Both the position numbers and the translations under genes were made by a program. Shown here piece by piece: positions 1 through 64,000 of a DNA stretch of 64,000 bases (the first letter of the stretch is position 1; each line of letters starts with the position of its first letter). The stretch is taken from positions 3,472,001-3,536,000 of the forward strand of contig NZ_CP095757.1 of assembly GCF_023093535.1 (NCBI RefSeq). Reading direction: 5' to 3'. This DNA is from Halovivax limisalsi (GTDB lineage: Archaea; Halobacteriota; Halobacteria; Halobacteriales; Natrialbaceae). The notes beneath the pieces are model-generated. The model made no database searches. It was not told where the DNA came from and worked only from the letters and a program-made list of their open reading frames with translations.

Positions 1-231
1 CCTCCCGAATCACGAACGTAATGGAATTCGTTGCTGCGGACGGAGTCAGTGATACAAGTCGGTAAAGAAAACCGGCTGTTTACAGCAGTAACATCCGCTA
101 TTCTGCCATCTCAGGTTCACGAGATGAAACCCCAATACAGGGACAAAATCGCCGACCGATCCTCAACTACCGACAGAGTTCCGCGTCCTGTCCGGTCGTT
201 CACCCCCTGTCCACATGTTCCCGTTGCCGGG
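1..231. other. Left-edge stretch with no recognisable gene
   Basis: The first 231 bases contain only overlapping open frames with arginine- and serine-rich translations typical of non-coding frames in GC-rich DNA. I see no family motif, TATA box tied to a start codon, or RNA gene. It is probably the 3' flank of the possible zinc-finger frame to its right. Confidence 0.4.
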
Positions 232-585
232 TCACTCCAGCCTCCCAGGTGCGGCCACGCAATCCGCACAGATTCGCTTCTCCGACCCCGCGTACCGAGC
301 CGCCAACTGCCCCCGATGCTCCGCCCGGAGCCGCACCCGGTGTTCGTCCGTCGATCCGATTCCGCAGCGCTCGCAGACCACCGCCGACTCGGACTGCTCA
401 CTGGAATGCCTGACCACCGTCAGTTCACCGACGACGGTCTCGGTGGAGCCGAGGGCTCGCCGTCCAGTTCGAAAATCAAGCCTGAATTCGTCGACAGCTG
501 CTGACCGTACGACCGGCGTGCGAGACCGTGTTGTCTCGGTAGTGTGTTCGCAACCGTGGCAACCAAATCGCTCCGCGGCGTGCAA
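232..585 (-). CDS. Possible small zinc-finger protein, start uncertain
   Basis: This minus-strand frame encodes about 117 residues with three CxxC pairs (CHGC, CERC, CADC) separated by an acidic, well-mixed sequence, the style of haloarchaeal small zinc-finger proteins of unknown function. The start is unclear. A strong TATA element (about 683-692) points to an ATG at 662, but that ATG is in another frame; in the zinc-finger frame the first usable codon is a TTG near 585. Either translation starts at the TTG, or there is a frameshift and the gene is broken. I do not assign a function; coding status itself is an inference from the cysteine spacing. Confidence 0.35.
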   Translation of the reverse strand: MHAAERFGCHGCEHTTETTRSRTPVVRSAAVDEFRLDFRTGRRALGSTETVVGELTVVRHSSEQSESAVVCERCGIGSTDEHRVRLRAEHRGQLAARYAGSEKRICADCVAAPGRLE

Positions 586-732
586 GCCACGTCTCGGGTG
601 CCGGTTCCACCCGGGACAATTGCTGCGCCCGTCCCCGCGCGGTCGGTGGGGTTCGTGGCTTCCATTCCGGTGGCAAACGCCAAATATTATATAACTACCG
701 ATGCGTGTGAACGGATGGGCAGGCCAACCCAC

Positions 733-1033
733 TACGGACCCCCGCTATGCCCGTCGTCGGCGAACACGCCCTCCGAGGGACGGTCGTGATAGCGCCGGCC
801 GTTTCCGAGCGACCGCCGCGAGACGGTCGACCGGGCGGATGGTCGGCCGTCGAAGCGGGATCAACGGACTCGCCGGGTTCGACGCCATCGAGGCCAGGGA
901 ACGGACAGTTGACGGGCCGTCGAACGACGGATCGCCAGCCCGTCGCCGGGCCCGACGGAGGTCCCCGTTCGCAGGCACTCGCCAAGCTGGGGCTCGTCCC
1001 CACGACTAAGTACGAACGGTTCGATGGGTCTGT
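733..1033. other. Intergenic spacer, no gene seen
   Basis: About 300 bases between the possible zinc-finger gene and the VOC gene. All long frames here look like shadows. A weak TATA-like CTAAGTA near 1008-1014 lies 20-25 nt before the VOC start and may be its promoter. Confidence 0.4.
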
Positions 1034-1429
1034 ATGGAGACCAGAGCGATCGATTTCGTCCGGTACACCGTCAGCGACTTCGGGACTGCGCTGCCGTTCT
1101 ATCGCGACGCACTCGGACTGGAACTGGAACGACACGTCGAGGAGTACGGCTGGGCGGAGTTCGCCCTCCCGCCCACGACGCTCGCGCTGGACGAAACGGA
1201 CGACGCCGAACGGACCGAGCCGACCGACCGTGGCGGCGCCGTCGCCCTCGCCGTCGACGACGTCGAGCGAGCGGTCGAGGAACTCCGCGCGGACGGCACG
1301 ACGGTCCTGCAGGACCCCTTCGAGACCGACGTCTGCGACATCGCGACGGTCGCCGATCCCGACGGGAACCCGATCGTGCTCCACCGCCGTCACGACGGGA
1401 CGGCAGGCCGCACGGACCCGCTGCCGTAG
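1034..1429 (+). CDS. VOC-superfamily (glyoxalase/bleomycin-resistance fold) protein
   Basis: A 131-residue single-module VOC protein. The N-terminus reads as the first beta-alpha-beta unit (FVRYTVSDFGTALPFYRDALG), and the second half has the VALAVDDVERAVEELRADG unit and the family ending ATVADPDGNPIVLH. VOC enzymes bind a metal through paired beta-alpha modules and include glyoxalases, dioxygenases and drug-binding proteins. The usual N-terminal metal His is replaced by Arg (VRYTV), so metal binding is uncertain. It stands alone in front of the pyrophosphohydrolase gene 61 bp downstream. The substrate cannot be told from sequence. Confidence 0.85.
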   Translation: METRAIDFVRYTVSDFGTALPFYRDALGLELERHVEEYGWAEFALPPTTLALDETDDAERTEPTDRGGAVALAVDDVERAVEELRADGTTVLQDPFETDVCDIATVADPDGNPIVLHRRHDGTAGRTDPLP

Positions 1430-1490
1430 TCCCCACTGACGCGCGGCCGGCCACCACCGGGCTTATCCGTCGACCGCCGAACGCACGCCT

Positions 1491-1817
1491 ATGGCCGAGG
1501 AGTTCGACAAACTCGTCCGCGACGAGGTTCCGACGATCATCGAGGCGAACGGCGAGACGCCGGTCACGCACGTCGCCGACGACGAGGCGTACCGCCGACG
1601 CCTCGCCGAGAAGCTGCAGGAGGAGGTCGACGAGTACGTCGAGAGCCGGGCGATCGACGAACTGGCGGACGTGCTGGAGGTCGTCCACGCGATCCGGGCC
1701 GATCGAGGAGTTTCGGCCGACGAACTGGAGGAGATTCGCGAGGAGAAAGCCGTCGATCGCGGGCGATTCGCCGAGCGGATCGTCCTGGAACGCGTCGAAC
1801 CCGGCGACCCCGCGTGA
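1491..1817 (+). CDS. HisE/MazG-like nucleoside triphosphate pyrophosphohydrolase
   Basis: A 108-residue all-alpha NTP pyrophosphatase-like protein. It opens with KLVRDEVPTII, followed by the helix pair with conserved acidic residues EKLQEEVDEYVE and DELADVLEVVHAI, which supply the Mg2+-binding carboxylates in HisE/MazG proteins. Members hydrolyse nucleotide triphosphates to monophosphates and pyrophosphate, often for house-cleaning. It is not next to other his genes, so a general NTP pyrophosphohydrolase is likelier than histidine biosynthesis. GCTTATCC near 1457 gives a leaderless-type promoter about 30 nt before the ATG. Confidence 0.85.
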   Translation: MAEEFDKLVRDEVPTIIEANGETPVTHVADDEAYRRRLAEKLQEEVDEYVESRAIDELADVLEVVHAIRADRGVSADELEEIREEKAVDRGRFAERIVLERVEPGDPA

Positions 1818-1856
1818 CCGGGCCCGTCGAGGCCGCAGATTGCCGCTCGCCTCCGG

Positions 1857-2801
1857 TCAGCCGCGCCGTCGCTCGACGACCGACTCGACGCGCAGCGAGT
1901 CGTCGATCCGGAGCGTGAGCGAGTCGTCCTCGACTCGCAGCGTCACCTCGACGCGGAGCGGGTCCGTCTCGACGACGGTCAGCCCATCGTCCGCGAGCGC
2001 CCAGGCGTGGCGCCACTGAGGTCGGTCGCGGACGTCGATCCCGCGGTCCCAGAAGAACGAGACGACTGCGGGGTGATCGAGCACCGTCAGTCCCGGCGGC
2101 ATGCCGCCGCGGACCCAGCACTGCTCGCAGGAGATGACGGCCCGGACGTCGGCGTCACCGGTGGTGGGCGTGCTCGTCTCGCGGCCGAGTTCGACGTCGA
2201 TCCGTCCGGCACACTCCGGACAGATTCCGCTCCCGGCGAGCGAGCGCCACGAGCGGGCCCAGCGGTCGAAATCACGTTTCAGTTCCGCGACCGTCCGCGC
2301 TGCGACCGCTACGGGCGGAAACTGGATGTGGACGACCTCCTCGTCGCAGGCCGCGCAGGTGATCCGGACGCGCTGGCCGGGATAGTGGATCACCAGCGAC
2401 GCCGCGCCGCAGGCGTAACAGGTTCCCTCGACAGGTTCCGGCGCCCGCGTCACCGACTCGTCGAGCGCGCCCGACGCGATCGCCGAGACGACGGTCCGGC
2501 CGGCGTACGTCAGCGCGTAGCCGTCGGCCGATTCCGCGACGAACCGGTCGACGAGTTCCTGGAGGTGATAGTTGAACTGGCCGCTGTCGCGCATCCCGAT
2601 CCTGTCCTTGAGCGTCGAGTAGGCGATGGGCGTCTCGCCCCGCTGGTACGCCTCCATCAGAGCGCGCAGGATCGCGACGCGGTGTTCGTTGCCGACGGCG
2701 CCGAACGCCGCGGCCGTCTCGTCGTCGCGAGCGCTCGAAGCGCTCCGTTCGCCCTCGTCGGCCCGTCGAGTCCCGCGCGAGTTGGAATCGTCGTGTGTCA
2801 T
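1857..2801 (-). CDS. ArsR-like winged-helix regulator with zinc-ribbon C-terminus
   Basis: A 314-residue protein. Residues about 30-115 form an ArsR-type winged helix (AVGNEHRVAILRAL, then SGQFNYHLQELVDRF as recognition region). The remainder has three paired-cysteine sites (CYAC, CAAC, CPEC plus a later CEQC), giving two likely zinc ribbons, and a beta-rich tail. This domain order is common in haloarchaeal transcription regulators of unknown ligand. Its start overlaps the stop of the upstream MFS transporter by four bases (ATGA), so the two are cotranscribed and coupled; it may regulate that transporter, an inference from context. Confidence 0.85.
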   Translation of the reverse strand: MTHDDSNSRGTRRADEGERSASSARDDETAAAFGAVGNEHRVAILRALMEAYQRGETPIAYSTLKDRIGMRDSGQFNYHLQELVDRFVAESADGYALTYAGRTVVSAIASGALDESVTRAPEPVEGTCYACGAASLVIHYPGQRVRITCAACDEEVVHIQFPPVAVAARTVAELKRDFDRWARSWRSLAGSGICPECAGRIDVELGRETSTPTTGDADVRAVISCEQCWVRGGMPPGLTVLDHPAVVSFFWDRGIDVRDRPQWRHAWALADDGLTVVETDPLRVEVTLRVEDDSLTLRIDDSLRVESVVERRRG

Positions 2802-4048
2802 CGGTCTGGCTGTGCATCGGCCGAGCGTCCACTACTCGAGGAAGACTGGACGGCGAAGCGGGAAAAAGTCCACCGGCCGAGCGCGGCCACGCCGACGAGC
2901 AGGCCGAGCCCGGCGAGGGCGAGCACCTCGCTCGTCGCGAGGCCCGCGTCGGCCGCCCAGCCGGCCGCGAGCAGGAACGGGATGTCCGCGAGCTTCCGGA
3001 CCATCCGCATCGCGGAGAGGACGGTCGCCCGGCCGGTCCCGCCCAGCTGGTCGTTGACGTACTGCCCGGCCAGCGTCCCCGTGACGTCGGCGACGCCGCG
3101 GGCGAGGAGGATCGCCGGGAGGACGAGCGCCGGAACGAACGACAGCCCCAGCAGTCCGAGCCCGACGGCGACGGGAACGACCGAGAACCACCGGCGGAGG
3201 CCGATCCGCTCGGCGATGACGCCCGTGTGGTACGAGAGCCCGGCGGAGACGAGACTGATCCCCGCGTAGAGCCCGCCGAGCAGCAGTTCGACGGAGCTGT
3301 CGTAGCCGACGGTCGCCGCGTGCGCCTCGACGACGGGCTGGGCGAACATGAAGACGACGGCGAGGACGCCGGCGATACAGACGAAGTAGTAGGGCACGAA
3401 GTAGCGGAGGCGGGGAAGCGTGAGGGCGTCGCGGACGAGACCGACCGATTCCCTCGGCGATGGACCGTCACGGACGTAGTGGCGGTCGGTGCGACCCAGC
3501 ACGAGCAGGGCGGGGATGCCGAGCGCGGACAGGATTCCCGCCGCGAGAAACGGGGCCGCGAGATCGAGCGTTCCCAGGTACCCGCCCAGGAGCGCACCGC
3601 CGACGCCGACGGTGCGCGTGAGCGCCTTGGCTCGACCGCTTCGATCGGCGAACCGATCCGACTGTCCCGCTGCAGCGAGTCGGTCGTAGAACCAGGCCGA
3701 ATCGTTCCCGGAGCGGAGGTTCCAGCCGATCGACCAGACGGGATACACCGCCGCCAGGACGAAGAAGGACTCCGCGAACGCGATCACACCCATCGAGACG
3801 GTGATTAGCGCGGTCCCGACGACGAGCGCTCGCAGCCGACCGACGCGGTCGCCCACGAAACCGGTCGGGACCTCGGTGAGGACGGTCGTGAGCGACCCCG
3901 CCGCCTCGAGGAGCGCGATCTGGCCCCAGGAGAGCCCGATCGACCGAAAGTACAGGAACATGATCGGGTGGTACAGCGACCGCGCGGTCGTCGCCTTGTA
4001 CCCGTAGTAGACGAGGAGATCGCGGCCCAACCCGTTCATGTCGCCCAT
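2798..4048 (-). CDS. MFS transporter
   Basis: A 416-residue integral membrane protein with about twelve hydrophobic helices. The loop between helices 2 and 3 reads PTGFVGDRVGRLRAL, the MFS signature motif A (G-x-x-x-D-R-x-G-R). The N-terminal half contains LYFRSIGLSWGQIALLEAAGSLTTVLTEVP, typical of drug/small-molecule permeases. It should act in the cytoplasmic membrane, probably as an exporter, but no substrate residue is diagnostic. An AT-rich patch at 4110-4136 is the likely promoter. The gene ends inside the start codon of the ArsR-like regulator, forming a two-gene operon. Confidence 0.88.
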   Translation of the reverse strand: MGDMNGLGRDLLVYYGYKATTARSLYHPIMFLYFRSIGLSWGQIALLEAAGSLTTVLTEVPTGFVGDRVGRLRALVVGTALITVSMGVIAFAESFFVLAAVYPVWSIGWNLRSGNDSAWFYDRLAAAGQSDRFADRSGRAKALTRTVGVGGALLGGYLGTLDLAAPFLAAGILSALGIPALLVLGRTDRHYVRDGPSPRESVGLVRDALTLPRLRYFVPYYFVCIAGVLAVVFMFAQPVVEAHAATVGYDSSVELLLGGLYAGISLVSAGLSYHTGVIAERIGLRRWFSVVPVAVGLGLLGLSFVPALVLPAILLARGVADVTGTLAGQYVNDQLGGTGRATVLSAMRMVRKLADIPFLLAAGWAADAGLATSEVLALAGLGLLVGVAALGRWTFSRFAVQSSSSSGRSADAQPDR

Positions 4049-4109
4049 CGCCTCGCGTTTCCGCGTCTCCGTGGAGAGAGCATTCTACGCCACGAAACGC
4101 ACCGAGGAA

Positions 4110-4136
4110 GTGTAATATATTTGCGAAGATAATTTC
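4110..4136 (-). promoter_or_regulatory. AT-rich promoter patch for the MFS-regulator operon
   Basis: The segment contains TAATATATTTG, strikingly AT-rich in this GC-rich DNA and about 65-80 nt before the MFS start codon on the minus strand. It could also serve the plus-strand aminopeptidase, but that start is over 200 nt away. Confidence 0.45.
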
Positions 4137-4350
4137 ACCGTCCCGGTGTCGGCGGTCGCATTTCGGCGAGGCGGTCTCGCACCGGGACGAACCGATTCGA
4201 TTGCGATGGGGCGGTGGAGTGCCGGCGAGACGGCCAGAGCGGCTCGGGTCGTCCCGCACCGGATCGACCGGGTTCGCGTATCACGTCACGGATTCCTGTG
4301 AAAGAAGCTTCGCAGAGACCTTACAGTGTCCGGGTACGGGGTTGGATTCG

Positions 4351-5430
4351 ATGGATGCCAGAATACGACGACACGCAGAACTCCTCGTCGATCACTGTAC
4401 GGATGTGGGGGCTGACGATGACGTTATCATCGCGGCTCCGACGCAGGCGACTGATCTGGTGGTCGCGTTGTACGAGCGACTGGGCGAGCGCGGTGCCCGC
4501 CCGCGAACCTGGTGGCAGAACCAGCGCGCGAGTCGAGCGTACCACCGCACCATGGACGTCGAGGACTACAGACCGACCCGCGCCGATCGCTCGGCGATGG
4601 CGGCGGCCGACGTCGCGATCCTGATCGACGGCCGCACGAACGCGTCGGAGCTAAGCGACGTCGATCCGGCCAAACGAGCGGCGGTGAGTCGCGCCCGGAA
4701 ACCGATCCTTCGCGAGCGCCTCGACGGGACGCGGTGGGTGATCACGAAACACCCGACGCCGGCGGACGCACAGCGCGCGGGGATGAGCACCGCGGCGTGG
4801 GCCGACCTGATCTACGACGCAATCGACGTCGACTGGGACGCCATTCGCGAGCACCAATCTACCCTCGCAGCCGTGCTCGACGACGCGTCCACGCTCCGGC
4901 TCGTGGTCGGGGAGCGGACGGACCTTCAGCTATCGATCGACGGTATGGCGGCGCTGAACGACGACGGGCGCGAAAACATGCCGGGCGGCGAAGTCGCCAC
5001 CGTGCCGGTCGTCGACAGCGCAACCGGTACGGTCGCGATCGACTTCCCCGTGCGGGAGAGTGGACGGGAGATCCGTGACGCACGCCTCACGTTCGATGAC
5101 GGAACTGTGGTCGAGGCAGATGCGAGCCGGAACGCGGCCTTGCTCCGGCACGTTCTCGACACGGACGACGGTGCTCGACGGCTCGGCGAGATCGGGATCG
5201 GGACGAACCCCGGAATCGACCGGATAACGCACACCGTCCTCCTCGACGAAAAGATGGCCGGGACCGTCCACGTCGCACTCGGTGAAGCGATGAGCGAGTG
5301 CGTCCCCGACGACCGAACGTACAACGAGAGCGCACGCCACGTGGACATGCTCGTTGACGTGAGCGAGGACGCCCGGCTCGAAGCGGACGGCGACGTCATT
5401 CAGCGAAACGGCGAGTTCGTGATCGATTGA
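4351..5430 (+). CDS. M29-family (thermophilic) metallo-aminopeptidase
   Basis: A 359-residue peptidase that removes N-terminal residues from peptides using two metal ions. I took the ATG at 4351 because the upstream extension has no family similarity. The metal-ligand pattern known from AmpT/AmpS enzymes is complete: Glu214 in PGGEVATVP, Glu280 in GEIGIGTNP, His307 in GTVHVALG, and His330/Asp332 in RHVDMLVD. Length is somewhat under the usual ~400 because the N-terminal domain is short. It is cytoplasmic and monocistronic. Its role is presumably peptide recycling. Confidence 0.92.
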   Translation: MDARIRRHAELLVDHCTDVGADDDVIIAAPTQATDLVVALYERLGERGARPRTWWQNQRASRAYHRTMDVEDYRPTRADRSAMAAADVAILIDGRTNASELSDVDPAKRAAVSRARKPILRERLDGTRWVITKHPTPADAQRAGMSTAAWADLIYDAIDVDWDAIREHQSTLAAVLDDASTLRLVVGERTDLQLSIDGMAALNDDGRENMPGGEVATVPVVDSATGTVAIDFPVRESGREIRDARLTFDDGTVVEADASRNAALLRHVLDTDDGARRLGEIGIGTNPGIDRITHTVLLDEKMAGTVHVALGEAMSECVPDDRTYNESARHVDMLVDVSEDARLEADGDVIQRNGEFVID

Positions 5431-5615
5431 TTGAACGATGATCCACCGACACCGAACCACGCGACGATGCAACACGTCCGACGGACGGATTCGACCGTCC
5501 CGTCGCTCGACCGAAGAACCGGGATCAGGGCGCGAGAGCGCGTCGAAGCGGGCCCCACGCCAGGTCCATCCAGATTCGAGGGTGTCGCCGCCATCCGCGG
5601 GGGTGACGCGCTAAC

Positions 5616-6185
5616 ATGCCCGGTTCACGCGTCGAACGCGGCGAGACCGTCTCCCTCCGGACGGTCGAACCGGAAGACGCCCCGTTTCTCCAGCGGGCCT
5701 ACGCGGAACCGGGACTTCGGGAACCCCTCGGGCGTCCGATCCGGTCTCGCTCTCGGGTGGCGGCGGAGATCGAATCACTCGCGGAAGACGACGATCGCGT
5801 CCACCTCCTCGTCTGCCTCGAAGACGACGACCCGACGCCCGGACCGGTCGACCCGGGACTGGTGACGCCGATCGGCGTCGTCCTCGCCCGCCGCGTTCGC
5901 GTCCGTCCGAATCTCGCCGTCTGGCTCGCCCCGGCCCACCAGGGATCGGGATACGCCCGGGAAGCTCTGACGCTCGCGATCGAGACCATCTTTCGAACCC
6001 ACGACGTCCCGTCGATCGGCGCCGGGGTGTACGAGTGGAACGAGGCCTCACGAGCGCTCCTGGAGGCCGTGGGCTTCACCCTGGAAGGCCGCCAGCGGCG
6101 GGTGAAATTCCACGACGGCGCGTACCACGACAATCTCAAGTACGGACTACTTCGAACGGAGTGGGAGCGCCTGCAGGACGGCTAA
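5616..6185 (+). CDS. GNAT N-acetyltransferase (RimJ/RimL-like)
   Basis: A 189-residue acetyltransferase of the GNAT fold. The acetyl-CoA loop appears as APAHQGSGYAREALTLAIE (R/Q-x-x-G-x-G/A pattern), preceded by the beta-4 strand LAVWLAP and followed by NEASRALLEAVGFTLEGRQRR, the hallmark of RimJ/RimL-type transferases. Such enzymes acetylate protein N-termini, ribosomal proteins or small amines. An acidic insertion (EDDDPTPGPVDPG) lies between strands 3 and 4. It stands alone between the aminopeptidase and a convergent methyltransferase, so context gives no substrate. Confidence 0.88.
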   Translation: MPGSRVERGETVSLRTVEPEDAPFLQRAYAEPGLREPLGRPIRSRSRVAAEIESLAEDDDRVHLLVCLEDDDPTPGPVDPGLVTPIGVVLARRVRVRPNLAVWLAPAHQGSGYAREALTLAIETIFRTHDVPSIGAGVYEWNEASRALLEAVGFTLEGRQRRVKFHDGAYHDNLKYGLLRTEWERLQDG

Positions 6186-6268
6186 GCGGTCGTCTCCGCC
6201 ACGAACGCAGCCCGGATCCGATCACCGGCGAGAAGAAATTCGGTGGCGGACGACAGACGGATCCTCGG

Positions 6269-7081
6269 TCAGCGCTCCGAATCCACTGGCGCCGCGGCTG
6301 GCTTCGCGACGACGTACAGGTACTGCGTGAGGCTGAAGAAAAACTCGTCGCGATCGGCCCGCTTCCGAAGGTCCTCGACCCAGGCGTCCGCCACCCGCGC
6401 GTCGATTTGGCCCTGATCGACCACGTAGTCCCGGACGGCGTGCACGAGGTGAAACGCGTACGAGTCCGCCGGGAACTCGGTCGCGATGATCGTGTTGGGT
6501 TCGACCCGCTCGACCCGCAGCCCGGCCTCGCGCAGGGCGGGTCCGAGCGCCGAACCTAATCGGGGGTGTGGACAGTGACCGTCGTACGCCGAGAGAATCC
6601 GATCCGCCCGCTCGGAATCGTCGGTCCGCCAGACCAGCGACGCGAAGTCCGTGTCGTAGACGGCCGCGCGGCCGCCGGGTCGAAGCACCCGTTCTAACTC
6701 GGCCAGGGCTGCGTCGAGGGGCTCGACGTACTCGTAGACCTGTACGGCGACGGCCGCGTCTATCGATCCGGTCGAAATCGGCAGATCCGTCGCTTCACCG
6801 CACGCGAGCGACGCGTTCGGTGCGTCGGCGCATCGACGAACCGCCAGGTCCAGCATCGCTTCGCTCCGGTCGACGCCGTGAACGTGGCCCTCGCGGCCCA
6901 CCAGCGGTGCGATTTCGGCCGGCTCGAATCCCGGCCCGCAGCCGATGGAGAGGACGGTCTCGCCGGGGCGGGGTGCGAGTCGATCCCTGACGAGCGACCG
7001 GCGCTCCGCCGCCGCTGGCGACTCGTACGCGGCCGACTCGCGTTCGGCCGCGTCACGGTCGTAGGTGGCGGGGTCACTCAT
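6269..7081 (-). CDS. SAM-dependent methyltransferase
   Basis: A 270-residue class I methyltransferase. Motif I is VLSIGCGPGFE, the acidic end of strand 2 is HGVDRSEAMLD, and the post-I region LPISTGSIDAAVAVQVYEYVEPLDAALAELERVLRPGGRAAVYD matches the Methyltransf_11/UbiE-like family. The ATG at 7081 is chosen because family similarity begins just after it; a longer frame extends upstream but is arginine-rich and non-conserved. The C-terminal third (YAFHLVHAVRDYVVDQGQI) probably binds the acceptor, which is unknown. It is convergent with the GNAT gene. Confidence 0.88.
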   Translation of the reverse strand: MSDPATYDRDAAERESAAYESPAAAERRSLVRDRLAPRPGETVLSIGCGPGFEPAEIAPLVGREGHVHGVDRSEAMLDLAVRRCADAPNASLACGEATDLPISTGSIDAAVAVQVYEYVEPLDAALAELERVLRPGGRAAVYDTDFASLVWRTDDSERADRILSAYDGHCPHPRLGSALGPALREAGLRVERVEPNTIIATEFPADSYAFHLVHAVRDYVVDQGQIDARVADAWVEDLRKRADRDEFFFSLTQYLYVVAKPAAAPVDSER

Positions 7082-7663
7082 ACGCCGCTCACCGAGGGCC
7101 GAATATGAGACAGTTCGTCGCGCGATAGCTCCGCGACCGCCATACGGACGATCGACGACGGCCCGGCTTTCGGCGTCGGCGACGAGCAACGGCGGCTCAC
7201 CAGCCCATCCTGGCACCTGCTGTCCGCGAAGGGCCCGTCGTCCCACCAGCGCATCTCCATGAGTCCCGGAAAGATTCGGCCGGATCACGGTAAACGCTTT
7301 GTGAACGTCTTTTCACGCAGGTGCTTGCCTCGGCCCGATTGGCGGCGCGTGGCAGAAATCCTGCCGACGGAATCCGCGACGCTTAGCCCGGCGGAGAGCG
7401 CCGTCGCCACCGCGGTACCGTGGTGGGTGACGCTCTCCTCGACGGCGAGTCGGGTCACAAGACGGGCTTGGTCCGGTCGATCGCGCCCGTCGCCCCCAGT
7501 TCGATTCCGGCGGCGGGTCGCGGGCCGAATCGGCGCCGTCGGTGCGATCGGCTCTCGGTGCACCAGTCCGGCTCGATGCGGCACTTGTCAACTCACACCC
7601 CCGTACGTGTCGATATTCGAACTCGACCGGTGATTTAACCGTGTGACGCTGGTGAGAAGACGT
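7082..7663. other. 582-bp divergent intergenic region
   Basis: The spacer separates the divergent methyltransferase and multi-PAS kinase genes. It contains no frame with a believable protein family. The only clear signal is a TATA-like ATTTAA (7633-7638) 26-31 nt before the kinase ATG at 7664. An A/T-richer stretch (7291-7315) might serve the other strand. I see no RNA gene. Confidence 0.5.
7632..7638 (+). promoter_or_regulatory. TATA-like box for the six-PAS kinase
   Basis: GATTTAA lies 26-32 nt upstream of the ATG at 7664, the spacing expected for an archaeal leaderless transcript. It supports the ATG over the upstream in-frame GTG at 7643. Confidence 0.5.
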
Positions 7664-10600
7664 ATGAATACGCGTCCGGGAGCCACCGACGAGCCGTTCT
7701 GGGGCGCCGTCGACGACGAGGTTGCCCTGGATCGGTATCGAACGCTCGTCAACACGATCGACGACGGTCTCTACCAGCTGGACGCGGAGGGGCGCTTCGT
7801 CGCCGTCAACGACGTCGTCGTCGAGACGACGGGCTACGCCCGCGAGGAACTCGTCGGCGAGCACGTCTCGATCCTGCTGACCGACGAGGACGTGACGCGC
7901 ATTGCGCGCGAAATCACGCGGCAGCTCGACGCGGAGGACGGACCCATCTCCACCTTCGAACTCGGCATCCAGACGGCCGACGGCGGGACGGTCCCCTGCG
8001 AGTTGCGGGTCAACCTGCTGATCGATTCGGGGGAGTTCGCCGGGACGATCGGCGTCGTCCGGGACATCTCCGAGAAGACCCAGCGGCTGGCCACCCTCGA
8101 GTCCGCGCAGGCGTCCTACGACTCGATGACGAACGTCCTCGACGAGGCGAACATCGGCGTTTTCGTCCTCGACGAGACGTTCTCAGTCGCGTGGGTCGAC
8201 GAGACCATCGAGGAGTACTTCGGGCTGGAACGGGAGTCCCTGATCGGACGTGACAAGCGGCGGCTCGTGCGAGAACGCATCACCGACCGTGTCGCCGATC
8301 CCGACGCCTTCGCCGAGCGAGTCCTGGCGACGTACGACGACAACAGTTACATCGAGGAGTTCGAGTGCCGCGTGACGCCCGGGCCGAATCGCGAGGGGCG
8401 CTGGCTCGAACACCGGAGCAAACCGATCGAATCGGGCCAGTACGCCGGCGGTCGGATCGAGCTCTACTACGACATCACCGAGCGGAAGGCGTCGGAAGGC
8501 GCCCTCGAAGAGAGCGAGGATCGGTTCCAGTCGCTGGTCGACGCCGTCGAGGGGTACGCGATCTATCGCCTCGATACGGACGGCCGCGTGATCAGCTGGA
8601 ACGAGGGCGCGAAGGAGATCGTCGGCCACGAAGCGCCCGCGATCCTCGGCGAGCACGTCTCGACGTTCTACACCGACGCCGATCGCGAGACCGGCGTCCC
8701 GCGGCGGAACCTGCGGCGGGCGATCGAGACGGGCTCGGTCGAGGTCGAGGGCTGGCGACGCACGGCGGACGGCGGACGGTTCCGGGCGGACGAGACGATC
8801 ACGGCGATCCGGGACGATGCCGGGACCCACCGGGGCTACCTGATCGTCGCGCGGGACACGACAGAGCGCTACGAGCGCGAGCGGGAGCTGGAGAGCGAAC
8901 TCGAGCGCGTCTTCGGCCGAATCTCCGACGCCTTCTTCGCCGTCGACGAGGCGTTTCGATTCACGCACGTCAACGAGCGCGCGGAAACGCTCCTCCAGCG
9001 GAGCGCAGACGAACTGATTGACGAATCCCTCTGGGAGGTCTTCCCCGAAGCGTCCGAGATGGCCGCCGTTCGGGAGGCGTTCGACACCGCGCTGACCGAC
9101 CAGGCGGTGACCAGCTACGAGCTCTATCACGAGGAACTCGGCATCTGGGTGGAGGCGAACCTCTATCCGTCCGAGACGGGCATCTCGGTGTACTTCCGCG
9201 ACGTGACCGACCGCACGGAGCGCGAGCGGGAACTGGAACGCTACGAGACGATCGTCGAAACCGTCGACGACGGCATCTACGCGGTCGACGCGGACGGCCA
9301 CTTCGTCTTGGTCAACGAGGCGTTCTGCGCGATGACCGGCTACCGGCGGGACGAACTGCTCGGGAGCCACGCGACGATCGTCCACGAGGAGGACGTCACG
9401 ACGCAGGCGGAGGCGGCCGTCGCCGACATCGTAGCCGGCGACCGAGAGGTCGGGAAGATCGACCTGAACCTGCAGCCGAAGGCCGACGAAGCGTTTCCCG
9501 CCGAGAGCCGGATCGCGCCGTTTCCGATCGGCGACGAACACGGCCGCTGCGGCGTCGTCAGGGACATTTCCGAGCGAGTCGCTCGCGAACGCGCGCTCGA
9601 GAAGAGCGAGCGTCGATACCGAACCCTCGTCGAGAACTTCCCGAACGGTGCGGTCGGACTCTTCGACGAGGAGTACACCTACTCCGTCGTCGGGGGTGAA
9701 CTGCTCGACGAGGTGGGACGCGACCCGGACGAGGTCGTCGGCGAGCGGGTGATCGATCGATACCCCGACGCGACCGCCGACCGGATCGAACCGTACCTGC
9801 GAGCTGTCTTCGAGGGGGAATCGAACTCGTTCGACCTCGAGTTCGGCGACCGGCACCTGAACGCGCACGCGCTTCCCGTCCACGACGCCGACGGCGACAT
9901 CTACGCCGGCATGCTCGTGGTGCAGGACGTCACCGAGCGCACCGAATATCGCCGTCGCCTCGAGTCGTCGAACGAGCGACTGGAGACGTTCGCCTACGCG
10001 GCCTCGCACGACCTGCAGGAACCGCTGCGGATGGTGACCAGCTACCTCCAGCTGCTCGAGCGACGCTACGGTGACGAACTCGGCGCCGACGGCCGGGAGT
10101 TCCTCGAGTTCGCCGTCGACGGCGCCGAGCGGATGCGGGAGATGATCGACGGCCTGCTGGAGTACTCGCGAGTCGAAACGCGGGGCGATCCGTTCGAACC
10201 GATCGACCTGAACGACGTCCTCGAGGACGTTCGACGCGATCTGGAAGTGCGGATCGCGGAGAGCGACGCGGAGATCTCGGCCGAGCGCCTGCCCCGCGTC
10301 CGCGGCGACGCCAGCCAGTTGCGACAGGTGTTCCAGAACCTGCTCGAGAACGCGATCGCGTACAGCGGCGACGAACCGCCGACGATCGAGATTTCCGCCG
10401 AGCGCGACGGCGACGACTGGATCGTCTCCGTTCGTGACGACGGTATCGGAATCGATCCGGACGACCAGGAGCGCATCTTCGACGTCTTCCAGCGACTCCA
10501 CACGCACGACGAGCATCCGGGGACGGGGATCGGACTCGCACTGACGCGGCGGATCGTCGAGCGCCACGGGGGCGAGATCCGGGTCGAATCGGACCCGGGC

Positions 10601-10669
10601 GAGGGAGCGACGTTCTCCTTCGGCCTGCCGGCGGCCGACGACGAGGGGAGGTCGCGCGACCGGGAGTGA
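7664..10669 (+). CDS. Six-PAS sensor histidine kinase
   Basis: A roughly 1001-residue soluble sensor kinase. I count six PAS units: about 24-145, 150-275, 285-405, 410-520, 525-640 and 645-760, several opening with the repeat RYxTLVxTxDDGxYxxDxxG. The dimerisation domain carries the phospho-acceptor His782 in YAASHDLQEP, and the ATPase domain has the N box (FQNLLENAIAY), G1 (RDDGIGID) and G2 (GTGIGLAL). The SHDLQEP subtype is the phytochrome-like family common in haloarchaea. No transmembrane helix or neighbouring response regulator is visible, so it senses cytoplasmic cues such as redox or light through PAS ligands. Partner unknown. Confidence 0.93.
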   Translation: MNTRPGATDEPFWGAVDDEVALDRYRTLVNTIDDGLYQLDAEGRFVAVNDVVVETTGYAREELVGEHVSILLTDEDVTRIAREITRQLDAEDGPISTFELGIQTADGGTVPCELRVNLLIDSGEFAGTIGVVRDISEKTQRLATLESAQASYDSMTNVLDEANIGVFVLDETFSVAWVDETIEEYFGLERESLIGRDKRRLVRERITDRVADPDAFAERVLATYDDNSYIEEFECRVTPGPNREGRWLEHRSKPIESGQYAGGRIELYYDITERKASEGALEESEDRFQSLVDAVEGYAIYRLDTDGRVISWNEGAKEIVGHEAPAILGEHVSTFYTDADRETGVPRRNLRRAIETGSVEVEGWRRTADGGRFRADETITAIRDDAGTHRGYLIVARDTTERYERERELESELERVFGRISDAFFAVDEAFRFTHVNERAETLLQRSADELIDESLWEVFPEASEMAAVREAFDTALTDQAVTSYELYHEELGIWVEANLYPSETGISVYFRDVTDRTERERELERYETIVETVDDGIYAVDADGHFVLVNEAFCAMTGYRRDELLGSHATIVHEEDVTTQAEAAVADIVAGDREVGKIDLNLQPKADEAFPAESRIAPFPIGDEHGRCGVVRDISERVARERALEKSERRYRTLVENFPNGAVGLFDEEYTYSVVGGELLDEVGRDPDEVVGERVIDRYPDATADRIEPYLRAVFEGESNSFDLEFGDRHLNAHALPVHDADGDIYAGMLVVQDVTERTEYRRRLESSNERLETFAYAASHDLQEPLRMVTSYLQLLERRYGDELGADGREFLEFAVDGAERMREMIDGLLEYSRVETRGDPFEPIDLNDVLEDVRRDLEVRIAESDAEISAERLPRVRGDASQLRQVFQNLLENAIAYSGDEPPTIEISAERDGDDWIVSVRDDGIGIDPDDQERIFDVFQRLHTHDEHPGTGIGLALTRRIVERHGGEIRVESDPGEGATFSFGLPAADDEGRSRDRE

Positions 10670-10740
10670 CGGCCCCCGAGCCTGGCCGGTTCGCGCACCC
10701 GACCGAAACTGGCACCTGCGTGCGCGACGCAGACCGACCC

Positions 10741-11811
10741 ATGCTCTTCACGCCAGGGCCGACGGCCGTTCCGCCGTCGGTCAGGGAGGCGATGGCCGAA
10801 CCGCAGCCGAACCCGGACATCGACCCATCGTTTCGCGAGCGTTACGAGGCCGTCTGCGAGAAACTCGCGACGATCTACGATACCGACCACGACGTAGTCG
10901 TGATGGGCGGCGAGGGCATCCTCGGACTCGAGGCGGCGATCGCGTCGCTGGTCGCGCCCGGCGATCGCGTCCTCTGCATCTCGAACGGGCTCTACGGCGA
11001 CGGCTTCGCCGACTTCGTCGACTCGTACGACGGCGAGGCGGAACTCGTCTCGGCGCCGTTCGACGAGGGCTACGATTTCGACGCGATCGACGAAGCGCTC
11101 GAATCGGCGGCGGACGCGGGCGAACCGTTCGCGCTCGCGACGATGGTCCACTGCGAGACGCCGACGGGGACGCTCAACGACCTCGGTCCCGTTCTCGATC
11201 GGCTCGAGGCCCACGACGTCCCCTCGGTCGTCGACGCCGTCTCGTCGCTCGGCGGGGTGCCCGTCCCGACCGACCGGATCGACGTCTGCCTCGGCGCGTC
11301 CCAGAAGTGCTTCTCCGCCCCGCCGGGGCTGACGACCGCCGCGATCAGCGATCGCGCGTGGGACTTGGTGGCCGAGCGCGACCCGGACTCGCTGTACACC
11401 AACTTCCGGCCCTGGCGCGACGTCTCCGAGGACTTTCCCTACACCCATCTCGACGCGAACGTCGCCGCCCTCGACGCGGCGCTCGACCGACTGCTCGAGG
11501 AGGGGCTCGACGCCGTCTACGAGCGCCACGCGGCCGCCACCGAGCGCTGTCGGGAGCGCGGCGCCGACCTCGGCCTCGAACCGTATCCCGACGGCGAGCG
11601 GGCGAGTCCGACCGTCACGGCGTTCCGCCTGCCGGGCGAGGCGAGCCGGATCCAGCGCCGGGTCGCCGAGGAGGAAGACGTCGTCCTGGCGACTGGCCTC
11701 GGCGACCTGGCCGACGATGTTCTCCGGATCGGGCACATGGGATACAACGCCGACGTTGCAAAGGTCGACCGGGCGATGGACGCCGTCGCGGCCGTCTCCG
11801 ATTCGGCGTAA
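10741..11811 (+). CDS. Class V aminotransferase (alanine-glyoxylate / serine-pyruvate type)
   Basis: A 356-residue PLP enzyme. The start at 10741 gives the family N-terminus MLFTPGPTAVPPSV; the upstream extension overlaps the kinase stop and is discarded. The PLP lysine is Lys189 in GASQKCFSAPPGL, preceded by VVDAVSSLGG, where the Asp contacts the pyridine nitrogen. The family transfers amino groups between alanine, serine, phosphonate-type amines and glyoxylate or pyruvate, and haloarchaeal members are usually annotated as alanine-glyoxylate aminotransferases. It follows the kinase by 71 bp but is functionally unrelated as far as can be seen. Confidence 0.9.
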   Translation: MLFTPGPTAVPPSVREAMAEPQPNPDIDPSFRERYEAVCEKLATIYDTDHDVVVMGGEGILGLEAAIASLVAPGDRVLCISNGLYGDGFADFVDSYDGEAELVSAPFDEGYDFDAIDEALESAADAGEPFALATMVHCETPTGTLNDLGPVLDRLEAHDVPSVVDAVSSLGGVPVPTDRIDVCLGASQKCFSAPPGLTTAAISDRAWDLVAERDPDSLYTNFRPWRDVSEDFPYTHLDANVAALDAALDRLLEEGLDAVYERHAAATERCRERGADLGLEPYPDGERASPTVTAFRLPGEASRIQRRVAEEEDVVLATGLGDLADDVLRIGHMGYNADVAKVDRAMDAVAAVSDSA

Positions 11812-11901
11812 ACTGGCCGCTCCCTCCAACGCCCATAACCGCCGAAAACGGGCGCCATTCCGTATCAAAACGGCTTTTTCGGTCGACGGGAAAGGGCGGC
11901 C

Positions 11902-13446
11902 ATGCACGAAACGATCCGGATCCTGTACGTGGACGACGATCCGGATTCGGGCCACCGCACCGCGACGCTCGAGCGGGCGGACGACCGGTTCAGCGTCGAG
12001 AGCGCGGAAGGGGTGGAGAACGCACGGACCCACCTCGAACGGGCGGCGTTCGACTGTGTCGTCTCGACGACCCGGCTCCCGGACGGCGGCGACCTCGACC
12101 TGCTCCGTGCGATCAGGCGGGGCGACGACCGACTCCCGTTCATCCTGGTCGTGGGTCGAGCGGGGGAGGACGTCGCGAGCGAGGCGATCGCTGCGGGTGC
12201 CACCGATTACCTGCGCGAGGGAACCGACGGGAACGCCACCGAGCGCCTGGCGGACCGCATCGAGACCGCCGTCGTCGGTCGGCGTGACCGCGACCGCCAC
12301 CTCGCGAGGCAGAACGAGAAGATCGAGGCGTTACACGCCGTCGCGACGGACATCGACTCGTGCGAGACGCCGGAATCCGTCTACGAGACGGTCGTCGACG
12401 CCGCCGAATCCATCCTCGAGTTCGACATCGCCATCGCTGACGCCAGGGAGGGCGACGAACTCGTCCCGCAGGCCATCTCCACGCACCTCTCTGCCGAGCA
12501 GTACTACGACACGACGCCGGTCGACGCCGAGGACAACCTGGCCGCCGAGGCGTTCCGGACCGGCGAGGCGAGTCTCGTCGACGACCTGCACGCCGAGGGC
12601 GCCGCGCCCGCGGACTCGGCGTTTCGCTCCGCGCTCTCCGTACCGATCGGCGCGTACGGCGTCTTTCAGACGGTCACGAAGGACCCGGGCGCGTTCGACG
12701 AACGGGACCTGGAACTCGTCGAACTGCTCCTCTCGCACGCGATCGAACAGTTGGCGCGGATCGAGAACGAGCACGAACTGCGGGCGCGAACCGAGGCGCT
12801 CCGCGAGCGGACCGACGAACTCGAGCGAAAGAACGATCGACTCAACGAGTTCGCGACCGTCATCTCCCACGACCTGCGGAACCCGCTCACCGTCGCGAAG
12901 GGGCAACTCGACCTCCTGAGTGCGGACTGCGAGAGCGAGCACGTCGCGGAGATCGAGTCCGCCCTCGATCGAATGGACGCGCTGATGGAGAACCTCCTGA
13001 CCCTCGCGAGGGAGGGAAACAGTGTCGACGAACTGCGAGCCGTCGACCTCGAAACCGCCGGCAGACAGGCCTGGGGCACCGTCGATACCGACGACGCGAC
13101 GCTCTCCGTCGAAACCGACCGAGTCGTCCGGGCCGACGAGGTCAGGCTGAGGCAGCTCCTCGAGAATCTCGTTCGCAACGCGATAGAACACGGCGGCGCG
13201 GAGGTGACGGTCACGATCGGGGACCGCGACGGCGGGTTCTACGTGGCCGACGACGGCGACGGTATCCCCCCGGCCGAGCGCGACCAGATCTTCGAGAGCG
13301 GGTTCACCACGTCGGACGGCGGCACGGGCTTCGGGCTGGCGATCGTCTCGGAGATCGCCGCGGCCCACGGCTGGGACGAGTCAGTAACCGAGAGCGAGGG
13401 CGGCGGCGCCCGGTTCGACCTGACGGGAGTCGACGTGATCGAGTGA
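11902..13446 (+). CDS. Hybrid histidine kinase: degenerate REC, GAF, HisKA, HATPase
   Basis: A 514-residue soluble protein. Residues 1-125 form a response-regulator-like receiver, about 135-285 a GAF domain, then a coiled linker (LRARTEALRERTDELERKN), HisKA with His323 in VISHDLRNP, and an ATPase domain ending GTGFGLAIVSEI. The receiver keeps the acidic pocket (Asp11-13) but has Thr56 where the phospho-acceptor Asp should be (VVSTTRLPDG), Glu106 in place of the conserved Lys, and Val84 for the switch Thr. It cannot be a conventional phosphoryl acceptor. The GAF domain may bind a small ligand. CTTTTTCG near 11872-11879 is a possible promoter. Confidence 0.9.
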   Translation: MHETIRILYVDDDPDSGHRTATLERADDRFSVESAEGVENARTHLERAAFDCVVSTTRLPDGGDLDLLRAIRRGDDRLPFILVVGRAGEDVASEAIAAGATDYLREGTDGNATERLADRIETAVVGRRDRDRHLARQNEKIEALHAVATDIDSCETPESVYETVVDAAESILEFDIAIADAREGDELVPQAISTHLSAEQYYDTTPVDAEDNLAAEAFRTGEASLVDDLHAEGAAPADSAFRSALSVPIGAYGVFQTVTKDPGAFDERDLELVELLLSHAIEQLARIENEHELRARTEALRERTDELERKNDRLNEFATVISHDLRNPLTVAKGQLDLLSADCESEHVAEIESALDRMDALMENLLTLAREGNSVDELRAVDLETAGRQAWGTVDTDDATLSVETDRVVRADEVRLRQLLENLVRNAIEHGGAEVTVTIGDRDGGFYVADDGDGIPPAERDQIFESGFTTSDGGTGFGLAIVSEIAAAHGWDESVTESEGGGARFDLTGVDVIE

Positions 13447-13537
13447 CGACAAACCGGGCCTCCCGAGGCTGGCGATCCATCACCGTCGGGCCCGCAGGTC
13501 CACCACTGATTTGTACCACCGGATGGTATCTCCGGGT

Positions 13538-14410
13538 ATGATCGAACCGACGCCGACCGCGCCGCCCGTCGCACTGACGATCGCCGGGAGCGACTCCGGC
13601 GGCGGTGCCGGCATCCAGGCGGATCTCTCGACGTTTACAGCCCACGACGTCTTCGGTGCGTCCGCGATCACCGCCGTGACGGCCCAGCACACCCGCGGCG
13701 TCGAGTCCTCGCACGTGCTCTCACGCGAGGCGGTGGCGGCCCAGTTCGACGCCGTCGCCGACGACTTCGCCGTCGGCGCGGCCAAGACGGGCATGCTCGC
13801 CACGGCCGACATCGTCGAGCTCGTGGCCGAGCGAGCGTCGTCCGTCGCGTTCCCCCTCGTCGTCGACCCCGTTATGGTCGCCACGTCGGGCGACCGCCTC
13901 CTCGATCGGGACGCCGAGGCGGCCTACGAGGCGCTGATCGCCGAGGCGACGGTCGTCACGCCCAACGCGGACGAGGCGACGGTGCTCACGGACGTCGAGA
14001 TCGCCGACGTCGCGGACGCCGTGGCGGCCGGACGCGAACTGCTCACTCTCGGTGTCGACGCCGCGCTGGTCAAAGGGGGCCACGTCCCCGGCGAGACGGT
14101 CACGGACGTGCTCGTGGCCGACCCGAACGCCGTCGATCCCGACGCCGGCGCGTCGGGCGTGGACATCTCTCGCGATGACGGGGCGATCGTCGCGACATTC
14201 GAGCACGAGCGCGTCGACACCGACGCGACCCACGGCTCCGGCTGTACGTTCTCGGCCGCGATCGCCGCTCGGTTGGCCCGCGGCGAGGACCTCCTCGAGG
14301 CCGTCGGCGACGCGACGGACTTCGTCGCCCGCGCCATCGAGGCCCACTACGACGTCGGGCGGGGACCCGGCGCGGTCAATCCGCAGGCCGATCGGCGAAG
14401 CATCGAGTGA
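13538..14410 (+). CDS. thiD: Hydroxymethylpyrimidine/phosphomethylpyrimidine kinase ThiD
   Basis: A 290-residue ribokinase-fold enzyme that phosphorylates HMP and then HMP-phosphate to give HMP-pyrophosphate for thiamine synthesis. Signature segments are [17 protein letters not shown] near the N-terminus, [15 protein letters not shown], the NADEATVL hinge, VKGGH and [13 protein letters not shown] with the catalytic cysteine-containing GSGC anion hole. Many archaeal ThiD proteins carry a C-terminal ThiN (thiamine-phosphate synthase) domain; this one stops after the kinase domain, so ThiE/ThiN must be elsewhere. No TPP riboswitch-like element is evident upstream. Confidence 0.95.
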
Positions 14411-14497
14411 GCCTCCCTCGGGTGGCAGGACGACTCCGCAAGACCCAGCAGTGACCGAGGCGAGTTCGGAACCGATAGAACTGCCCCGGTGAGGAGC

Positions 14498-14504
14498 TTT
14501 TTAT
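14498..14504 (+). promoter_or_regulatory. TATA box for the tRNA-binding protein gene
   Basis: TTTTTAT lies 23-29 nt before the ATG at 14527, consistent with a leaderless transcript. Between them is a GC-rich dyad (CCCCGA / TCGGGG). Confidence 0.6.
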
Positions 14505-14526
14505 CCGCCCCGACGAATCGGGGCGT

Positions 14527-14856
14527 ATGGTCGACAGTCCGTTCGAGACCGAGTTCGAGGTCGGCGAGGTGATCGACGCGGAGTCGTTCCCCGAGACGAA
14601 CAAGGCGGCCATGACGAAACTGCGGATCGATCTCGGCGACGAGGAGATCCAGTCGGCGGCCCAGCTCGACTACCACTACGATCCGGAGGACCTCGTGGGG
14701 CGGCGGGTGCTCTGCGCGACGAACCTGGGATCGGTCCGCATCGCGGGCTTCAAATCGGAGGCGCTGACCGTCGGCGTTCCGAGCGACGAGGGCTATCCCG
14801 TCCTCGTCTCGCCGGACGACGGGATCGACGTCTCGCTCGGCGCCACGCTGTACTGA
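14527..14856 (+). CDS. tRNA-binding domain protein (CsaA / EMAP II-like)
   Basis: A 109-residue stand-alone OB-fold tRNA-binding domain, the same fold as CsaA and the C-terminal domains of MetRS and PheRS-beta. It shows the family spine FEVGEVIDAESFPETNKAAMTKLRIDLG, then QLDYHYDPEDLVGRRVLCATNL, and GFKSEALTVGVP. The residue composition is strongly acidic, as in halophiles. Free-standing members bind structured RNA or act as chaperone-like CsaA proteins. It is monocistronic with its own TATA box. The exact role is unknown. Confidence 0.88.
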   Translation: MVDSPFETEFEVGEVIDAESFPETNKAAMTKLRIDLGDEEIQSAAQLDYHYDPEDLVGRRVLCATNLGSVRIAGFKSEALTVGVPSDEGYPVLVSPDDGIDVSLGATLY

Positions 14857-15126
14857 CCGCGCCCCCGTTGTGTCGTCGACCCTCACTCGTCGGTAGAACG
14901 GTCGAACGAGCGCCAGATCGAAACGACGGGCGGATGTAAGATACTGACTCGAGCCCAGATACTATACGGACGTGATCGCGGGGCGGTTAGAGCGACCTCG
15001 CGTGCGGTGACCGATCCGACGCGGATCCGGCACGTCGGCCCGGAGCACAGATTTTGCTCGAGGATCCGTGCACGGTCGTCAGCGTGGCCAGTAGCACTAA
15101 GAAACGGGCGCGCGGTGCACTCGGCG
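14857..15126. other. Intergenic spacer before the first 7TM kinase
   Basis: About 270 bases with no family-like frame. AGATACTATACG near 14958-14968 is a possible TATA element, but it is 160 nt from the kinase start, so a leader or an undetected small transcript is possible. Confidence 0.35.
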
Positions 15127-16905
15127 ATGGAATTGTCAGCGCAGTCGGTCTACTTCATCCTGCTCGCGGTGGCGACGCTCGTCAGCGTGGTCATCGGCGT
15201 CTCCGCGATCCGGAACCGGACGGAGACGGGCGCCACGGTGCTCGCCATCATCGCCGTCGCGATGGCGGTCTGGCTCCTCGGAGACTTTCTCACAGTGTAC
15301 GCCTCGTCGCTCACGGCCAGCGTTCGGTCGGCACAGCTCGGCTGGATCGGCACGGTCACCGTTCCGACGGCGCTGTTCGTCTACGTCCTCCGCTACACCG
15401 GCCGCGAGCGATACGCCACCGCGCCGGTCATCGCCGGGCTGGCGATCGTTCCGGTGATCACGTACGCACTGGTCCTGACGAACGGCGCACACGGGCTCAT
15501 CTGGTCGAGCGTCGAGCCCGCGCCCGAGACGCTGATCGGGTTCGAAGTGGCTCACGGGCCGGCGTTTGTCGCCTACACGGTCTACGCCTACACGCTCGTC
15601 GCGCTGACTACCGTCTTCCTCCTCGGCTTCCTGATCCGCTCGCGAAGCATCTACCGAGGCCAGGCGGCTGCGCTCGTCCTGGCAATCGCCGCCCCCTGGC
15701 TCGGGAACGTCCTGTACGTTTCCGGTCTCTTCGCGAAGGATCTGACGCCGCTCTCGTTCAGCGTGACGACCGCCGCGCTCGGCCTCGCGATGGTTCGCTA
15801 CCGGTTCGCGGACGTCATCCCGGTGGCCCGCGACACCGTCGTCGACAACATCACCGACGGCGTCTTCGTCCTCGACGGGACGGACCGCCTGGTGGACGTC
15901 AACCCCGGCGGCCGGCGGCTGTTCGGCGACGACGGCGACGACTCGCTCGTCGGCCGACCCGCGGCGGCGGTGTTCCCGGATCCGCTGGTCGAATCCGACG
16001 GCTCCGTCCGCGAGCGGTCGGCCGAAGTGACCGTCTACACCCGGCAAGGCCTCCGGTATCTCGCCGTCGACGTGACGTCGCTTTCGGATCGCCAGGACCG
16101 ATCCGTCGGCCGGCTGCTCATCGCCCGCGACGTCACCGAACGTCGCCGATACGAACGCGAACTCGAGCGCCAGAACGAACGGCTCGATCGCTTCGCCAGC
16201 GTCGTCAGCCACGACCTGCGCAACCCGCTCAACGTCGCCGAGGGGTACCTCTCGATCCTCGCCGAACGACGCGACGACGCCGAGATCGACGAGATCGAGG
16301 CGTCACTGAGGCGGATGGAGGTCATCATCGAGGACGTGCTAACCCTCTCCAGACAGGGCGACACCGTCGACGACCGATCGTCGGTTCTTCTCTCGACACT
16401 CGCCGAGAGAGCCTGGAACAGCGTCGAGACCGACGAGGCGACGTTGCGGATCGAGACGGGCGACCACCGCCTCACCGCCGACGAATCGAGGCTCACGCAG
16501 GCGTTCGAGAACCTGTTTCGCAACGCCGTGGAACACAATTCCGCGAGCCGTTCGGAAGCTGACGCTTCCGAAGACGCCGTCGAACACGGCGACGATGACC
16601 TCACCGTGACCGTCGGAACCATCGACGAGGCGGTCGGATCCGACGGGTCGAGTGCGAGGGCCGGCCCAGCCGGACCCATGCCGCTAAACGGCTTCTACGT
16701 CGCGGACGACGGCGTGGGCGTCCCCGAAAGCGAGCGGGAAGCCATCCTCGAATCCGGGTACACCACGAACGCGGACGGCACCGGGCTCGGCCTCGACATC
16801 GTCCGGTCGATCGTCGAGGCCCACGGCTGGTCGCTGTCGGTCGCCGAATCGGTCGACGGGGGAGCCAGGTTCGAGGTCACGTACGATCCCGATCGCGAGC
16901 GGTAG
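15127..16905 (+). CDS. 7TM-PAS sensor histidine kinase, copy 1
   Basis: A 592-residue membrane kinase. Residues 1-225 form seven hydrophobic helices of the 7TM histidine-kinase N-terminal type, containing the conserved pattern TNGAHGLIW and FEVAHGPAFVAYTVYAY. A PAS-like domain (about 235-335) follows, then HisKA with His362 in VVSHDLRNPLNVA, and an ATPase domain with FENLFRNAVEH, ADDGVGVPE and GTGLGLDIV. A 25-residue acidic insertion sits after the N box. The start at 15127 puts helix 1 directly at the N-terminus. The next gene is its paralogue, with exactly shared DNA tracts. The cue is presumably a membrane or extracellular signal. Confidence 0.92.
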   Translation: MELSAQSVYFILLAVATLVSVVIGVSAIRNRTETGATVLAIIAVAMAVWLLGDFLTVYASSLTASVRSAQLGWIGTVTVPTALFVYVLRYTGRERYATAPVIAGLAIVPVITYALVLTNGAHGLIWSSVEPAPETLIGFEVAHGPAFVAYTVYAYTLVALTTVFLLGFLIRSRSIYRGQAAALVLAIAAPWLGNVLYVSGLFAKDLTPLSFSVTTAALGLAMVRYRFADVIPVARDTVVDNITDGVFVLDGTDRLVDVNPGGRRLFGDDGDDSLVGRPAAAVFPDPLVESDGSVRERSAEVTVYTRQGLRYLAVDVTSLSDRQDRSVGRLLIARDVTERRRYERELERQNERLDRFASVVSHDLRNPLNVAEGYLSILAERRDDAEIDEIEASLRRMEVIIEDVLTLSRQGDTVDDRSSVLLSTLAERAWNSVETDEATLRIETGDHRLTADESRLTQAFENLFRNAVEHNSASRSEADASEDAVEHGDDDLTVTVGTIDEAVGSDGSSARAGPAGPMPLNGFYVADDGVGVPESEREAILESGYTTNADGTGLGLDIVRSIVEAHGWSLSVAESVDGGARFEVTYDPDRER

Positions 16906-17034
16906 TACGAGACGCCTCGGTTCGAAGCCGGCGTCGGTCTCACAGCACGGATCCGGTCGACACCGCCCGGAGTCTGCGTATCCCGGACCGGCCGTCCGGA
17001 AACCGGTAGCGACGGCGTACAGTGGCCGCTGCTG

Positions 17035-17041
17035 TTAAATC
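17035..17041 (+). promoter_or_regulatory. TATA box for 7TM kinase copy 2
   Basis: TTAAATC lies 23-29 nt before the ATG at 17064, indicating that copy 2 has its own leaderless promoter and is not only read through from copy 1. It also decides the ATG over the upstream in-frame GTG. Confidence 0.55.
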
Positions 17042-17063
17042 GTCGGCAGCCTATCATCGGGCA

Positions 17064-18971
17064 ATGACGGTACTCGCCACCACGTACATGGTGGCCGTCG
17101 CGATCGGCGCCGTCACGAGCGTCGCCATCGCCGCTCTCGCCCTCCGAAATCCGGAGCACGCCGAGACGAGAGTGCTCGCGGTGCTGACCGCCGGGATCGC
17201 GCTGTGGACCGGCGGCGATCTCGCGAGCATGCTCGCGAGCAGTCGCGAGTGGACGATGCTCTGGATCAGGACGGTCCACTGGTTCGGCGTCGCGATCGTC
17301 CCGACGACCATCTTCCTCTTCATCGTCGTCTACACCGGACGCGGCGACCGACTCTCACGTCGTCGGCTGGCCGCGCTCTACGCACTCCCTGTGGCGATAT
17401 TCCTGCTCGCGCTGACCAACTCCTGGCACCGCTTGCTCTGGACCGACATCGCCGCGTCGGACGCGACGCCAGTCGGCTACGCGTTAACGTACGGGCCGGC
17501 GTTCGCCGCCTACGTGCTCTACTCCTACGGCCTCCTGGCAGTCGGGACGGTACTCCTCGGCGGGTTCATCGGTCGATCGAGAGAACTCTATCGAGGGCAG
17601 GCGACGTTGCTCATGATCGCCGCCGTGGCGCCGTGGGGGAGTAACCTCCTCTACATCCTCGGGGACAGCGAACTCGAGCCGACGTCGCTCGGGTTCGCCA
17701 TCGCGGCCGTCGCGCTCGCCGTCGCCGTGTTCCGGTACCGACTGACCGACATCTTACCGATCGCTCGGGACGCGGTCGTCGAACACATCAACGACGGCGT
17801 CGTCGTCCTCGACCGGGACGGGCGGATCCTCGACGCGAACGCACAGGCCGCTCCGTACCTCTGCAACGGCGACGTGGGAACGTCGCTCGGCCAACCTGCC
17901 GACGCCGTCTTACCGACGGCGATCTGCGACTGGCTCGCCGATGGACCGCTCCGAGGGGATCCTCGGGGCCCCGACTCCGCTGGCGGCACGGCAAGCGACG
18001 GCCCAGCGGGCGAACGCGGCACCGATCGGGCCACCGAACGAGGCACGGGACACCGGGACGACACCGACGTCGAACGGACGACCGCTTCGACGACCGTCCG
18101 CCGCACTCGAGGCGGCGACCAGCAGTACCTCGCCGTCGACACGACGGCCCTGCTCGACGGCGACCGGTGGATCGGCCAGCTCCTCATCATCCGCGACGTG
18201 ACCGAGCAGCAACGGTACGAGCGCGAACTCGAGCGACAGAACGACCGGCTCGATCGCTTCGCCAGCGTCGTCAGCCACGACCTCCGGAATCCGCTCAACG
18301 TCGCCGACGGCTACCTCTCGCTGCTCGCAGAGCGCTACGACGACCCCGAGATCGACGAAGTCGGAAGCTCGCTCGACCGGATGGAGGCCATCATCGAGGA
18401 CGTCCTCACGCTCGCCAGAAACGGCGACGAAGTCGCCGACCGGACGCTCGTCGATCTGGGGACGCTCGCCACCGCGGCCTGGAACGGCGTCGATACGGGC
18501 GACGCGACCCTGCAAATCGAAACGGGCGAGCACCGCGTCGCCGCCGACGAGTCGCGACTCACCCAGGCGTTCGAGAACCTGTTCCGGAACGCTGTAGAAC
18601 ACGGCGGCGAGGGCGTCACCGTCAGCGTGGGGACGATCGACGAAGCCGACGCGGCGGAGTGGGCCGTGGACTCGGCGGAACGGACGAGAGGCTTCTACGT
18701 CGCCGACGACGGCACGGGAATTTCCGAGGGCGACCGCGAAGCCATCCTCGAATCCGGGTACACCACGAACGCGGACGGCACCGGCCTCGGGCTGAGCATC
18801 GTCCGGACGATCGTCGAGGCCCACGGCTGGTCGCTGTCGGTCGCCGAGTCGGCGGCGGGTGGCGCCAGATTCGAGATCTGCTACGACGAGTACGCAGCCG
18901 CCGAATCGACGCGGCCGGACGCCGCGACCGATGCCGCCGAATCCCCCGCCCCGCAGTCGACCGGCGAGTGA
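17064..18971 (+). CDS. 7TM-PAS sensor histidine kinase, copy 2
   Basis: A 635-residue paralogue of the preceding kinase with the same order: seven N-terminal helices (about 1-225, with TNSWHRLLW and LTYGPAFAAYVLYSY), PAS, HisKA with His405 in VVSHDLRNPLNVA, ATPase domain (FENLFRNAVEHGG, ADDGTGISE, GTGLGLSIV). The PAS domain contains a disordered insertion of about 55 residues rich in Gly, Asp, Arg and Thr (from DGPLRGDPRG to VRRTRGG), absent from copy 1. The tail (AAESTRPDAATDAAES) is also extra. Sequence tracts of 38 and 47 bp identical to copy 1 indicate recent duplication or gene conversion. Confidence 0.92.
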   Translation: MTVLATTYMVAVAIGAVTSVAIAALALRNPEHAETRVLAVLTAGIALWTGGDLASMLASSREWTMLWIRTVHWFGVAIVPTTIFLFIVVYTGRGDRLSRRRLAALYALPVAIFLLALTNSWHRLLWTDIAASDATPVGYALTYGPAFAAYVLYSYGLLAVGTVLLGGFIGRSRELYRGQATLLMIAAVAPWGSNLLYILGDSELEPTSLGFAIAAVALAVAVFRYRLTDILPIARDAVVEHINDGVVVLDRDGRILDANAQAAPYLCNGDVGTSLGQPADAVLPTAICDWLADGPLRGDPRGPDSAGGTASDGPAGERGTDRATERGTGHRDDTDVERTTASTTVRRTRGGDQQYLAVDTTALLDGDRWIGQLLIIRDVTEQQRYERELERQNDRLDRFASVVSHDLRNPLNVADGYLSLLAERYDDPEIDEVGSSLDRMEAIIEDVLTLARNGDEVADRTLVDLGTLATAAWNGVDTGDATLQIETGEHRVAADESRLTQAFENLFRNAVEHGGEGVTVSVGTIDEADAAEWAVDSAERTRGFYVADDGTGISEGDREAILESGYTTNADGTGLGLSIVRTIVEAHGWSLSVAESAAGGARFEICYDEYAAAESTRPDAATDAAESPAPQSTGE

Positions 18972-19200
18972 GCGAAACACGTGCCCCACTATCGACTAAT
19001 CGAATGTATCGATTTGGTCGGTCTGGCCTGTTCGACGGATTGACCGGCAGTCGGAGACGAGGGTATTGATGGACGGTTCGAAGACCTGACGGTGCGAGCG
19101 AATGGGTCGTATCGGCAGCATGAACGAGCCGGATCTCCGGTTCGTCGCTCGGCGTCGGTATGAACTCAGCGTCTCCGGATGGTAGCCCCGAGTCGTAGGG

Positions 19201-19476
19201 TTAGCGCCGTATCTCGGCCGACAGGACGGTCCCGTCGCCCCATCCGTCGATACCCGTGATTTCCGCCCGTTCGGGCTGCTCCGAGACGTCGGTGAGACGG
19301 ACGAGTGCGTGGCCCGCCCAGTCGGCGGACCCGACCGGAGCGGTAAACTGCACGAGTTCGTACATCGATATTTCATTTTTTTTTTGATCGGCCATATCCG
19401 TTGTATTCCGCAGGCAGCCCGCGATAAGTACCGAAAACCCCACACCAGCGCCCGCGAGTATCGCACGCCGATCCAT
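19201..19476 (-). CDS. Small Tat-type lipoprotein with an A10 tract
   Basis: A 91-residue exported protein. The N-terminus MDRRAILAGAGVGFSVLIAGC combines a twin-arginine, a hydrophobic core and a lipobox (LIAGC), so the mature protein begins at lipid-modified Cys21. An alternative ATG nine codons upstream (19503) is possible. The mature part has an acidic beta-rich domain of unknown family (HALVRLTDVSEQPERAEITGIDGW). Right after the lipobox the codons for QKKNE form a run of ten adenines, rare in this GC-rich DNA and prone to slippage, which could switch the frame. The gene is divergent from mutS. Confidence 0.7.
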   Translation of the reverse strand: MDRRAILAGAGVGFSVLIAGCLRNTTDMADQKKNEISMYELVQFTAPVGSADWAGHALVRLTDVSEQPERAEITGIDGWGDGTVLSAEIRR

Positions 19477-19632
19477 ACCCTCAATTTCGAGGTTGCCCCG
19501 CATGTAATTAATCGTTTGCGTACCGCCGATGTGAGGGCTGAAGGCTACCATCGAGGTCCGATCCGTCCGCCGATCGAACCGGCACGGAGCCGAACCCGCA
19601 CCGTTTTCCCGGTCGACGCCCACCGGTCGCGT

Positions 19633-22620
19633 ATGACCGAGGCGACGGGGATCGTGGGGGAGTTCCTCTCGTTGAAAAGCGGAACCGAGGCAGACGTCCT
19701 CGCGATGCAGGTTGGCGACTTCTACGAGTTCTTCGGCGAGGACGCCGAACTCGTCGGCGACGAGCTCGATCTCAAGGTGACCTCGAAGTCCTCGCAGGGC
19801 CAATCGTACCCGATGGCCGGCGTGCCGTACGACGACCTGACGCCGTACCTCACGGCGCTGGTAGAGCGGGGCCATCGCGTTGCCGTCGCCGACCAGTACG
19901 AGACGGAATCGGGCCACGCCCGCGAGATCGAGCGCGTCGTCACGCCGGGAACGTTGCTCGAGACGCGCGACGCCGACGCGCAGTACCTCGCCGCGATCGT
20001 CGCGGCCGACCGGAGCGTCGACCTGGATTCGAGCGCGAGCGGCGCCCACGCGGAGTGGTCGAGCGGCGGTGAGACGGCAACGAGCGACCGCACCACGATC
20101 GAGGACGACGTCGCCTACGGCCTCGCGTTCGCCGACGTGACGACGGGGCAGTTCCTCGTCGCGAGCGCGGCCGACGTCGAGGATGTGCTGACCGAGTGCT
20201 ACCGGTTCGACCCGGTCGAGGTCCTCCCGGGGCCGGGTGTCAGGAACGACGACGACCTGCTGGGTGCGTTGCGCGAGCGGACCGACGCCACCCTCAGCCT
20301 GCACGAGGCCGAGGCGTTCGCGCCGAAGCGCGCCGCGCACACCGTCCGCGAGCAGTTCGGCGCCGGGCCGGTCGACCGCCTCGACCTGCCCGAGCCGACG
20401 GCGGCCGCGGCCGGCGCCGTCCTGTCCTACGTCGCGGAGACGGCCGAGGGCGTGCTGGCCTCGATGACGCGCCTGCGGACCCACCGCGGCGACGATCACG
20501 TCACCCTCGACGCGACGACCCAGCGCAACCTCGAACTCACCGAGACGATGGGGGGCGAGCGCGAGGGCTCGCTCTTCGACACCATCGACCACACCGACTC
20601 GAGCGCCGGCGCCCGCCTGCTCGCCGAGTGGCTCAACCGACCGAGCCGGTCGCTCGCGACGCTCGAACGGCGCCAGGAGAGCGTCGCCGCCCTCGCCGCG
20701 GCGGCGCTCGCCCGCGACGAGATCAGCGAAGCCCTTTCCGAGACGGCCGACCTCGAACGGCTGGCCAGCCGGGCCACCCACGGCAGCGCCGACGCCCGCG
20801 CCCTCTGCTCGGTGCGCGACACGCTCTCGGTCCTGCCCCGCATCGCCGAGGTGATCGCGGACGATAGCGACCTCGCCGCCTCCCCGCTCGCCGCCATCGT
20901 CGACGAGCCCGATCGCGAGGCGGCGGCCGAGCTGCGCGCGTCACTCGAGGCCGCCCTCGCCGACGAGCCGCCGTCGACGGTCACCCAGGGCGAGGTGATC
21001 CAGCCGGGCTACGACGACGAGCTGGACGAGTTGATCGAGCGCCACGAGGAACTCGAGGCGTGGCTCGACAGTCTGGCCGATCGCGAGGCGAGCCAGCACG
21101 GCCTCTCGCACGTCAGCGTCGGCCGGAACAAGACCGACGGCTACTACGTCCAGGTCGGCCGCTCGGCCGCGGACGGCGTTCCCGAGCACTACGAGGAGAT
21201 CAAACAGCTGAAGAGCTCGAAGCGGTTCACGACGCCGGAGCTCGAGGAGAAAGAGCGCGAGATCCTCCGACTCGAGGAGCGGCGCCACGACCTCGAGTAC
21301 GAGCTGTTCCGTGACCTCCGCGAGCGCGTCGCCGAGCGCGCCGAGCTCCTGCAGGACGTCGGCCGCACGCTCGCGACCGTCGACGCCCTGGCCAGCCTGG
21401 CCACCCACGCCGCCGAGAACGGCTGGGTCCGCCCCGACCTCCACGACGGCGACGGCATCGACGTCGAGGCCGGCCGGCACCCGGTCGTCGAGCAGACGAC
21501 CGAGTTCGTTCCGAACGACGCCAGGCTGGGACGGGTCGGCGACGGAGTCGAAGACGGTCAGGGCCGCGACGAAGTCGACGATGGACGGAACCGCGACGGC
21601 GTGGACGAAGGCCGGGGCCGCGACGGCGCGGGCGACGCTACAAACGCGTCGGGGACGACCGCGGGCCTGGGCGACGAGCCGCGCTTCGTCGTGGTGACCG
21701 GCCCGAACATGTCGGGGAAGTCGACGTACATGCGGCAGGTGGCCCTGATCGTCCTGCTCGCCCAGGTGGGCAGCTTCGTCCCCGCTCGCGAGGCCGCGAT
21801 CGGCCTCGTCGACGGCATCTTCACCCGCGTCGGCGCGCTCGACGAGCTCGCCCAGGGCCGCTCGACGTTCATGGTGGAGATGAGCGAGCTCTCGAACATC
21901 CTCCACGCCGCCACGGAAGATTCGCTGGTCATCCTGGACGAGGTGGGCCGGGGAACCGCCACCTACGACGGCATCTCCATCGCCTGGGCGGCCACGGAGT
22001 ACCTCCACAACGAGGTCGGCGCGAAGACGCTCTTCGCGACGCACTACCACGAGCTGACGAGCCTGGCCGAGCACCTGCCCCGCGTCTCGAACGTCCACGT
22101 GGCCGCGGACGAGCGCGACGGCGAGGTGACCTTCCTGCGCACCATCCGGGAGGGGGCGACCGATCGCTCCTACGGGATCCACGTCGCCGAATTGGCAGGC
22201 GTTCCGGACCCCGTCGTCGACCGCGCCCGCGACGTGCTCGATCGCCTGCGCGCGGAGAAGGCCATCGAGGCCCGCGGGAGCGGCTCGTCCGAACCAGTCC
22301 AGGCCGTTTTCGACCTGGAGAGCGGGACGATGGAGACGAAGTCGGCGTCGGGAACGCCGGCCGAGACCGGCCCGGGGGTCTCGACGGGGGCCCGCGAACC
22401 GGCGACGACCGACGGAGGCGCGGCCGCTGGCGGGGGCGACGCGGCGGGCGCGACCGCCGGCGACGCTGACGGGGACGACACGTCGACCGAATCGGCGATC
22501 GATCCCGAGGCGGAGGCCGTCCTCGCGGAACTCGAATCGCTCGACGTGAACGAGACGGCGCCGATCGAACTGGCCTCGCGAATTCGGGAGTTACAGGAGC
22601 GCCTCGACGACGCACGGTAA
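19633..22620 (+). CDS. mutS: DNA mismatch repair protein MutS
   Basis: A 995-residue MutS1-type protein that recognises mispairs and uses ATP to act as a clamp with MutL. The N-terminal mismatch motif is MQVGDFYEFF (Phe/Glu wedge). Clamp and lever domains follow, and the ATPase has GPNMSGKST (from residue 690), the STFMVEMSE loop, VILDEVGRGTATYDGISIA and the TLFATHYHEL switch. The start at 19633 gives the normal N-terminus. Two haloarchaeal insertions are visible: a tandem-repeat acidic linker at about residues 636-678 just before the Walker A motif, and a low-complexity linker before the C-terminal helix-turn-helix tail. Confidence 0.97.
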   Translation: MTEATGIVGEFLSLKSGTEADVLAMQVGDFYEFFGEDAELVGDELDLKVTSKSSQGQSYPMAGVPYDDLTPYLTALVERGHRVAVADQYETESGHAREIERVVTPGTLLETRDADAQYLAAIVAADRSVDLDSSASGAHAEWSSGGETATSDRTTIEDDVAYGLAFADVTTGQFLVASAADVEDVLTECYRFDPVEVLPGPGVRNDDDLLGALRERTDATLSLHEAEAFAPKRAAHTVREQFGAGPVDRLDLPEPTAAAAGAVLSYVAETAEGVLASMTRLRTHRGDDHVTLDATTQRNLELTETMGGEREGSLFDTIDHTDSSAGARLLAEWLNRPSRSLATLERRQESVAALAAAALARDEISEALSETADLERLASRATHGSADARALCSVRDTLSVLPRIAEVIADDSDLAASPLAAIVDEPDREAAAELRASLEAALADEPPSTVTQGEVIQPGYDDELDELIERHEELEAWLDSLADREASQHGLSHVSVGRNKTDGYYVQVGRSAADGVPEHYEEIKQLKSSKRFTTPELEEKEREILRLEERRHDLEYELFRDLRERVAERAELLQDVGRTLATVDALASLATHAAENGWVRPDLHDGDGIDVEAGRHPVVEQTTEFVPNDARLGRVGDGVEDGQGRDEVDDGRNRDGVDEGRGRDGAGDATNASGTTAGLGDEPRFVVVTGPNMSGKSTYMRQVALIVLLAQVGSFVPAREAAIGLVDGIFTRVGALDELAQGRSTFMVEMSELSNILHAATEDSLVILDEVGRGTATYDGISIAWAATEYLHNEVGAKTLFATHYHELTSLAEHLPRVSNVHVAADERDGEVTFLRTIREGATDRSYGIHVAELAGVPDPVVDRARDVLDRLRAEKAIEARGSGSSEPVQAVFDLESGTMETKSASGTPAETGPGVSTGAREPATTDGGAAAGGGDAAGATAGDADGDDTSTESAIDPEAEAVLAELESLDVNETAPIELASRIRELQERLDDAR

Positions 22621-22661
22621 CGGTCGCGGGACGTTTTGGTCCCCGGCGTCGTCCGACGCGT

Positions 22662-23720
22662 ATGACCTACGACGCGCTCGCCGAGCGACTCGCCACCGAC
22701 GAGAGTGAACCGCGGATCGTCGCGCTCCCGGACGGCAGCGTCGATACCTACTACGACGCGTTCGACGAGCGCGGCGACCGGATACCGACGCGCGATGCGT
22801 TCGCCGATCGGCTCGCGAGCGAGGATCACGAGGCCGTGCCGATCGAGCCCACCGCACGCGAGAGCGGCGGGCAGGCGGTGAACATGGCGAAACAGGCCCG
22901 CGCACTCGGGGCGGAGACGGTGTGTTACGGCCACCTCGACGATCCGGTCTTCGAAGATCTGGCGATGGAAACACACTCGATGGGTGAGCCGTCCCGAATT
23001 TCGATCTTCGCGTTCGACGACGCGGACCGCCTGCTCGCCGAGCGCTCGGCCGACGTCCGGGGCTGGTCGCTACGCATTCTCGAAGCGGCTGCCGGCGCCG
23101 CGAGCGCCAAGGATACTCTCGACGCGGCCCGGGACGCCCTCGACGCCGACGCGATCTGCTGCGGTAACTGGGCCTCGGTCGACGGCCTGACCGACGCGAT
23201 CGAGGACCTGGCGGCCGGGCCGCTCGCTGCCGGCGCGTTCGTCCTCGACCCGGGCGCGGTCAGCGGCCGATCCGACGAAGCGGTGTGGGACCTCCTCGAC
23301 GCGCTCGCCGAGCTCGACGAGCGAACGGACGTCGCCTACAGTGTCAACCGAGCCGAACTCGAGGGGACAGTGGAGGCGATCGAGAGCGCGTCGGGCCACG
23401 ATCGCACCGTTCGCGAGAACCTGCGTCGCGTCCGCGAGGCCGCCGGGATCGCGGCCGTCGTCCTCCACGAGGTCGACCTCGCGGCAGCCGCGACGCGAGA
23501 CGGCGTGATCGTCGTCGAAGCCCTCGACGTGGCCGATCCGCAACGACGAACCGGTGCGGGCGACCGGTTCAGCGCCGGCCTCGCGGTCGGTCGCGTCCGC
23601 GGCTGGGACTGGGAGACGACGCTCGCGTTGGGAAACGCCTGTGCGGCCTACGCCGTCGAGACCGCCGCGACCGGGACTCGGAACGAACTCCGAGCGTTCG
23701 TCGAGCGGAAGACGTCGTGA
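22662..23720 (+). CDS. PfkB-family sugar/nucleoside kinase
   Basis: A 352-residue ribokinase-fold kinase. The N-terminal glycine-rich sugar-binding region is GGQAVNMAKQARALGAETVCYG, and the catalytic/anion-hole motif RTGAGDRFSAGLAVG lies near residue 297 with the base Asp in GAGD. The middle is divergent from named ribokinases or fructokinases, so the substrate is not predictable. The gene starts 41 bp after mutS, with GTTTTGG about 28 nt before its ATG, so it may be read from its own promoter and from mutS. Several haloarchaeal genomes have unassigned PfkB kinases of this size. Confidence 0.85.
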   Translation: MTYDALAERLATDESEPRIVALPDGSVDTYYDAFDERGDRIPTRDAFADRLASEDHEAVPIEPTARESGGQAVNMAKQARALGAETVCYGHLDDPVFEDLAMETHSMGEPSRISIFAFDDADRLLAERSADVRGWSLRILEAAAGAASAKDTLDAARDALDADAICCGNWASVDGLTDAIEDLAAGPLAAGAFVLDPGAVSGRSDEAVWDLLDALAELDERTDVAYSVNRAELEGTVEAIESASGHDRTVRENLRRVREAAGIAAVVLHEVDLAAAATRDGVIVVEALDVADPQRRTGAGDRFSAGLAVGRVRGWDWETTLALGNACAAYAVETAATGTRNELRAFVERKTS

Positions 23721-23798
23721 GGAGCCCGTCGGCCCGGAACAGGACCCCCGGCCACCGGAAGCGCCAGGTCTATCGCCCGCGGCGTCGAGGTACCGACG

Positions 23799-24602
23799 AT
23801 GCACGAACCTGACTTCGGCGTGGCGGGCGAGACCGCCATCGTCACCGGTGCGAGTCGGGGAATCGGGCGATCGATCGCGGAGACGCTCGCGGCCGGCGGC
23901 GCGAACGTCGCGATCTGCTCGCGATCGATGGACAGGATCGGTCCGGTCGCCGACGCGATCGACGAGTCCGAGGCCGACGGATCGGCGCTGGCCGTCGAGT
24001 GCGACGTCCGCGATCGCGACGCGGTCGAGGACCTCGTCGACGAGACGGTCGAGGCGTTCGGCGATATCGACGTCCTCGTGAACAACGCCGGCGGCGAGTT
24101 CGTCGCCCCCTTCGAGGACATCTCGCAGAACGGCTGGGAGACCATCCTCGACCTCAACCTGACGAGCGTCGTCCACTGCTCGCACCTGGCCGGCGCGGTC
24201 ATGCGCGAGGGCGACGGCGGGGCGATCGTCAACCTCTCGAGCGTGAACGGCCAGCACGCCGCACCCGGCGAGAGCCACTACGGCGCGGCGAAGGCGGCGA
24301 TCATCCGCCTGACGGAGACCCTGGCGGTCGAGTGGGCGGGCGACGGCGTCCGGGTCAACTGCGTGGCGCCGGGACTGATCCAGACGCCCGGCGTCGCGGA
24401 GACGTACGGTATCGGCGACGAGGCCATGCCGCCGCGCGAGGAGGCCGACCGCCGCATCGGCCATCCCGAGGAGGTCGCGGATATCGTCCGGTTCCTCGTC
24501 AGCCCCGCCGCCTCGCTGATAAACGGGGAGACGATCACGGCGAAGGGCGTCCCGCCGGCGGGCAACGCCATGTCGAGCGACGACCTGGGACTCGACACCT
24601 GA
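23799..24602 (+). CDS. SDR-family oxidoreductase
   Basis: A 267-residue classical short-chain dehydrogenase/reductase. The NAD(P)-binding motif is TGASRGIG (residues 17-24), followed by NNAGG (95-99), the structural Asn120, catalytic Ser147/148, and Tyr161-x-x-x-Lys165. ICSRS after strand 2 suggests NADP(H) preference through Arg42. The C-terminal PGLIQTPGV and HPEEVADIVRFLVSPAASLINGETI are typical of FabG-like and enoyl-CoA reductase-like members. The substrate is uncertain. It lies between PfkB kinase and asparaginase with its own short upstream spacer. Confidence 0.88.
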   Translation: MHEPDFGVAGETAIVTGASRGIGRSIAETLAAGGANVAICSRSMDRIGPVADAIDESEADGSALAVECDVRDRDAVEDLVDETVEAFGDIDVLVNNAGGEFVAPFEDISQNGWETILDLNLTSVVHCSHLAGAVMREGDGGAIVNLSSVNGQHAAPGESHYGAAKAAIIRLTETLAVEWAGDGVRVNCVAPGLIQTPGVAETYGIGDEAMPPREEADRRIGHPEEVADIVRFLVSPAASLINGETITAKGVPPAGNAMSSDDLGLDT

Positions 24603-24699
24603 GCGGGCCGGAGACGGCGGACGGTCCGGACGAGGATCGTCAGCCGTCGCGCGACTGCGCTCGCACTACCTTTTCCCCGTTCGTCGTCCAAGGGCGCCC

Positions 24700-25764
24700 A
24701 TGAACGTGACCGTACTCGCGACGGGCGGGACGATCGCGAGCACCGCGGACGGGGACGGGGCCGGCGCGAGTCCGACGAAGCGCGGCCGGGAGCTGATCGA
24801 GGCCGTTCCGCCGCTTTCGGACCTGGCCGAGGTGGCCGTCGAAGACGTCGTCCAGGTACCGAGTTACGAGATGGATCGCGAGTCGCTCGAAGCGATCGGC
24901 GAGCGGGTGAGAGCGCTCGACGCGGACCCGTCGGTCGACGCCGTCGTCGTGACCCACGGCACCGACACGATGGAGGAGACCGCCTACTACCTGGACGTGA
25001 CCGTCCAGCCGGAGACGCCCGTCCTCCTGACCGGCGCCCAGCGACGGCCCGACGAGGTGAGCGCGGACGGGCCGTCGAACCTCCTGACGGCGGTCCGGAC
25101 CGCGCGGGCGTTCCGCGAGCGCGAGGGCGCGACCGGCGGCGCCTTCGTCGCGTTCGCCGAGACCGTTCACTCGGCGCGTGCGGTCCGGAAGGTACACACC
25201 TCGCGACTCGCCGCGTTCCGTTCGCCCGGCCGCGGGCCGGTCGCCGTCGTCGACCGCGACGGCGTGGCGATCCGCCGCCGACCCCGGAGCGAGGCGCATC
25301 CCGTCCCCGCGACCTCGCTTTCTCCCACGGTCGTCGCCGTCACGAGCACCAGCGGCGCGGACGACACGCTCGCCCGGGCCGCGATCGACCGCGGCGTCGA
25401 CGGCATCGTCGTCGAGGGAACGGGCCTCGGCAACGCGACTGCCCCCGTCGGCGACGCGGTCGGGTCGGCGATCGAAGACGGGATTCCGGTCGTCGTCACG
25501 TCTCGCTGCCTCGCCGGTCGAACGTCGCCGGTCTACGGCGGCGACGGCGGCGGGCAGGCCCTTCGCGATCACGGGGCGATCTTCGCCGGCGACCTCGCGG
25601 CGGGGAAGGCCCGGCTCAGGCTCTCGCTCGCGATCGCGGCGGCCGGGCGGGCGCTCGACGACGCGGCTGCCGAGCGCGAAATGGACGATCCGACCGACGA
25701 GCGCGAGTGGATTCGCGACGCGTTCGCCGGTCCGCGCGAGGGAGCGGTCGGGACGAACGCCTAG
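24700..25764 (+). CDS. Asparaginase-family amidohydrolase
   Basis: A 354-residue asparaginase/glutaminase-fold enzyme hydrolysing L-asparagine to aspartate and ammonia. Both active-site signatures are intact: ATGGTIAST with nucleophile Thr11, and THGTDTMEET with Thr88-Asp89; the third residue is the Lys in VRKVHTSR. No signal peptide is present, so it is cytoplasmic. The C-terminal part contains a basic, halophile-atypical stretch (AIRRRPRSE). Its stop overlaps the stop of the convergent polysaccharide-deacetylase gene by four bases, sharing the CTAG sequence. Confidence 0.9.
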   Translation: MNVTVLATGGTIASTADGDGAGASPTKRGRELIEAVPPLSDLAEVAVEDVVQVPSYEMDRESLEAIGERVRALDADPSVDAVVVTHGTDTMEETAYYLDVTVQPETPVLLTGAQRRPDEVSADGPSNLLTAVRTARAFREREGATGGAFVAFAETVHSARAVRKVHTSRLAAFRSPGRGPVAVVDRDGVAIRRRPRSEAHPVPATSLSPTVVAVTSTSGADDTLARAAIDRGVDGIVVEGTGLGNATAPVGDAVGSAIEDGIPVVVTSRCLAGRTSPVYGGDGGGQALRDHGAIFAGDLAAGKARLRLSLAIAAAGRALDDAAAEREMDDPTDEREWIRDAFAGPREGAVGTNA

Positions 25765-26660
25765 ACGTAGTCGGTCTCGCTCTCGTAGACCGACGGGTCG
25801 TCCCGAAATTTCTCGGCGATCGTCTCGAGCGTGACGAATTCGGCGTCGTCGTGACCCTTCACGTACCGGATGAAGTCCTCGAGGAGCGGGATCATGTGCG
25901 GGAGGCCGTGGATGTCCGGGTGGATGGTGAAGGTGTAGACGCCGGCGCCGCGGCGCTCGGCGAGGAAGTCGAACTGGCTCTTGTAGTACTGTTCGTACAT
26001 CATCTCGGGGTCCTTGTACCCGGCGTGGTAGATCGGCTGCTTGATGAACAGCATCGGCGGGATGTCGTCGCGGTACCAGCTGATCGGGATCTCGACGACG
26101 TCGGTCTCCTCGCCGTACTCGTAGGGCGTCATCCAGGTCTCCGGGTCCTCCTCGTAGTCGATCTTCGCCCAGCTGTCGCCCTCGCGCATCCAGCCCGGTT
26201 CGAACATGCGCTCCATCAGACTGCTGTCGTAGTCGAAGCCGTGCGTCCGGACGAGTTCCGGCGTGTGCTCGCTGAACTCCCACCACGACGCCCGGTGGCC
26301 GGCGGGGGCGCTTCCGGTGACCTCCTCGATCAGTTCGATCGAGACCGCGAGGATCTCGTCTTCCTGCTCGCGCGAGAGGTCGGTCGGGTTCTCGTGAGAG
26401 TAGCCGTGAACGCCGAGTTCGTGTCCGTCGGCGGCGACCGCCTCGATCTCGTCGCGGAACGTCTCCAGCGTGTGACCGGGGACGTACCACGACGTGTCGA
26501 TTCCCTCCTCGGCGAACAGCGTCCGCAGCCGCGGGATGCCCTCGTTGCCGGCCGAAATACCCCGCGAGAGGTCGGCGGGCGAGTCCGCCCCGCCGTAGGA
26601 ACCGAGCCAGCCGGCGACGCAGTCCGCGTCGACTCCGATCGCGACGTCGATATCTCCCAT
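25761..26660 (-). CDS. Polysaccharide deacetylase-family (NodB fold, PuuE-like) hydrolase
   Basis: A 299-residue protein of the carbohydrate esterase 4 / NodB fold. Motif 1 is IGVDADCVAGW (catalytic Asp plus metal Asp), motif 2 is the metal site HGYSHE, motif 3 is GHRASWWEFS. The long C-terminal part (YRDDIPPMLFIKQPIYHAGYKDPEMMYEQYYKSQFDF) and the absence of a signal peptide fit the cytoplasmic subgroup related to PuuE allantoinase and Helicobacter PgdA rather than secreted chitin deacetylases. Thus it may hydrolyse an amide such as a cyclic ureide or imide, an inference from subfamily. Convergent with asparaginase. Confidence 0.82.
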   Translation of the reverse strand: MGDIDVAIGVDADCVAGWLGSYGGADSPADLSRGISAGNEGIPRLRTLFAEEGIDTSWYVPGHTLETFRDEIEAVAADGHELGVHGYSHENPTDLSREQEDEILAVSIELIEEVTGSAPAGHRASWWEFSEHTPELVRTHGFDYDSSLMERMFEPGWMREGDSWAKIDYEEDPETWMTPYEYGEETDVVEIPISWYRDDIPPMLFIKQPIYHAGYKDPEMMYEQYYKSQFDFLAERRGAGVYTFTIHPDIHGLPHMIPLLEDFIRYVKGHDDAEFVTLETIAEKFRDDPSVYESETDYV

Positions 26661-26780
26661 TGTCGGGCGATCCTCCCACGGCCGGCGACAAAACGGCCGT
26701 TGGGCGCGGTCGTGAGAGTCTCCGCACGCGACTGAAAGAGACGGACGATCCGCCGGTTCGGACCGAACCGGACCGGCGGT

Positions 26781-27926
26781 TCAGGACCCGCCGGTCGCCG
26801 CGTCGTCGTGCGTCACCGTCACGCCCTCGGTCGCGGACCGGGTCGGCGACGGATCGGTCTCGGTCTCGGAGACGACGTGGACGTCGCGCTGCGGGAAGGG
26901 GATCTCGATCCCCGCCTTCTGCAGGCGCTTGTACAACGCCCGGTTGAGCTGGTGGTGGGCCTTCTTGACGCGCGTCGGCGAACTCACCCAGCACAGCAAC
27001 TCGTACTCCAGCGCCGAGTCGCCGAACGCGCGAAAGCGCATCCTGGGCGTCGGCGAGTCGAGCACGAGCGACTCCTCGGCGGCGATGTCGAGCGCCAGCG
27101 CCTCGAACGCGTCGATGTCGGTGCCGTAGGCGACGCCGATCGGGGCTTTGAGTCGACACCGCCGCTGGGGCCCGGAGTGATTGATCACCCGCGAGGCGTT
27201 CAACACCGAGTTCGGGACGGTGACGAGGACTTCGTCGCGCATCATGAGCGTCGTCGACCGGACGCCGACCTTCACGACCGTCCCAGCGTCGCCCGAATCC
27301 AGCTCGACGTAGTCGCCGATCTTGTACGTGTCGTCGAAGTACAGCGCGATGCCCCCGAAGAAGTTGGCCACGGTATCGCGAGCTGCGAAGCCGACCGCGA
27401 TGCCGGCCACGCCGGCGGCCCCCAGGAGCGGCGAGATGCTGTACCCCCAGACCGACAGGATGACGACGACCGTCCCGCCCGCGACGACGAGCGTCCACAC
27501 GTTCGAGAACACGGGCGCGAAGTCGAATCGCGAGTCCTCCGCGTTGACCGCGTCGACGAGGCGGTTGACCGTCCGATTGAGCGCGACGGCCCACGCCACG
27601 ATGATGATCGACAGCGACGGCTTGCCGAAGAACGTCTCGAGCTGGGCCGGCTCGAAGAGGACGTTCGCCCGGACCGAGGGGACCTGCGTGAGCACGAACA
27701 CGCCGGCCAGCGCCGCCGTCAGCACGAGCGGCAGCCTGAGCTCGCCGACGACGATGTCGTCGTAGGTCGTCTTCGTGCGGTCGGTCACGCGGAGGAGTCC
27801 CCGAAGGAAGACGAACTCGAGAGCGACCGCGAGGGCCAGCGAGCCGGCGAGGAGGAGGACCGTCGTTTGCACCGGCGAGAGTTCCGCGAAGATCCCGCTC
27901 GCGCCGACCAGCGATTCAGCATTCAT
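26781..27926 (-). CDS. MscS-family mechanosensitive ion channel
   Basis: A 381-residue small-conductance mechanosensitive channel. Five or so N-terminal helices precede the pore helix GVAGIAVGFAARDTVANFFGGIALYFDD, which matches the TM3 pattern, followed by the beta-domain sequence KIGDYVELDSGDAGTVVKVGVRSTTL. The C-terminal mixed domain and disordered tail are cytoplasmic. These channels release solutes on hypo-osmotic shock. The start at 27926 is chosen because residues upstream are arginine-rich and not hydrophobic. It is divergent from mutL with a 135-bp gap. Confidence 0.92.
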   Translation of the reverse strand: MNAESLVGASGIFAELSPVQTTVLLLAGSLALAVALEFVFLRGLLRVTDRTKTTYDDIVVGELRLPLVLTAALAGVFVLTQVPSVRANVLFEPAQLETFFGKPSLSIIIVAWAVALNRTVNRLVDAVNAEDSRFDFAPVFSNVWTLVVAGGTVVVILSVWGYSISPLLGAAGVAGIAVGFAARDTVANFFGGIALYFDDTYKIGDYVELDSGDAGTVVKVGVRSTTLMMRDEVLVTVPNSVLNASRVINHSGPQRRCRLKAPIGVAYGTDIDAFEALALDIAAEESLVLDSPTPRMRFRAFGDSALEYELLCWVSSPTRVKKAHHQLNRALYKRLQKAGIEIPFPQRDVHVVSETETDPSPTRSATEGVTVTHDDAATGGS

Positions 27927-28061
27927 AGACCGTCTCTCGCGCCGGAACGAAGTAACCGTTTCGAGCGGGTACCACCGACCGACCGGTTCACTTTCGCTCC
28001 GGAGTGGACACACTCATAGGGACGGCCGACCACCTCGCGTGTAGACGCAGCGGTCACACCA

Positions 28062-30284
28062 ATGGACGGAGACACCGACATCCACCAGCTCGACGAGGAG
28101 ACGGTCGCGCGCATCGCGGCCGGCGAGGTCGTCGAGCGCCCCGCGAGCGCGGTGAAAGAGCTCGTCGAGAACAGCCTCGACGCCGACGCAACCAGGATCG
28201 ACGTCACCGTCGAGGCGGGCGGCACGGAGCTGATCCGCGTGGCCGACGACGGCCAGGGGATGACCGAGGCGGACCTGCGCGCGGCGGTTCGCCAGCACAC
28301 GACGAGCAAGATCGCCGACCTGGCGGACCTCGAGGGCGGCGTCACTACGCTCGGCTTTCGCGGCGAGGCCCTGCACACGATCGGTTCGGTCTCGCGCCTT
28401 CGCATCAAGAGTCGGCCGCGAGCGAGCGGTGATGACGACGCCGACACGGCCGGAGATGACCCCGCCGTCGGCACGGAACTCGTCTACGAGGGCGGCGAGG
28501 TGACGAGCGTCGAACCGGTCGGCTGCCCGGAGGGGACGTCGGTCGAGGTGACCGACCTCTTCTACAACACGCCCGCCCGGCGGAAGTTCCTCAAGACGAA
28601 AGCGACGGAGTTCGCCCACGTCAACCGCGTCGTGACCCGGTACGCGCTGGCCAATCCGGACGTGGCCATCTCGCTGTCCCACGACGGCCGCGAGGTGTTC
28701 GCCACGACCGGCCAGGGCGATCTGCAGGCCGCGGTACTCGCCGTCTACGGCCGCGAGGTCGCCTCGTCGATGATCGAGGTCGCGGCCGACGGCGAGGCGC
28801 TCCCGCCCGGACCCGTCGAATCGGTCACCGGACTCGTCTCGCACCCGGAGACGAACCGCTCGACACGCGAGTACCTGGCCACCTACGTCAACGGCCGCGC
28901 GGTCACCGCCGACGCCGTCCGCGAGGGGATCATGGGCGCATACGGCGCGCAACTCGGGTCGGATCGCTACCCGTTCGTCGTCTGCTTCCTCTCGGTTCCC
29001 GGCGACGCCGTCGACGTCAACGTCCACCCACGAAAGCGCGAGGTTCGCTTCGACGACGGGGACGCGGTCCGCCGGCAGGTCGACGCAGCCGTCGAATCCG
29101 CCCTGCTCGACCACGGGCTGCTCCGGTCGGGCGCGCCCCGCGGGCGGTCGGCTCCCGACGAGGCGCGCGTCGAACCGGGGACCGGCGACCGTCGAAACGG
29201 ACAGGAGCGGGCGCTGAGCGAGCGCCAGGAGACGGCGAACGAGCCGGCCGGCGACGTATCGACGACGGGTGACGACGGTCGCAACGCCGACCCGTCCGCC
29301 GACGCAGGCGGCGTCGAGGAGGTGGCTGCATCCGTCGAAGACGAGCCGCCGGGGCCCGACCACGTCGGACGCGAGGACTCGGCCGACGGCGACGCATCGG
29401 ATCGTGAGGGAGACGGCGCGACGGACCGGCGAGCAGCCGCGTCGAGTGGGCGGCCGGACTCGGAGCGGGATACTGGACAACCAACGGATTCGTCGACCGG
29501 TGCGCCCGATCGGACCGGGCGCGATGCGCGGGCGGCGCCCGCCGACGCGGCGGGCGCCAGCGGTGACGGTTCGACCAGGGAGCGTGGCCCAGCGCCGGAT
29601 CCGGACCGGAAGTTCGACGCCGGGACGGACCAGCGAACCCTCGACGGCGAGGCGGCCTCGATCGACGGGGACTTCGAGACGCTGCCGCCGATGCGGGTCC
29701 TCGGACAACTGCACGACACGTACATCGTCTGCGAGACGCCGGAGGGTCTGGCCCTGGTCGACCAGCACGCGGCGGACGAGCGGGTGAACTACGAGCGCCT
29801 CCGGCGCGCGGTCGCGGAGAACCCCGCCGCGCAGGCGCTGGCCGAGCCCGTCGAACTCGAACTCACGGCGGCGGAGTCGGCCGCCTTCGCCGACGCGGCC
29901 GAGGCGCTCACCCGGCTCGGGTTCCGGGCCGACCGCGTCGACGAGCGGACGGTCGCCGTGACGGCCGTCCCCGCCGTCTTCGACGAGACGGTCGAGCCGG
30001 CGCAACTGCGCGACGTGCTCGCCTCGATCGTGGGCGGCGACGACGCCAGCGGCGCCGAGACCGTCGACGAGCTGGCCGACGCGTTCCTCGGCGACCTCGC
30101 GTGCTACCCGTCGATCACCGCCAACTCCTCGCTGCACGAGGGGTCGGTCGTCGACCTGCTGTCCGCGCTCGACGACTGCCGGAATCCGTACGCCTGCCCG
30201 CACGGTCGCCCCGTGGTCGTCCAGCTGGACGAGTCCGAGCTCGAGGATCGGTTCGAACGCGACTATCCGGGCCACGGCGGCTAG
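28062..30284 (+). CDS. mutL: DNA mismatch repair protein MutL
   Basis: A 740-residue GHKL ATPase and endonuclease partner of MutS. The ATPase motifs are ELVENSLDADAT, VADDGQGM and GFRGEAL (about residue 98). A very acidic low-complexity linker spans about 355-540. The C-terminal domain has the metal-endonuclease motif DQHAADERVNYE at residue 567, matching DQHAx2Ex4E, plus the CPHGRP motif at 712; this means the protein should nick DNA itself, as expected for an organism lacking MutH. mutS lies 5.4 kb upstream on the same strand with five unrelated genes in between. Confidence 0.97.
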   Translation: MDGDTDIHQLDEETVARIAAGEVVERPASAVKELVENSLDADATRIDVTVEAGGTELIRVADDGQGMTEADLRAAVRQHTTSKIADLADLEGGVTTLGFRGEALHTIGSVSRLRIKSRPRASGDDDADTAGDDPAVGTELVYEGGEVTSVEPVGCPEGTSVEVTDLFYNTPARRKFLKTKATEFAHVNRVVTRYALANPDVAISLSHDGREVFATTGQGDLQAAVLAVYGREVASSMIEVAADGEALPPGPVESVTGLVSHPETNRSTREYLATYVNGRAVTADAVREGIMGAYGAQLGSDRYPFVVCFLSVPGDAVDVNVHPRKREVRFDDGDAVRRQVDAAVESALLDHGLLRSGAPRGRSAPDEARVEPGTGDRRNGQERALSERQETANEPAGDVSTTGDDGRNADPSADAGGVEEVAASVEDEPPGPDHVGREDSADGDASDREGDGATDRRAAASSGRPDSERDTGQPTDSSTGAPDRTGRDARAAPADAAGASGDGSTRERGPAPDPDRKFDAGTDQRTLDGEAASIDGDFETLPPMRVLGQLHDTYIVCETPEGLALVDQHAADERVNYERLRRAVAENPAAQALAEPVELELTAAESAAFADAAEALTRLGFRADRVDERTVAVTAVPAVFDETVEPAQLRDVLASIVGGDDASGAETVDELADAFLGDLACYPSITANSSLHEGSVVDLLSALDDCRNPYACPHGRPVVVQLDESELEDRFERDYPGHGG

Positions 30285-30449
30285 GGTCGACCGGCGTCCC
30301 CAGTCCTGTCCGCCGGATCCTGTGGTGTCCTCAGCGCAGTCGTCTCGTCCAGGACCGCACCTGCTGTCGGCCGGCGTCGTCTCAACTGCTTCACGTAACG
30401 ACACCGAACCCAACCTATAGGAACCCGCTCGTTGGCGGTCACTGACGAG

Positions 30450-31910
30450 ATGGCCGAGTCAGACACGAAGACCGCTCGCGCCGAGTGGGGGACCCGCTTC
30501 GGGTTCCTGATGGCGATGATGGGCGCGATGGTCGGCGCGGGCAACATCTGGCGCTTCCCGTACGTGATGGGTAACAACGGCGGCGGCGCGTTCGTCGTCG
30601 CCTACCTCTCGATCCTGTTCGTCCTCGCCGTCCCGGGACTGATGGCCGAGGTCGCCCTGGGCCGGTACGCGCAGAAGGGCGTCGTCGGCGCCTTTCGCGA
30701 CGTCGTCGGGTCGGGCGGCCTCGTCGGCCTCGGCGTGATCGTCCTGCTCGTGAACATCGCGCTGATGTCGTACTACTCGCCGGTGATCGCGTGGACGCTG
30801 TACTACGCGGCCCACTCGCTGGCCTTCACGTTCACGGGCGCCGGCTTCGAGGCCGAACCGTTCATGAACGCGCTGTTCGACAACGCCGCCCTCATGATCG
30901 GACTGCACACCGTCGTGATGGGGTCGATCGCGGCGATCCTCGTCCTCGGCATTCGCCGCGGCGTCGAGCGCGTCGTCATCTACGCCGTGCCGGGGCTCGT
31001 CCTCACGCTGGCGATCATGGCGATCCGGGGGCTCACCCTTCCCGGCGCGGCCGAGGGGGTCGCCTTCGCCTTCGACGTCGACTGGACGTTCCTCACGCGC
31101 AGCAGCACCTGGATCACCGCGCTCGGCCAGGCGCTGTTCTCGACGGGACTGGGGTGGGGCATCGCGCTGACGGTCGGGAGCTACCTCCGCGAGTACGACG
31201 ACGTCCCGCTGGGCGGCGGGGTGTTCACCGGAATCGCGGAGTCGAGCGTCGGCATCCTCGCCGCGCTGGCGATCTTCCCGATCGTCTTCGCCGTCGGCGG
31301 CGAGCCGGACGCCGGCGCCGGACTCGCATTCGTCTCGCTGGTGCAGGTGTTCCCGGAGATCCCCCTCGGCGGGTTCGTCGCCATCCTCTTCTTCGTCGGC
31401 TTCTTCCTGGCCTCGTTCACCTCCGGGCTGTTGATCACCGAGGTGAGCGTGACGACGGTCGCCGAGGAGCTGCGGTTCAGCCGGACCCAGACGGTCCTCG
31501 GGGTCTGCGGCGTCATCTGGCTGCTCGGACTCCCGAGCGCGGCCTCCGCGGACACGCTCGACTACCTGGACTTCGTCTTCGGCAACTGGGGGCTGCCGCT
31601 GGCGACGCTCTCGATCATCCTCACCATCGGCTGGATCCTCGGGCCGGAACGGCTCCGCGTCCTCGCTGTCAACCGCAACTCCGGGATCTACATCGGTCGC
31701 TGGTGGAACCCGGTCGTCAAGTACGTCATCCCCGCGGTGATGATCTTCATCGTCGCCTACTTCGCCTGGGAGGAGCGCGGCTCGCCCGAGATGATCGGCG
31801 GCATGATCGTCCTCGTCACGTTCCCGGTTCTCAGTTACCTCCTCATGTGGTACGTCGAGGGGCGAAACGGCTCGAAACCGGAGCCCGGCGTCACCGGAGG
31901 TGCGGAGTGA
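30450..31910 (+). CDS. SNF (neurotransmitter:sodium symporter)-family transporter
   Basis: A 486-residue Na+-coupled symporter of the LeuT fold with twelve helices. The unwound helix 1 is intact (MGAMVGAGNIWRFPYVMGNNGGGAF), carrying the sodium and substrate sites, and helix 6 carries GQALFSTGLGWGIA, helix 8 FFLASFTSGLLIT. The substrate is likely an amino acid or osmolyte, taken up across the cytoplasmic membrane. The next gene starts within its stop codon (TGATG) and encodes a one-helix protein, recalling the small MetS subunit that accompanies MetP in corynebacteria. Start chosen at 30450 by the natural N-terminus. Confidence 0.93.
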   Translation: MAESDTKTARAEWGTRFGFLMAMMGAMVGAGNIWRFPYVMGNNGGGAFVVAYLSILFVLAVPGLMAEVALGRYAQKGVVGAFRDVVGSGGLVGLGVIVLLVNIALMSYYSPVIAWTLYYAAHSLAFTFTGAGFEAEPFMNALFDNAALMIGLHTVVMGSIAAILVLGIRRGVERVVIYAVPGLVLTLAIMAIRGLTLPGAAEGVAFAFDVDWTFLTRSSTWITALGQALFSTGLGWGIALTVGSYLREYDDVPLGGGVFTGIAESSVGILAALAIFPIVFAVGGEPDAGAGLAFVSLVQVFPEIPLGGFVAILFFVGFFLASFTSGLLITEVSVTTVAEELRFSRTQTVLGVCGVIWLLGLPSAASADTLDYLDFVFGNWGLPLATLSIILTIGWILGPERLRVLAVNRNSGIYIGRWWNPVVKYVIPAVMIFIVAYFAWEERGSPEMIGGMIVLVTFPVLSYLLMWYVEGRNGSKPEPGVTGGAE

Positions 31911-32227
31911 TGGCGCTCACGCCGGCCGTCCTCGGTACCCTCGCTTTCACGCTCACCGCCTTCTGGGGCGTCGCCGCGTGGGCGCTCGTCCGGACGCTCC
32001 GCCAGGAGGAACGGAAAGTCGACCTCCTGTCCGAGCAGGACCGCATCGACACCTACTCCCCGCGGGCGCTGGCCGACCTGCGGCGGTGGATCGAGGCGAA
32101 TCCGAACGATCCGCTCGCCGACGACGCCCGCCGCGCATACAACGAGTGCGTGGAGACGCTGCGCTCGGTCGACCGGTACTACTACGACTGGAGCGAGGGA
32201 GAAATCGACGACCTCGAACGGATGTGA
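31910..32227 (+). CDS. Small membrane partner of the SNF transporter
   Basis: A 105-residue protein starting on the last base of the transporter stop codon (TGATG), hence translationally coupled. It has one N-terminal transmembrane helix (LGTLAFTLTAFWGVAAWALV), then a charged cytoplasmic region of about 75 residues (ALADLRRWIEANPNDPLADDARRAYNECVETL), including three consecutive tyrosines. The layout resembles MetS-like auxiliary subunits of SNF/NSS transporters, but sequence similarity cannot be tested here. I infer a stability or regulatory subunit from overlap and topology. Confidence 0.75.
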   Translation: MALTPAVLGTLAFTLTAFWGVAAWALVRTLRQEERKVDLLSEQDRIDTYSPRALADLRRWIEANPNDPLADDARRAYNECVETLRSVDRYYYDWSEGEIDDLERM

Positions 32228-32290
32228 GCGGCGAGCGCCGCTATTGCGAGCATCGGGCGACGTTCGGACGGCGCCCACGAGCGATCGCTC

Positions 32291-33592
32291 TCAGAGGTAA
32301 TCGTCCGGGCGGCCGTTGCCGGCCGGGTCGTCCGCGAACCGATCGAGCGAGAAGTACTCGACGTCGATCCGGGTCTCGCCGAGGGTCGGCGACTCGCCCC
32401 GCACGAGCGCCGCCGCGAGCTTCCCCACGGCGGGGCCGTGTTTGAATCCGTGTCCGGAGAAGCCACAGCACCAGTAACAGCCCTCGGGGCCCGCCTCGTC
32501 GATGACGAAATCGTGGTCCGGCGTCGTCGAGTAGACCCCGCAGTAAGATCCTTTGATGCCCGCATCGGCCAGGCCCGGAACGTGCTCGGTCATCGCGTCG
32601 ACGAGTTCGAGAACCGTCTCCTCGTCGGGCGTATTCTCGTAGTCGTCGGGGTCCGCCTCCTCGGCGTGGCGGTGCGTGGCGACGAGGATCCCGCCGCCGA
32701 CGTCCGGTCGGACGTACCACTCGCCGCCGGGGAGGCTCATCGTCGGTGTCAATTCCGGATAGTCCGCGGCGTACTCGGCGGGCGGGTCGAGCAAGATGAT
32801 CTGTTCTCTGACGGGCGTGATCGGGATGTCGACGCCGACGGTCGCGGCGAGTTCGGGCGTCCACGGTCCCGCCGCGACGACGACCTGATCGCACGCAATC
32901 CGCCCGGCATCAGTCTCGACGGCGGCGACGCGGCCGGGATCCCTTCCCGCGGTGGGATCGGCGTCGGTCGTCTCGATCGACTCGACGGAAACGCCGGTGT
33001 GGATCCCCGCGCCCAGATCGGTCGCGCCGCGGGCGAAGCCCAGCGCGGCGTCGGAGCCGTCCGAGTAGCCCGCCGCGTCATCGCTGACGGCGAAGTCGAA
33101 CGCGTCCGCGCCCTCGTACATGGGGTATCGCTCCCGGAGGGCGTCGCCTTCGTGTCTCGAAACGGGGATGTCGCGGGCGTCGAGGACGTCGTAGCCCGCC
33201 GTCGCGTACTCGCCGCCGGGCGTTCCCGCGTCTGCGAAGCGGACGAGCGGGGCGTCCTCGTGGAGGATCGAGGCGCCCGTCTCGTCGTCGAACGAGCGGT
33301 AGAACTCGTGGCTCCACCAGGCCATGTCCGTGTAGATCGCCTGGTCGCCGTAGTGGTGACGCAGGATGGCCGAGGAGTCGCCGGTCGAGCCCGCCGCGAG
33401 GCGATCGCGTTCGAGCAGCGTGACGTCGCGATCGGTCTCGCGGGCGAGGAAGAACGCGGTCGCCGTTCCCATGACCCCGCCGCCGACGACGACCACGTCG
33501 GTCTCGGCCGGCGGCGCGTCAGATCCGGCATCCGTCCGCGTGTTCGACGCGGTGCCCTCCGGCGCCTCGTCGTCGACCGGATCGTCGCTCAT
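32291..33592 (-). CDS. FAD-dependent oxidoreductase (DAO / sarcosine oxidase-like)
   Basis: A 433-residue flavoprotein of the D-amino-acid-oxidase superfamily. After a 30-residue acidic leader, the dinucleotide motif VVVVGGGVMGTATAFFLA and the ribose-binding LLERD appear. The C-terminal FAD segment CGFSGHGFKHGPAVG matches the sarcosine-oxidase type; a cysteine pair (WCCGFSG) precedes it. Such enzymes oxidise secondary or primary amines, for example sarcosine, glycine betaine products or proline. No electron-transfer partner is adjacent. It is convergent with the SNF operon and divergent from rtcA. Confidence 0.88.
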   Translation of the reverse strand: MSDDPVDDEAPEGTASNTRTDAGSDAPPAETDVVVVGGGVMGTATAFFLARETDRDVTLLERDRLAAGSTGDSSAILRHHYGDQAIYTDMAWWSHEFYRSFDDETGASILHEDAPLVRFADAGTPGGEYATAGYDVLDARDIPVSRHEGDALRERYPMYEGADAFDFAVSDDAAGYSDGSDAALGFARGATDLGAGIHTGVSVESIETTDADPTAGRDPGRVAAVETDAGRIACDQVVVAAGPWTPELAATVGVDIPITPVREQIILLDPPAEYAADYPELTPTMSLPGGEWYVRPDVGGGILVATHRHAEEADPDDYENTPDEETVLELVDAMTEHVPGLADAGIKGSYCGVYSTTPDHDFVIDEAGPEGCYWCCGFSGHGFKHGPAVGKLAAALVRGESPTLGETRIDVEYFSLDRFADDPAGNGRPDDYL

Positions 33593-33824
33593 CGATCACC
33601 ACCCGTCGGTCTGGGGCGATAGGAATGCGACGTGGTGAGGCCGTTTGCTGTCGCCACGGCGGCTGTCGACGCGATGGAGGTCCACGCAGTGGGGGTCGGT
33701 CGATCCATATCTGTCAGGTGCGACCGCGATCACGATTAGTCTTCGGCGGATTCACACCGGCGGCGGTTGCATCCAACCCGGGTCGAATCCACACACCAAA
33801 GCCGTCGGCCCGCCAACGTCCGGT

Positions 33825-34931
33825 ATGCTCGAACTCGACGGCGCCGACGCGGGCGGGCAGTTCCTCCGCTCGGCGCTGACGCTGGCCGCACTCGACGGCC
33901 GGGCGGTTCGGATCGAGAACGTCCGCGGCGATCGCTCGATGCCGGGCGTGCGCCCCCAGCACCTGGCCGTCGTCGAGACGATGGCGTCGATCTGCGACGC
34001 GACGGTCTCGGGTGCCGAGACGGGCAGCGAGACGGTGCAGTTCGATCCAGATCCGTCCGAGGAAGACGACGCGCCGTCGGCCACCATCCCCGGCGGCCAC
34101 TACGCGGTCGACATCGGGACGGCCGGGAGCACGACGTTACTCTTCGACGCGATCTCGCCGCTGGCGACGCGCCTCGAGGAGCCGCTCACCGTGACGGCAA
34201 CCGGCGGGACGGACGTCAAGTGGTCGCCGCCGCTGGACTACCTGCGCCGCGTCAAACTGCCGCTGCTGCGACGCGCCGGGCTGCAGGCCGTCGTCGAGGT
34301 CGATCGGCGCGGGTTCTACCCCGCCGGCGGCGGTCGGGCCACCCTCCGCCTCGCGCCGTCGACGATGACGCCGCTCGACCTCGTGGATCGCGGACCGCTC
34401 CAGGCCGTACGGCTGTACTCCACGGAATCCGCCTCGCTCGCCGATCGCGACGTGGCCGACAGACAGATCGAGGGCTTTCTCGACCGGCTCGGCCCGGTCG
34501 AACTGGGCGGGGACGACGCACGCCCCGGCTCGGACGACCAGCGGGGCGCACTCGCCGAACGCGTCGTGACGACGGCGGCGAGCGACTCGCCCGGCTCGGC
34601 CGTCGTCGCGCGCCTCGACTACGAGAACGCGATCTGCGGCGCCAGCGCGCTCGGGGAGCGCGGGACGCCCGCCGAGCGGGTCGGCGCGAACGCCGCCGAG
34701 GCGGCGGAGCGAAGCCTCGATCACGCGTCCCCCGTCGACGCGCACCTCGGGGACCAGCTGGTGGTCTGGCTGGCCGTCGCCGGCGGACGCGTCAGCATCC
34801 CGTCACGGACGGACCACGTCGAGACCAGCCTGTCGCTGGTATCGGACGTCGGCTACGAAGTGACGGCGAAACCGGCTCCGGCGACCGACGCGGCCGGGAC
34901 GGTCCTCGAATCGTCTCTGCCGGATGCCTGA
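33825..34931 (+). CDS. rtcA: RNA 3'-terminal phosphate cyclase RtcA
   Basis: A 368-residue enzyme that uses ATP to convert RNA 3'-phosphates into 2',3'-cyclic phosphates. The start at 33825 gives the canonical beginning MLELDGADAGGQFLRSALTLAAL, and the family signatures RPQHLAVVE, GTAGSTTLLFDAI, GGTDVKWSPPLDYL and RRGFYPAGGGRATL are present; the nucleotidyl-accepting His should be the His in AHLGDQLVVWLAVAGG. Length is normal. It is monocistronic. No rtcB is in this window. Likely roles are RNA repair or end processing. Confidence 0.95.
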   Translation: MLELDGADAGGQFLRSALTLAALDGRAVRIENVRGDRSMPGVRPQHLAVVETMASICDATVSGAETGSETVQFDPDPSEEDDAPSATIPGGHYAVDIGTAGSTTLLFDAISPLATRLEEPLTVTATGGTDVKWSPPLDYLRRVKLPLLRRAGLQAVVEVDRRGFYPAGGGRATLRLAPSTMTPLDLVDRGPLQAVRLYSTESASLADRDVADRQIEGFLDRLGPVELGGDDARPGSDDQRGALAERVVTTAASDSPGSAVVARLDYENAICGASALGERGTPAERVGANAAEAAERSLDHASPVDAHLGDQLVVWLAVAGGRVSIPSRTDHVETSLSLVSDVGYEVTAKPAPATDAAGTVLESSLPDA

Positions 34932-35188
34932 GCAGGCTCGAATGGCCCGCCGGTGCGCCTGACCGGGCTCGGGTCGTCACCCGGACGGACTGGCGGTTCG
35001 CCGGGTCGATTGTGACCGAGATCGACACATCAACGATCCTGAAAGGACGCGTTGAAACGGTGCAGGGAGTGCTATCTACTCGTCGGCCGCTGTCAGGTAC
35101 CGCCACCACTTATGGGACGTCCGGTCCCTACCCAGCCTATGATCCGCCAGTGCGCGCCAGTGACCGACCGACCGCAACGGAGGGTGCG

Positions 35189-36145
35189 ATGAGCGACCTC
35201 GTCGCCTTCGGCGAGACGATGCTTCGCCTCTCGCCGCCGGGAACGGAACGGCTCGAAACGGCCTCGTCGCTGGACATCCACGTCGGCGGCTCCGAGAGCA
35301 ACGTCGCCGTCGCCGCCGATCGACTCGGCGCCGTCACGACCTGGCTGTCGAAGCTGCCGCGAACGCCGCTCGGCCGGCGTATCGTCGGCGACCTCCACCA
35401 GTGCGGCATCGAGACCGACGTGACCTGGAGTCGCGACGGGCGCGTCGGGACCTACTACGTCGAGACCGCGGGCAAACCGCGGGGTTCGAAGATCCACTAC
35501 GACCGGTCGGACAGCGCGATCACGAGCGCGAGCGCGGACGAACTCCCGCTCGATCGCGTGCGCGACGGCCGACTGTTCTTCACCTCGGGGATCACCCCGG
35601 CGCTGTCGCCGACGCTGCGCGAGACGACGAAGCAGCTGCTCCAGACCGCCCGCTCGGCTGGCACGCGGACGGCCTTCGACGTCAACTACCGCGAGAAGCT
35701 CTGGTCGCCCAAAGAGGCACAGGACGTCCTGACCGGCCTGTTCCCGGGCGTCGACGTCCTGATCATCGCCGCCCGCGACGCGAAGACCGTCTTCGGGTTC
35801 GAAGGCGATCACCGCCAGCTCGCGCACAAGCTCGCCTCGCAGTTCGACTTCACGACCGTCGTCGTCACCCGCGGCGAGCAGGGCGCCCTCGCCTGGCACG
35901 ACAGCGTCGTCCACGACCAGGACGCCTTCGAGACGGACGCGAGCGAACCCGTCGGCGCCGGCGACGCGTTCGCCGGCGCCTTCCTCGCCCGCCGGTTGAC
36001 CGGCGACGACGTTCCCCGCGCCCTCGAGTTCGCCGCGGCGACGGCCGCCCTCAAGCGGACGATTCCGGGCGACGTCGCGCGCGTCACGATGGACGAGGTC
36101 GAGGCCGTCGTCGCGGCGAACGGAACCAGTCGCATCTCGCGGTAA
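35189..36145 (+). CDS. kdgK: 2-keto-3-deoxygluconate kinase (PfkB family)
   Basis: A 318-residue PfkB sugar kinase. The N-terminus SDLVAFGETMLRLSPPGTERLETASSLDIHVGGSESN and the GAGDAFAGAFLARRL motif (residues 256-270) closely fit the haloarchaeal KDG kinases that phosphorylate KDG to KDPG in the semi-phosphorylative Entner-Doudoroff route for glucose. The motif FDVNYREKLW is the usual hexonate-kinase segment. The start at 35189 is preferred over longer arginine-rich extensions. No aldolase or dehydrogenase of the pathway is adjacent. The 257-bp spacer upstream holds CACTTATGG near 35107, a possible TATA element with a longer leader. Confidence 0.85.
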   Translation: MSDLVAFGETMLRLSPPGTERLETASSLDIHVGGSESNVAVAADRLGAVTTWLSKLPRTPLGRRIVGDLHQCGIETDVTWSRDGRVGTYYVETAGKPRGSKIHYDRSDSAITSASADELPLDRVRDGRLFFTSGITPALSPTLRETTKQLLQTARSAGTRTAFDVNYREKLWSPKEAQDVLTGLFPGVDVLIIAARDAKTVFGFEGDHRQLAHKLASQFDFTTVVVTRGEQGALAWHDSVVHDQDAFETDASEPVGAGDAFAGAFLARRLTGDDVPRALEFAAATAALKRTIPGDVARVTMDEVEAVVAANGTSRISR

Positions 36146-36210
36146 CCGCTCGACGACTGGCGAGCCGACGACCGATCGACGCGACGTTTTGACGGATTTG
36201 CCAGAAGGGG

Positions 36211-36217
36211 TTTTTAT
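36211..36217 (+). promoter_or_regulatory. TATA box of the PGF-CTERM protein gene
   Basis: TTTTTAT lies 25-31 nt before the ATG at 36242, right for a leaderless transcript, and it selects this ATG rather than the GTG or ATT-flanked codons upstream. Confidence 0.65.
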
Positions 36218-36241
36218 CGCGCTTTGCATTCATCGAGTGCA

Positions 36242-37456
36242 ATGACCCGCAGTACTGCCGCCGTATGCAGCCTCCTCCTGGTGACGAGCCTGTTCGCGAT
36301 GGCCGTCCCGGGACCCGTCGTATCGGCACAAGACTCGAATAGCGAGGGCTACACCGGCGCCCACGTCGACTTCGCGGTCGACGGCAACGCGCTCGCGGAC
36401 GTCAGCGTCGACGGCGAGACGACGTTCGACGAGGTGCGCGTCCAGTCCAAATCCAGCGCCGGCCTCGGCGCCGGCGTCGGGCTCGGCGCCGTCGTGAACG
36501 TCGACGGTGCCGGGCTCTCGCTGGCCGCCGAAACCGACACCAGCGCGACGATCACGGCCGAGAGCGGCGCCGAACTCTCCGCGCACGACACCGAACGCGG
36601 CCAGCTCGTGATCAAGGCGGGCGGCGACTCGCAGGTCGTCGAGGCCCGGCTCGCGGGCGACGCCTCCGCGACGGCCGACGGCGACGCGGTGGTCGTCGAC
36701 AGCGGCGATCGCACGGGCGCGTTCGTGGTCGTGGGCGACGGCGACGTGACCGTCAACGACGAGGGGAACGTCTCGGCGGAGCTCTCTGGCGAGGCGTCGC
36801 TCGTCTTCCGCTCGTACGCCGACGGCGAGCGCGACGAGCGGGCGAAAGCCGAAGAGCGACTGATCGCGGACGGTTCGGCCGCGGTCGAGCTCCACGTCGA
36901 GGAGCGCGCGGAGGGGATCGCGAGCGAAGCGGTCACGTACAGCGAGGAGACCTCGACCGAGGTCAGCACCGAAGCGCAGAACCGCGTCGAGGTCACCATC
37001 GATCGCTCGGTCAGCGAGGGGACGATCGTCCTGACGTCCGTCTCCGAGGCGGCCGTCGGCTCGTTCGAGGACCTCTCGGTCGCCGTCGACGGCGAGGCGG
37101 CCGCCGAAGCCAGTTCGATGTCCGAACTCGAAGCCGGCGCGGCCGGCGAGGAACCGCGCTATATGGTCACCTCGCAGACCGAGGCCAAGGCGACGGTCGC
37201 CGTCGCGATCGATCACTTCTCCGAGCGAACGATGACGATGTCCGGCGCGGACGCCGACGGTGATGGCGACGACGGATCGACCGGCGACGACGGTACCGAC
37301 GGTTCGAGCGATGACGGCAACGACGACGGATCGTCGACCGACGACGGGTCGGACGGCGACGACGGCGCGGTACCCGGTGGCGACGCGCTACCAGGCTTCG
37401 GACCGATCGCCGCCCTGCTCGGCCTCATCGGTGCGATCGGCGCGCGGATTCGATAA
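36242..37456 (+). CDS. PGF-CTERM-anchored surface protein
   Basis: A 404-residue exported protein. A Sec signal peptide (residues 1-30, ending VVSAQD) is followed by an acidic beta-rich ectodomain with repeated patterns of valine and alanine, then a Ser/Asp/Gly-rich spacer (DGSSDDGNDDGSSTDDGSDGDD) and the terminal sorting signal LPGFGPIAALLGLIGAIGARIR. The PGF motif, hydrophobic helix and basic end are the archaeosortase A substrate signature, so the protein should be cleaved and lipid-anchored to the cell surface. Ectodomain function unknown; its regular strand-turn pattern suggests a fibre or adhesion role only speculatively. Confidence 0.88.
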   Translation: MTRSTAAVCSLLLVTSLFAMAVPGPVVSAQDSNSEGYTGAHVDFAVDGNALADVSVDGETTFDEVRVQSKSSAGLGAGVGLGAVVNVDGAGLSLAAETDTSATITAESGAELSAHDTERGQLVIKAGGDSQVVEARLAGDASATADGDAVVVDSGDRTGAFVVVGDGDVTVNDEGNVSAELSGEASLVFRSYADGERDERAKAEERLIADGSAAVELHVEERAEGIASEAVTYSEETSTEVSTEAQNRVEVTIDRSVSEGTIVLTSVSEAAVGSFEDLSVAVDGEAAAEASSMSELEAGAAGEEPRYMVTSQTEAKATVAVAIDHFSERTMTMSGADADGDGDDGSTGDDGTDGSSDDGNDDGSSTDDGSDGDDGAVPGGDALPGFGPIAALLGLIGAIGARIR

Positions 37457-37594
37457 TTCGGGGGAAGCGACCGAGCGCGGTCGCCGACCGTCGAACACGC
37501 GATCTTCTTCTCGAACCAGCACCCCACTACCACCGAACGCACCGCCAGAATCCGACGAACGAACCTTTTTGGCCGGCCTCGCTGACTTCGTCGT

Positions 37595-38194
37595 ATGGGC
37601 GGGACCGTCCGCGACGCTCGGCCGGATGACGCGGCGACGATCCAGCACGTCGCCCGCGAGAGCTGGCACGCGGCCTACGACGATATCGTCGGCGCCGAAA
37701 CGGTCGATCGGACGATCGATCGGTGGTACGCGCTCGACTCGCTCGCCGACGACATCGCGGACGCCGCCGGTCGCGCCGACGCGACGTTCCTCGTCTGCGA
37801 GCGGGCGGATTCGGCGGCCGATAGCGACTCCGCGCGATCCGATGGGGTCGATAACGAGCGATTCGGCGCGAACCGCGGCGAGTCGACCGGCGCCGAGTCG
37901 GCCGTCGTCGGCTTCGCGCACGCCGGTCCCCATCCGAACCTGGAGGCGACGGCGAAGCTCTCGCGGATCTACGCGCGACCGGGCGTCTGGGGCGACGGCG
38001 TCGGGAGCCGCCTGCTCGAACGAGTCGAGCGCGACCTCCGCGAGCACTTCGAGACGCTGTGGCTCGAGGTACTCGCCGACAACGACGTCGGCGTCTCCTT
38101 CTACGAGGCGACCGAATTCGAGCGGGTGGGCGAGCAGGAGAGCGTGCTCGGCGACGACGCGGTGTGGGAGTACCTGTACGAGAAGGGGTTGTAG
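37595..38194 (+). CDS. GNAT N-acetyltransferase
   Basis: A 199-residue acetyltransferase starting MGGTVRDARPDDAATIQHVARESW, the typical GNAT beta-1/alpha-1. The acetyl-CoA loop is YARPGVWGDGVGSRLLERVERDL, and the C-terminal LEVLADNDVGVSFYEATEFERVGE completes the fold. An unusual 45-residue disordered acidic insertion (about 68-108, rich in Ser, Asp, Gly, Arg) interrupts the region before beta-4. The substrate is unknown. The upstream stretch contains CTTTTTGG near 37564, about 28 nt from the start, as a probable promoter. Confidence 0.87.
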   Translation: MGGTVRDARPDDAATIQHVARESWHAAYDDIVGAETVDRTIDRWYALDSLADDIADAAGRADATFLVCERADSAADSDSARSDGVDNERFGANRGESTGAESAVVGFAHAGPHPNLEATAKLSRIYARPGVWGDGVGSRLLERVERDLREHFETLWLEVLADNDVGVSFYEATEFERVGEQESVLGDDAVWEYLYEKGL

Positions 38195-38226
38195 TGGCGT
38201 TCCATCGCCGTGTAACGGAGTAAGCG

Positions 38227-38238
38227 TTAAGTTTTACA
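38227..38238 (+). promoter_or_regulatory. TATA element of the VapBC operon
   Basis: TTAAGTTTTACA ends 17 nt and centres about 23-27 nt before the ATG at 38255, fitting a leaderless operon. The AbrB-type antitoxin probably binds around it, as VapB proteins autoregulate. Confidence 0.5.
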
Positions 38239-38254
38239 GGCAGTAATACCACAC

Positions 38255-38512
38255 ATGGCCGAGACGACTCGCGTCAGTCAGAAGGGGCAGGCGACGATAC
38301 CCCAGTCACTCCGTGAGAAGTTCGATATCGAGCCCGGCGATCAGGTCGTCTGGAAGGAAACGGACGACGGGATCGTACTGAAAAAGCGGGAACCCTCGAG
38401 CGGTCGTGGAATGCTCGTTCCCGACGACGCAACGCCGGAGGAACGCGAAGCAGTAGCCGAGACCCTTGCCGAGGAGATCCGGGACCGACGCGACGGTGAG
38501 TGGACCGAATGA
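38255..38512 (+). CDS. vapB: AbrB/SpoVT-type antitoxin (VapB)
   Basis: An 85-residue protein with a swapped-hairpin AbrB DNA-binding domain: TTRVSQKGQATIPQSLREKFDIEPGDQVVWKETDDGIVLKK covers residues 4-44 and matches the AbrB/MazE pattern (KGQxTIP, LREK, GD). The acidic C-terminal half (TPEEREAVAETLAEEIRDRRDGEW) is suited to neutralise the partner PIN toxin. It overlaps the toxin gene by four bases (ATGA), so the pair is coupled. It should repress its own promoter as a complex with VapC. Confidence 0.88.
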   Translation: MAETTRVSQKGQATIPQSLREKFDIEPGDQVVWKETDDGIVLKKREPSSGRGMLVPDDATPEEREAVAETLAEEIRDRRDGEWTE

Positions 38513-38913
38513 GTCGGTACACCGTCGATGCGGTCGCGTTTATCCGGTATCTCGTCGACAGTCTTCCGCCGAATGTTGACGAGATTTTTCGTCGAGCGGA
38601 AGCCGGCGACGCCACGCTCTATCTGCCGACGATCGCCGCGATCGAATCGCTGTATCGCATTCACAAACGCGACGAAATCGCGGGGGTCCCGATCGGAGCC
38701 GATGCCACAACGATCGTCGACCAGCTCGAGACTAATCTCCCACTCACCGTCGTCGATCACGGGAGTGACGAACTGCCGGTACTGGCCCCGCGGGTCCCGG
38801 AATTGTCGATTCACGACGCGATGATCGTTTCCACTCACGAACGACTCGAGACGGACGCCATTCTTTCGAGTGACGCGATTATCGCCGACAACGCGACCGT
38901 TCGGTGGGAGTGA
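38509..38913 (+). CDS. vapC: PIN-domain toxin ribonuclease (VapC)
   Basis: A 134-residue PIN domain. The acidic Mg2+-binding set can be placed at Asp7 (TVDAVAFIRYL), Glu46 (AAIESLYRI), Asp103 (SIHDAMIVST) and Asp122 (LSSDAIIAD), so the nuclease looks intact. VapC toxins cleave tRNA or rRNA and are inhibited by VapB. The start is the ATG overlapping the antitoxin stop. The operon sits at the edge of a poorly conserved patch with repeats, consistent with mobile accessory behaviour. Confidence 0.88.
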   Translation: MSRYTVDAVAFIRYLVDSLPPNVDEIFRRAEAGDATLYLPTIAAIESLYRIHKRDEIAGVPIGADATTIVDQLETNLPLTVVDHGSDELPVLAPRVPELSIHDAMIVSTHERLETDAILSSDAIIADNATVRWE

Positions 38914-39250
38914 GCGCCCTCACCACCGATTTCCGACGCCGATCTGCGAGAGTGAGTCCCGATCGCGTTCGCCGTTCGAGATCGGTTCGGCAATCGAACG
39001 CGGAAGCCACTCTTCGATCCACTCCTACGTGCATCGTCCGCTCAGTACAGGGATTCACCAGTAACGCCTCCACCCAACAATCGTCGCCGTTCCACGAGCG
39101 TCCGATGCCGTTGTCAGAGTCGTGCTGAATACGGCGGGCGAATCCAGTAGCGCGAGTAGGCTCGAACTCGCGGTACGCCCGGCGGTACCGCAACCGGTTC
39201 GATTTCAGTGATCGCTCGGGTCGGGATCATCGAGGTGTCGCGGGCGAGAG
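38914..39250. other. Intergenic stretch with diverged repeat copy A
   Basis: A 337-bp gap between the VapC stop and the stop of the SnoaL-like gene. No family-like frame. It contains repeat copy A (38963-39059), related to a second copy at 41038-41154. Confidence 0.5.
38963..39059. repeat. Diverged dispersed repeat, copy A
   Basis: The first 43-44 bases (38963-39005) agree at about 39 positions with 41038-41081 (TCGCGxTCGCCGTTCG ... ATCGAACGCGGAA), and the end block CTCAGTACAGG...CACC resembles GGTCAGTACAGG...CACC in copy B. The order of the two blocks is the same in both copies. The nature of the repeat is unknown. Confidence 0.6.
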
Positions 39251-39691
39251 TTACGCCTCGATCGGGAGGGTGAGCCCTAGCTGTGTCAAGAGAGATAGGT
39301 CATCGCTCACCCAATCGAGCTCGACGATGGTACCGTTCTCGAGGCGGAACCTGAGGTACTCCTCGACCTCGACGGTGTTCCCGGTCGGTTCGATTCCGTG
39401 TATCGTCCCGTCGTGGATGGCCCGGTACGTGACGTTGGCGACCACTTGGTCACCTTCGGCCACCAGTTCGTGGATCTGATGGGTCATTTCGGCCATGCTG
39501 TCCAGCCACCCGGCAATCCAGTCGTGGACATCCGCGGGGGCCACCCGGACTTCCTCACCCATCCAATCGGTGTACGTCGTAGAGAAATCGTCCGCGAAGA
39601 ACGCCGCGATCGCGTCCGGATCGCCGGCGTCCCACGCCGCGTAGTACTCGCGAATCAACTCCTTGTTTCGTCTCGTAGCGTTCTCCGCCAT
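39251..39691 (-). CDS. SnoaL-like / ester cyclase-family protein
   Basis: A 146-residue NTF2-fold protein. The pattern ELIREYYAAWDAGDPDAIAAFFADDF, then WIAGWLDSMAEMTHQIHELVAEGDQVVANVTYRAIHDG and EEYLRFRLENGTIVELDWVSDDLSLLTQLGL is that of SnoaL/ester-cyclase-like proteins, a fold used for cyclisation, isomerisation or simply ligand binding. The start at 39691 is chosen because the upstream extension is basic and non-conserved. The substrate is unknown. It lies 218 bp from another small oxygenase-like gene on the same strand, but each seems to have its own transcript. Confidence 0.85.
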   Translation of the reverse strand: MAENATRRNKELIREYYAAWDAGDPDAIAAFFADDFSTTYTDWMGEEVRVAPADVHDWIAGWLDSMAEMTHQIHELVAEGDQVVANVTYRAIHDGTIHGIEPTGNTVEVEEYLRFRLENGTIVELDWVSDDLSLLTQLGLTLPIEA

Positions 39692-39909
39692 CGGTCTACT
39701 CCGCCTCACATTCAAGCGGAGGAAGTGATAGCTATTCTGGCGCCGGATCGCTGAAATCGGTGGGCCCGACCGCCGCACGTAGATAATTGCTCGATCAAGT
39801 ACTGTAGCGGCCGTACCTTGCAGAAACGGGAACGTTCGGTCGGGCGATGCCGATGCAGGAGGTACTCGGTATCAGCGATCGGACTCCGCTACTCAAACCG
39901 GTGGTGATC

Positions 39910-40230
39910 TCACGCGGGCGGGCTCGCATCGTCACCGAAGCCGCTCCCGTACGTCTCGACGACTTCCGTAATGGTAACCTCGTACGCGTCGTACCACTCC
40001 GTCCACCGCTGTTTTGCACGTTCGTGGTCCGGATCCGCCCCGAACGACTCGAGCGCGTCGAGTGACTCCCAGTAGTAGACGACCAGCACCTCGTCGTTTT
40101 CGGGATGGTTCCACGTACGCTTTCCGCGATAGCCGTCCGTCTCCTCAGCGACCGCCTGAATCGCGTCGTTCAACTGGTGGAACTCGTCGTCGTACTCCCC
40201 CGGATCGAGGCGAAACGTAACCAGATACAT
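39910..40230 (-). CDS. Antibiotic biosynthesis monooxygenase-like (ABM fold) protein
   Basis: A 106-residue dimeric ferredoxin-like-fold protein. MYLVTFRLDPGEYDDEFHQLNDAIQAVAEETDGYRGKRTWNHPENDEVLVVYYWESLDALESF matches the ABM pattern of strand, helix, central hinge and Trp-containing strand, followed by AKQRWTEWYDAYEVTITEVVETYG. Such proteins are cofactor-less oxygenases, haem-degrading enzymes or just small binding proteins; no haem-binding His is obvious. The start at 40230 begins the first strand directly. Confidence 0.83.
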   Translation of the reverse strand: MYLVTFRLDPGEYDDEFHQLNDAIQAVAEETDGYRGKRTWNHPENDEVLVVYYWESLDALESFGADPDHERAKQRWTEWYDAYEVTITEVVETYGSGFGDDASPPA

Positions 40231-40617
40231 CGATACCGCTGCCCACACAGTCGACGGTTAAGAATGCCCCCGTGAACGGCCACGACAGTCCCCTAGGGTC
40301 GCCGTCAATAGCAGGGACCGGACCGGCTTCCGGAAGAGCAATTGCTTCGACTCGTTCGGAACGGCCGGGCCGGAAATGCGAGCGTTCTTCCTACGGAGGG
40401 GCTCGCATTCGATTCTTCGAGAGTTTCGGCCGGCTTCCGATCTTCTGGGCACAATCTGAACACCACCCGGCCGTCGGAGAACGATTCTAAAACCCGCTCT
40501 GATGGACCAGAAGCTCCAAAATTCGTCCCATTAGAGTTAGATATAAGTCACTACTGCGCGTAGCCGATCCGGAAGTCGTCGTCTCCATCGGTCGTCGCCG
40601 GGGGACGTGCGCGACAA

Positions 40618-40766
40618 CGAAAGAGTCACTGACTCTTTCGAGCATCGCGGGAACTTCGTTCCCGCTCAAAAATGTCCCGGGTGTACCAGCACCCGAGACG
40701 GTGGCTTCCGCCCGATTGGGACGAAGCCATGATTCCGTACCGCCCCGCGAGATATAAACGTCTCGC
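40618..40766. repeat. Cluster of consecutive inverted repeats (hairpins)
   Basis: In order: CGAAAGAGTCA-C-TGACTCTTTCG (11-bp perfect dyad, 40618-40640); GCGGGAAC-TTC-GTTCCCGC (8-bp stem, about 40647-40665); CGGGTG-TACCAG-CACCCG (about 40678-40695); GGCTTC...CCC-GATT-GGG...GAAGCC (about 40703-40728); and GCGAGA-TATAAACG-TCTCGC (about 40746-40765). So many stems in 150 bp is not chance-like. Subterminal hairpins of this kind occur at IS200/IS605 ends and in structured RNAs; which applies is open. Confidence 0.6.
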
Positions 40767-41037
40767 AGAGCGCTCACTCGCTCGGTCTCGGTAGCGTCGC
40801 GTTTCGACGCCGTTCTCGGCGTGGGGTCGGCCTCGACAGCGGTGTCACCGTCGAACGGTGGATTGGCGGGAGTTGCCCCACCGCAGGGTGTCGACCGCCG
40901 AGGGCGGCCATTCGGGACGCGACGTATCGCCGACCGGGGCGGTCGTGGCCTCGGCTCGATCGGGATGCGTGCGCGATCGCTTCCAGCCGACGGATGCGAC
41001 GCGGGCACCAACGCTTCCAGTCGCGAACGCGACCCGG

Positions 41038-41154
41038 TCGCGCTCGCCGTTCGCGATCGGGTTCGTCGATCGAACGCGGAACGCGTGAGCGCGCATCGAT
41101 GGGTGACCGAAGCTCACCGTGCACCGAAGGGTCGGTCAGTACAGGAGAAGCACC
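41038..41154. repeat. Diverged dispersed repeat, copy B
   Basis: Partner of 38963-39059 in the same orientation. The GCGCTCGCCGTTCGCGATCG core and the GATCGAACGCGGAA block match copy A with few changes; the two end blocks are further apart here because of about 20 additional bases. Confidence 0.6.
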
Positions 41155-41265
41155 CACCGCTCAGTGCAACTGACCATCGATTCGCGGACCCCAGTTTCGT
41201 GCCGAAAACTGAATCTTGTACCGCGGTTCCGACACTATCAGCAATCTGTCCTGAGGTTGCGAGAA

Positions 41266-43266
41266 TCAACCAGTCGAATCCGATACCGCAGGGAGCGTGA
41301 ATAAGAACGTCGCGCCCTCGCCGGGTTCGGACTCGACCCAGATGTCCCCGCCGTGGCGCTCGACGATCCGGTCGCACAGCGCCAGCCCGATGCCCGACCC
41401 GCCGCTGTCGTCCCGGGGCTGCAATCGCTGAAACACCTCGAATACCCGATCCTGGTCAGCCGGCTCGATTCCGACCCCCTCGTCCTCGACGGACACGAGC
41501 CACTCCTGACCGTTCCGTTCGGCTGCGATGTGCACCCGCGGCGAGTCGTCTCCGCTGTACTGCAACGCGTTCGACAGCAAGTTCTGGAATACATGTCGCA
41601 GCTGGCTGCCATCCCCCATGACCCGGGGTAACTCCTCGACCTCGATGTCGGCGTTGCTCTCGCTTATCTGGACGCCCAAGTCCTGCTGGACATCCGCAAT
41701 CACATCATTGAGGGCTACTGGCTCCAGAGGGACACCCTCCGTCTCCACGCGGGAGTACTGCAGCAAACCATCGATCATCTCTCGCATCCGGTCGGCCCCG
41801 TCCACCGCAAAATCGAGAAACTCCTGCGCCTCGTCATTCAGATTGTCCCCGTATCGGCATTCGATGAGTTGGAGGTAACTCGACACCATCCGCAGGGGCT
41901 CCTGGAGGTCATGGGAGGCCGCGTATGCGAACTGTTCCAAACGCTCGTTTGACTCCTCCAGCTCGCCGACTAACCGTTCGAGCCTGGACTCGTACTGCTC
42001 GTGCTCGATCGCCTCCGCAAGGATGTTCGCCACGCTCACGACGAAGGAGACGTCCTCCTCGCTGAACTCCCGTGGCTCCGTATCGTGCACGCCGAGGATG
42101 CCCCACGGGTTGTCGAATGGGCCGATGACCGTACTGATGCCGCTCCGCACGTCGTGATCCGTTAACAAAGCCGGCCCGCTGAACCGCGTCTCCGTCGCTA
42201 AATCCTCGACGACGATGGGCTGGTTGGTCTCCAAGGTGTACGCGGCTTGGGACTCGGCTTCGACAGCGGAGACGGTCGCATCTCCGACGATGCCCTCGTC
42301 CCAACCGACTCCCTGCCGGAGCAAGAGCGCCTCGGCGTCGGTGTCGAGGTCCAGCACCTTACAGTACTCGGCATCAAGGACGTCGGCAACGTTACGGACG
42401 GCCTCGTTCATGAGGGCGTCGAGGTCGTCCGTTTCGAGGGCGAACTTTCCGAGGTCGGCGACGGCCTGTTGCTGGTGTGCCAGCTTGTACGCCTCCTCTC
42501 GCGCTTCGTAGAGTTTCTGACTCTTGAGAAGCATGTCCGCCGTGAGGTGAGACTCGTCGACGTCGAGACCCTCGGTCGGGTCCGTTCCATCTTCTAGCAT
42601 GGTGTTGACAAGGGGCGTGACATCCTGCACGTGGTGGATGATGTACGAGAGGGTTCCGTTCGAGTCGAAGAGAGGCGTATTGACCGGGCTCCACCACCGG
42701 TCCTCGAACGCACCCTCAGTTGCGTCCTGGTCCGGCACCGGATAGTGCGTCACTGGCATGACGTCTTCCTCGCGCAGCTCTTTGACCCGGCGAAGCGAGT
42801 GCCGCAGTTGGGGGACGCCCTCTGGGTCCGGATCGGCGGGATCGGCGGGAAAGACCTCGAACAGTGTCTGGCCGAGGATCGTCTCCCGCTCGGTCATGGT
42901 CGCCTCCAGATACGCGTCGCTGACGGCCACAATCTCGTAGTCGTTCGGTTGTACGATCAGATAGGGGTCGGGAACGGACTCGAACAGTTGGCGGACAGTC
43001 GATTCGGTAATCCCGGCCTCCGACCTCCCGTTCGCCTCTCCGTCCGGGCGCGGTCGCCACCAAACCCGAGCATCGGTACCAGCTTCCTTGGACTTCAGCT
43101 CACCGCGGCGTACCAGTTCTTCTAAGCAATTGTAGACGGTTCGTCGGGCCGTATCGAGCGAGCCTGCTACCTCTGGTGTCGTGAGGGGTTCGGTCGGATC
43201 ATCGCGTTCGTCGAAGACGGCGAGAGCTTCCTCGTAGTCGTCTCCCGAAGGGCCCGATGACGACAT
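41266..43266 (-). CDS. Sensor histidine kinase: HTH, PAS, GAF, HisKA, HATPase
   Basis: A 666-residue soluble kinase with an unusual N-terminal winged-helix segment (residues 10-70: AVFDERDDPTEPLTTPEVAGSLDTARRTVYNCLEELVRRGELKSK), then PAS (about 85-220), GAF (about 275-425), HisKA with His452 in YAASHDLQEP, and HATPase with FQNLLSNALQYSG, DEGVGIE and GSGIGLAL. The HTH in front of sensory domains suggests direct DNA binding combined with kinase output, a layout seen in several haloarchaeal regulators. The kinase core resembles that of the six-PAS kinase at 7.7 kb. Start at 43266; alternative 22 codons upstream. Confidence 0.9.
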   Translation of the reverse strand: MSSSGPSGDDYEEALAVFDERDDPTEPLTTPEVAGSLDTARRTVYNCLEELVRRGELKSKEAGTDARVWWRPRPDGEANGRSEAGITESTVRQLFESVPDPYLIVQPNDYEIVAVSDAYLEATMTERETILGQTLFEVFPADPADPDPEGVPQLRHSLRRVKELREEDVMPVTHYPVPDQDATEGAFEDRWWSPVNTPLFDSNGTLSYIIHHVQDVTPLVNTMLEDGTDPTEGLDVDESHLTADMLLKSQKLYEAREEAYKLAHQQQAVADLGKFALETDDLDALMNEAVRNVADVLDAEYCKVLDLDTDAEALLLRQGVGWDEGIVGDATVSAVEAESQAAYTLETNQPIVVEDLATETRFSGPALLTDHDVRSGISTVIGPFDNPWGILGVHDTEPREFSEEDVSFVVSVANILAEAIEHEQYESRLERLVGELEESNERLEQFAYAASHDLQEPLRMVSSYLQLIECRYGDNLNDEAQEFLDFAVDGADRMREMIDGLLQYSRVETEGVPLEPVALNDVIADVQQDLGVQISESNADIEVEELPRVMGDGSQLRHVFQNLLSNALQYSGDDSPRVHIAAERNGQEWLVSVEDEGVGIEPADQDRVFEVFQRLQPRDDSGGSGIGLALCDRIVERHGGDIWVESEPGEGATFLFTLPAVSDSTG

Positions 43267-43573
43267 ACACACCTTAGAACTAGCCGTGCGTAAAGCGGTT
43301 CCGGCGATTGCACCAGGACCTGTCAGCGTCACCCGTTGACCAACCGGAATAGAACCCAGCGCGTGGAACTGTCGGAATATGGTGGCTCACCGTCGATGCA
43401 GACCTATCTGAGTAACCGACGACTGGTGAGGAATCGTGGACGACGGTGAACGCAAGAACCGGTGCAAACTATCGGGGAACGACGACACGGGAACTAAGCT
43501 ATCCCTACAATGGAGACAGGCCTATCCTGGAATTACTTTCCTCGTCCACGGTCCCGCGACGACGAGGAACCGA
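43267..43573. other. 307-bp spacer between kinase and RNase R genes
   Basis: Both flanking genes are on the minus strand, so it holds the kinase promoter and the RNase R 3' end. The segment 43440-43560 is somewhat AT-richer, including GGAATTACTTTCC (near 43530), a dyad-like site. No gene is recognised. Confidence 0.4.
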
Positions 43574-45004
43574 TCAGATCGTCGTCTCCGCGTCCTCGGA
43601 ATCGACGACCTCGATGCCTCGATTGTTCACGGCCATCGGGTCCAGGCCGACCTCCTGGAGGAACTGCTTGTACTCGCGCTCGCACTGTTCGGCGTCTTTC
43701 TGCTTGTCGCTGGCGCGGTCACAGAGCGCGACGAGGTTCTCCGGAACGTCGTTCTGGTAGACGATCCAGTGGTTGATCAGGTCCGAGAGACGCCGAATGG
43801 GGCTGGTGAAGTGGCCGTAGATCTCGAAGTTGAGCGCGTGGTGGCCGCCGAAGGGATCGTTCATGTACCTCGCGCGGGGCATCACCTTCATCACGGCCCA
43901 CTGGATCTTATCGAGCTGGCGGCCGGGCGCCTCCTCCAGGGTGGCGTTGACGGCCATTCGCGGGTCGTCCCACTTGTCGCCGGGGATCGAGACGCCGTCT
44001 AGATCCTGAATCTCCTGGAGGGCCTTCGACCACTCGTCGGGGCTGGGCTGGGGGTGGACGCGGTACATCGCCTCGACGCCGCGGTTCCACATGAGTTCGT
44101 GCGTGACGGCCTTGTTGGCCTTCAGCATGCACTCCTCGATGATGGTGTGGGCGCGGTCGCGCGAGGGGTTGAGCACCAGCGAGCCGTCCTCCTTGCGCTG
44201 TTCGTGCATCCGGTCGGCGAGGTCGTAGACCAGCGCGTTCTCCTCGTGCAGCGGGGCGTCGGGATCGTCGAGGCGGTTCTCGGCCTGGCTGTAGGTGAGG
44301 CGCTCGTCGGATTCGATGACGGACTTGTAGATGTCGATCGACTCGTAACCCAGGTCCTCCTTGTCGAGGTGCATCTCGACGGTGTGGGCGAAGCGCTCCT
44401 CGTTCGGGACGAGCGAGCAGACCGACTCGGCCAGGATCGGCGGCAGCATGTGGATGGTGTAACCCGGCAGGTAGACCGTGTTCCCGCGCTCGACGGCTTC
44501 GTCCCACATCGCCGTCTCGGGGTTGACGTAGTGGGTCACGTCGGCGATGTGAACCCAGAGGACGTACTCGTCGTCGCGCGCTTCGACGGAGATGGCGTCG
44601 TCGAAGTCCTGGGCGTCGATCGGGTCCGTCGTCCACGTCGTCAGGTCGCGCAGATCGCGGCGCTCGTCGATCGCCTCGTCGATATCCAGCTGGACGTCGC
44701 CGGATAGGTCCTCGGCTTCCGCGAGCACCGCGTCGGGAAACTCGTCCCGGATTTCGAACTTCTCGAAGAGCTCCTCGCGTTTGTTCTCGAGGTGGCGAGC
44801 GAGTTCCTCGTCGATCAGAACGGGGCCCTGGCCCTCGGCCGTGCCGGCTTCGGCCTGGGCGGCCTCCTCGGAAGCCTCGTCGGCTGTCGCGGCGTCTGCA
44901 TCGTCCGCGGGCGAGGCGTCGTCGTCCCTGGCCGCCTCTTCGGTCGCCGCGACGTCTGCGTCGTCCGCGGCCGCCTCCTCGCCGGCCGCTGCGTCGTCGG
45001 TCAT
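43574..45004 (-). CDS. rnr: RNB-domain exoribonuclease (compact RNase R)
   Basis: A 476-residue RNase II-superfamily 3'-5' exonuclease. Residues 1-60 are an Ala/Asp/Glu-rich acidic tail, then the RNB catalytic domain: DPIDAQDFDDAIS supplies the metal Asp cluster (Asp130, 133, 135, 136), followed by HIADVTHYV, GNTVYLPGYTIHMLPPIL, YSQAENRL, EECMLKANKAVTHELM, and TSPIRRLSDLINHWIV near the end. Cold-shock and S1 domains of bacterial RNase R are missing, which is the known haloarchaeal arrangement. It degrades RNA in the cytoplasm; archaeal halophiles lack an exosome and rely on it. Confidence 0.92.
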   Translation of the reverse strand: MTDDAAAGEEAAADDADVAATEEAARDDDASPADDADAATADEASEEAAQAEAGTAEGQGPVLIDEELARHLENKREELFEKFEIRDEFPDAVLAEAEDLSGDVQLDIDEAIDERRDLRDLTTWTTDPIDAQDFDDAISVEARDDEYVLWVHIADVTHYVNPETAMWDEAVERGNTVYLPGYTIHMLPPILAESVCSLVPNEERFAHTVEMHLDKEDLGYESIDIYKSVIESDERLTYSQAENRLDDPDAPLHEENALVYDLADRMHEQRKEDGSLVLNPSRDRAHTIIEECMLKANKAVTHELMWNRGVEAMYRVHPQPSPDEWSKALQEIQDLDGVSIPGDKWDDPRMAVNATLEEAPGRQLDKIQWAVMKVMPRARYMNDPFGGHHALNFEIYGHFTSPIRRLSDLINHWIVYQNDVPENLVALCDRASDKQKDAEQCEREYKQFLQEVGLDPMAVNNRGIEVVDSEDAETTI

Positions 45005-45130
45005 GACACCCTCTTGGGCCGAACGAGTGAAAGTCGTGTCGGACCGGACGGATCGATGCGATCGAACGGGCGAAAAATGAAAGCGTTCGGAAATGAGAAC
45101 GTTTACGCTCGCCCCGACGAAGCCAGGAGT

Positions 45131-46099
45131 ATGGCCGCAATCTCCCTCCGCGGCGTCACCAAAGCCTATCGCGGCGTCGCCGCCCTCAGCGGCATCGACC
45201 TCACCGTCGAACGCGGCGAGGTGTTCGGCTTTCTGGGGCCCAACGGCGCCGGCAAGTCGACGACGATCGACATCGTCCTGCGCTACACGCACCCGACCGA
45301 CGGCCGCGTCGAGGTCCTCGGCCACGACGTCGCGAGCGAGCCGGTCGCCGTCCGCCGACGGACCGGCGTCCTCCCGGAAGGCGTCGCGCCGTTCGAGACG
45401 ATGACCGGCCGCCAGCACGTCGAGTACGCCATCGAGGCGAACGCCGCCGACGACGACCCGGACGAGTTACTCGAACGGGTCGGCGTCGCCCACGCCGCCG
45501 ATCGCCTCGCCTCCGGCTACTCGAAGGGCATGGCCCAGCGGCTCACCCTCGCGATGGCCCTCGTCAACGACCCCGATCTGTTGATCCTCGACGAACCCTC
45601 CACGGGGCTCGATCCCCACGGTGTCCGACGGATGCGCGAGATCGTCCGCGAGGAGCGCGACCGCGGCGCGACGGTCTTCTTCTCGAGTCACATCTTAGAA
45701 CAGGTCGAGGCCGTCGCCGACCGCGTCGGTATCCTGAATCAGGGACGGTTGCTGACCGTCGACACGATCGACGGGCTCCGCGAGGGCGTCGGGGCCGCCG
45801 GCGAGTTGACCGTGACCCTCGATCCCGAGTCGACCGGGACCGGTAACCGTGCCGGCGATTCCGACGCCGTCGGACCGGGCCAGCGGGCCGTCGTCGATCC
45901 AGTGGCGGTCGCCGAATCCATCGATGGCGTCACCGACGCGACGCTGCGCGGCGAGGAACTCGTCGTCACCTGCCGCCCCGAGGCGAAACTGGCCGTCCTC
46001 GACGACCTCCGCGAGGTCGGTCTCACGATCCGTGACTTCAGCACCGATCAGACCTCGCTCGAGGACCTCTTCGTCTCCTACACGGAGGGCGAGCGATGA
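45131..46099 (+). CDS. ABC transporter ATP-binding protein (exporter type)
   Basis: A 322-residue ATPase. Walker A is GPNGAGKST (residues 36-44), the signature is YSKGM (GYSKGMAQRL), Walker B LLILDEPSTGLDPHG, and the switch His is in SSHILEQ. The C-terminal 85 residues form an accessory domain ending TDQTSLEDLFVSYTEGER, the Nod/Nat-type ABC-2 pattern. It powers the adjacent permease, overlapping it by four bases. The exporter substrate is unknown; the NosY-type permease hints at lipid, drug or copper-related export, but that is not testable here. AGGAG sits just before the ATG. Confidence 0.92.
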   Translation: MAAISLRGVTKAYRGVAALSGIDLTVERGEVFGFLGPNGAGKSTTIDIVLRYTHPTDGRVEVLGHDVASEPVAVRRRTGVLPEGVAPFETMTGRQHVEYAIEANAADDDPDELLERVGVAHAADRLASGYSKGMAQRLTLAMALVNDPDLLILDEPSTGLDPHGVRRMREIVREERDRGATVFFSSHILEQVEAVADRVGILNQGRLLTVDTIDGLREGVGAAGELTVTLDPESTGTGNRAGDSDAVGPGQRAVVDPVAVAESIDGVTDATLRGEELVVTCRPEAKLAVLDDLREVGLTIRDFSTDQTSLEDLFVSYTEGER

Positions 46100-46911
46100 G
46101 CTGGACGCTGATCGCTCGCAAGGAACTCGGCGACCTCCGCCGGAACCGACAGCTGCACTGGATGACGATCCTCTTCGCCCTCCTCTTCGGCGTCATCGGG
46201 TACTTCTACGCCGACGGGACGAACGCGGGGCGCACCGACCCGACCGGCCTGATCACGCTGCTGGGGATGATCGGCTCGTTCATCGTGCCGATCGTCGCGC
46301 TCATGCTGTCCTACGAGACGGTCGTCAAGCGTCGCCACAACGGGCAACTCGAGCTCCAGCTCGGCTTTCCCCACCACCGGCGCGACGTCGTCCTGGGCGG
46401 CTACGTCGGTCGGTTCGTCGCCGTTTCGATCGTCGTCCTCGCCGGGCTCTGGGCGAGCGGCGCCGTCGCCTTCCTGCTGGGGGCCGGGATTCCCGCCGCG
46501 GCGTACCTCTCGTACCTCGTCGTCGCGCTCGTCCTCGCGTTGACCTACGTGGCGATGGGGATCGCGATTTCGGCCGGCGTCCGCTCGCCCTCGTGGGCCT
46601 CCGCGGCCGCCTTCGGCGGGTTCTTCCTGTTCGTGTTGGCCTGGCGGGCGGTTCCGGGCGGCGTCGCGTACGTCCTCAACGGTTTCAGCCGCCCACCGTC
46701 GCCGCCGTGGTGGAGCGAGTACGTCGCGACGCTCTCGCCGAGCGTCGCGAGTGGTGAACTCTTCGCCGCGATGGCGTCCCCGTCGGTCGGTCGCAACCTC
46801 GCGATGGGCGCCGACGGCGCCGGCCCCAGCTTCGCGCTCGCCGTCGTTCTCGGCTGGATCGTCCTCGTCCCCCTGCTCGGCTACTGGCGGTTCGATCGGA
46901 CCGATCTCTGA
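46096..46911 (+). CDS. ABC-2 type permease (NosY-like)
   Basis: A 271-residue permease with six predicted helices and the cytoplasmic N-terminal segment SWTLIARKELGDLRRNRQLHW, typical of the ABC-2/NosY family. A conserved motif YETVVKRRHNGQLELQLGFPHHRRDVVLGGYVGR links helices 2 and 3. It overlaps the ATPase gene (ATGA) and forms a two-gene exporter. The extracellular loop before the last helix (SRPPSPPWWSEYVATLSPSVASGELF) is larger than usual. Substrate unknown. Confidence 0.9.
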   Translation: MSWTLIARKELGDLRRNRQLHWMTILFALLFGVIGYFYADGTNAGRTDPTGLITLLGMIGSFIVPIVALMLSYETVVKRRHNGQLELQLGFPHHRRDVVLGGYVGRFVAVSIVVLAGLWASGAVAFLLGAGIPAAAYLSYLVVALVLALTYVAMGIAISAGVRSPSWASAAAFGGFFLFVLAWRAVPGGVAYVLNGFSRPPSPPWWSEYVATLSPSVASGELFAAMASPSVGRNLAMGADGAGPSFALAVVLGWIVLVPLLGYWRFDRTDL

Positions 46912-46938
46912 TCCCGAGGGGCGGTTCCCGGCGCCGCC

Positions 46939-48279
46939 TCACGACCGCTCGTCGTCGTTTCTATCGGCCGGTTCGTCGGGAAGGACGAGTTCGCCGTCGG
47001 GATCGATTTCCGTCCGTGCGGGGATCGGCTCCTCGGTCGGCGGTCGACGCGCAACCAGGCGCTGAAACCACGTCAGGTCGGTCGATCGGTCCGTGGGGAT
47101 CGCCTCGTACGCGACGACGAGTCGCTCTCCCTCGGCGTAGATCCTGAACGTCGAGAGTCGGAAGGTGGGGTAGTAGATCCCCGGCAGGCGTGAAAAGCGC
47201 GTCTCGACGTGCTGGAGTTTCTTCAACCAGGTTCCGGTGTTGACCACGACGCGATCGCCCCACCTGGTGAGCGAGGCGCGGTGGGTGTGGCCGTAGACGA
47301 AGATCGCCACGTCGGAGCGGCTCTCGAAGACGGCTCTCGCGGCGTCGAGGAACGGTTCGTCGCCCTGGCCGACGCGCACCCCCGAGAGCACGACGCCGAA
47401 CCGCGAGAACGTCCGCCGGAGATCGCGTCTGAAGAGCCACAGCGGAATCGCGAGCAACAGCAAGACGGCGACGATCACGAGGTTGATCGCGACGACGAGT
47501 TCGAGGACGATGTCGGCGATGCCGAGCGCGTGAACCACCGGATTGTCGGTGAAGACCCACCGCGGAACGACGCCGACGGTTTCCAGGATAGTCCCGGCGA
47601 GGTACAACAGCGTGAGGTTGAAAAACAGCAGCAGCGGGACGACGACGGCGCGGAGGATCGGGCTCATCTCGCGATAGAAGTAGTTCGAGAAGAGCCACCG
47701 GGGCACCTCCTCCATCGGGGCGACGGACTGGACGTCGCGCAGCCAGTTGCCGCTGGCGCGAGACGCGTACTCGCCGGCCGCGTCGACGATCCGCCGGACG
47801 ACGAAGTAACCGACCGGCAGCGCGTGCGGGTTGCCCCAGTCCGGCAGCCGATTGTTCGCGTCGCGTTGCTGGCCGTGCTCGATCCAGATCGTCGCCTCGC
47901 CCACCTCGCGCGTGATCGAGACGGCCGGCTCGAGCGAGAGGTTGTACTCCGCGAGGCGGTCCACCAGCGAGGGGTAACACGCCAGGTCGTAGTCGTGGTT
48001 GCCCGGGATCAGCGTGACGTCGATCGCGGCCCCGGTCGCGCGAAACTGCTCGAACAGGCGGGGGTGTTCCGCGATCACCCGATCGAGCGCCGCCGGCCCG
48101 GTCAGCTCGCCGTACTCCCAGAGCCCGAACGCGTCGCCGTTGACGATCAACTCGACGTCGCCGCCGACCCGTTCCAGTTCGGCGAGGAAGTCCAGAAGTT
48201 CCGCCTCGCAGTCGAACGCGGAGAGTTCGCCCTCGCCGCCGAGGTGCAGGTCGCTGATGAAGACGTATTCGGTAGCCAT
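46939..48279 (-). CDS. Membrane-inserted metallophosphoesterase
   Basis: A 446-residue calcineurin-like phosphoesterase. Metal ligands are complete: Asp10/His12 (SDLHLGG), Asp49 (NGDAF), Asn95/His96 (GNHDYD), His135 (IEHGQQ) and His331/His333 (YGHTHRA). Between His135 and GHTHRA two hydrophobic hairpin segments (about 208-236 and 250-283) interrupt the catalytic domain, so the enzyme must be anchored in the membrane with the domain closed around them. The substrate (phosphodiester, pyrophosphate or lipid headgroup) is unknown. It is convergent with the ABC exporter and divergent from the PUA gene. Confidence 0.85.
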   Translation of the reverse strand: MATEYVFISDLHLGGEGELSAFDCEAELLDFLAELERVGGDVELIVNGDAFGLWEYGELTGPAALDRVIAEHPRLFEQFRATGAAIDVTLIPGNHDYDLACYPSLVDRLAEYNLSLEPAVSITREVGEATIWIEHGQQRDANNRLPDWGNPHALPVGYFVVRRIVDAAGEYASRASGNWLRDVQSVAPMEEVPRWLFSNYFYREMSPILRAVVVPLLLFFNLTLLYLAGTILETVGVVPRWVFTDNPVVHALGIADIVLELVVAINLVIVAVLLLLAIPLWLFRRDLRRTFSRFGVVLSGVRVGQGDEPFLDAARAVFESRSDVAIFVYGHTHRASLTRWGDRVVVNTGTWLKKLQHVETRFSRLPGIYYPTFRLSTFRIYAEGERLVVAYEAIPTDRSTDLTWFQRLVARRPPTEEPIPARTEIDPDGELVLPDEPADRNDDERS

Positions 48280-48420
48280 TCGGTCGGGTCGTCCCCTACC
48301 ACGACCGTCGGGGTAGTGGTTTGCCCGGAGGACCGCCGAGATACCGAGTTGGCCGCCGGTCGCGGGTAGTCACGGACGACCCACCGTCGTATCGGACGGC
48401 GATCGGTCCGTACAACTACG

Positions 48421-48427
48421 GTTAAAT
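48421..48427 (+). promoter_or_regulatory. TATA box of the PUA-domain gene
   Basis: GTTAAAT lies 23-29 nt before the ATG at 48450 and so picks this codon over the in-frame ATG eight codons upstream. Confidence 0.6.
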
Positions 48428-48449
48428 GGACGCGTCCGCAAGGGGCGGT

Positions 48450-48929
48450 ATGCAGGTGAAATCGCGTCACCACCTCCGCAGCGACGACGTCGCGGCGGTC
48501 GAGACGGCGGTCGGGGAGCAACTCGGGGTCGATCTCGACGGCGACGCCTACGAACGGGTGGCATTCGAGGACGCGGACTGGGAGGTCGTCCTCGTCGACG
48601 GCGAGCCGCTGGTCGCGTACTTCGACGAGGAACCGTTTCTGACCGTTCGCGGGGCGAACGCAACCGACCCGACCGACCGGCTGGTCATCGTCGACGCCGG
48701 CGCCGTCTCCTTCGTGAGCGACGGCGCCGACGTGATGCGTCCCGGCATCGCCGACGTGCGCGGCGATATCTCCGCGGGCGACCTCGTCCTGGTCGCCGAG
48801 GAGTCTCACGAGAAGGTGCTGGCGATCGGGCGATCGCGCGTCGACGGCGACGACCTGCTCGGCGACTCGGGAAAAGTGATCGACTCGCTGCACTTCGTCG
48901 GCGACGATCTCTACACGTTCAGCGGGTGA
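48450..48929 (+). CDS. PUA-domain RNA-binding protein
   Basis: A 159-residue protein with an N-terminal pre-PUA domain (MQVKSRHHLRSDDVAAVETAVGEQLGV) and a C-terminal PUA domain (RLVIVDAGAVSFVSDGADVMRPGIADVRGDISAGDLVLVAEE). The combination matches the archaeal MCT-1/Tma20-like family (COG2016), related to the ribosome-recycling and re-initiation factors of eukaryotes. It likely binds rRNA or tRNA. It is an ordinary archaeal housekeeping gene here, with a leaderless promoter. Confidence 0.9.
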   Translation: MQVKSRHHLRSDDVAAVETAVGEQLGVDLDGDAYERVAFEDADWEVVLVDGEPLVAYFDEEPFLTVRGANATDPTDRLVIVDAGAVSFVSDGADVMRPGIADVRGDISAGDLVLVAEESHEKVLAIGRSRVDGDDLLGDSGKVIDSLHFVGDDLYTFSG

Positions 48930-48989
48930 GCCGCAGACGACCGGAAGAGGCTGAGCGGTGGCCGCGGACGGGCTGGACCGCCACCGCGC

Positions 48990-49703
48990 TCAGGTCGCCG
49001 ACTCCTCCAGCGAATCCGCCTCGTAGGCCGCCGCGTAGCGGTCCATGAGTTCCTCGTAGCCCTCGACGGCGAGGTCGTACGTCTCGCGAAGGTCGGCGAC
49101 CGGCCGGTCGGAGGCGTCGACGCGCAGGTCGTTGTACGACGGGAAGAACGCGTAGTCGGCGGTATCCGCGACCTGCAGAGCGGCGCTCTGGATCTCCAGG
49201 TCCTCGCGTTTGTCGCCGCCTTCGGCGTGGCCGGCCGCGAGCGCGTCGATCAGTCGCTCGGCGAGGGATCGATCCTCGTCACGCTGTTCCTCGTAGGTCT
49301 CGGCCACGGCCTCGATCACCGACTCGCCGGTGAGGAGGTTGCCGGCGACGGTGTACCGATCCCCCGCGAGGTGGCCGTACCACGGGCTACAGTCGTCGCC
49401 GGAGAAGACGAAGGTGGACTCGTCGTCGACGCCGTGGAGCTGGCGCTGTGGGGCGCCGTCGTCCGCGGCGAGCAACGCGGGGAGCGCGTCGTCGACGGCG
49501 AGGCCGTCGTCGAGGTAGGCGATGCCCTCCCGGCCGAGGTCGACGTTGACCAGGCTCTGGGTCGCGATCGCGCCGTTCTCGCTGACGAACGGGCAGAGGG
49601 TGCCGACGGCCGGGAGTCGGGTCGTGACCGCCACGCCGAACCGATCCTGCGTCGTCCCATCCTCGTCCTCGTAGGATTCGTGGACGCAGATGCTGAATGT
49701 CAT
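48990..49703 (-). CDS. DUF1028-family (Ntn-hydrolase fold) protein
   Basis: A 237-residue protein starting MTFSICVHE, then GVAVTTRLPAVGTLCPFV and GAIATQSLVNVDLGREGIAYLDDG, and later RQLHGVDDESTFVFSGDDCSPWYGHLAGDRYTVAGNLLTGESVIEA, the signature of the DUF1028 family. Members have an Ntn-hydrolase-like fold and occur widely in archaea and bacteria near amidohydrolases. Their reaction is not established. Start chosen at 49703 because the upstream extension is not conserved. It is divergent from the DUF302 gene. Confidence 0.88.
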   Translation of the reverse strand: MTFSICVHESYEDEDGTTQDRFGVAVTTRLPAVGTLCPFVSENGAIATQSLVNVDLGREGIAYLDDGLAVDDALPALLAADDGAPQRQLHGVDDESTFVFSGDDCSPWYGHLAGDRYTVAGNLLTGESVIEAVAETYEEQRDEDRSLAERLIDALAAGHAEGGDKREDLEIQSAALQVADTADYAFFPSYNDLRVDASDRPVADLRETYDLAVEGYEELMDRYAAAYEADSLEESAT

Positions 49704-49810
49704 GGGTGAGCACAGAACGGTAGCGGGCATAAATGTGGGTTTCGGGGCGATCGGTGCGCGAGGCGGGACAAGCGCGGGAACAACCGCTGGCAGCCCGTTT
49801 CACCCGAGAT

Positions 49811-49816
49811 GTTAAG
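49811..49816 (+). promoter_or_regulatory. TATA-like box of the DUF302 gene
   Basis: GTTAAG lies 25-30 nt before the ATG at 49841, fitting a leaderless transcript. Between it and the start is the AT-rich TAGTAGTGTATTGT. Confidence 0.5.
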
Positions 49817-49840
49817 CCCATTCGAGTAGTAGTGTATTGT

Positions 49841-50245
49841 ATGGACTATACCACACAAACTTCCGTCCGGGCCGACTTCGACGACGTGGTCGAGACGACG
49901 ATCGGGGCGCTCGAAGACGAGGAGTTCGGCGTTCTCAGCGATATCGACCTCCGGGCGACGTTCGCGGCGAAGCTCGACGAGGACTTCCGTCAGTACAGGA
50001 TCCTCGGGGCCTGCAACCCGTCTCTCGCGCACGAAGGGTTGGAGGAGGACAGCGAACTCGGCGCCTTGCTCCCGTGTAACGTCGTCGTCTACGAGGGGGA
50101 CGGCGGCGCGGTGGTCGTCAGCGCGGTCGACGCGGCGGCGCTCGTCGGGATTACGGACGACCCGGCCCTCGAATCGATCGGGACCGAGGTGCGCGACCGG
50201 TTCGAACGCGTTCTCGCGACGGTCGACGAGTCGTTCGATCGGTAA
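49841..50245 (+). CDS. DUF302-family protein
   Basis: A 134-residue protein of the DUF302 family: MDYTTQTSVRADFDDVVETTIGALEDEEFGVLSDIDLRATFAAKL, then YRILGACNPSLAHEGLEEDSELGALLPCNVVVYE. The motif GACNPxxA...ALLPCNV with two cysteines is conserved. DUF302 proteins are frequent beside metal-resistance and sulphur-transfer genes, but the function is unknown; two cysteines could bind a soft metal such as Cu(I). It directly precedes the putative copper envelope locus, convergent with it. I use that only as weak context. Confidence 0.88.
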   Translation: MDYTTQTSVRADFDDVVETTIGALEDEEFGVLSDIDLRATFAAKLDEDFRQYRILGACNPSLAHEGLEEDSELGALLPCNVVVYEGDGGAVVVSAVDAAALVGITDDPALESIGTEVRDRFERVLATVDESFDR

Positions 50246-50288
50246 CAGTCCGCTCGCGATCGAGCCGTTCCTTCGGTCGCTCGACCGT

Positions 50289-50792
50289 CTACGGGGCGTC
50301 CGAATCGGTCAGTCGTCGCTGCTGGGGATGGTCGTGGGTGAGGACGCTGCGTTCCACTCGATGCGCGTCGTGACGCCGCAGGAGATCTTCGATCTCGTCG
50401 GCCCGCTGGTCCGGAGCGACGACGGCGAGCCGAGGGCGATCGGATCGCGGCACCTCCCGGTACGTGCCGATCGCGCCGCCGACGAACCCGCCGACGGCCG
50501 CACCGACACCGAACCCGAAGAAGCCGAGCATGTACGGCCCGGCGGTCATCGCCGGGCTGGTACGGGGGATCCAGAGCAGGTTCGCCGCCATCGCGAGCAT
50601 GATCGACGTCCCGAGGACGGCGCCGAGGAGTCCGCCCCAGAGGAGCCCGCGGCGCTCCGGCATCGTCGCCGTCGGATCGAGGAAAGGGGCGTCGACGGCC
50701 GCCTCCCGCGGCGTCAGCCCCGCATCCCGAACGGCCCGGTCCGCGTCCGTCGCCGCACCCTCGTCGTCGAACGTCGCGACGAGGCGTTTCAT
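50289..50792 (-). CDS. Glycine-zipper membrane protein, third gene of coupled operon
   Basis: A 167-residue protein. Residues 1-45 form a small alpha/beta ACT-like start (MKRLVATFDDEGAATDADRAVRDAGL), followed by two transmembrane helices rich in small residues (GLLWGGLLGAVLGTSIMLAMA and FGFGVGAAVGGFVGGAIGTY), a glycine-zipper pair, and a basic cytoplasmic-like tail with a short second alpha/beta segment (RPRLAVVAPDQRADEIEDLLRRHDA). It overlaps the preceding gene by four bases (ATGA) and so belongs to the same operon. Family unknown to me. Confidence 0.75.
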   Translation of the reverse strand: MKRLVATFDDEGAATDADRAVRDAGLTPREAAVDAPFLDPTATMPERRGLLWGGLLGAVLGTSIMLAMAANLLWIPRTSPAMTAGPYMLGFFGFGVGAAVGGFVGGAIGTYREVPRSDRPRLAVVAPDQRADEIEDLLRRHDAHRVERSVLTHDHPQQRRLTDSDAP

Positions 50793-52024
50793 CCGCCATC
50801 ACCCGGTTCCTGAAGGAGCGCGTGAAGGCGAGCCTGCACCCCCTCGCCGACCTGGCCCGGCCGGCCGATGATCCAGCCGTGATTGTACTTTCGGTCGTAC
50901 GGAGCGGACTCGGCGGGACGGAGGTAGTTCGACAGGTACGTCGCCACGGGTTCCGGGACGGTATCCGCTTCGACGAGGAGCATCGGCCCGTGTTTCCCGC
51001 GGTGGCTCTCGACGCACGCGGGCAGCGCCGTCCGCCAGTTCTCGGGGTTGGCGAAGATGAAGTTGTGGCCGCTCTCCGCGATGCCCCAGCCGATCCGCCG
51101 GGGCCAGTCGCCGAACACCCAGCCCTGGTTCCGGCCGATGTCCTTGTACCCGGCGAAGCCGACGCTCAGCGCGTAGGGGTCCGAACCTCGCGGAATCCGC
51201 TGGACGTGGCCGAACCGCGCGAGTTCGCTCGCGACGCCGGGGCCGATCCGACTCTCGTCGCCCAGGAGGTACATGTACGCCTCGTCGAACCGGGCTTCGA
51301 GCTGGTCGCGCGTCACCGCCGGGATCCGACCGCCGTCGACGTAGAGGAATCCGTCGCCGCCGTGGGCGTTCCACGACTGGGCCGGGATCGCCGTTCGCGG
51401 ATCGCCGACGTCGGCGATGAACGTGGTATCCCGGTGGTTCGCGTGGATCGTGCTGAGGTACTGGTCGACGTTGGCCGCGACTTCCGCCGGCGTCTCCCCA
51501 CCGATCCGACTCGTCTTCAGGCCCATCCCCTCGACCGCCGCCTCGACGTCGGCGCTGACGTAGCGCTCGCCGCCGACGATGTACACCTGCGTGTTGCCGT
51601 CCACGTGGACGCCTTCGGGGTGGAGGCGCTCGATCTCCTCGCGCGTCGCCTCCGGCAGTTCGTCCCGCCCGGTCAGCAGAACGGCGCCGTCGACGGGGTG
51701 GTGGATGATCGCGACGCCCGGGAGCGCCGCCCCGAGGTCGCTGTCGTTGACGAGGATCGCCGCCCCCGGCCGGGTGTGCTCGTTGATCGCCGTGTAGACG
51801 TTCTGCGCGATCGCCGCAGCCGTCTCGTAGTCGCTCTCGCCGGCGAGGCGGGTCGTCATGGTCGTGACGGTGGATTCGCCGAAATCTGCCGTCTCCGGTC
51901 CCAGCCGGGTTTCGCCGCCGCCGGATCGCACCTCCCGATAGGTGAGTGCGGCGCCCCCGAGCGTCGCGCCGGCCGGAAGCGCGACGAGGTCGCGCAGGAA
52001 CGCGCGCCGGTTCCGATCGGTCAC
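50789..52024 (-). CDS. Tat-exported cell-wall-binding-repeat protein
   Basis: A 411-residue exported protein. The N-terminus MTDRNRRAFLRDLVALPAGATLGGAALTY is a twin-arginine signal without lipobox. The mature part has cell-wall-binding-repeat (PF04122-like) units (TRLAGESDYETAAAIAQNVYTAI, then GAAILVNDSDLGAALPG, VDGAVLLTGRDELPEATREEIERL, VYIVGGERYVSADVEAAVEG). A second half (SWNAHGGDGFLYVDGGRIPAVTRDQLEA ... RRIGWGIAESGHNFIFANPENW ... GKHGPMLLVEADTVPEPVATYL) is paralogous to the ectodomain of the next upstream gene. Overlaps both neighbours by four bases. Confidence 0.82.
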   Translation of the reverse strand: MTDRNRRAFLRDLVALPAGATLGGAALTYREVRSGGGETRLGPETADFGESTVTTMTTRLAGESDYETAAAIAQNVYTAINEHTRPGAAILVNDSDLGAALPGVAIIHHPVDGAVLLTGRDELPEATREEIERLHPEGVHVDGNTQVYIVGGERYVSADVEAAVEGMGLKTSRIGGETPAEVAANVDQYLSTIHANHRDTTFIADVGDPRTAIPAQSWNAHGGDGFLYVDGGRIPAVTRDQLEARFDEAYMYLLGDESRIGPGVASELARFGHVQRIPRGSDPYALSVGFAGYKDIGRNQGWVFGDWPRRIGWGIAESGHNFIFANPENWRTALPACVESHRGKHGPMLLVEADTVPEPVATYLSNYLRPAESAPYDRKYNHGWIIGRPGQVGEGVQARLHALLQEPGDGG

Positions 52025-53799
52025 AGCATCTCACCCGGTTTGACGTTCCGGCGGACGAGCCACCCGTTCACCGGCCAGGCGATGAGGAAGCCGACGAGCG
52101 TGGCGACGGCCATCACCCCGAACCAGAGGATATCCTCCTCGCCTGGCATCATCTCGAGGTTGAGCATCATCAACACCCACATGCCGCCCATCATCCCGAC
52201 GGAGACGCTCGTCATGCTCACGGCGACGATCGCCGCGCCGCGCTTCGTCGCGCCGGCGAGGCCGAGCCCCTGTGATTCCCTGAGCATCGGGACGTGGAAG
52301 GCGAGCAGGGAGACGAGGAAGGCGACGAGGTAGACGATGGGGATGAGCAGCACCATCGCGTTCCCCAGCCAGAACAGCGGGCCGTCGAGGACGACCATCG
52401 GAATGCCGACGTACGTGAGGACGAACCCCGTCGCGACCATCGTGCTCGCGGCGAACCCGATCCCCATCGCCGTCGCGGTCGCCGCCCGGAGCCAGTAGGG
52501 CCGGACGACCCGCGGTCCCCCCTCGGTGTCGACGACCAGCCGACCGCGATAGGACGTCCAGTACAGCGCCAGGCCGACCGGGCCGAGCGTGAGCGTCGCC
52601 AGCGGCCAGAACATCGTCGTCCACGCGCTCATCTCCGGGAGGCGGCGGCGCGAGTGGGCGAACACGAACGACGCGCCGAGGAGCGCGATCGCGGCCCAGA
52701 CCGCCGCGACGGATTCGAGCGGGCTGAGGCCGGCGCCCTGGTGACGGTACGGGGTGATCTCGACCGCGTAGTCGAGGCGTCCCTGGGACACCCACGACAC
52801 CGCCTCCGTCGATCCCATCACGAAGAGGTGGTTGAACGGCCCCTCCATGGGCGAGGCGAACCACGCCGGCTGGGTCTGCCAGGCGTAGTTCTCCGTGATC
52901 GCCGGCAGACCGCCGTCGTCGTCGACGAACAGGATCGGTCCCGCCTTCCCCCACTGGAGGTTCGTCGACGCGACGGCGTGGGCCGGTCGGTCGGGGTTGA
53001 CGAGCACGAAGTTGTAGTACCCGACTTTGTCGCGTTCGTGGATCCCCCAGCCGAAGTCCCGCGATTCGTCGCGGAACTCCGCGATCTCGACGGCGTGGGC
53101 CTGGGGCGTCCGCGCCGAGACGCGGGTCCACTCGACGTCCAGTTCCGACAGCGCGTCGTCGCTCACGACATCGGGCGGCGCGAGGACGTACGCGCGGGCG
53201 GCGTCGAGTTCCGCGATCGCCTCGCGGGTCGCGTCGGGGATCCCGTCCTCGGTCGCGTAGAGGATCGGGTCGCCCGAGTAGGCGCTCCAGGCGGCGGCGG
53301 GCGTCGCCCACCGGGGCTCGGCCGATCCGACGATGACGACGTTGGTCGGACCGTCGCCGTCGGGGCCGGTCTCGCGCGTCGCGATCGCCGCGGCCGTTTC
53401 GGCGGGATCGCCGCCGGAGAGCGTCACCGTGGTGGCGTTCGACGCGTTCGCACCGTCCGGCACGGCGGCGCCCTCGAAGAGCACCAGCGCGTCCTCGCTC
53501 GCGCGCAAGCTCGACGCGGCGACGGCGGTCTGCCAGTCGTCTGCGGGAACGCGGACGACGGTCGAGTACGCGAGTCCCGATCCGGGCGGCCGGGCTGCCC
53601 GGGCGGTTAGCTCGCTCTGTCGCACCGGATCGTCGACGGGGAACCTGCTCGCGTCCTTCGTCTGCACCGTGGCGTAGGACGCGTCCGGCGTCTGCCCGTA
53701 GTCGAAGAGCGTCAATCCGAGCACGTACAGCGGCTGCACCGCGACGAGTATCGCCACGATCGCCGCGACGACGATCGCGAGCGTTTTCCAGGGTTTCAT
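52021..53799 (-). CDS. DUF4396 membrane protein with N-terminal cell-wall-binding-repeat ectodomain
   Basis: A 592-residue protein. Helix 1 (about 8-30) is followed by a 320-residue extracellular domain with repeat-like units (NVVIVGSAEPRWATPAAAWSAYSGDPILYATEDGIPDATREAI ... GWGIHERDKVGYYNFVLVNPD ... GKAGPILFVDDDGGLPAI), then six or so helices of DUF4396 type (LPEMSAWTTMFWPLATLTLGPVGLALYWTSY). The last helices are strikingly methionine-rich: seven Met between 536 and 551 (MMGGMWVLMMLNLEMM). Start at 53799 (MKPWKT). It begins the three-gene operon downstream of the CopB-type ATPase. Confidence 0.85.
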   Translation of the reverse strand: MKPWKTLAIVVAAIVAILVAVQPLYVLGLTLFDYGQTPDASYATVQTKDASRFPVDDPVRQSELTARAARPPGSGLAYSTVVRVPADDWQTAVAASSLRASEDALVLFEGAAVPDGANASNATTVTLSGGDPAETAAAIATRETGPDGDGPTNVVIVGSAEPRWATPAAAWSAYSGDPILYATEDGIPDATREAIAELDAARAYVLAPPDVVSDDALSELDVEWTRVSARTPQAHAVEIAEFRDESRDFGWGIHERDKVGYYNFVLVNPDRPAHAVASTNLQWGKAGPILFVDDDGGLPAITENYAWQTQPAWFASPMEGPFNHLFVMGSTEAVSWVSQGRLDYAVEITPYRHQGAGLSPLESVAAVWAAIALLGASFVFAHSRRRLPEMSAWTTMFWPLATLTLGPVGLALYWTSYRGRLVVDTEGGPRVVRPYWLRAATATAMGIGFAASTMVATGFVLTYVGIPMVVLDGPLFWLGNAMVLLIPIVYLVAFLVSLLAFHVPMLRESQGLGLAGATKRGAAIVAVSMTSVSVGMMGGMWVLMMLNLEMMPGEEDILWFGVMAVATLVGFLIAWPVNGWLVRRNVKPGEML

Positions 53800-53898
53800 C
53801 GCGCGCACCGCCCTCCGAGATCGCGACGCCTTCGATCCGATCGATCGTCCGGGAACCGTGGCCGCGCCCGTACCGCGGTCGGTCCAGCCCGTACGGTC

Positions 53899-53904
53899 AA
53901 AAAA
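53899..53904 (-). terminator. Putative archaeal T-tract terminator after copB
   Basis: On the minus strand the sequence reads CCCCTTTTTTGACC: a six-T tract about 140 nt after the CopB stop and before the DUF4396 start. Archaeal RNA polymerase terminates in oligo-T, so copB and the three-gene operon may be separate transcripts. Confidence 0.4.
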
Positions 53905-54039
53905 GGGGTCATTCGACTCCGGCGATCCAGGTTCGGTTCGGGCGAGATCCCATCACGAACACGACACGGCCCCGACGGCCGTAAAACGGCGACCGGCGAC
54001 TGCAACCCGAAAACTGCGTCGTCGGCCCGTGAGTGGGCG

Positions 54040-56391
54040 TTAGTCCGCCGATTTCCGCTCCGCCGGGTTCGGCTCCGGCGACGGGGGCCCGCCGGACGGG
54101 CTCGGCAGTTCGAGGTCGACGCGGCGGAGGAACTGCGCGTTGATCGCGACGATGACGGTCGACAGCGACATGAGGAGCGCCCCCACCGCCGGCGAGAGCA
54201 GGACGCCGATCGGCGCGAGGACCCCCGCCGCGAGCGGGAGCGCGAACACGTTGTAGCCGGCGGCCCAGACGAGGTTCTCTCTCATCTTCCGGTAGCTCGC
54301 GCGGCTCAGCATCACCAGGCGGACCACGTCCGTCGGATCGTTCTGGACCAGGACGACGTCCGCAGACTGAACGGCGACGTCCGTCCCGGAGCCGATCGCG
54401 ATGCCGACGTCCGCTCGGGTCAGCGCGGGCGCGTCGTTGACGCCGTCGCCGACCATCGCGACGAGGTCGCCACGCTCCTGCAGTTCGATCACTTTCTCGT
54501 CCTTGTCGTCGGGCAATACCTCCGCGAACACCGTGTCGATGCCGAGTTCGTCCGCGACGGCGCGCGCGACGTCCGCGCTGTCGCCGGTCAGCATCGCGAC
54601 CTCGATCCCGAGTTCGTGGAGGGCGTCGACGACGCGGTGGCTCTCCGCGCGGATCACGTCCGCCAGGGCGAACGCGGCGATCGGCGACCCGTCCCGGACG
54701 AGGTAGACGACCGTTTGCGCGTTCTCGCCGGCCCGATCGGCGAACGACTGCAGTTCCGGCGGGACATCGGCCTCGAGGTGCGAAAGGAGGTTCGGCCCGC
54801 CGACGTGGACGGTTTCGCCGGCGTCGGACTCCGTCCGGCGAGCGGGCGCCCGTGACGTGCCGACGTCGACCGTCGCGCGGACGCCGCGACCCTCGAGCGC
54901 CTCGAAGTCCCTCGCCGCCGGGACCGAGATATCGCGCTCGGCGGCCGCTTCGCGGATCGCGCGGGCGATCACGTGCTCGGAGTCGCCCTCGACGGCGGCC
55001 GCCAGTCCGAACGCCGTCGCCGCGTCGACGCCCTCGATCGTCGCCGCGTCGACGACGCCGTGTTCGCCCTCGGTGAGCGTCCCCGTCTTGTCGAAGACGA
55101 TCGTATCGAGGTCGCGCGCTCGCTCCATCGCGATCCGGTCGCGAATCAGCACCCCGTTCCCGGCCGCCAGCGACGTGTTGATCGCGACGACGAGCGGAAT
55201 CGCGAGCCCGAGCGCGTGCGGACAGGCGATCACCAGCACCGTCACGACGCGCTCGACGACCGTCGCGCCGGTGCCGGCGGCGATCGTCCACGCGATCGCG
55301 GTCACGGCCGCGGCTCCGAGCGCGACGTAGAACAGCCACCCCGCGGCCCTGTCGGCCAGTTGCTGGGTCCGCGACTCGCTCTCCTGGGCGTCCTCGACGA
55401 GGCGCATGATCCCCGCGAGCGTCGTCTCTTCGCCCGTCGCGTCGATCCGCACGCGGAGGCTGCCGGCACCGTTGACGGTCCCGCCGATCACCTCGGCGCC
55501 CGGCTCCTTCGACACCGGCCTCGACTCGCCGGTGATCATCGACTCGTCGACGTCCGAGTCACCCGACTCGACCACGCCGTCGGCCGGCACGTTCGCCCCC
55601 GGACGCACGAGCACGAGGTCGCCTTCGCCGAGGTCGCTCACCGGCACCTCCTCCGTGCTGCCGTCCCCGGTGATCCGCTCCGCCGTGTCCGGGAGCAGTT
55701 TCGCGAGTTCGTCGAGCGCGCTGGAGGCCCGCCGGACCGATCGCATCTCGATCCAGTGGCCCAGCAGCATGATGTCGATCAGCGTCACGAGCTCCCAGAA
55801 GAAGGCCGATTCGGTCGGGACGACGAGGCTCGCCAGGCTGTAGCCGAACGCGACCGTGATCGCCATCGAGATCAGCGTCATCATCCCCGGCGCCCGGTCG
55901 CGGAGTTCCGGCACGGCCATCCGCAGGAACGGGACGCCGCCGTAGGCGAAGACGACGATCGAGAAGACCGGCGTGAGCCACTCGCTGCCGGGAAACGCGG
56001 GGACCGAGAAGCCGAGCCAGGCCTGGAGGGTCTCGCTGTAGAGGAGGACCGGGATCGAGAGGACCGTGGAGACGACGAATCGCCGCCGGAACATCGCCTC
56101 GTGGCCCTGGTGCATGCCGTTTCCGTGGCCATCGCCGTGGCCGGCGTCTCCGCCGCCGTGGCCGCCGTCGGCGTGGTCGTGAGTCCTGCCTCCGTCGTCG
56201 TGGCGCTCGGCGACGGTCCGTTGAGCGTCGTCGGCCTCCGCCGCCTCGTCCTCGAGCATCGACTGCTCCGTTCGCGGCTCCTCGCGATCGTCCGCGGCGT
56301 TCCCCGCCGCGCCGTCGGGTTCGCTCCGCCCCCGATCGGCATCGTCGCTTCGCGCCGGATCACCACCGTCGCCCGGGTCGGGACCGTTCAT
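54040..56391 (-). CDS. copB: Copper-type P1B ATPase with CPH motif and His-rich N-terminus (CopB)
   Basis: A 783-residue heavy-metal P-type ATPase. Helix 6 carries CPH ([12 protein letters not shown]), the CopB subclass associated with Cu and Ag. The phosphorylation loop is [10 protein letters not shown], the dephosphorylation loop TGES, and the hinge GDGVNDAP. Residues 60-100 are histidine-rich (His64, 71, 73, 78, 85, 89, 94, 97), instead of HMA domains. It exports copper from the cytoplasm. The start at 56391 is an ATG; an in-frame GTG (56460) would extend it by 23 residues and overlap the ion-channel stop. Likely cotranscribed with that channel gene. Confidence 0.93.
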
Positions 56392-56452
56392 CCGTGGTCT
56401 CGTGGACCACCGACGATCCCGCGCGTGAAAGAAGTGCACCGTATCGCGGGAC

Positions 56453-57451
56453 TTACTCACCCTCGCCCGGCCACTCCCTCGCGTCGGCCTCGACGAGGCC
56501 GAGCAGCAACCGTCGGCGGGTTTCGAGTTCGTCGACCGACTCGGCGAACTCGTCGTCGGTCCGCGTCGGAATCTTGGCCTCGCGAACGGCGTCGATGTCG
56601 GGCGGCGGCGGGGTCCGGTTGGCGGGCCCGACGAACCGGCTGCCGAGCGTGTCGAGGTAGCTCGCGATGGACGCTCGGGCGTTCGCGACGATGGCGTCGC
56701 CGGGGCGCTCCGACGACCGCACGCCGAAGCGAAGCAGCGTCAGCGCGTCGTCGAGGATCGCCGCGCTCGTGACAGGCGCCTCCGACCGATCCTGCGTGTG
56801 AAAGTAGTGCAACACCGGGTAGGCCTTGTGGTTGGTCGAGAGCGCGTTGAGCTGCTGGACGTACGTGCTCAGCAGCTGGTCGAGCCCCTCGAACGACTCG
56901 CCGTCCCACGCCGTCGTGACCACCTCGGCGCCCGTCGATCCGAGCCCCGCCACTCCCGCCGCGAACGAGCGCTTCTGGGTGACCGCGTCGAGCACGGACA
57001 GGACGTAGGTCACCGCAAGCGTGATGAGCGACAGGCCGCTCGCCGTGGCCAGCACGGTGACGAACTGCCAGCGGCTCGAGGACGGCGCGAAGTCCCCGTT
57101 TCCGAGCGAGAACAGGGCGTAGCCGGCGACGTAGAAGCGATCGGACCAGGTGAGGGACCCGCCGCCGACGGTGTCGACGAGCGGCACCTCGCCGGCGGCG
57201 AAGACGAACGTCCAGCCGAGCCAGAGCAGGGCCATCCACGTCGCGAGGGAGGCCACGAGGATGACCGGTCCCGCCAGGGTGCGCACGAGGGACGAACGGC
57301 GACTGAAGCGTCTGAGCGCCCACCAGATCCACTCCATCAGTCGCGACGTCAGCGGACCGGCGCCGCCCTCGACCCACAGCGTCGTCCAGAGGATGTCGAC
57401 GACGGCGACGGCGAGCAACGCGATCCCAAGCGCCAGGAAGCCGACGGTCAT
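56453..57451 (-). CDS. Ion channel protein with unusual SLGNGD filter
   Basis: A 332-residue protein. Three or four N-terminal hydrophobic segments include a pore-like loop [21 protein letters not shown], where the usual K+-channel filter TxGYGD is SLGNGD. After the pore follows a 170-residue cytoplasmic domain rich in helices ([32 protein letters not shown]-like). It fits two-helix Ion_trans_2 channels in general layout; ion selectivity is doubtful because of the Asn. It precedes copB by 61 bp on the same strand, hence probably the same transcript. Confidence 0.8.
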
Positions 57452-57751
57452 CGGTCCGAATCCAGACGGGGCGCGCCGGTCCGGACGTCGGTGCGGTTCT
57501 CGATCGGTCGGAGTCCGTCGCCCGGCCGCGTTCGCGAGTCGAGCACGCGGCCACCTTCGCGGTCCAGCGAGAAAGTACTCCGTGGCGGTTCGCACCCGGT
57601 AGTCCGCCGCGACCGCGCACTCGCAAGCGGCGACGACATCCTCGACAGTCGTGTATCGGCCGATCAGGGTCGGCGATCGACGGGGCGGCCTCGACGAGCC
57701 ACGCGAACGGCGTCGAGGTGCGACAGGCGCGCGATCGTCGACGACGCTCGC
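57452..57751. other. 300-bp divergent spacer between channel and FRG genes
   Basis: No family-like frame. The right end holds only weak TATA-like signals (TGTATCGG near 57651). It must contain the promoters of both the channel-copB transcript and the FRG gene. Confidence 0.4.
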
Positions 57752-58651
57752 ATGTCCCGGGACCCGGACGAGTTCGTCGCGGACGACTGGGCGACGCTGC
57801 AGCAGTTGCTGTATCGCGATTCCTGGAACGAGGAGCTCGGTCGGCATCGCTCGCCGTATGTCTTCCGCGGGGTGTCCGACAGCGGCCGGGGGCTACGGAC
57901 GTCGCTCCAGCGGTTCGTCGGCGATTCGGAGCGCTGGGACCTCGAACACCACCTCCTGCGGAACTTCCGGCAGTACGCGCGACAGGAGATCGACCGGCCC
58001 GAGTCGCCGTTTCACCTCATGGCGCTCGCCCAGCACCACGGGCTGCCGACGCGACTGCTCGACTGGACCCACTCGCCCGCCGTCGCCGCGTACTTCGCCG
58101 CGGGCGGCCCCCCGGATGCGGACGGAGTCGTGTGGGCCGTCGACTACGAGAGGGTCCACGAGCGCCTGCCCGAGCGGTTCCGGACGTTCCTCGACGAGCA
58201 CGGGGCGGATCTGTTCTCCGCAGCGATGCTGAACGACCTGCTGTCGCTGGTGATCGACCGGGACAGCCGTGCCGACCGCGGGACCGACCGCACCGCCGAC
58301 GTCGAACTGGACATCGGCGAGCGCCAGAGCCTCCCGACGGTCGAACTCAAAGCCGTCCTCGCTGCGTTCTCCGAGGGGACCGACGATCACGTCGTCTTCT
58401 TCCAGCCGCCGTCGATCGACCAGCGGATCGTCAACCAGGCCGCGCTGTTCTCCGCCGCATCGAATCCCCGGACGTCGCTCGACGCCTGGTTCGACGAACA
58501 CCCCGATCTCGCCTGGAAGATCGTCGTGCCGGCGGCGCGAAAGCGGGAGTTTCGGGACAAGCTCGACCAGTCGAACATCAACCACCGCACCCTGTTTCCC
58601 GACCTCGACGGCATCGCGACCTGGCTGACGGAGTACTATCGACCGCGGTGA
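57752..58651 (+). CDS. FRG-domain protein
   Basis: A 299-residue protein of the FRG family. The signature Phe-Arg-Gly is at residues 38-40 (YVFRGVSDSGRGLRTSLQR), and the second signature QHHGLPTRLLDWTHSPAVAAYFA is at 94-116. The C-terminal half includes KIVVPAARKREFRDKLDQSNINHRTLFPDLDGIATWL, typical of the family end. FRG proteins are widespread, mostly accessory, often found near restriction, toxin or defence genes; their enzymatic activity is not settled. It has no partner gene here other than relics to its right. Confidence 0.88.
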   Translation: MSRDPDEFVADDWATLQQLLYRDSWNEELGRHRSPYVFRGVSDSGRGLRTSLQRFVGDSERWDLEHHLLRNFRQYARQEIDRPESPFHLMALAQHHGLPTRLLDWTHSPAVAAYFAAGGPPDADGVVWAVDYERVHERLPERFRTFLDEHGADLFSAAMLNDLLSLVIDRDSRADRGTDRTADVELDIGERQSLPTVELKAVLAAFSEGTDDHVVFFQPPSIDQRIVNQAALFSAASNPRTSLDAWFDEHPDLAWKIVVPAARKREFRDKLDQSNINHRTLFPDLDGIATWLTEYYRPR

Positions 58652-58958
58652 TGGGCGGACGGGTCACGCTGGAGACCGCACCGGGTGGCGACGCCTCGAT
58701 CGGGATCGTCGACCGCTGCACTGAACTCGGCATCCCTGTGTCGGGATACCTCGGACTCACCCCACATGAACGAACACGACAGGCTGGACATCCACGGGCG
58801 GGAAGGACCGGACAGCGAGTTCGCCGACCAGCTCGTCGAGACGGCATGACGCCTCGAAGACGCGGATCTTCTCGCTCGTCCTGGTGGGCGTAACGGAACC
58901 CGTCGCGAAGCGCATTACCGAATCCCTAGACGTCCCGACGGTCGGCTGCCCGAATTAA
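58652..58958 (+). pseudogene. panB relic (ketopantoate hydroxymethyltransferase, central fragment)
   Basis: The reading frames, joined by two frameshifts and one stop, give parts of PanB in order: VTLETAPGGD...IVDRCTELGIPVSGYLGLTP, then MNEHDRLDIHGREGPDSEFADQLVETA-stop-RLEDAD, then FSLVLVGVTEPVAKRITESLDVPTVGCPN. These line up with the PanB motifs GIPVxGHLGLTPQ, VQGRE, ALEEAGAFxLVLEGVP and ITExxDIPTIGIGAG. The N-terminal half and the end of PanB are missing. The fragment cannot be functional. It starts at the FRG stop codon. Confidence 0.8.
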
Positions 58959-58970
58959 TATCACTTCCGA

Positions 58971-58979
58971 AAATATAAG
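58971..58979 (+). promoter_or_regulatory. TATA box of the GIDE-like gene
   Basis: AAATATAAG lies 25-33 nt before the ATG at 59004, an almost ideal archaeal TATA box, in an AT-rich 60-bp island after the panB relic. Confidence 0.6.
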
Positions 58980-59003
58980 TATGTATGAAAGAATGGTGCG
59001 ATT

Positions 59004-59762
59004 ATGCGTATATTGTATTTGGTCATCGGGCTAATTTTTCTGGCTCCGGGACTCCTCTTCAGCTACGGGGGAGTTAGAAACCTCTGGCGGGCATGGGCGA
59101 TCACGTCGAACGAGGTCAGAGATGTCGGGGAGCTAACCGCCGCCGACCCACCGCTAGAATTCGAAGGGACGGCCAGCGTTCCCGCCGACTCCGATCCGAT
59201 CGACGCACCATTTTCGGGCACACCCACCCTGTGTTGTGAATATCGCGTCCGCGAATACGATGATGACGACGACGGGCCGAGCTGGGACACCGTCGAATCT
59301 GACGATATCGGTCGGTCATTCGTCGTCGACGACGGAACGGGACGCGTTCTTGTCGACCCCGAGGACGCCGCGTTCTCGATGGAGTGGGACCGAATCTCGT
59401 CCGGGAAGGGAGCCGACGCACTGCCGCCCGCGTTGAAGTCGAAAGTGGCGGGTGAGGGCGGTTCAGCGGGAGCGCAGCTCGCGGGGGTAACCACCACCGA
59501 ACGACGGCGTTACGAGGAACGGCGGCTCGATCCGGGCGAACAGGTACACGTATTCGGTGCATCGGTGACAGAAACCACCGCCGGCTGGGACGCCGACGTG
59601 GACGCGACGCTGGCCGCCTGCGACGACACGAACTTCTATCAGCTCACGACCGGGGACGAACGAGCGGCCGCGATGAGTCAATTCAAATCTGGTGCGGCAT
59701 CGTTCGTCTTCGGCACGGTCATGACCGTCGCTGGGATTGGCCTCCTAGTATCGGTCCTCTGA
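59004..59762 (+). CDS. GIDE/MUL1-like membrane protein
   Basis: A 252-residue protein with one N-terminal helix (LYLVIGLIFLAPGLLFSYG) and one at the C-terminus (VFGTVMTVAGIGLLVSVL), flanking a 180-residue domain: EFEGTASVPADSDPIDAPFSGTPTLCCEYRVREY, FVVDDGTGRVLVDPEDAAF, and ERRLDPGEQVHVFGASVTET. These are the conserved parts of the GIDE domain, known from mitochondrial MUL1 and found without RING finger in archaea and bacteria. There is no RING here, so no ligase activity is implied. Function unknown. AT-rich promoter and neighbouring relics suggest local rearrangement. Confidence 0.82.
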   Translation: MRILYLVIGLIFLAPGLLFSYGGVRNLWRAWAITSNEVRDVGELTAADPPLEFEGTASVPADSDPIDAPFSGTPTLCCEYRVREYDDDDDGPSWDTVESDDIGRSFVVDDGTGRVLVDPEDAAFSMEWDRISSGKGADALPPALKSKVAGEGGSAGAQLAGVTTTERRRYEERRLDPGEQVHVFGASVTETTAGWDADVDATLAACDDTNFYQLTTGDERAAAMSQFKSGAASFVFGTVMTVAGIGLLVSVL

Positions 59763-60005
59763 ACCGAGTCCCCGTACTCAGACCCGCTCTCGAGGGACAT
59801 GATCGCGCCCCCAGACCGGCATACCTCGCCTGCACGTACACAGGGGTGCCAAGCGAGGGTCCGTATCAGCGTCGACTGCCCGCTCCCGTGTTCGCCCGTA
59901 CTGCCGACGACGCCGCCGCGACCGATCTCGAGGGTTGCCACGTTGAGCACCGGACAACTGACGCGGTCGATTCGATATCGTGGGACATCGAGTCGCGAAC
60001 CCGGT
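59760..60005 (-). pseudogene. ABC ATPase N-terminal relic
   Basis: On the minus strand one frame reads LDVPRYRIDRVSCPVLNVATLEIGRGGVVG-STGEHGSGQSTLIRTLAW, which follows the start of ABC ATPases of the VLDVATLEIxRGEVxGVIGPSGxGKSTLLRTLA type, with Gln for the Walker A Lys. After about 25 more residues similarity is lost and the frame runs through to the GIDE gene's 3' end. No signature or Walker B follows. I interpret it as a decayed fragment; coincidence is possible but the order of motif residues is convincing. Confidence 0.45.
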
Positions 60006-60032
60006 AGGAAACGGGGCGGACCTGGCGATCCG

Positions 60033-62720
60033 TTATCGAAGCCGGCCGAAGAGCTGGTAGTCGTGATCCGGCATGTACCGCCGAAACAGCAAGCTGTTCG
60101 TGAGCACCGAGACGCTCGAGAAGGCCATCGCCGCCGCAGCCAGCACGGGCTGGAGCAGGCCGAGCGAGGCCAGCGGGATGAGCGTCGTGTTGTAGCCCAG
60201 CGCCCAGACGAGGTTCTGCTTGATCTTCTGGAGCGTCGCGTCGGAGATGCGGATCGCCTTCACCACGTCGACCGGATCGTCGCGCATCAGGGTGACGTCC
60301 GCGGCCTCGATGGCGACGTCGGTCCCGGAGCCGATGGCGGTCCCGACGTGGGCGACCGCCAGCGCGGGGGCGTCGTTGACGCCGTCGCCGACCATCATCG
60401 CCTTGCGGCCCTCGTCCTGGATCGCCTCGACGGCGTCGGACTTGTCCTCGGGGAGGACCTCCGCGCGGACGTTCTCGGGGTCGATTCCGACCTGCTCGGC
60501 GACCGCGCGCGCCGTCCGCTCGTTGTCGCCGGTGAGCATCATCACGTCGACGCCGCGATCCCGGAGGGCGGCGACGGCCGTCTTCGCGCTCTCCTTGACC
60601 GTGTCGGCGTCGGCGACGACGCCGACGAGCCGGTCGTCGGCGGCGACCAGCATGGCCGTCTTGCCCTCGCTCTCGAGCCGTTCCATCGTCTCGGCGGCCG
60701 GTTCGGGATCGATGCCGGCGTCGCGGAGGAGTTTGCGGTTGCCGACCAGGACCTCGGTCGCTCTCGGTTCGCTCCGCTCTCCGCTCGCCCCGCCGAAGCC
60801 GCTGCGCGGCTCCCAGCCGTCCACCGTCGCGCGAACGCCGTGGCCGGGGACGTTCTCGAAGGAGTCGGGCTCGCCGACGTCGATACCCCGTTCGCGGGCA
60901 CCTTCGACGATCGCCCGCGCGAGCGGGTGCTCGCTGCCGCTCTCGGCGGTCGCGGCGAGTGCGAGGACGTCGTCCTCGTCGAGCCGTTCGGGCGCCTCGA
61001 GTTGGCCCCCGTCGGCCGTCGGATCGCCGCCGTCGATCGCCGGGTCACCGCTCCCGTCGGCGACAGGGGCGCCGTCCCCGTCGAAGGCGACGACGTCGGT
61101 CAGTTCCATCTCGCCCTCGGTGAGCGTTCCCGTCTTGTCGAAGACGACCGTGTCGACGTCCTTCGCCCGTTCGAGGATATCGCCGCCCTTGAAGAGGACG
61201 CCGTTCCGGGCCCCGATCGTCGTTCCGACCATCGTCGCGGCGGGCGTCGCCAGCCCGAGCGCGCAGGGACAGGCGATCAGGACCGCGGAGGCGAAGACGA
61301 CGATGGCGAACTCGGCGACCGAGATGGTGCCGCCCGCGACCGCGGGGCCGCCGGCGACCTGGCCCCACAGCGGGAGCCAGTCGACGAACCCGGCCAGCCC
61401 CTGGGGGAAGGCGAACCAGACGAGTCCCCAGAACACGGCGTTCGCGATGACCGCGGGGACGAAGTACGCCGAGATGCGGTCGGCCAGGTTCTGGATCTCC
61501 GGCTGGCGCGACTGGGCGGCCTTGACCGTCTCGACGATCTGCTGGAGGGCCGTGTCGGCGCCGACCTTCGTCGCTTCGACGGTCAGCACGCCGTTCTCGT
61601 TGATGGTCGAGCCGACGACCTCGTCGCCCGCCGATTTCTCGACGGGGACGGACTCGCCGGTGATCATCGACTCGTCGACGGCGGATTGGCCGTCCACGAC
61701 GACGCCGTCCGTCGGGATCTTCTCACCTGGCCGCACCTTCAGCCGGTCGCCGACCGTGACGTCCTCGAGGGGAATCGCTTCCTCGCTGCCGTCCTCGCGG
61801 ACGACCGTCGCCGTCTCTGCTTCCATCTCCAGCAGTTTCCGGAGCGCGTCGCCGGCCTGGCCCTTCGAGCGCGCCTCGAGGTAGTTCCCCAGCGTGATGA
61901 ACACGAGGATGAGCGCTGCCGTGTCGAAGTACGTCTCGCCGGCGACCAGCCCGAACAGGACCGCGACGCTGTAGAGGTAGGCGGTCGAGGAGCCGAGCGC
62001 GATCAGGACGTCCATATTCGCGCGCCCGTTCTTCACTAGCGCCTTGTACGAGTTGACGTAGAACGGCCGGCCGAGGACGATCTGAACGGGGGTCGCCAGC
62101 AGGAAGCCGACCCAGTGGAATTCGAAGCCGAAGACCGTCTCGGGCAGGAGCGTGCCGCCGAGCAGGAATCGATCGGTCAGGAAGAGGAGGAACGGCGCCG
62201 ACAGGACCGCGCCGAACAGCGTCAGGCGAAGCTGTTTGCTGATCTCCTCGTTGCGCGCGGCGTCGCGACGCTCCTGGTCGGTCTCGTCGTCGCCGTCGTC
62301 GTCGCGAACCGGCGTGTATCCGGCCCCCTCGACGGCCTCGTACAGCTGGTCCCGAGAGACCGCGGCGGGGTTGTACACGACCTGCGCCTCGTCGGTCGCG
62401 TAGTTCGCCTCCGCCTCGATGACGCCCGGGACGGCCTCGAGCGCCTCCTCGTTCGTCGCGGCGCAGTTCGAACACGTCATGTCCGCAATGCCGATCGAGA
62501 CCGTCTCGCGCCGGGCGTGATAGCCCGCATCGTCGATCGCCGCGTAGATCTCGGCCAGCGAGACCTCGGCCGGATCGTACGTGACCGAGCCCTCGTCAGT
62601 GGCGAAGTTGACGTTCGCCTCGGTCACGCCCGACAGCCCCTCCACCGCCTCGGTCACCGACTGCGAGCAGTTGGCACAACTCATGCCCCCGATCTCGAGT
62701 CGGACGGTTCGTTCACTCAT
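60033..62720 (-). CDS. copA: Copper-exporting P1B-1 ATPase CopA
   Basis: An 895-residue Cu+-exporting ATPase. Two N-terminal HMA domains carry MSCANC (Cys15, Cys18) and MTCSNC (Cys83, Cys86). Helix 6 has CPC ([12 protein letters not shown]), the phosphorylation loop is [10 protein letters not shown], the actuator TGES, the nucleotide domain SEHPLA plus GxG, and the hinge GDGVNDAP. An acidic insertion ([17 protein letters not shown]) and a charged one ([18 protein letters not shown]) lie in the nucleotide domain, as in other halophiles. It is on the same strand as the Lrp-TRASH regulator 125 bp upstream. Confidence 0.97.
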
Positions 62721-62760
62721 TGGGTATGCCTACGGGATCCACACTTACCCGCCTTACTGG

Positions 62761-62772
62761 TTCGAATCGAAG
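62761..62772 (-). promoter_or_regulatory. Candidate copper operator before copA
   Basis: TTCGA-A-TCGAA is a perfect 5+1+5 dyad about 42-52 nt upstream of the copA start, just beyond the position of the promoter, and includes GAATCGAAGG which recurs exactly upstream of the Lrp-TRASH regulator gene at 63511-63520. Coordinates are good to about one base. Confidence 0.45.
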
Positions 62773-62845
62773 GTTCAGTGGCGATCAAACTTTCGATGTG
62801 AAAGTGTCCAGGCTAATTCGCCCGGGTGGGACCTGCCCGTCACCC

Positions 62846-63433
62846 TCAGGCGCCCTCCTCGATCCGGTCGTAGCGCTCCGAAAACCGACTGCGGCAGGAG
62901 GAACAGCAAAAGTGGTAGATCTCGTCGTCGATCCGCGTCGACTCGCCCTCGCTGTCGACGGTGTTCCCGCACTCCGCGCAGGTGAGCGCGAAGTCGGTTG
63001 CGCCGAGTGAGGGGTGCCACTCGACGGCGTCGACGAGCGTCACCGCGTACTCGACGGACTCGCCCTCGAACAGGCGGTCGAGCCACTCGTGGGCCGCGCC
63101 GACCTGCGTCCGACCGGAGAACCAGAGTTCACCCTCGGCGGTCAGGAAGAGGTGCTCGACGGCCTCGTCGTCGGCGACCCGCTCGCGAAGCGTCGCGACG
63201 TCGATCGACTGGGGGCTGGCCCGCACGAAGACGGGGATCCCGGCCTGGAGCTGCGATCGATCCACGTCGACCGTGAAACCGTTGATCACCCCGGCCTCCT
63301 CGAGTCGACTCACGCGATCCGAGACGGCGGGCCCCGACAGCCCGACCGCCTCCCCGATCGCGGCGAACGGCCGCCGACTATCCTCGCCCAGCAGGCGGAG
63401 GATTTCGAGATCCGTTTCGTCGAGCGACTGCAT
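62846..63433 (-). CDS. Lrp/AsnC-type regulator with TRASH metal-binding domain
   Basis: A 195-residue regulator. Residues 1-55 form an AsnC-type HTH (DETDLEILRLLGEDSRRPFAAIGEAVGLSGPAVSDRVSRLEEAGVI), followed by the effector-like domain and a C-terminal TRASH zinc finger-like domain: Cys152, Cys155, His174, Cys176, Cys177, Cys180 (CAEC ... YHFCCSSC). Halobacterium has a copper-responsive Lrp-TRASH regulator acting on a copper ATPase gene, and this gene lies directly upstream of copA, so it is most likely the copper sensor for this locus. Start at 63433 fits the TATA position. Confidence 0.92.
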   Translation of the reverse strand: MQSLDETDLEILRLLGEDSRRPFAAIGEAVGLSGPAVSDRVSRLEEAGVINGFTVDVDRSQLQAGIPVFVRASPQSIDVATLRERVADDEAVEHLFLTAEGELWFSGRTQVGAAHEWLDRLFEGESVEYAVTLVDAVEWHPSLGATDFALTCAECGNTVDSEGESTRIDDEIYHFCCSSCRSRFSERYDRIEEGA

Positions 63434-63454
63434 GGGCGGACGTGGCGACGAAGA

Positions 63455-63464
63455 CAATTATATC
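63455..63464 (-). promoter_or_regulatory. TATA box of the Lrp-TRASH regulator gene
   Basis: On the minus strand GATATAATTG lies 22-31 nt before the ATG at 63433, giving a leaderless transcript. Just upstream are the motif GAATCGTAATTC (63480-63491) and GAATCGAAGG (63511-63520), both plus-strand notation, candidate binding sites of the regulator for autoregulation. Confidence 0.6.
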
Positions 63465-63662
63465 TCCCGACTGGGTTTTGAATCGTAATTCGTTAGAGGG
63501 TTTGACGATTGAATCGAAGGAGAGGCGGGAATGGAAGGAGCGTCCCGATCGAGGGCCGGTCGGTCTCCGGGTGAAGTCGGCGCGATGCGCTGGCCAGCGG
63601 GTCCGCATCGAGTGACCGGTTTAGGCCGGTCCAGCAACTGAAGCCGTACCGCTCGGAAGGGA

Positions 63663-64000
63663 CTAGAGGAACGGAATCGGTGGCGCCGCGTAGAGATCGG
63701 TCACGCCGAGGTACAGCGTGACGAAGACGCCGGCGAGGACGTAGGTCCGGATCGACCACAGCCAGGCCGTTGCGAACGTCTCCCCGCCGCCGGTCCCCTT
63801 CTCGATCTCGTCGACGGCCTCCGGCCCGTACACCCAGCCGACGAAGATCACGACCAGCAGGACGGAGACCGGGAGCAAGACGCCGTAGGCGAGCGAGTCG
63901 AACCAGCCGAGCCAGGCCGTGTTCCACGCCGAGAGCGTCCCCAGCGCGAAGATGGCGAACGCGACGCCGAACGCAGTGACCGGTCGGCTATACCTGTAGT
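63663..64000 (-). CDS. SNF-family transporter, C-terminal part (cut by window edge)
   Basis: The frame enters from the right edge and ends at 63663; about 112 residues are visible. They contain three hydrophobic helices: TAFGVAFAIFALGTLSAWNTAW, LPVSVLLVVIFVGWVYGPEAV and IRTYVLAGVFVTLYLGVTDLYA. FDSLAYGVLLPVSVLLVVIFVGWVYG matches the helix 10-11 region of neurotransmitter:sodium symporters, with the typical GWVYG. Substrate unknown. The N-terminal sodium-site motif is outside the window. It is the second SNF gene in this window. Confidence 0.78.
   Translation of the reverse strand, partial: YRYSRPVTAFGVAFAIFALGTLSAWNTAWLGWFDSLAYGVLLPVSVLLVVIFVGWVYGPEAVDEIEKGTGGGETFATAWLWSIRTYVLAGVFVTLYLGVTDLYAAPPIPFL

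Follow-up and report, generated by a model that had tools for sequence, protein, structure and literature searches.

What do five successive hairpins within 150 bp of apparently gene-free haloarchaeal DNA represent? They lie at positions 40618 to 40766 of a window, by which we mean the whole stretch of 64,000 nucleotides analyzed here, from Halovivax limisalsi. A sequence-only reading of this DNA had proposed a structured RNA, the end of a decayed IS200/IS605-type element, or a protein-binding array.

RESULTS

The hairpins are parts of a larger fold

All five stems were found where the sequence-only reading had put them: stems of 11 bp and 8 bp, GGGTG/CACCC, GGCTTC/GAAGCC plus CCC/GGG, and GCGAGA/TCTCGC. 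Its description of the region as lacking a credible protein was right for 40249 to 41265 apart from one frame, a 21-amino-acid frame at 40729 to 40794 that it had missed. Also missed was a 15-bp long-range helix (40571-40585 with 40695-40709) that closes the hairpin array. The AUG that opens the short frame (40729-40731) lies directly 3' of the fourth hairpin. The fold energy of 40560 to 40790 was -108.8 kcal/mol, compared with a mean of -82.2 (standard deviation, 4.6; z = -5.7) for 200 dinucleotide shuffles, none of which was as low; the minus strand of 40600 to 40790 gave a z value of -6.0. The five hairpins are parts of a larger RNA, a three-way junction of the helices P1, P2, and P3, with the following features in the window.

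40515-40989, plus strand: dispersed homologous unit of promoter, RNA, and remnant downstream frame; blastn borders approximate (against G003, G001, G004, and the 2.075-Mb copy of the window's own genome, G000)
40542-40547, plus strand: TATA-like box of the RNA, with the spacing to the RNA start seen in other copies; putative start of transcription downstream
40571-40585, plus strand: 5' strand of P1 and predicted transcript start; all 15 bases pair with 40695-40709, with 3 G-U pairs among them
40602-40606, plus strand: 5' strand of P2, GGGAC; partner 40674-40678; covariation
40618-40640, plus strand: extra hairpin 1, 11 bp, inserted in the P2 loop; present in G003, missing from three orthologous copies
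40647-40665, plus strand: extra hairpin 2, 8 bp, inserted in the P2 loop; among the copies compared, only G003 has it
40674-40678, plus strand: 3' strand of P2, GTCCC; covariation
40679-40694, plus strand: P3 hairpin, GGGTG-TACCAG-CACCC, inside repeat I8 (40674-40699)
40695-40709, plus strand: middle strand, serving as 3' strand of P1 or, alternatively, 5' strand of P4; three-strand covariation
40703-40728, plus strand: P4 hairpin of the predicted alternative state, abutting the AUG; duplex permutation tests, with a weak fixed-register test
40729-40794, plus strand: ORF1, 21 amino acids, MIPYRPARYKRLAERSLARSR; starts at the AUG that P4 would cover; no Cys-rich ORF2 follows
40747-40766, plus strand: P5 hairpin within ORF1, with a TATAAA loop, just after the AUG
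555-664, minus strand: second copy of the RNA in the window, degenerate, with ACG in the AUG position

On the minus strand, the P3 hairpin (40699-40674) also forms a terminator-like site with a run of T residues after it; shuffles averaged 0.6 such sites.

A dispersed RNA family with conserved pairing

The region was searched against the window's own genome, where it had 22 matches, and against 100 relatives, half of which (50) had matches. Most of these spanned window positions 40670 to 40767, and this sequence is thus dispersed rather than lone. The 37 loci compared shared one layout: a TATA-like box, a 5' strand of the GGAAGCCAC type, P2 (GGGGC...GCCCC), P3 (GGGTG-loop-CACCC), a middle strand of the GTGGCTTCC type, a short hairpin, and GAAGCC-AUG. 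In Natrialbaceae a short ORF1 came next, usually with an overlapping or nearby ORF2 carrying CxxC motifs after it. A covariance model (R2) found 31 matches at an E value of ≤0.1 in the own genome, 29 of them at 51 bits or more and 2 weak and antisense. The 29 own copies included the window copy (61.8 bits) and the minus-strand copy at 555 to 664.

The pairing of P1 to P3 was conserved. In a 25-copy alignment (A2), 96.6% of the cells were paired, 6 pairs had changed on both sides, and none of 500 shuffles reached the covariation score. A 91-row alignment (A3), which included distant copies and 2 antisense rows, had 19 of 20 pairs changed on both sides, with 200 such cells versus at most 62 in slid controls; the proportion of paired P3 cells was 99.2% in A2 and 100% in A3. 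Since the 91-row alignment was fitted to the covariance model, the count was repeated on 48 copies from HRAMP loci outside model building, which are relatives of rows used in the models. Here, 17 of 20 pairs had changed on both sides (159 cells; 0 of 500 shuffles). Compensatory stem changes therefore exceeded both shuffles and slid controls, as in RNA families of conserved structure, and the structured RNA proposed for this site is borne out by the two tests suggested with it, namely, that homologous copies exist and that their stems covary.

The window had no Rfam match at the gathering threshold; at an E value of ≤1, five loci gave none over the element. A search with seven loci gave no matches. 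No such element was found in the literature searched, which included the accessible parts of PMC7247131 and PMC2864571. As judged by the literature and Rfam searched, the family is undescribed so far.

Strand and promoter

In 89 copies, with the strand read from the TATA box, the wobble pairs were 58 G-U and no A-C in P1 and 34 G-U and no A-C in P2. Wobbles that are G-U and never A-C in these two helices indicate a plus-strand RNA and disfavor a DNA cruciform, a minus-strand RNA, and the DNA protein-binding array that had been put forward. The counts do not speak against a protein that binds the RNA itself. In the held-out 48-copy set (A5), taken over all three helices, 69 G-U cells stood beside 20 A-C cells.

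In 26 of the 29 own copies, a TATA-like match started 27 to 29 nucleotides (nt) upstream of the RNA. Among other Natrialbaceae, the distance was 29 to 30 nt in 26 of 30 copies and 19 and 21 nt in 2 more, with 2 copies lacking the match; among distant copies, it was 27 to 32 nt in 16 of 30, and 14 had none. This spacing would place the transcription start at the 5' strand.

Two alternative pairings of the middle strand

The middle strand has two complementary partners, the 5' strand (P1) and the bases before the AUG (P4; six bases in the window). Three distant copies have this arrangement with changed letters: AGAAAGACCAG / CTGGTCTTTCT / AAAAGACC-AUG in L181, AGAGACAAGCC / GGTTGTCTCT / GACAACC-AUG in L198, and AGAAACCGC / GCGGTTTCT / GAAACC-AUG in L032. 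Across 26 diverse copies, duplexes of own strands were more stable than those of foreign strands for both P1 (-22.4 versus -14.7 kcal/mol) and P4 (-12.9 versus -8.7 kcal/mol), each with 0 of 20,000 permutations. The 16 held-out copies gave -22.8 versus -16.0 for P1 (0 of 20,000) and -11.2 versus -9.4 for P4 (1 of 20,000). At one position, the three strands covaried among the 89 copies (G/C/G in 59, C/G/C in 8, and A/T/A in 4). When P4 was held in a fixed register, 76.9% of the cells were paired and the covariation score (0.100) was not above that of the slid control (0.126), so that P4 rests on the duplex permutation tests. Two mutually exclusive pairings appear to be conserved, in the sense of complementarity kept in diverged copies rather than of conformations in the cell. 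The P1 state was energetically favored in 28 of 29 own, 27 of 30 other Natrialbaceae, and 29 of 30 distant copies (84 of 89), and the resting state would therefore leave the AUG free.

P5 was present in 28 of 29 own and 27 of 30 other Natrialbaceae copies but in just 20 of the 32 others (arm permutation, 102 of 20,000), and it was therefore rejected as a universal part. A coding explanation for P5 was not supported either, since the entropies of the three codon positions of ORF1 (1.02, 0.98, and 1.04) carry no coding signature. However, at least 7 of the 29 own copies have an ORF1 stop codon that overlaps the start of ORF2 by one base, so that ORF1 may be translated despite the absent codon signature.

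Genes downstream of the leader

Within 450 nt downstream, 26 of the 29 own copies had a Cys-rich ORF, as did 21 of the 30 copies from other Natrialbaceae and 13 of the 30 distant ones, compared with 87 of 3,000 random positions. These values come from a criterion adopted post hoc, because an earlier, stricter Cys-motif criterion (22 of 29, 3 of 30, and 11 of 30, respectively) missed CPxC...CGC proteins. Some copies lack a Cys-rich gene altogether, among them 3 of the 29 own ones. The ORF2 proteins matched no family profile above its cutoff. Two distant leaders precede weakly SWIM-like proteins (PF04434 at 0.037 and 0.0024), and distant leaders often adjoin a divergent winged-helix gene, a related protein of which matches phrog_18890. 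At two loci from different genera (L014, 1252-1323; L021, 1208-1279), the RNA has a tRNA gene some 200 nt away, and an S15 leader lies downstream.

Spread among genomes, plasmids, and viruses

A broadened model (R3) matched 231 of 391 Halobacteria genomes, in 74 of 86 genera. Among 246 genomes of the phylum, a set for which the number outside the class is not given, 20 matched, all in the order of the window's genome. Few candidates were scored per genome, and the copy numbers of the survey are lower bounds; E values of the covariance models are only rough. In the window, R3 placed the match at 40621 to 40731 (39.6 bits), and R2 started it at 40570.

Related leaders also head plasmid and halovirus operons. 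R2 matched directly before the first codon of Halar_0109 on plasmid phalar01 (45.0 bits). Two lower-scoring matches lay on a plasmid of Haloarcula halobia (29.4 bits) and in virus BJ1 (20.0 bits), and all three copies were included in the training of R3. Outside its training set, R3 found Halorubrum tailed virus DL_1.7 together with two nearly identical records (27.7 bits; E = 2.2e-4). Virus Humcor1 was not matched by the model; the same three strands are visible in it by eye. The AUG at the end of the leader is the annotated start in phalar01 (Halar_0109), Humcor1, and DL_1.7. In BJ1, the leader (L206, 131-224) contains the annotated GTG start of ORF7 at locus position 171, and the model puts the AUG at 222, which is probably the true ORF7 start. 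An exact-pattern search of viral contigs gave no matches, and blastn of one distant leader against plasmids and phages gave none; the plasmid and virus copies were found by protein searches instead.

Some neighborhoods had further features. Three RNA copies form a tandem array on one strand within about 3.3 kb (G024:C1:1570916-1574253). One RNA copy is preceded within about 1 kb by a CRISPR array (L003, 390-900; G000, about 134.5-135.1 kb) with the repeat GTTTCAGAAGGACCCTTGTGGGGTTGAAGC; the repeat ends in GGGTTGAAGC, which is similar to the P4 strand in some copies from Natrialbaceae, possibly by chance.

The leader in HRAMP-like operons

In genome G100, the leader heads an operon with genes for a CxxC protein and Cas7-like, RAMP, Cmr3-like, RNase H-like, and HNH proteins, and the BREX genes brxL and pglZ are its neighbors. 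Profile matches were weak for Csm3 (1.1e-5), RAMP (0.011), and Cmr3 (6.9e-5) and clear for HNH and RNase H, and a search by sequence found no PDB relative. We call the operon HRAMP-like on the basis of these weak matches and the description in the accessible part of a review (PMC8730458), not of direct comparison. That part gives HRAMP diverged Cas5 and Cas7 plus nucleases and cites a paper whose title states that HRAMP has no CRISPR array.

The upstream stretches of 60 further Cas7-like genes, none used for the models, contained the RNA in 48 cases at an E value of ≤0.1 and in 43 at <0.001, and all 48 RNAs shared the strand of the Cas7-like gene. For genes near the query, the frequencies were 39 and 38 of 40, respectively; for a more distant Cas7-like subfamily, they were 9 and 5 of 20. 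All 26 matches at an E value of <0.001 in a further 398 kb around known copies were known RNA sites. One HRAMP-like operon (L228, 3396-16928) adjoins the BREX genes brxL and pglZ in a defense island.

The RNA and the HRAMP-like genes are thus physically linked, yet the RNA is not confined to HRAMP, nor mainly found with it. A Cas7-like gene occurred in 101 of the 391 genomes and the RNA in 231; outside the window's family, 65 of the 76 genomes with a Cas7-like gene carried the RNA too. The window's genome had no Cas7-like match at an E value of ≤1e-8 despite its 29 copies, which indicates that the RNA does not need this gene, and G001, G003, and G004 likewise had the RNA and no Cas7-like match at that threshold.

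The window copy

By blastn, the window copy resembles other copies only within about 40515 to 40989, and its flanks are unrelated. The copies in G003, G001, G004, and the own genome (the one at 2.075 Mb) are syntenic with one another and not with the window; because homology is limited to the unit and synteny is not shared, the window copy must have moved or been duplicated. The two extra hairpins occur in only one of those four syntenic copies, that of G003, which also has a frameshift in ORF1. The window copy retains the promoter, P1 to P5, and the AUG, and its frame stops after 21 codons with no Cys-rich ORF following. Since it has just this short frame and lacks a zinc gene, it is probably an orphan of the family that is either decaying or acting as a free RNA.

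DISCUSSION

Most haloarchaeal mRNAs are generally considered leaderless, and hardly any natural regulatory leaders are known in archaea. Our preferred reading, to which we give a probability of roughly 60%, is that the hairpins form part of one copy of a 5' leader RNA whose family extends across the haloarchaea and that this leader is a translational switch. We do not file it as a riboswitch, for which direct binding of a small ligand without protein is a further criterion.

The mechanism that we infer, including transcription, switching in the cell, the ligand, and the direction of control, would run as follows. The RNA would start at its 5' strand, about 29 nt past the TATA box, and fold cotranscriptionally into a compact three-way junction with the long-range helix P1 and the stacked hairpins P2 and P3. 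With P1 closed, the AUG of the first gene would be free; with P1 open, its 3' strand would re-pair with the bases before the AUG (P4) and hide the start. A binder of the junction, most likely the operon's own Cys-rich zinc-type protein or another regulator, could shift the balance between P1 and P4, which would control translation of the downstream gene for a zinc-ribbon or SWIM protein. At HRAMP loci, the whole defense operon might be controlled through coupling.

The leader might work in the style of ribosomal-protein autoregulation, its Cys-rich product binding the junction and repressing its own translation with no small-molecule ligand. This is one form of the preferred reading and not contrary to it, and we find it rather unlikely: most leaders precede Cys-rich products, and widely differing products behind one kind of leader are what a shared RNA-binding fold would lead one to expect, but the downstream proteins include unrelated kinds (SWIM, CxxC ribbons, and some that are neither), which favors a trans regulator or ligand shared by them all. 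Alternatively, the RNA could be primarily a trans-acting, crRNA-like part of HRAMP bound by Cas7/Cas5-like proteins, its leader position being merely its site of transcription. The same-strand position upstream of the Cas7-like gene at 48 of 60 held-out loci (43 at an E value of <0.001), the 65 of 76 Cas7-like genomes outside the window's family that carry the RNA, and the array-less HRAMP with diverged Cas5/Cas7 and nucleases in the accessible part of PMC8730458 would fit such a role. It is nevertheless improbable, given that a Cas7-like match is lacking in the window's genome, with its 29 copies, and also in G001, G003, and G004, that no long hypervariable guide-like stretch was seen in alignment A5, and that all 48 of 48 copies end at an AUG (an end that the model favors). 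More speculatively, and with a low probability in our view, the three-way-junction RNA would be bound in HRAMP, control its own operon, and act in trans, the halovirus operon of leader and SWIM gene would be a mimic or competitor, and the tens of Natrialbaceae modules of RNA and zinc protein, including the window copy, would be stand-alone descendants.

The origin from a decayed IS200/IS605 end or its guide RNA can be practically dismissed. The hairpins are clustered and the copies dispersed, as in such elements, but the RNA precedes genes instead of trailing tnpB. Of three TnpB matches over the cutoff in the genome, none came closer than about 21 kb to one of the 29 copies, and the Y1 transposase had no match; IS200/IS605 ends and omega RNA were rejected on this lack of association of the copies with tnpB or tnpA. 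Within the preferred reading of a leader family, the window copy itself could be a dying duplicate without function, for which we see slightly less than an even chance. The 21-amino-acid frame without ORF2, flanks unlike those of other copies, and a second window copy that has lost its AUG argue for decay, whereas P1 (15 of 15 pairs), P2, P3, and the promoter are all intact and the extra hairpins are common to another species at a different locus.

The family adds to haloarchaeal biology a leader that is absent from Rfam, occurs in 231 of 391 Halobacteria genomes with up to 29 clear copies per genome, and has a fold that amounts to a testable switch. Because it stands first in HRAMP-like operons, it is, in the literature searched, the first candidate RNA for an array-less CRISPR derivative, and its occurrence in operons of haloviruses and plasmids suggests a link between host and virus.

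Among known systems, translational riboswitches and start-masking switches likewise combine a junction with one strand that can enter either an anti-sequestering helix or a hairpin hiding the start. They differ in that here the AUG itself, not a Shine-Dalgarno sequence, would be covered, in an archaeal setting and with a putative ligand; according to the accessible part of a 2021 paper (PMC8241225), the fluoride riboswitch of Thermococcus is the only experimentally determined natural archaeal one. Omega RNAs of IS200/IS605 elements are also rich in hairpins and dispersed, with the tnpB or tnpA association that is missing here. The S15-Halobacteria leader (Rfam RF03143) is likewise a structured haloarchaeal 5' leader with possible binding of its product, but it is a different RNA before different genes, with no overlapping Rfam match. 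HRAMP is related through position, in that the genes for Cas7-like, RAMP, Cmr3-like, RNase H-like, and HNH proteins form an operon behind the leader; the accessible part of PMC8730458 describes HRAMP with no RNA part, and far more genomes carry the RNA than carry the Cas7-like gene.
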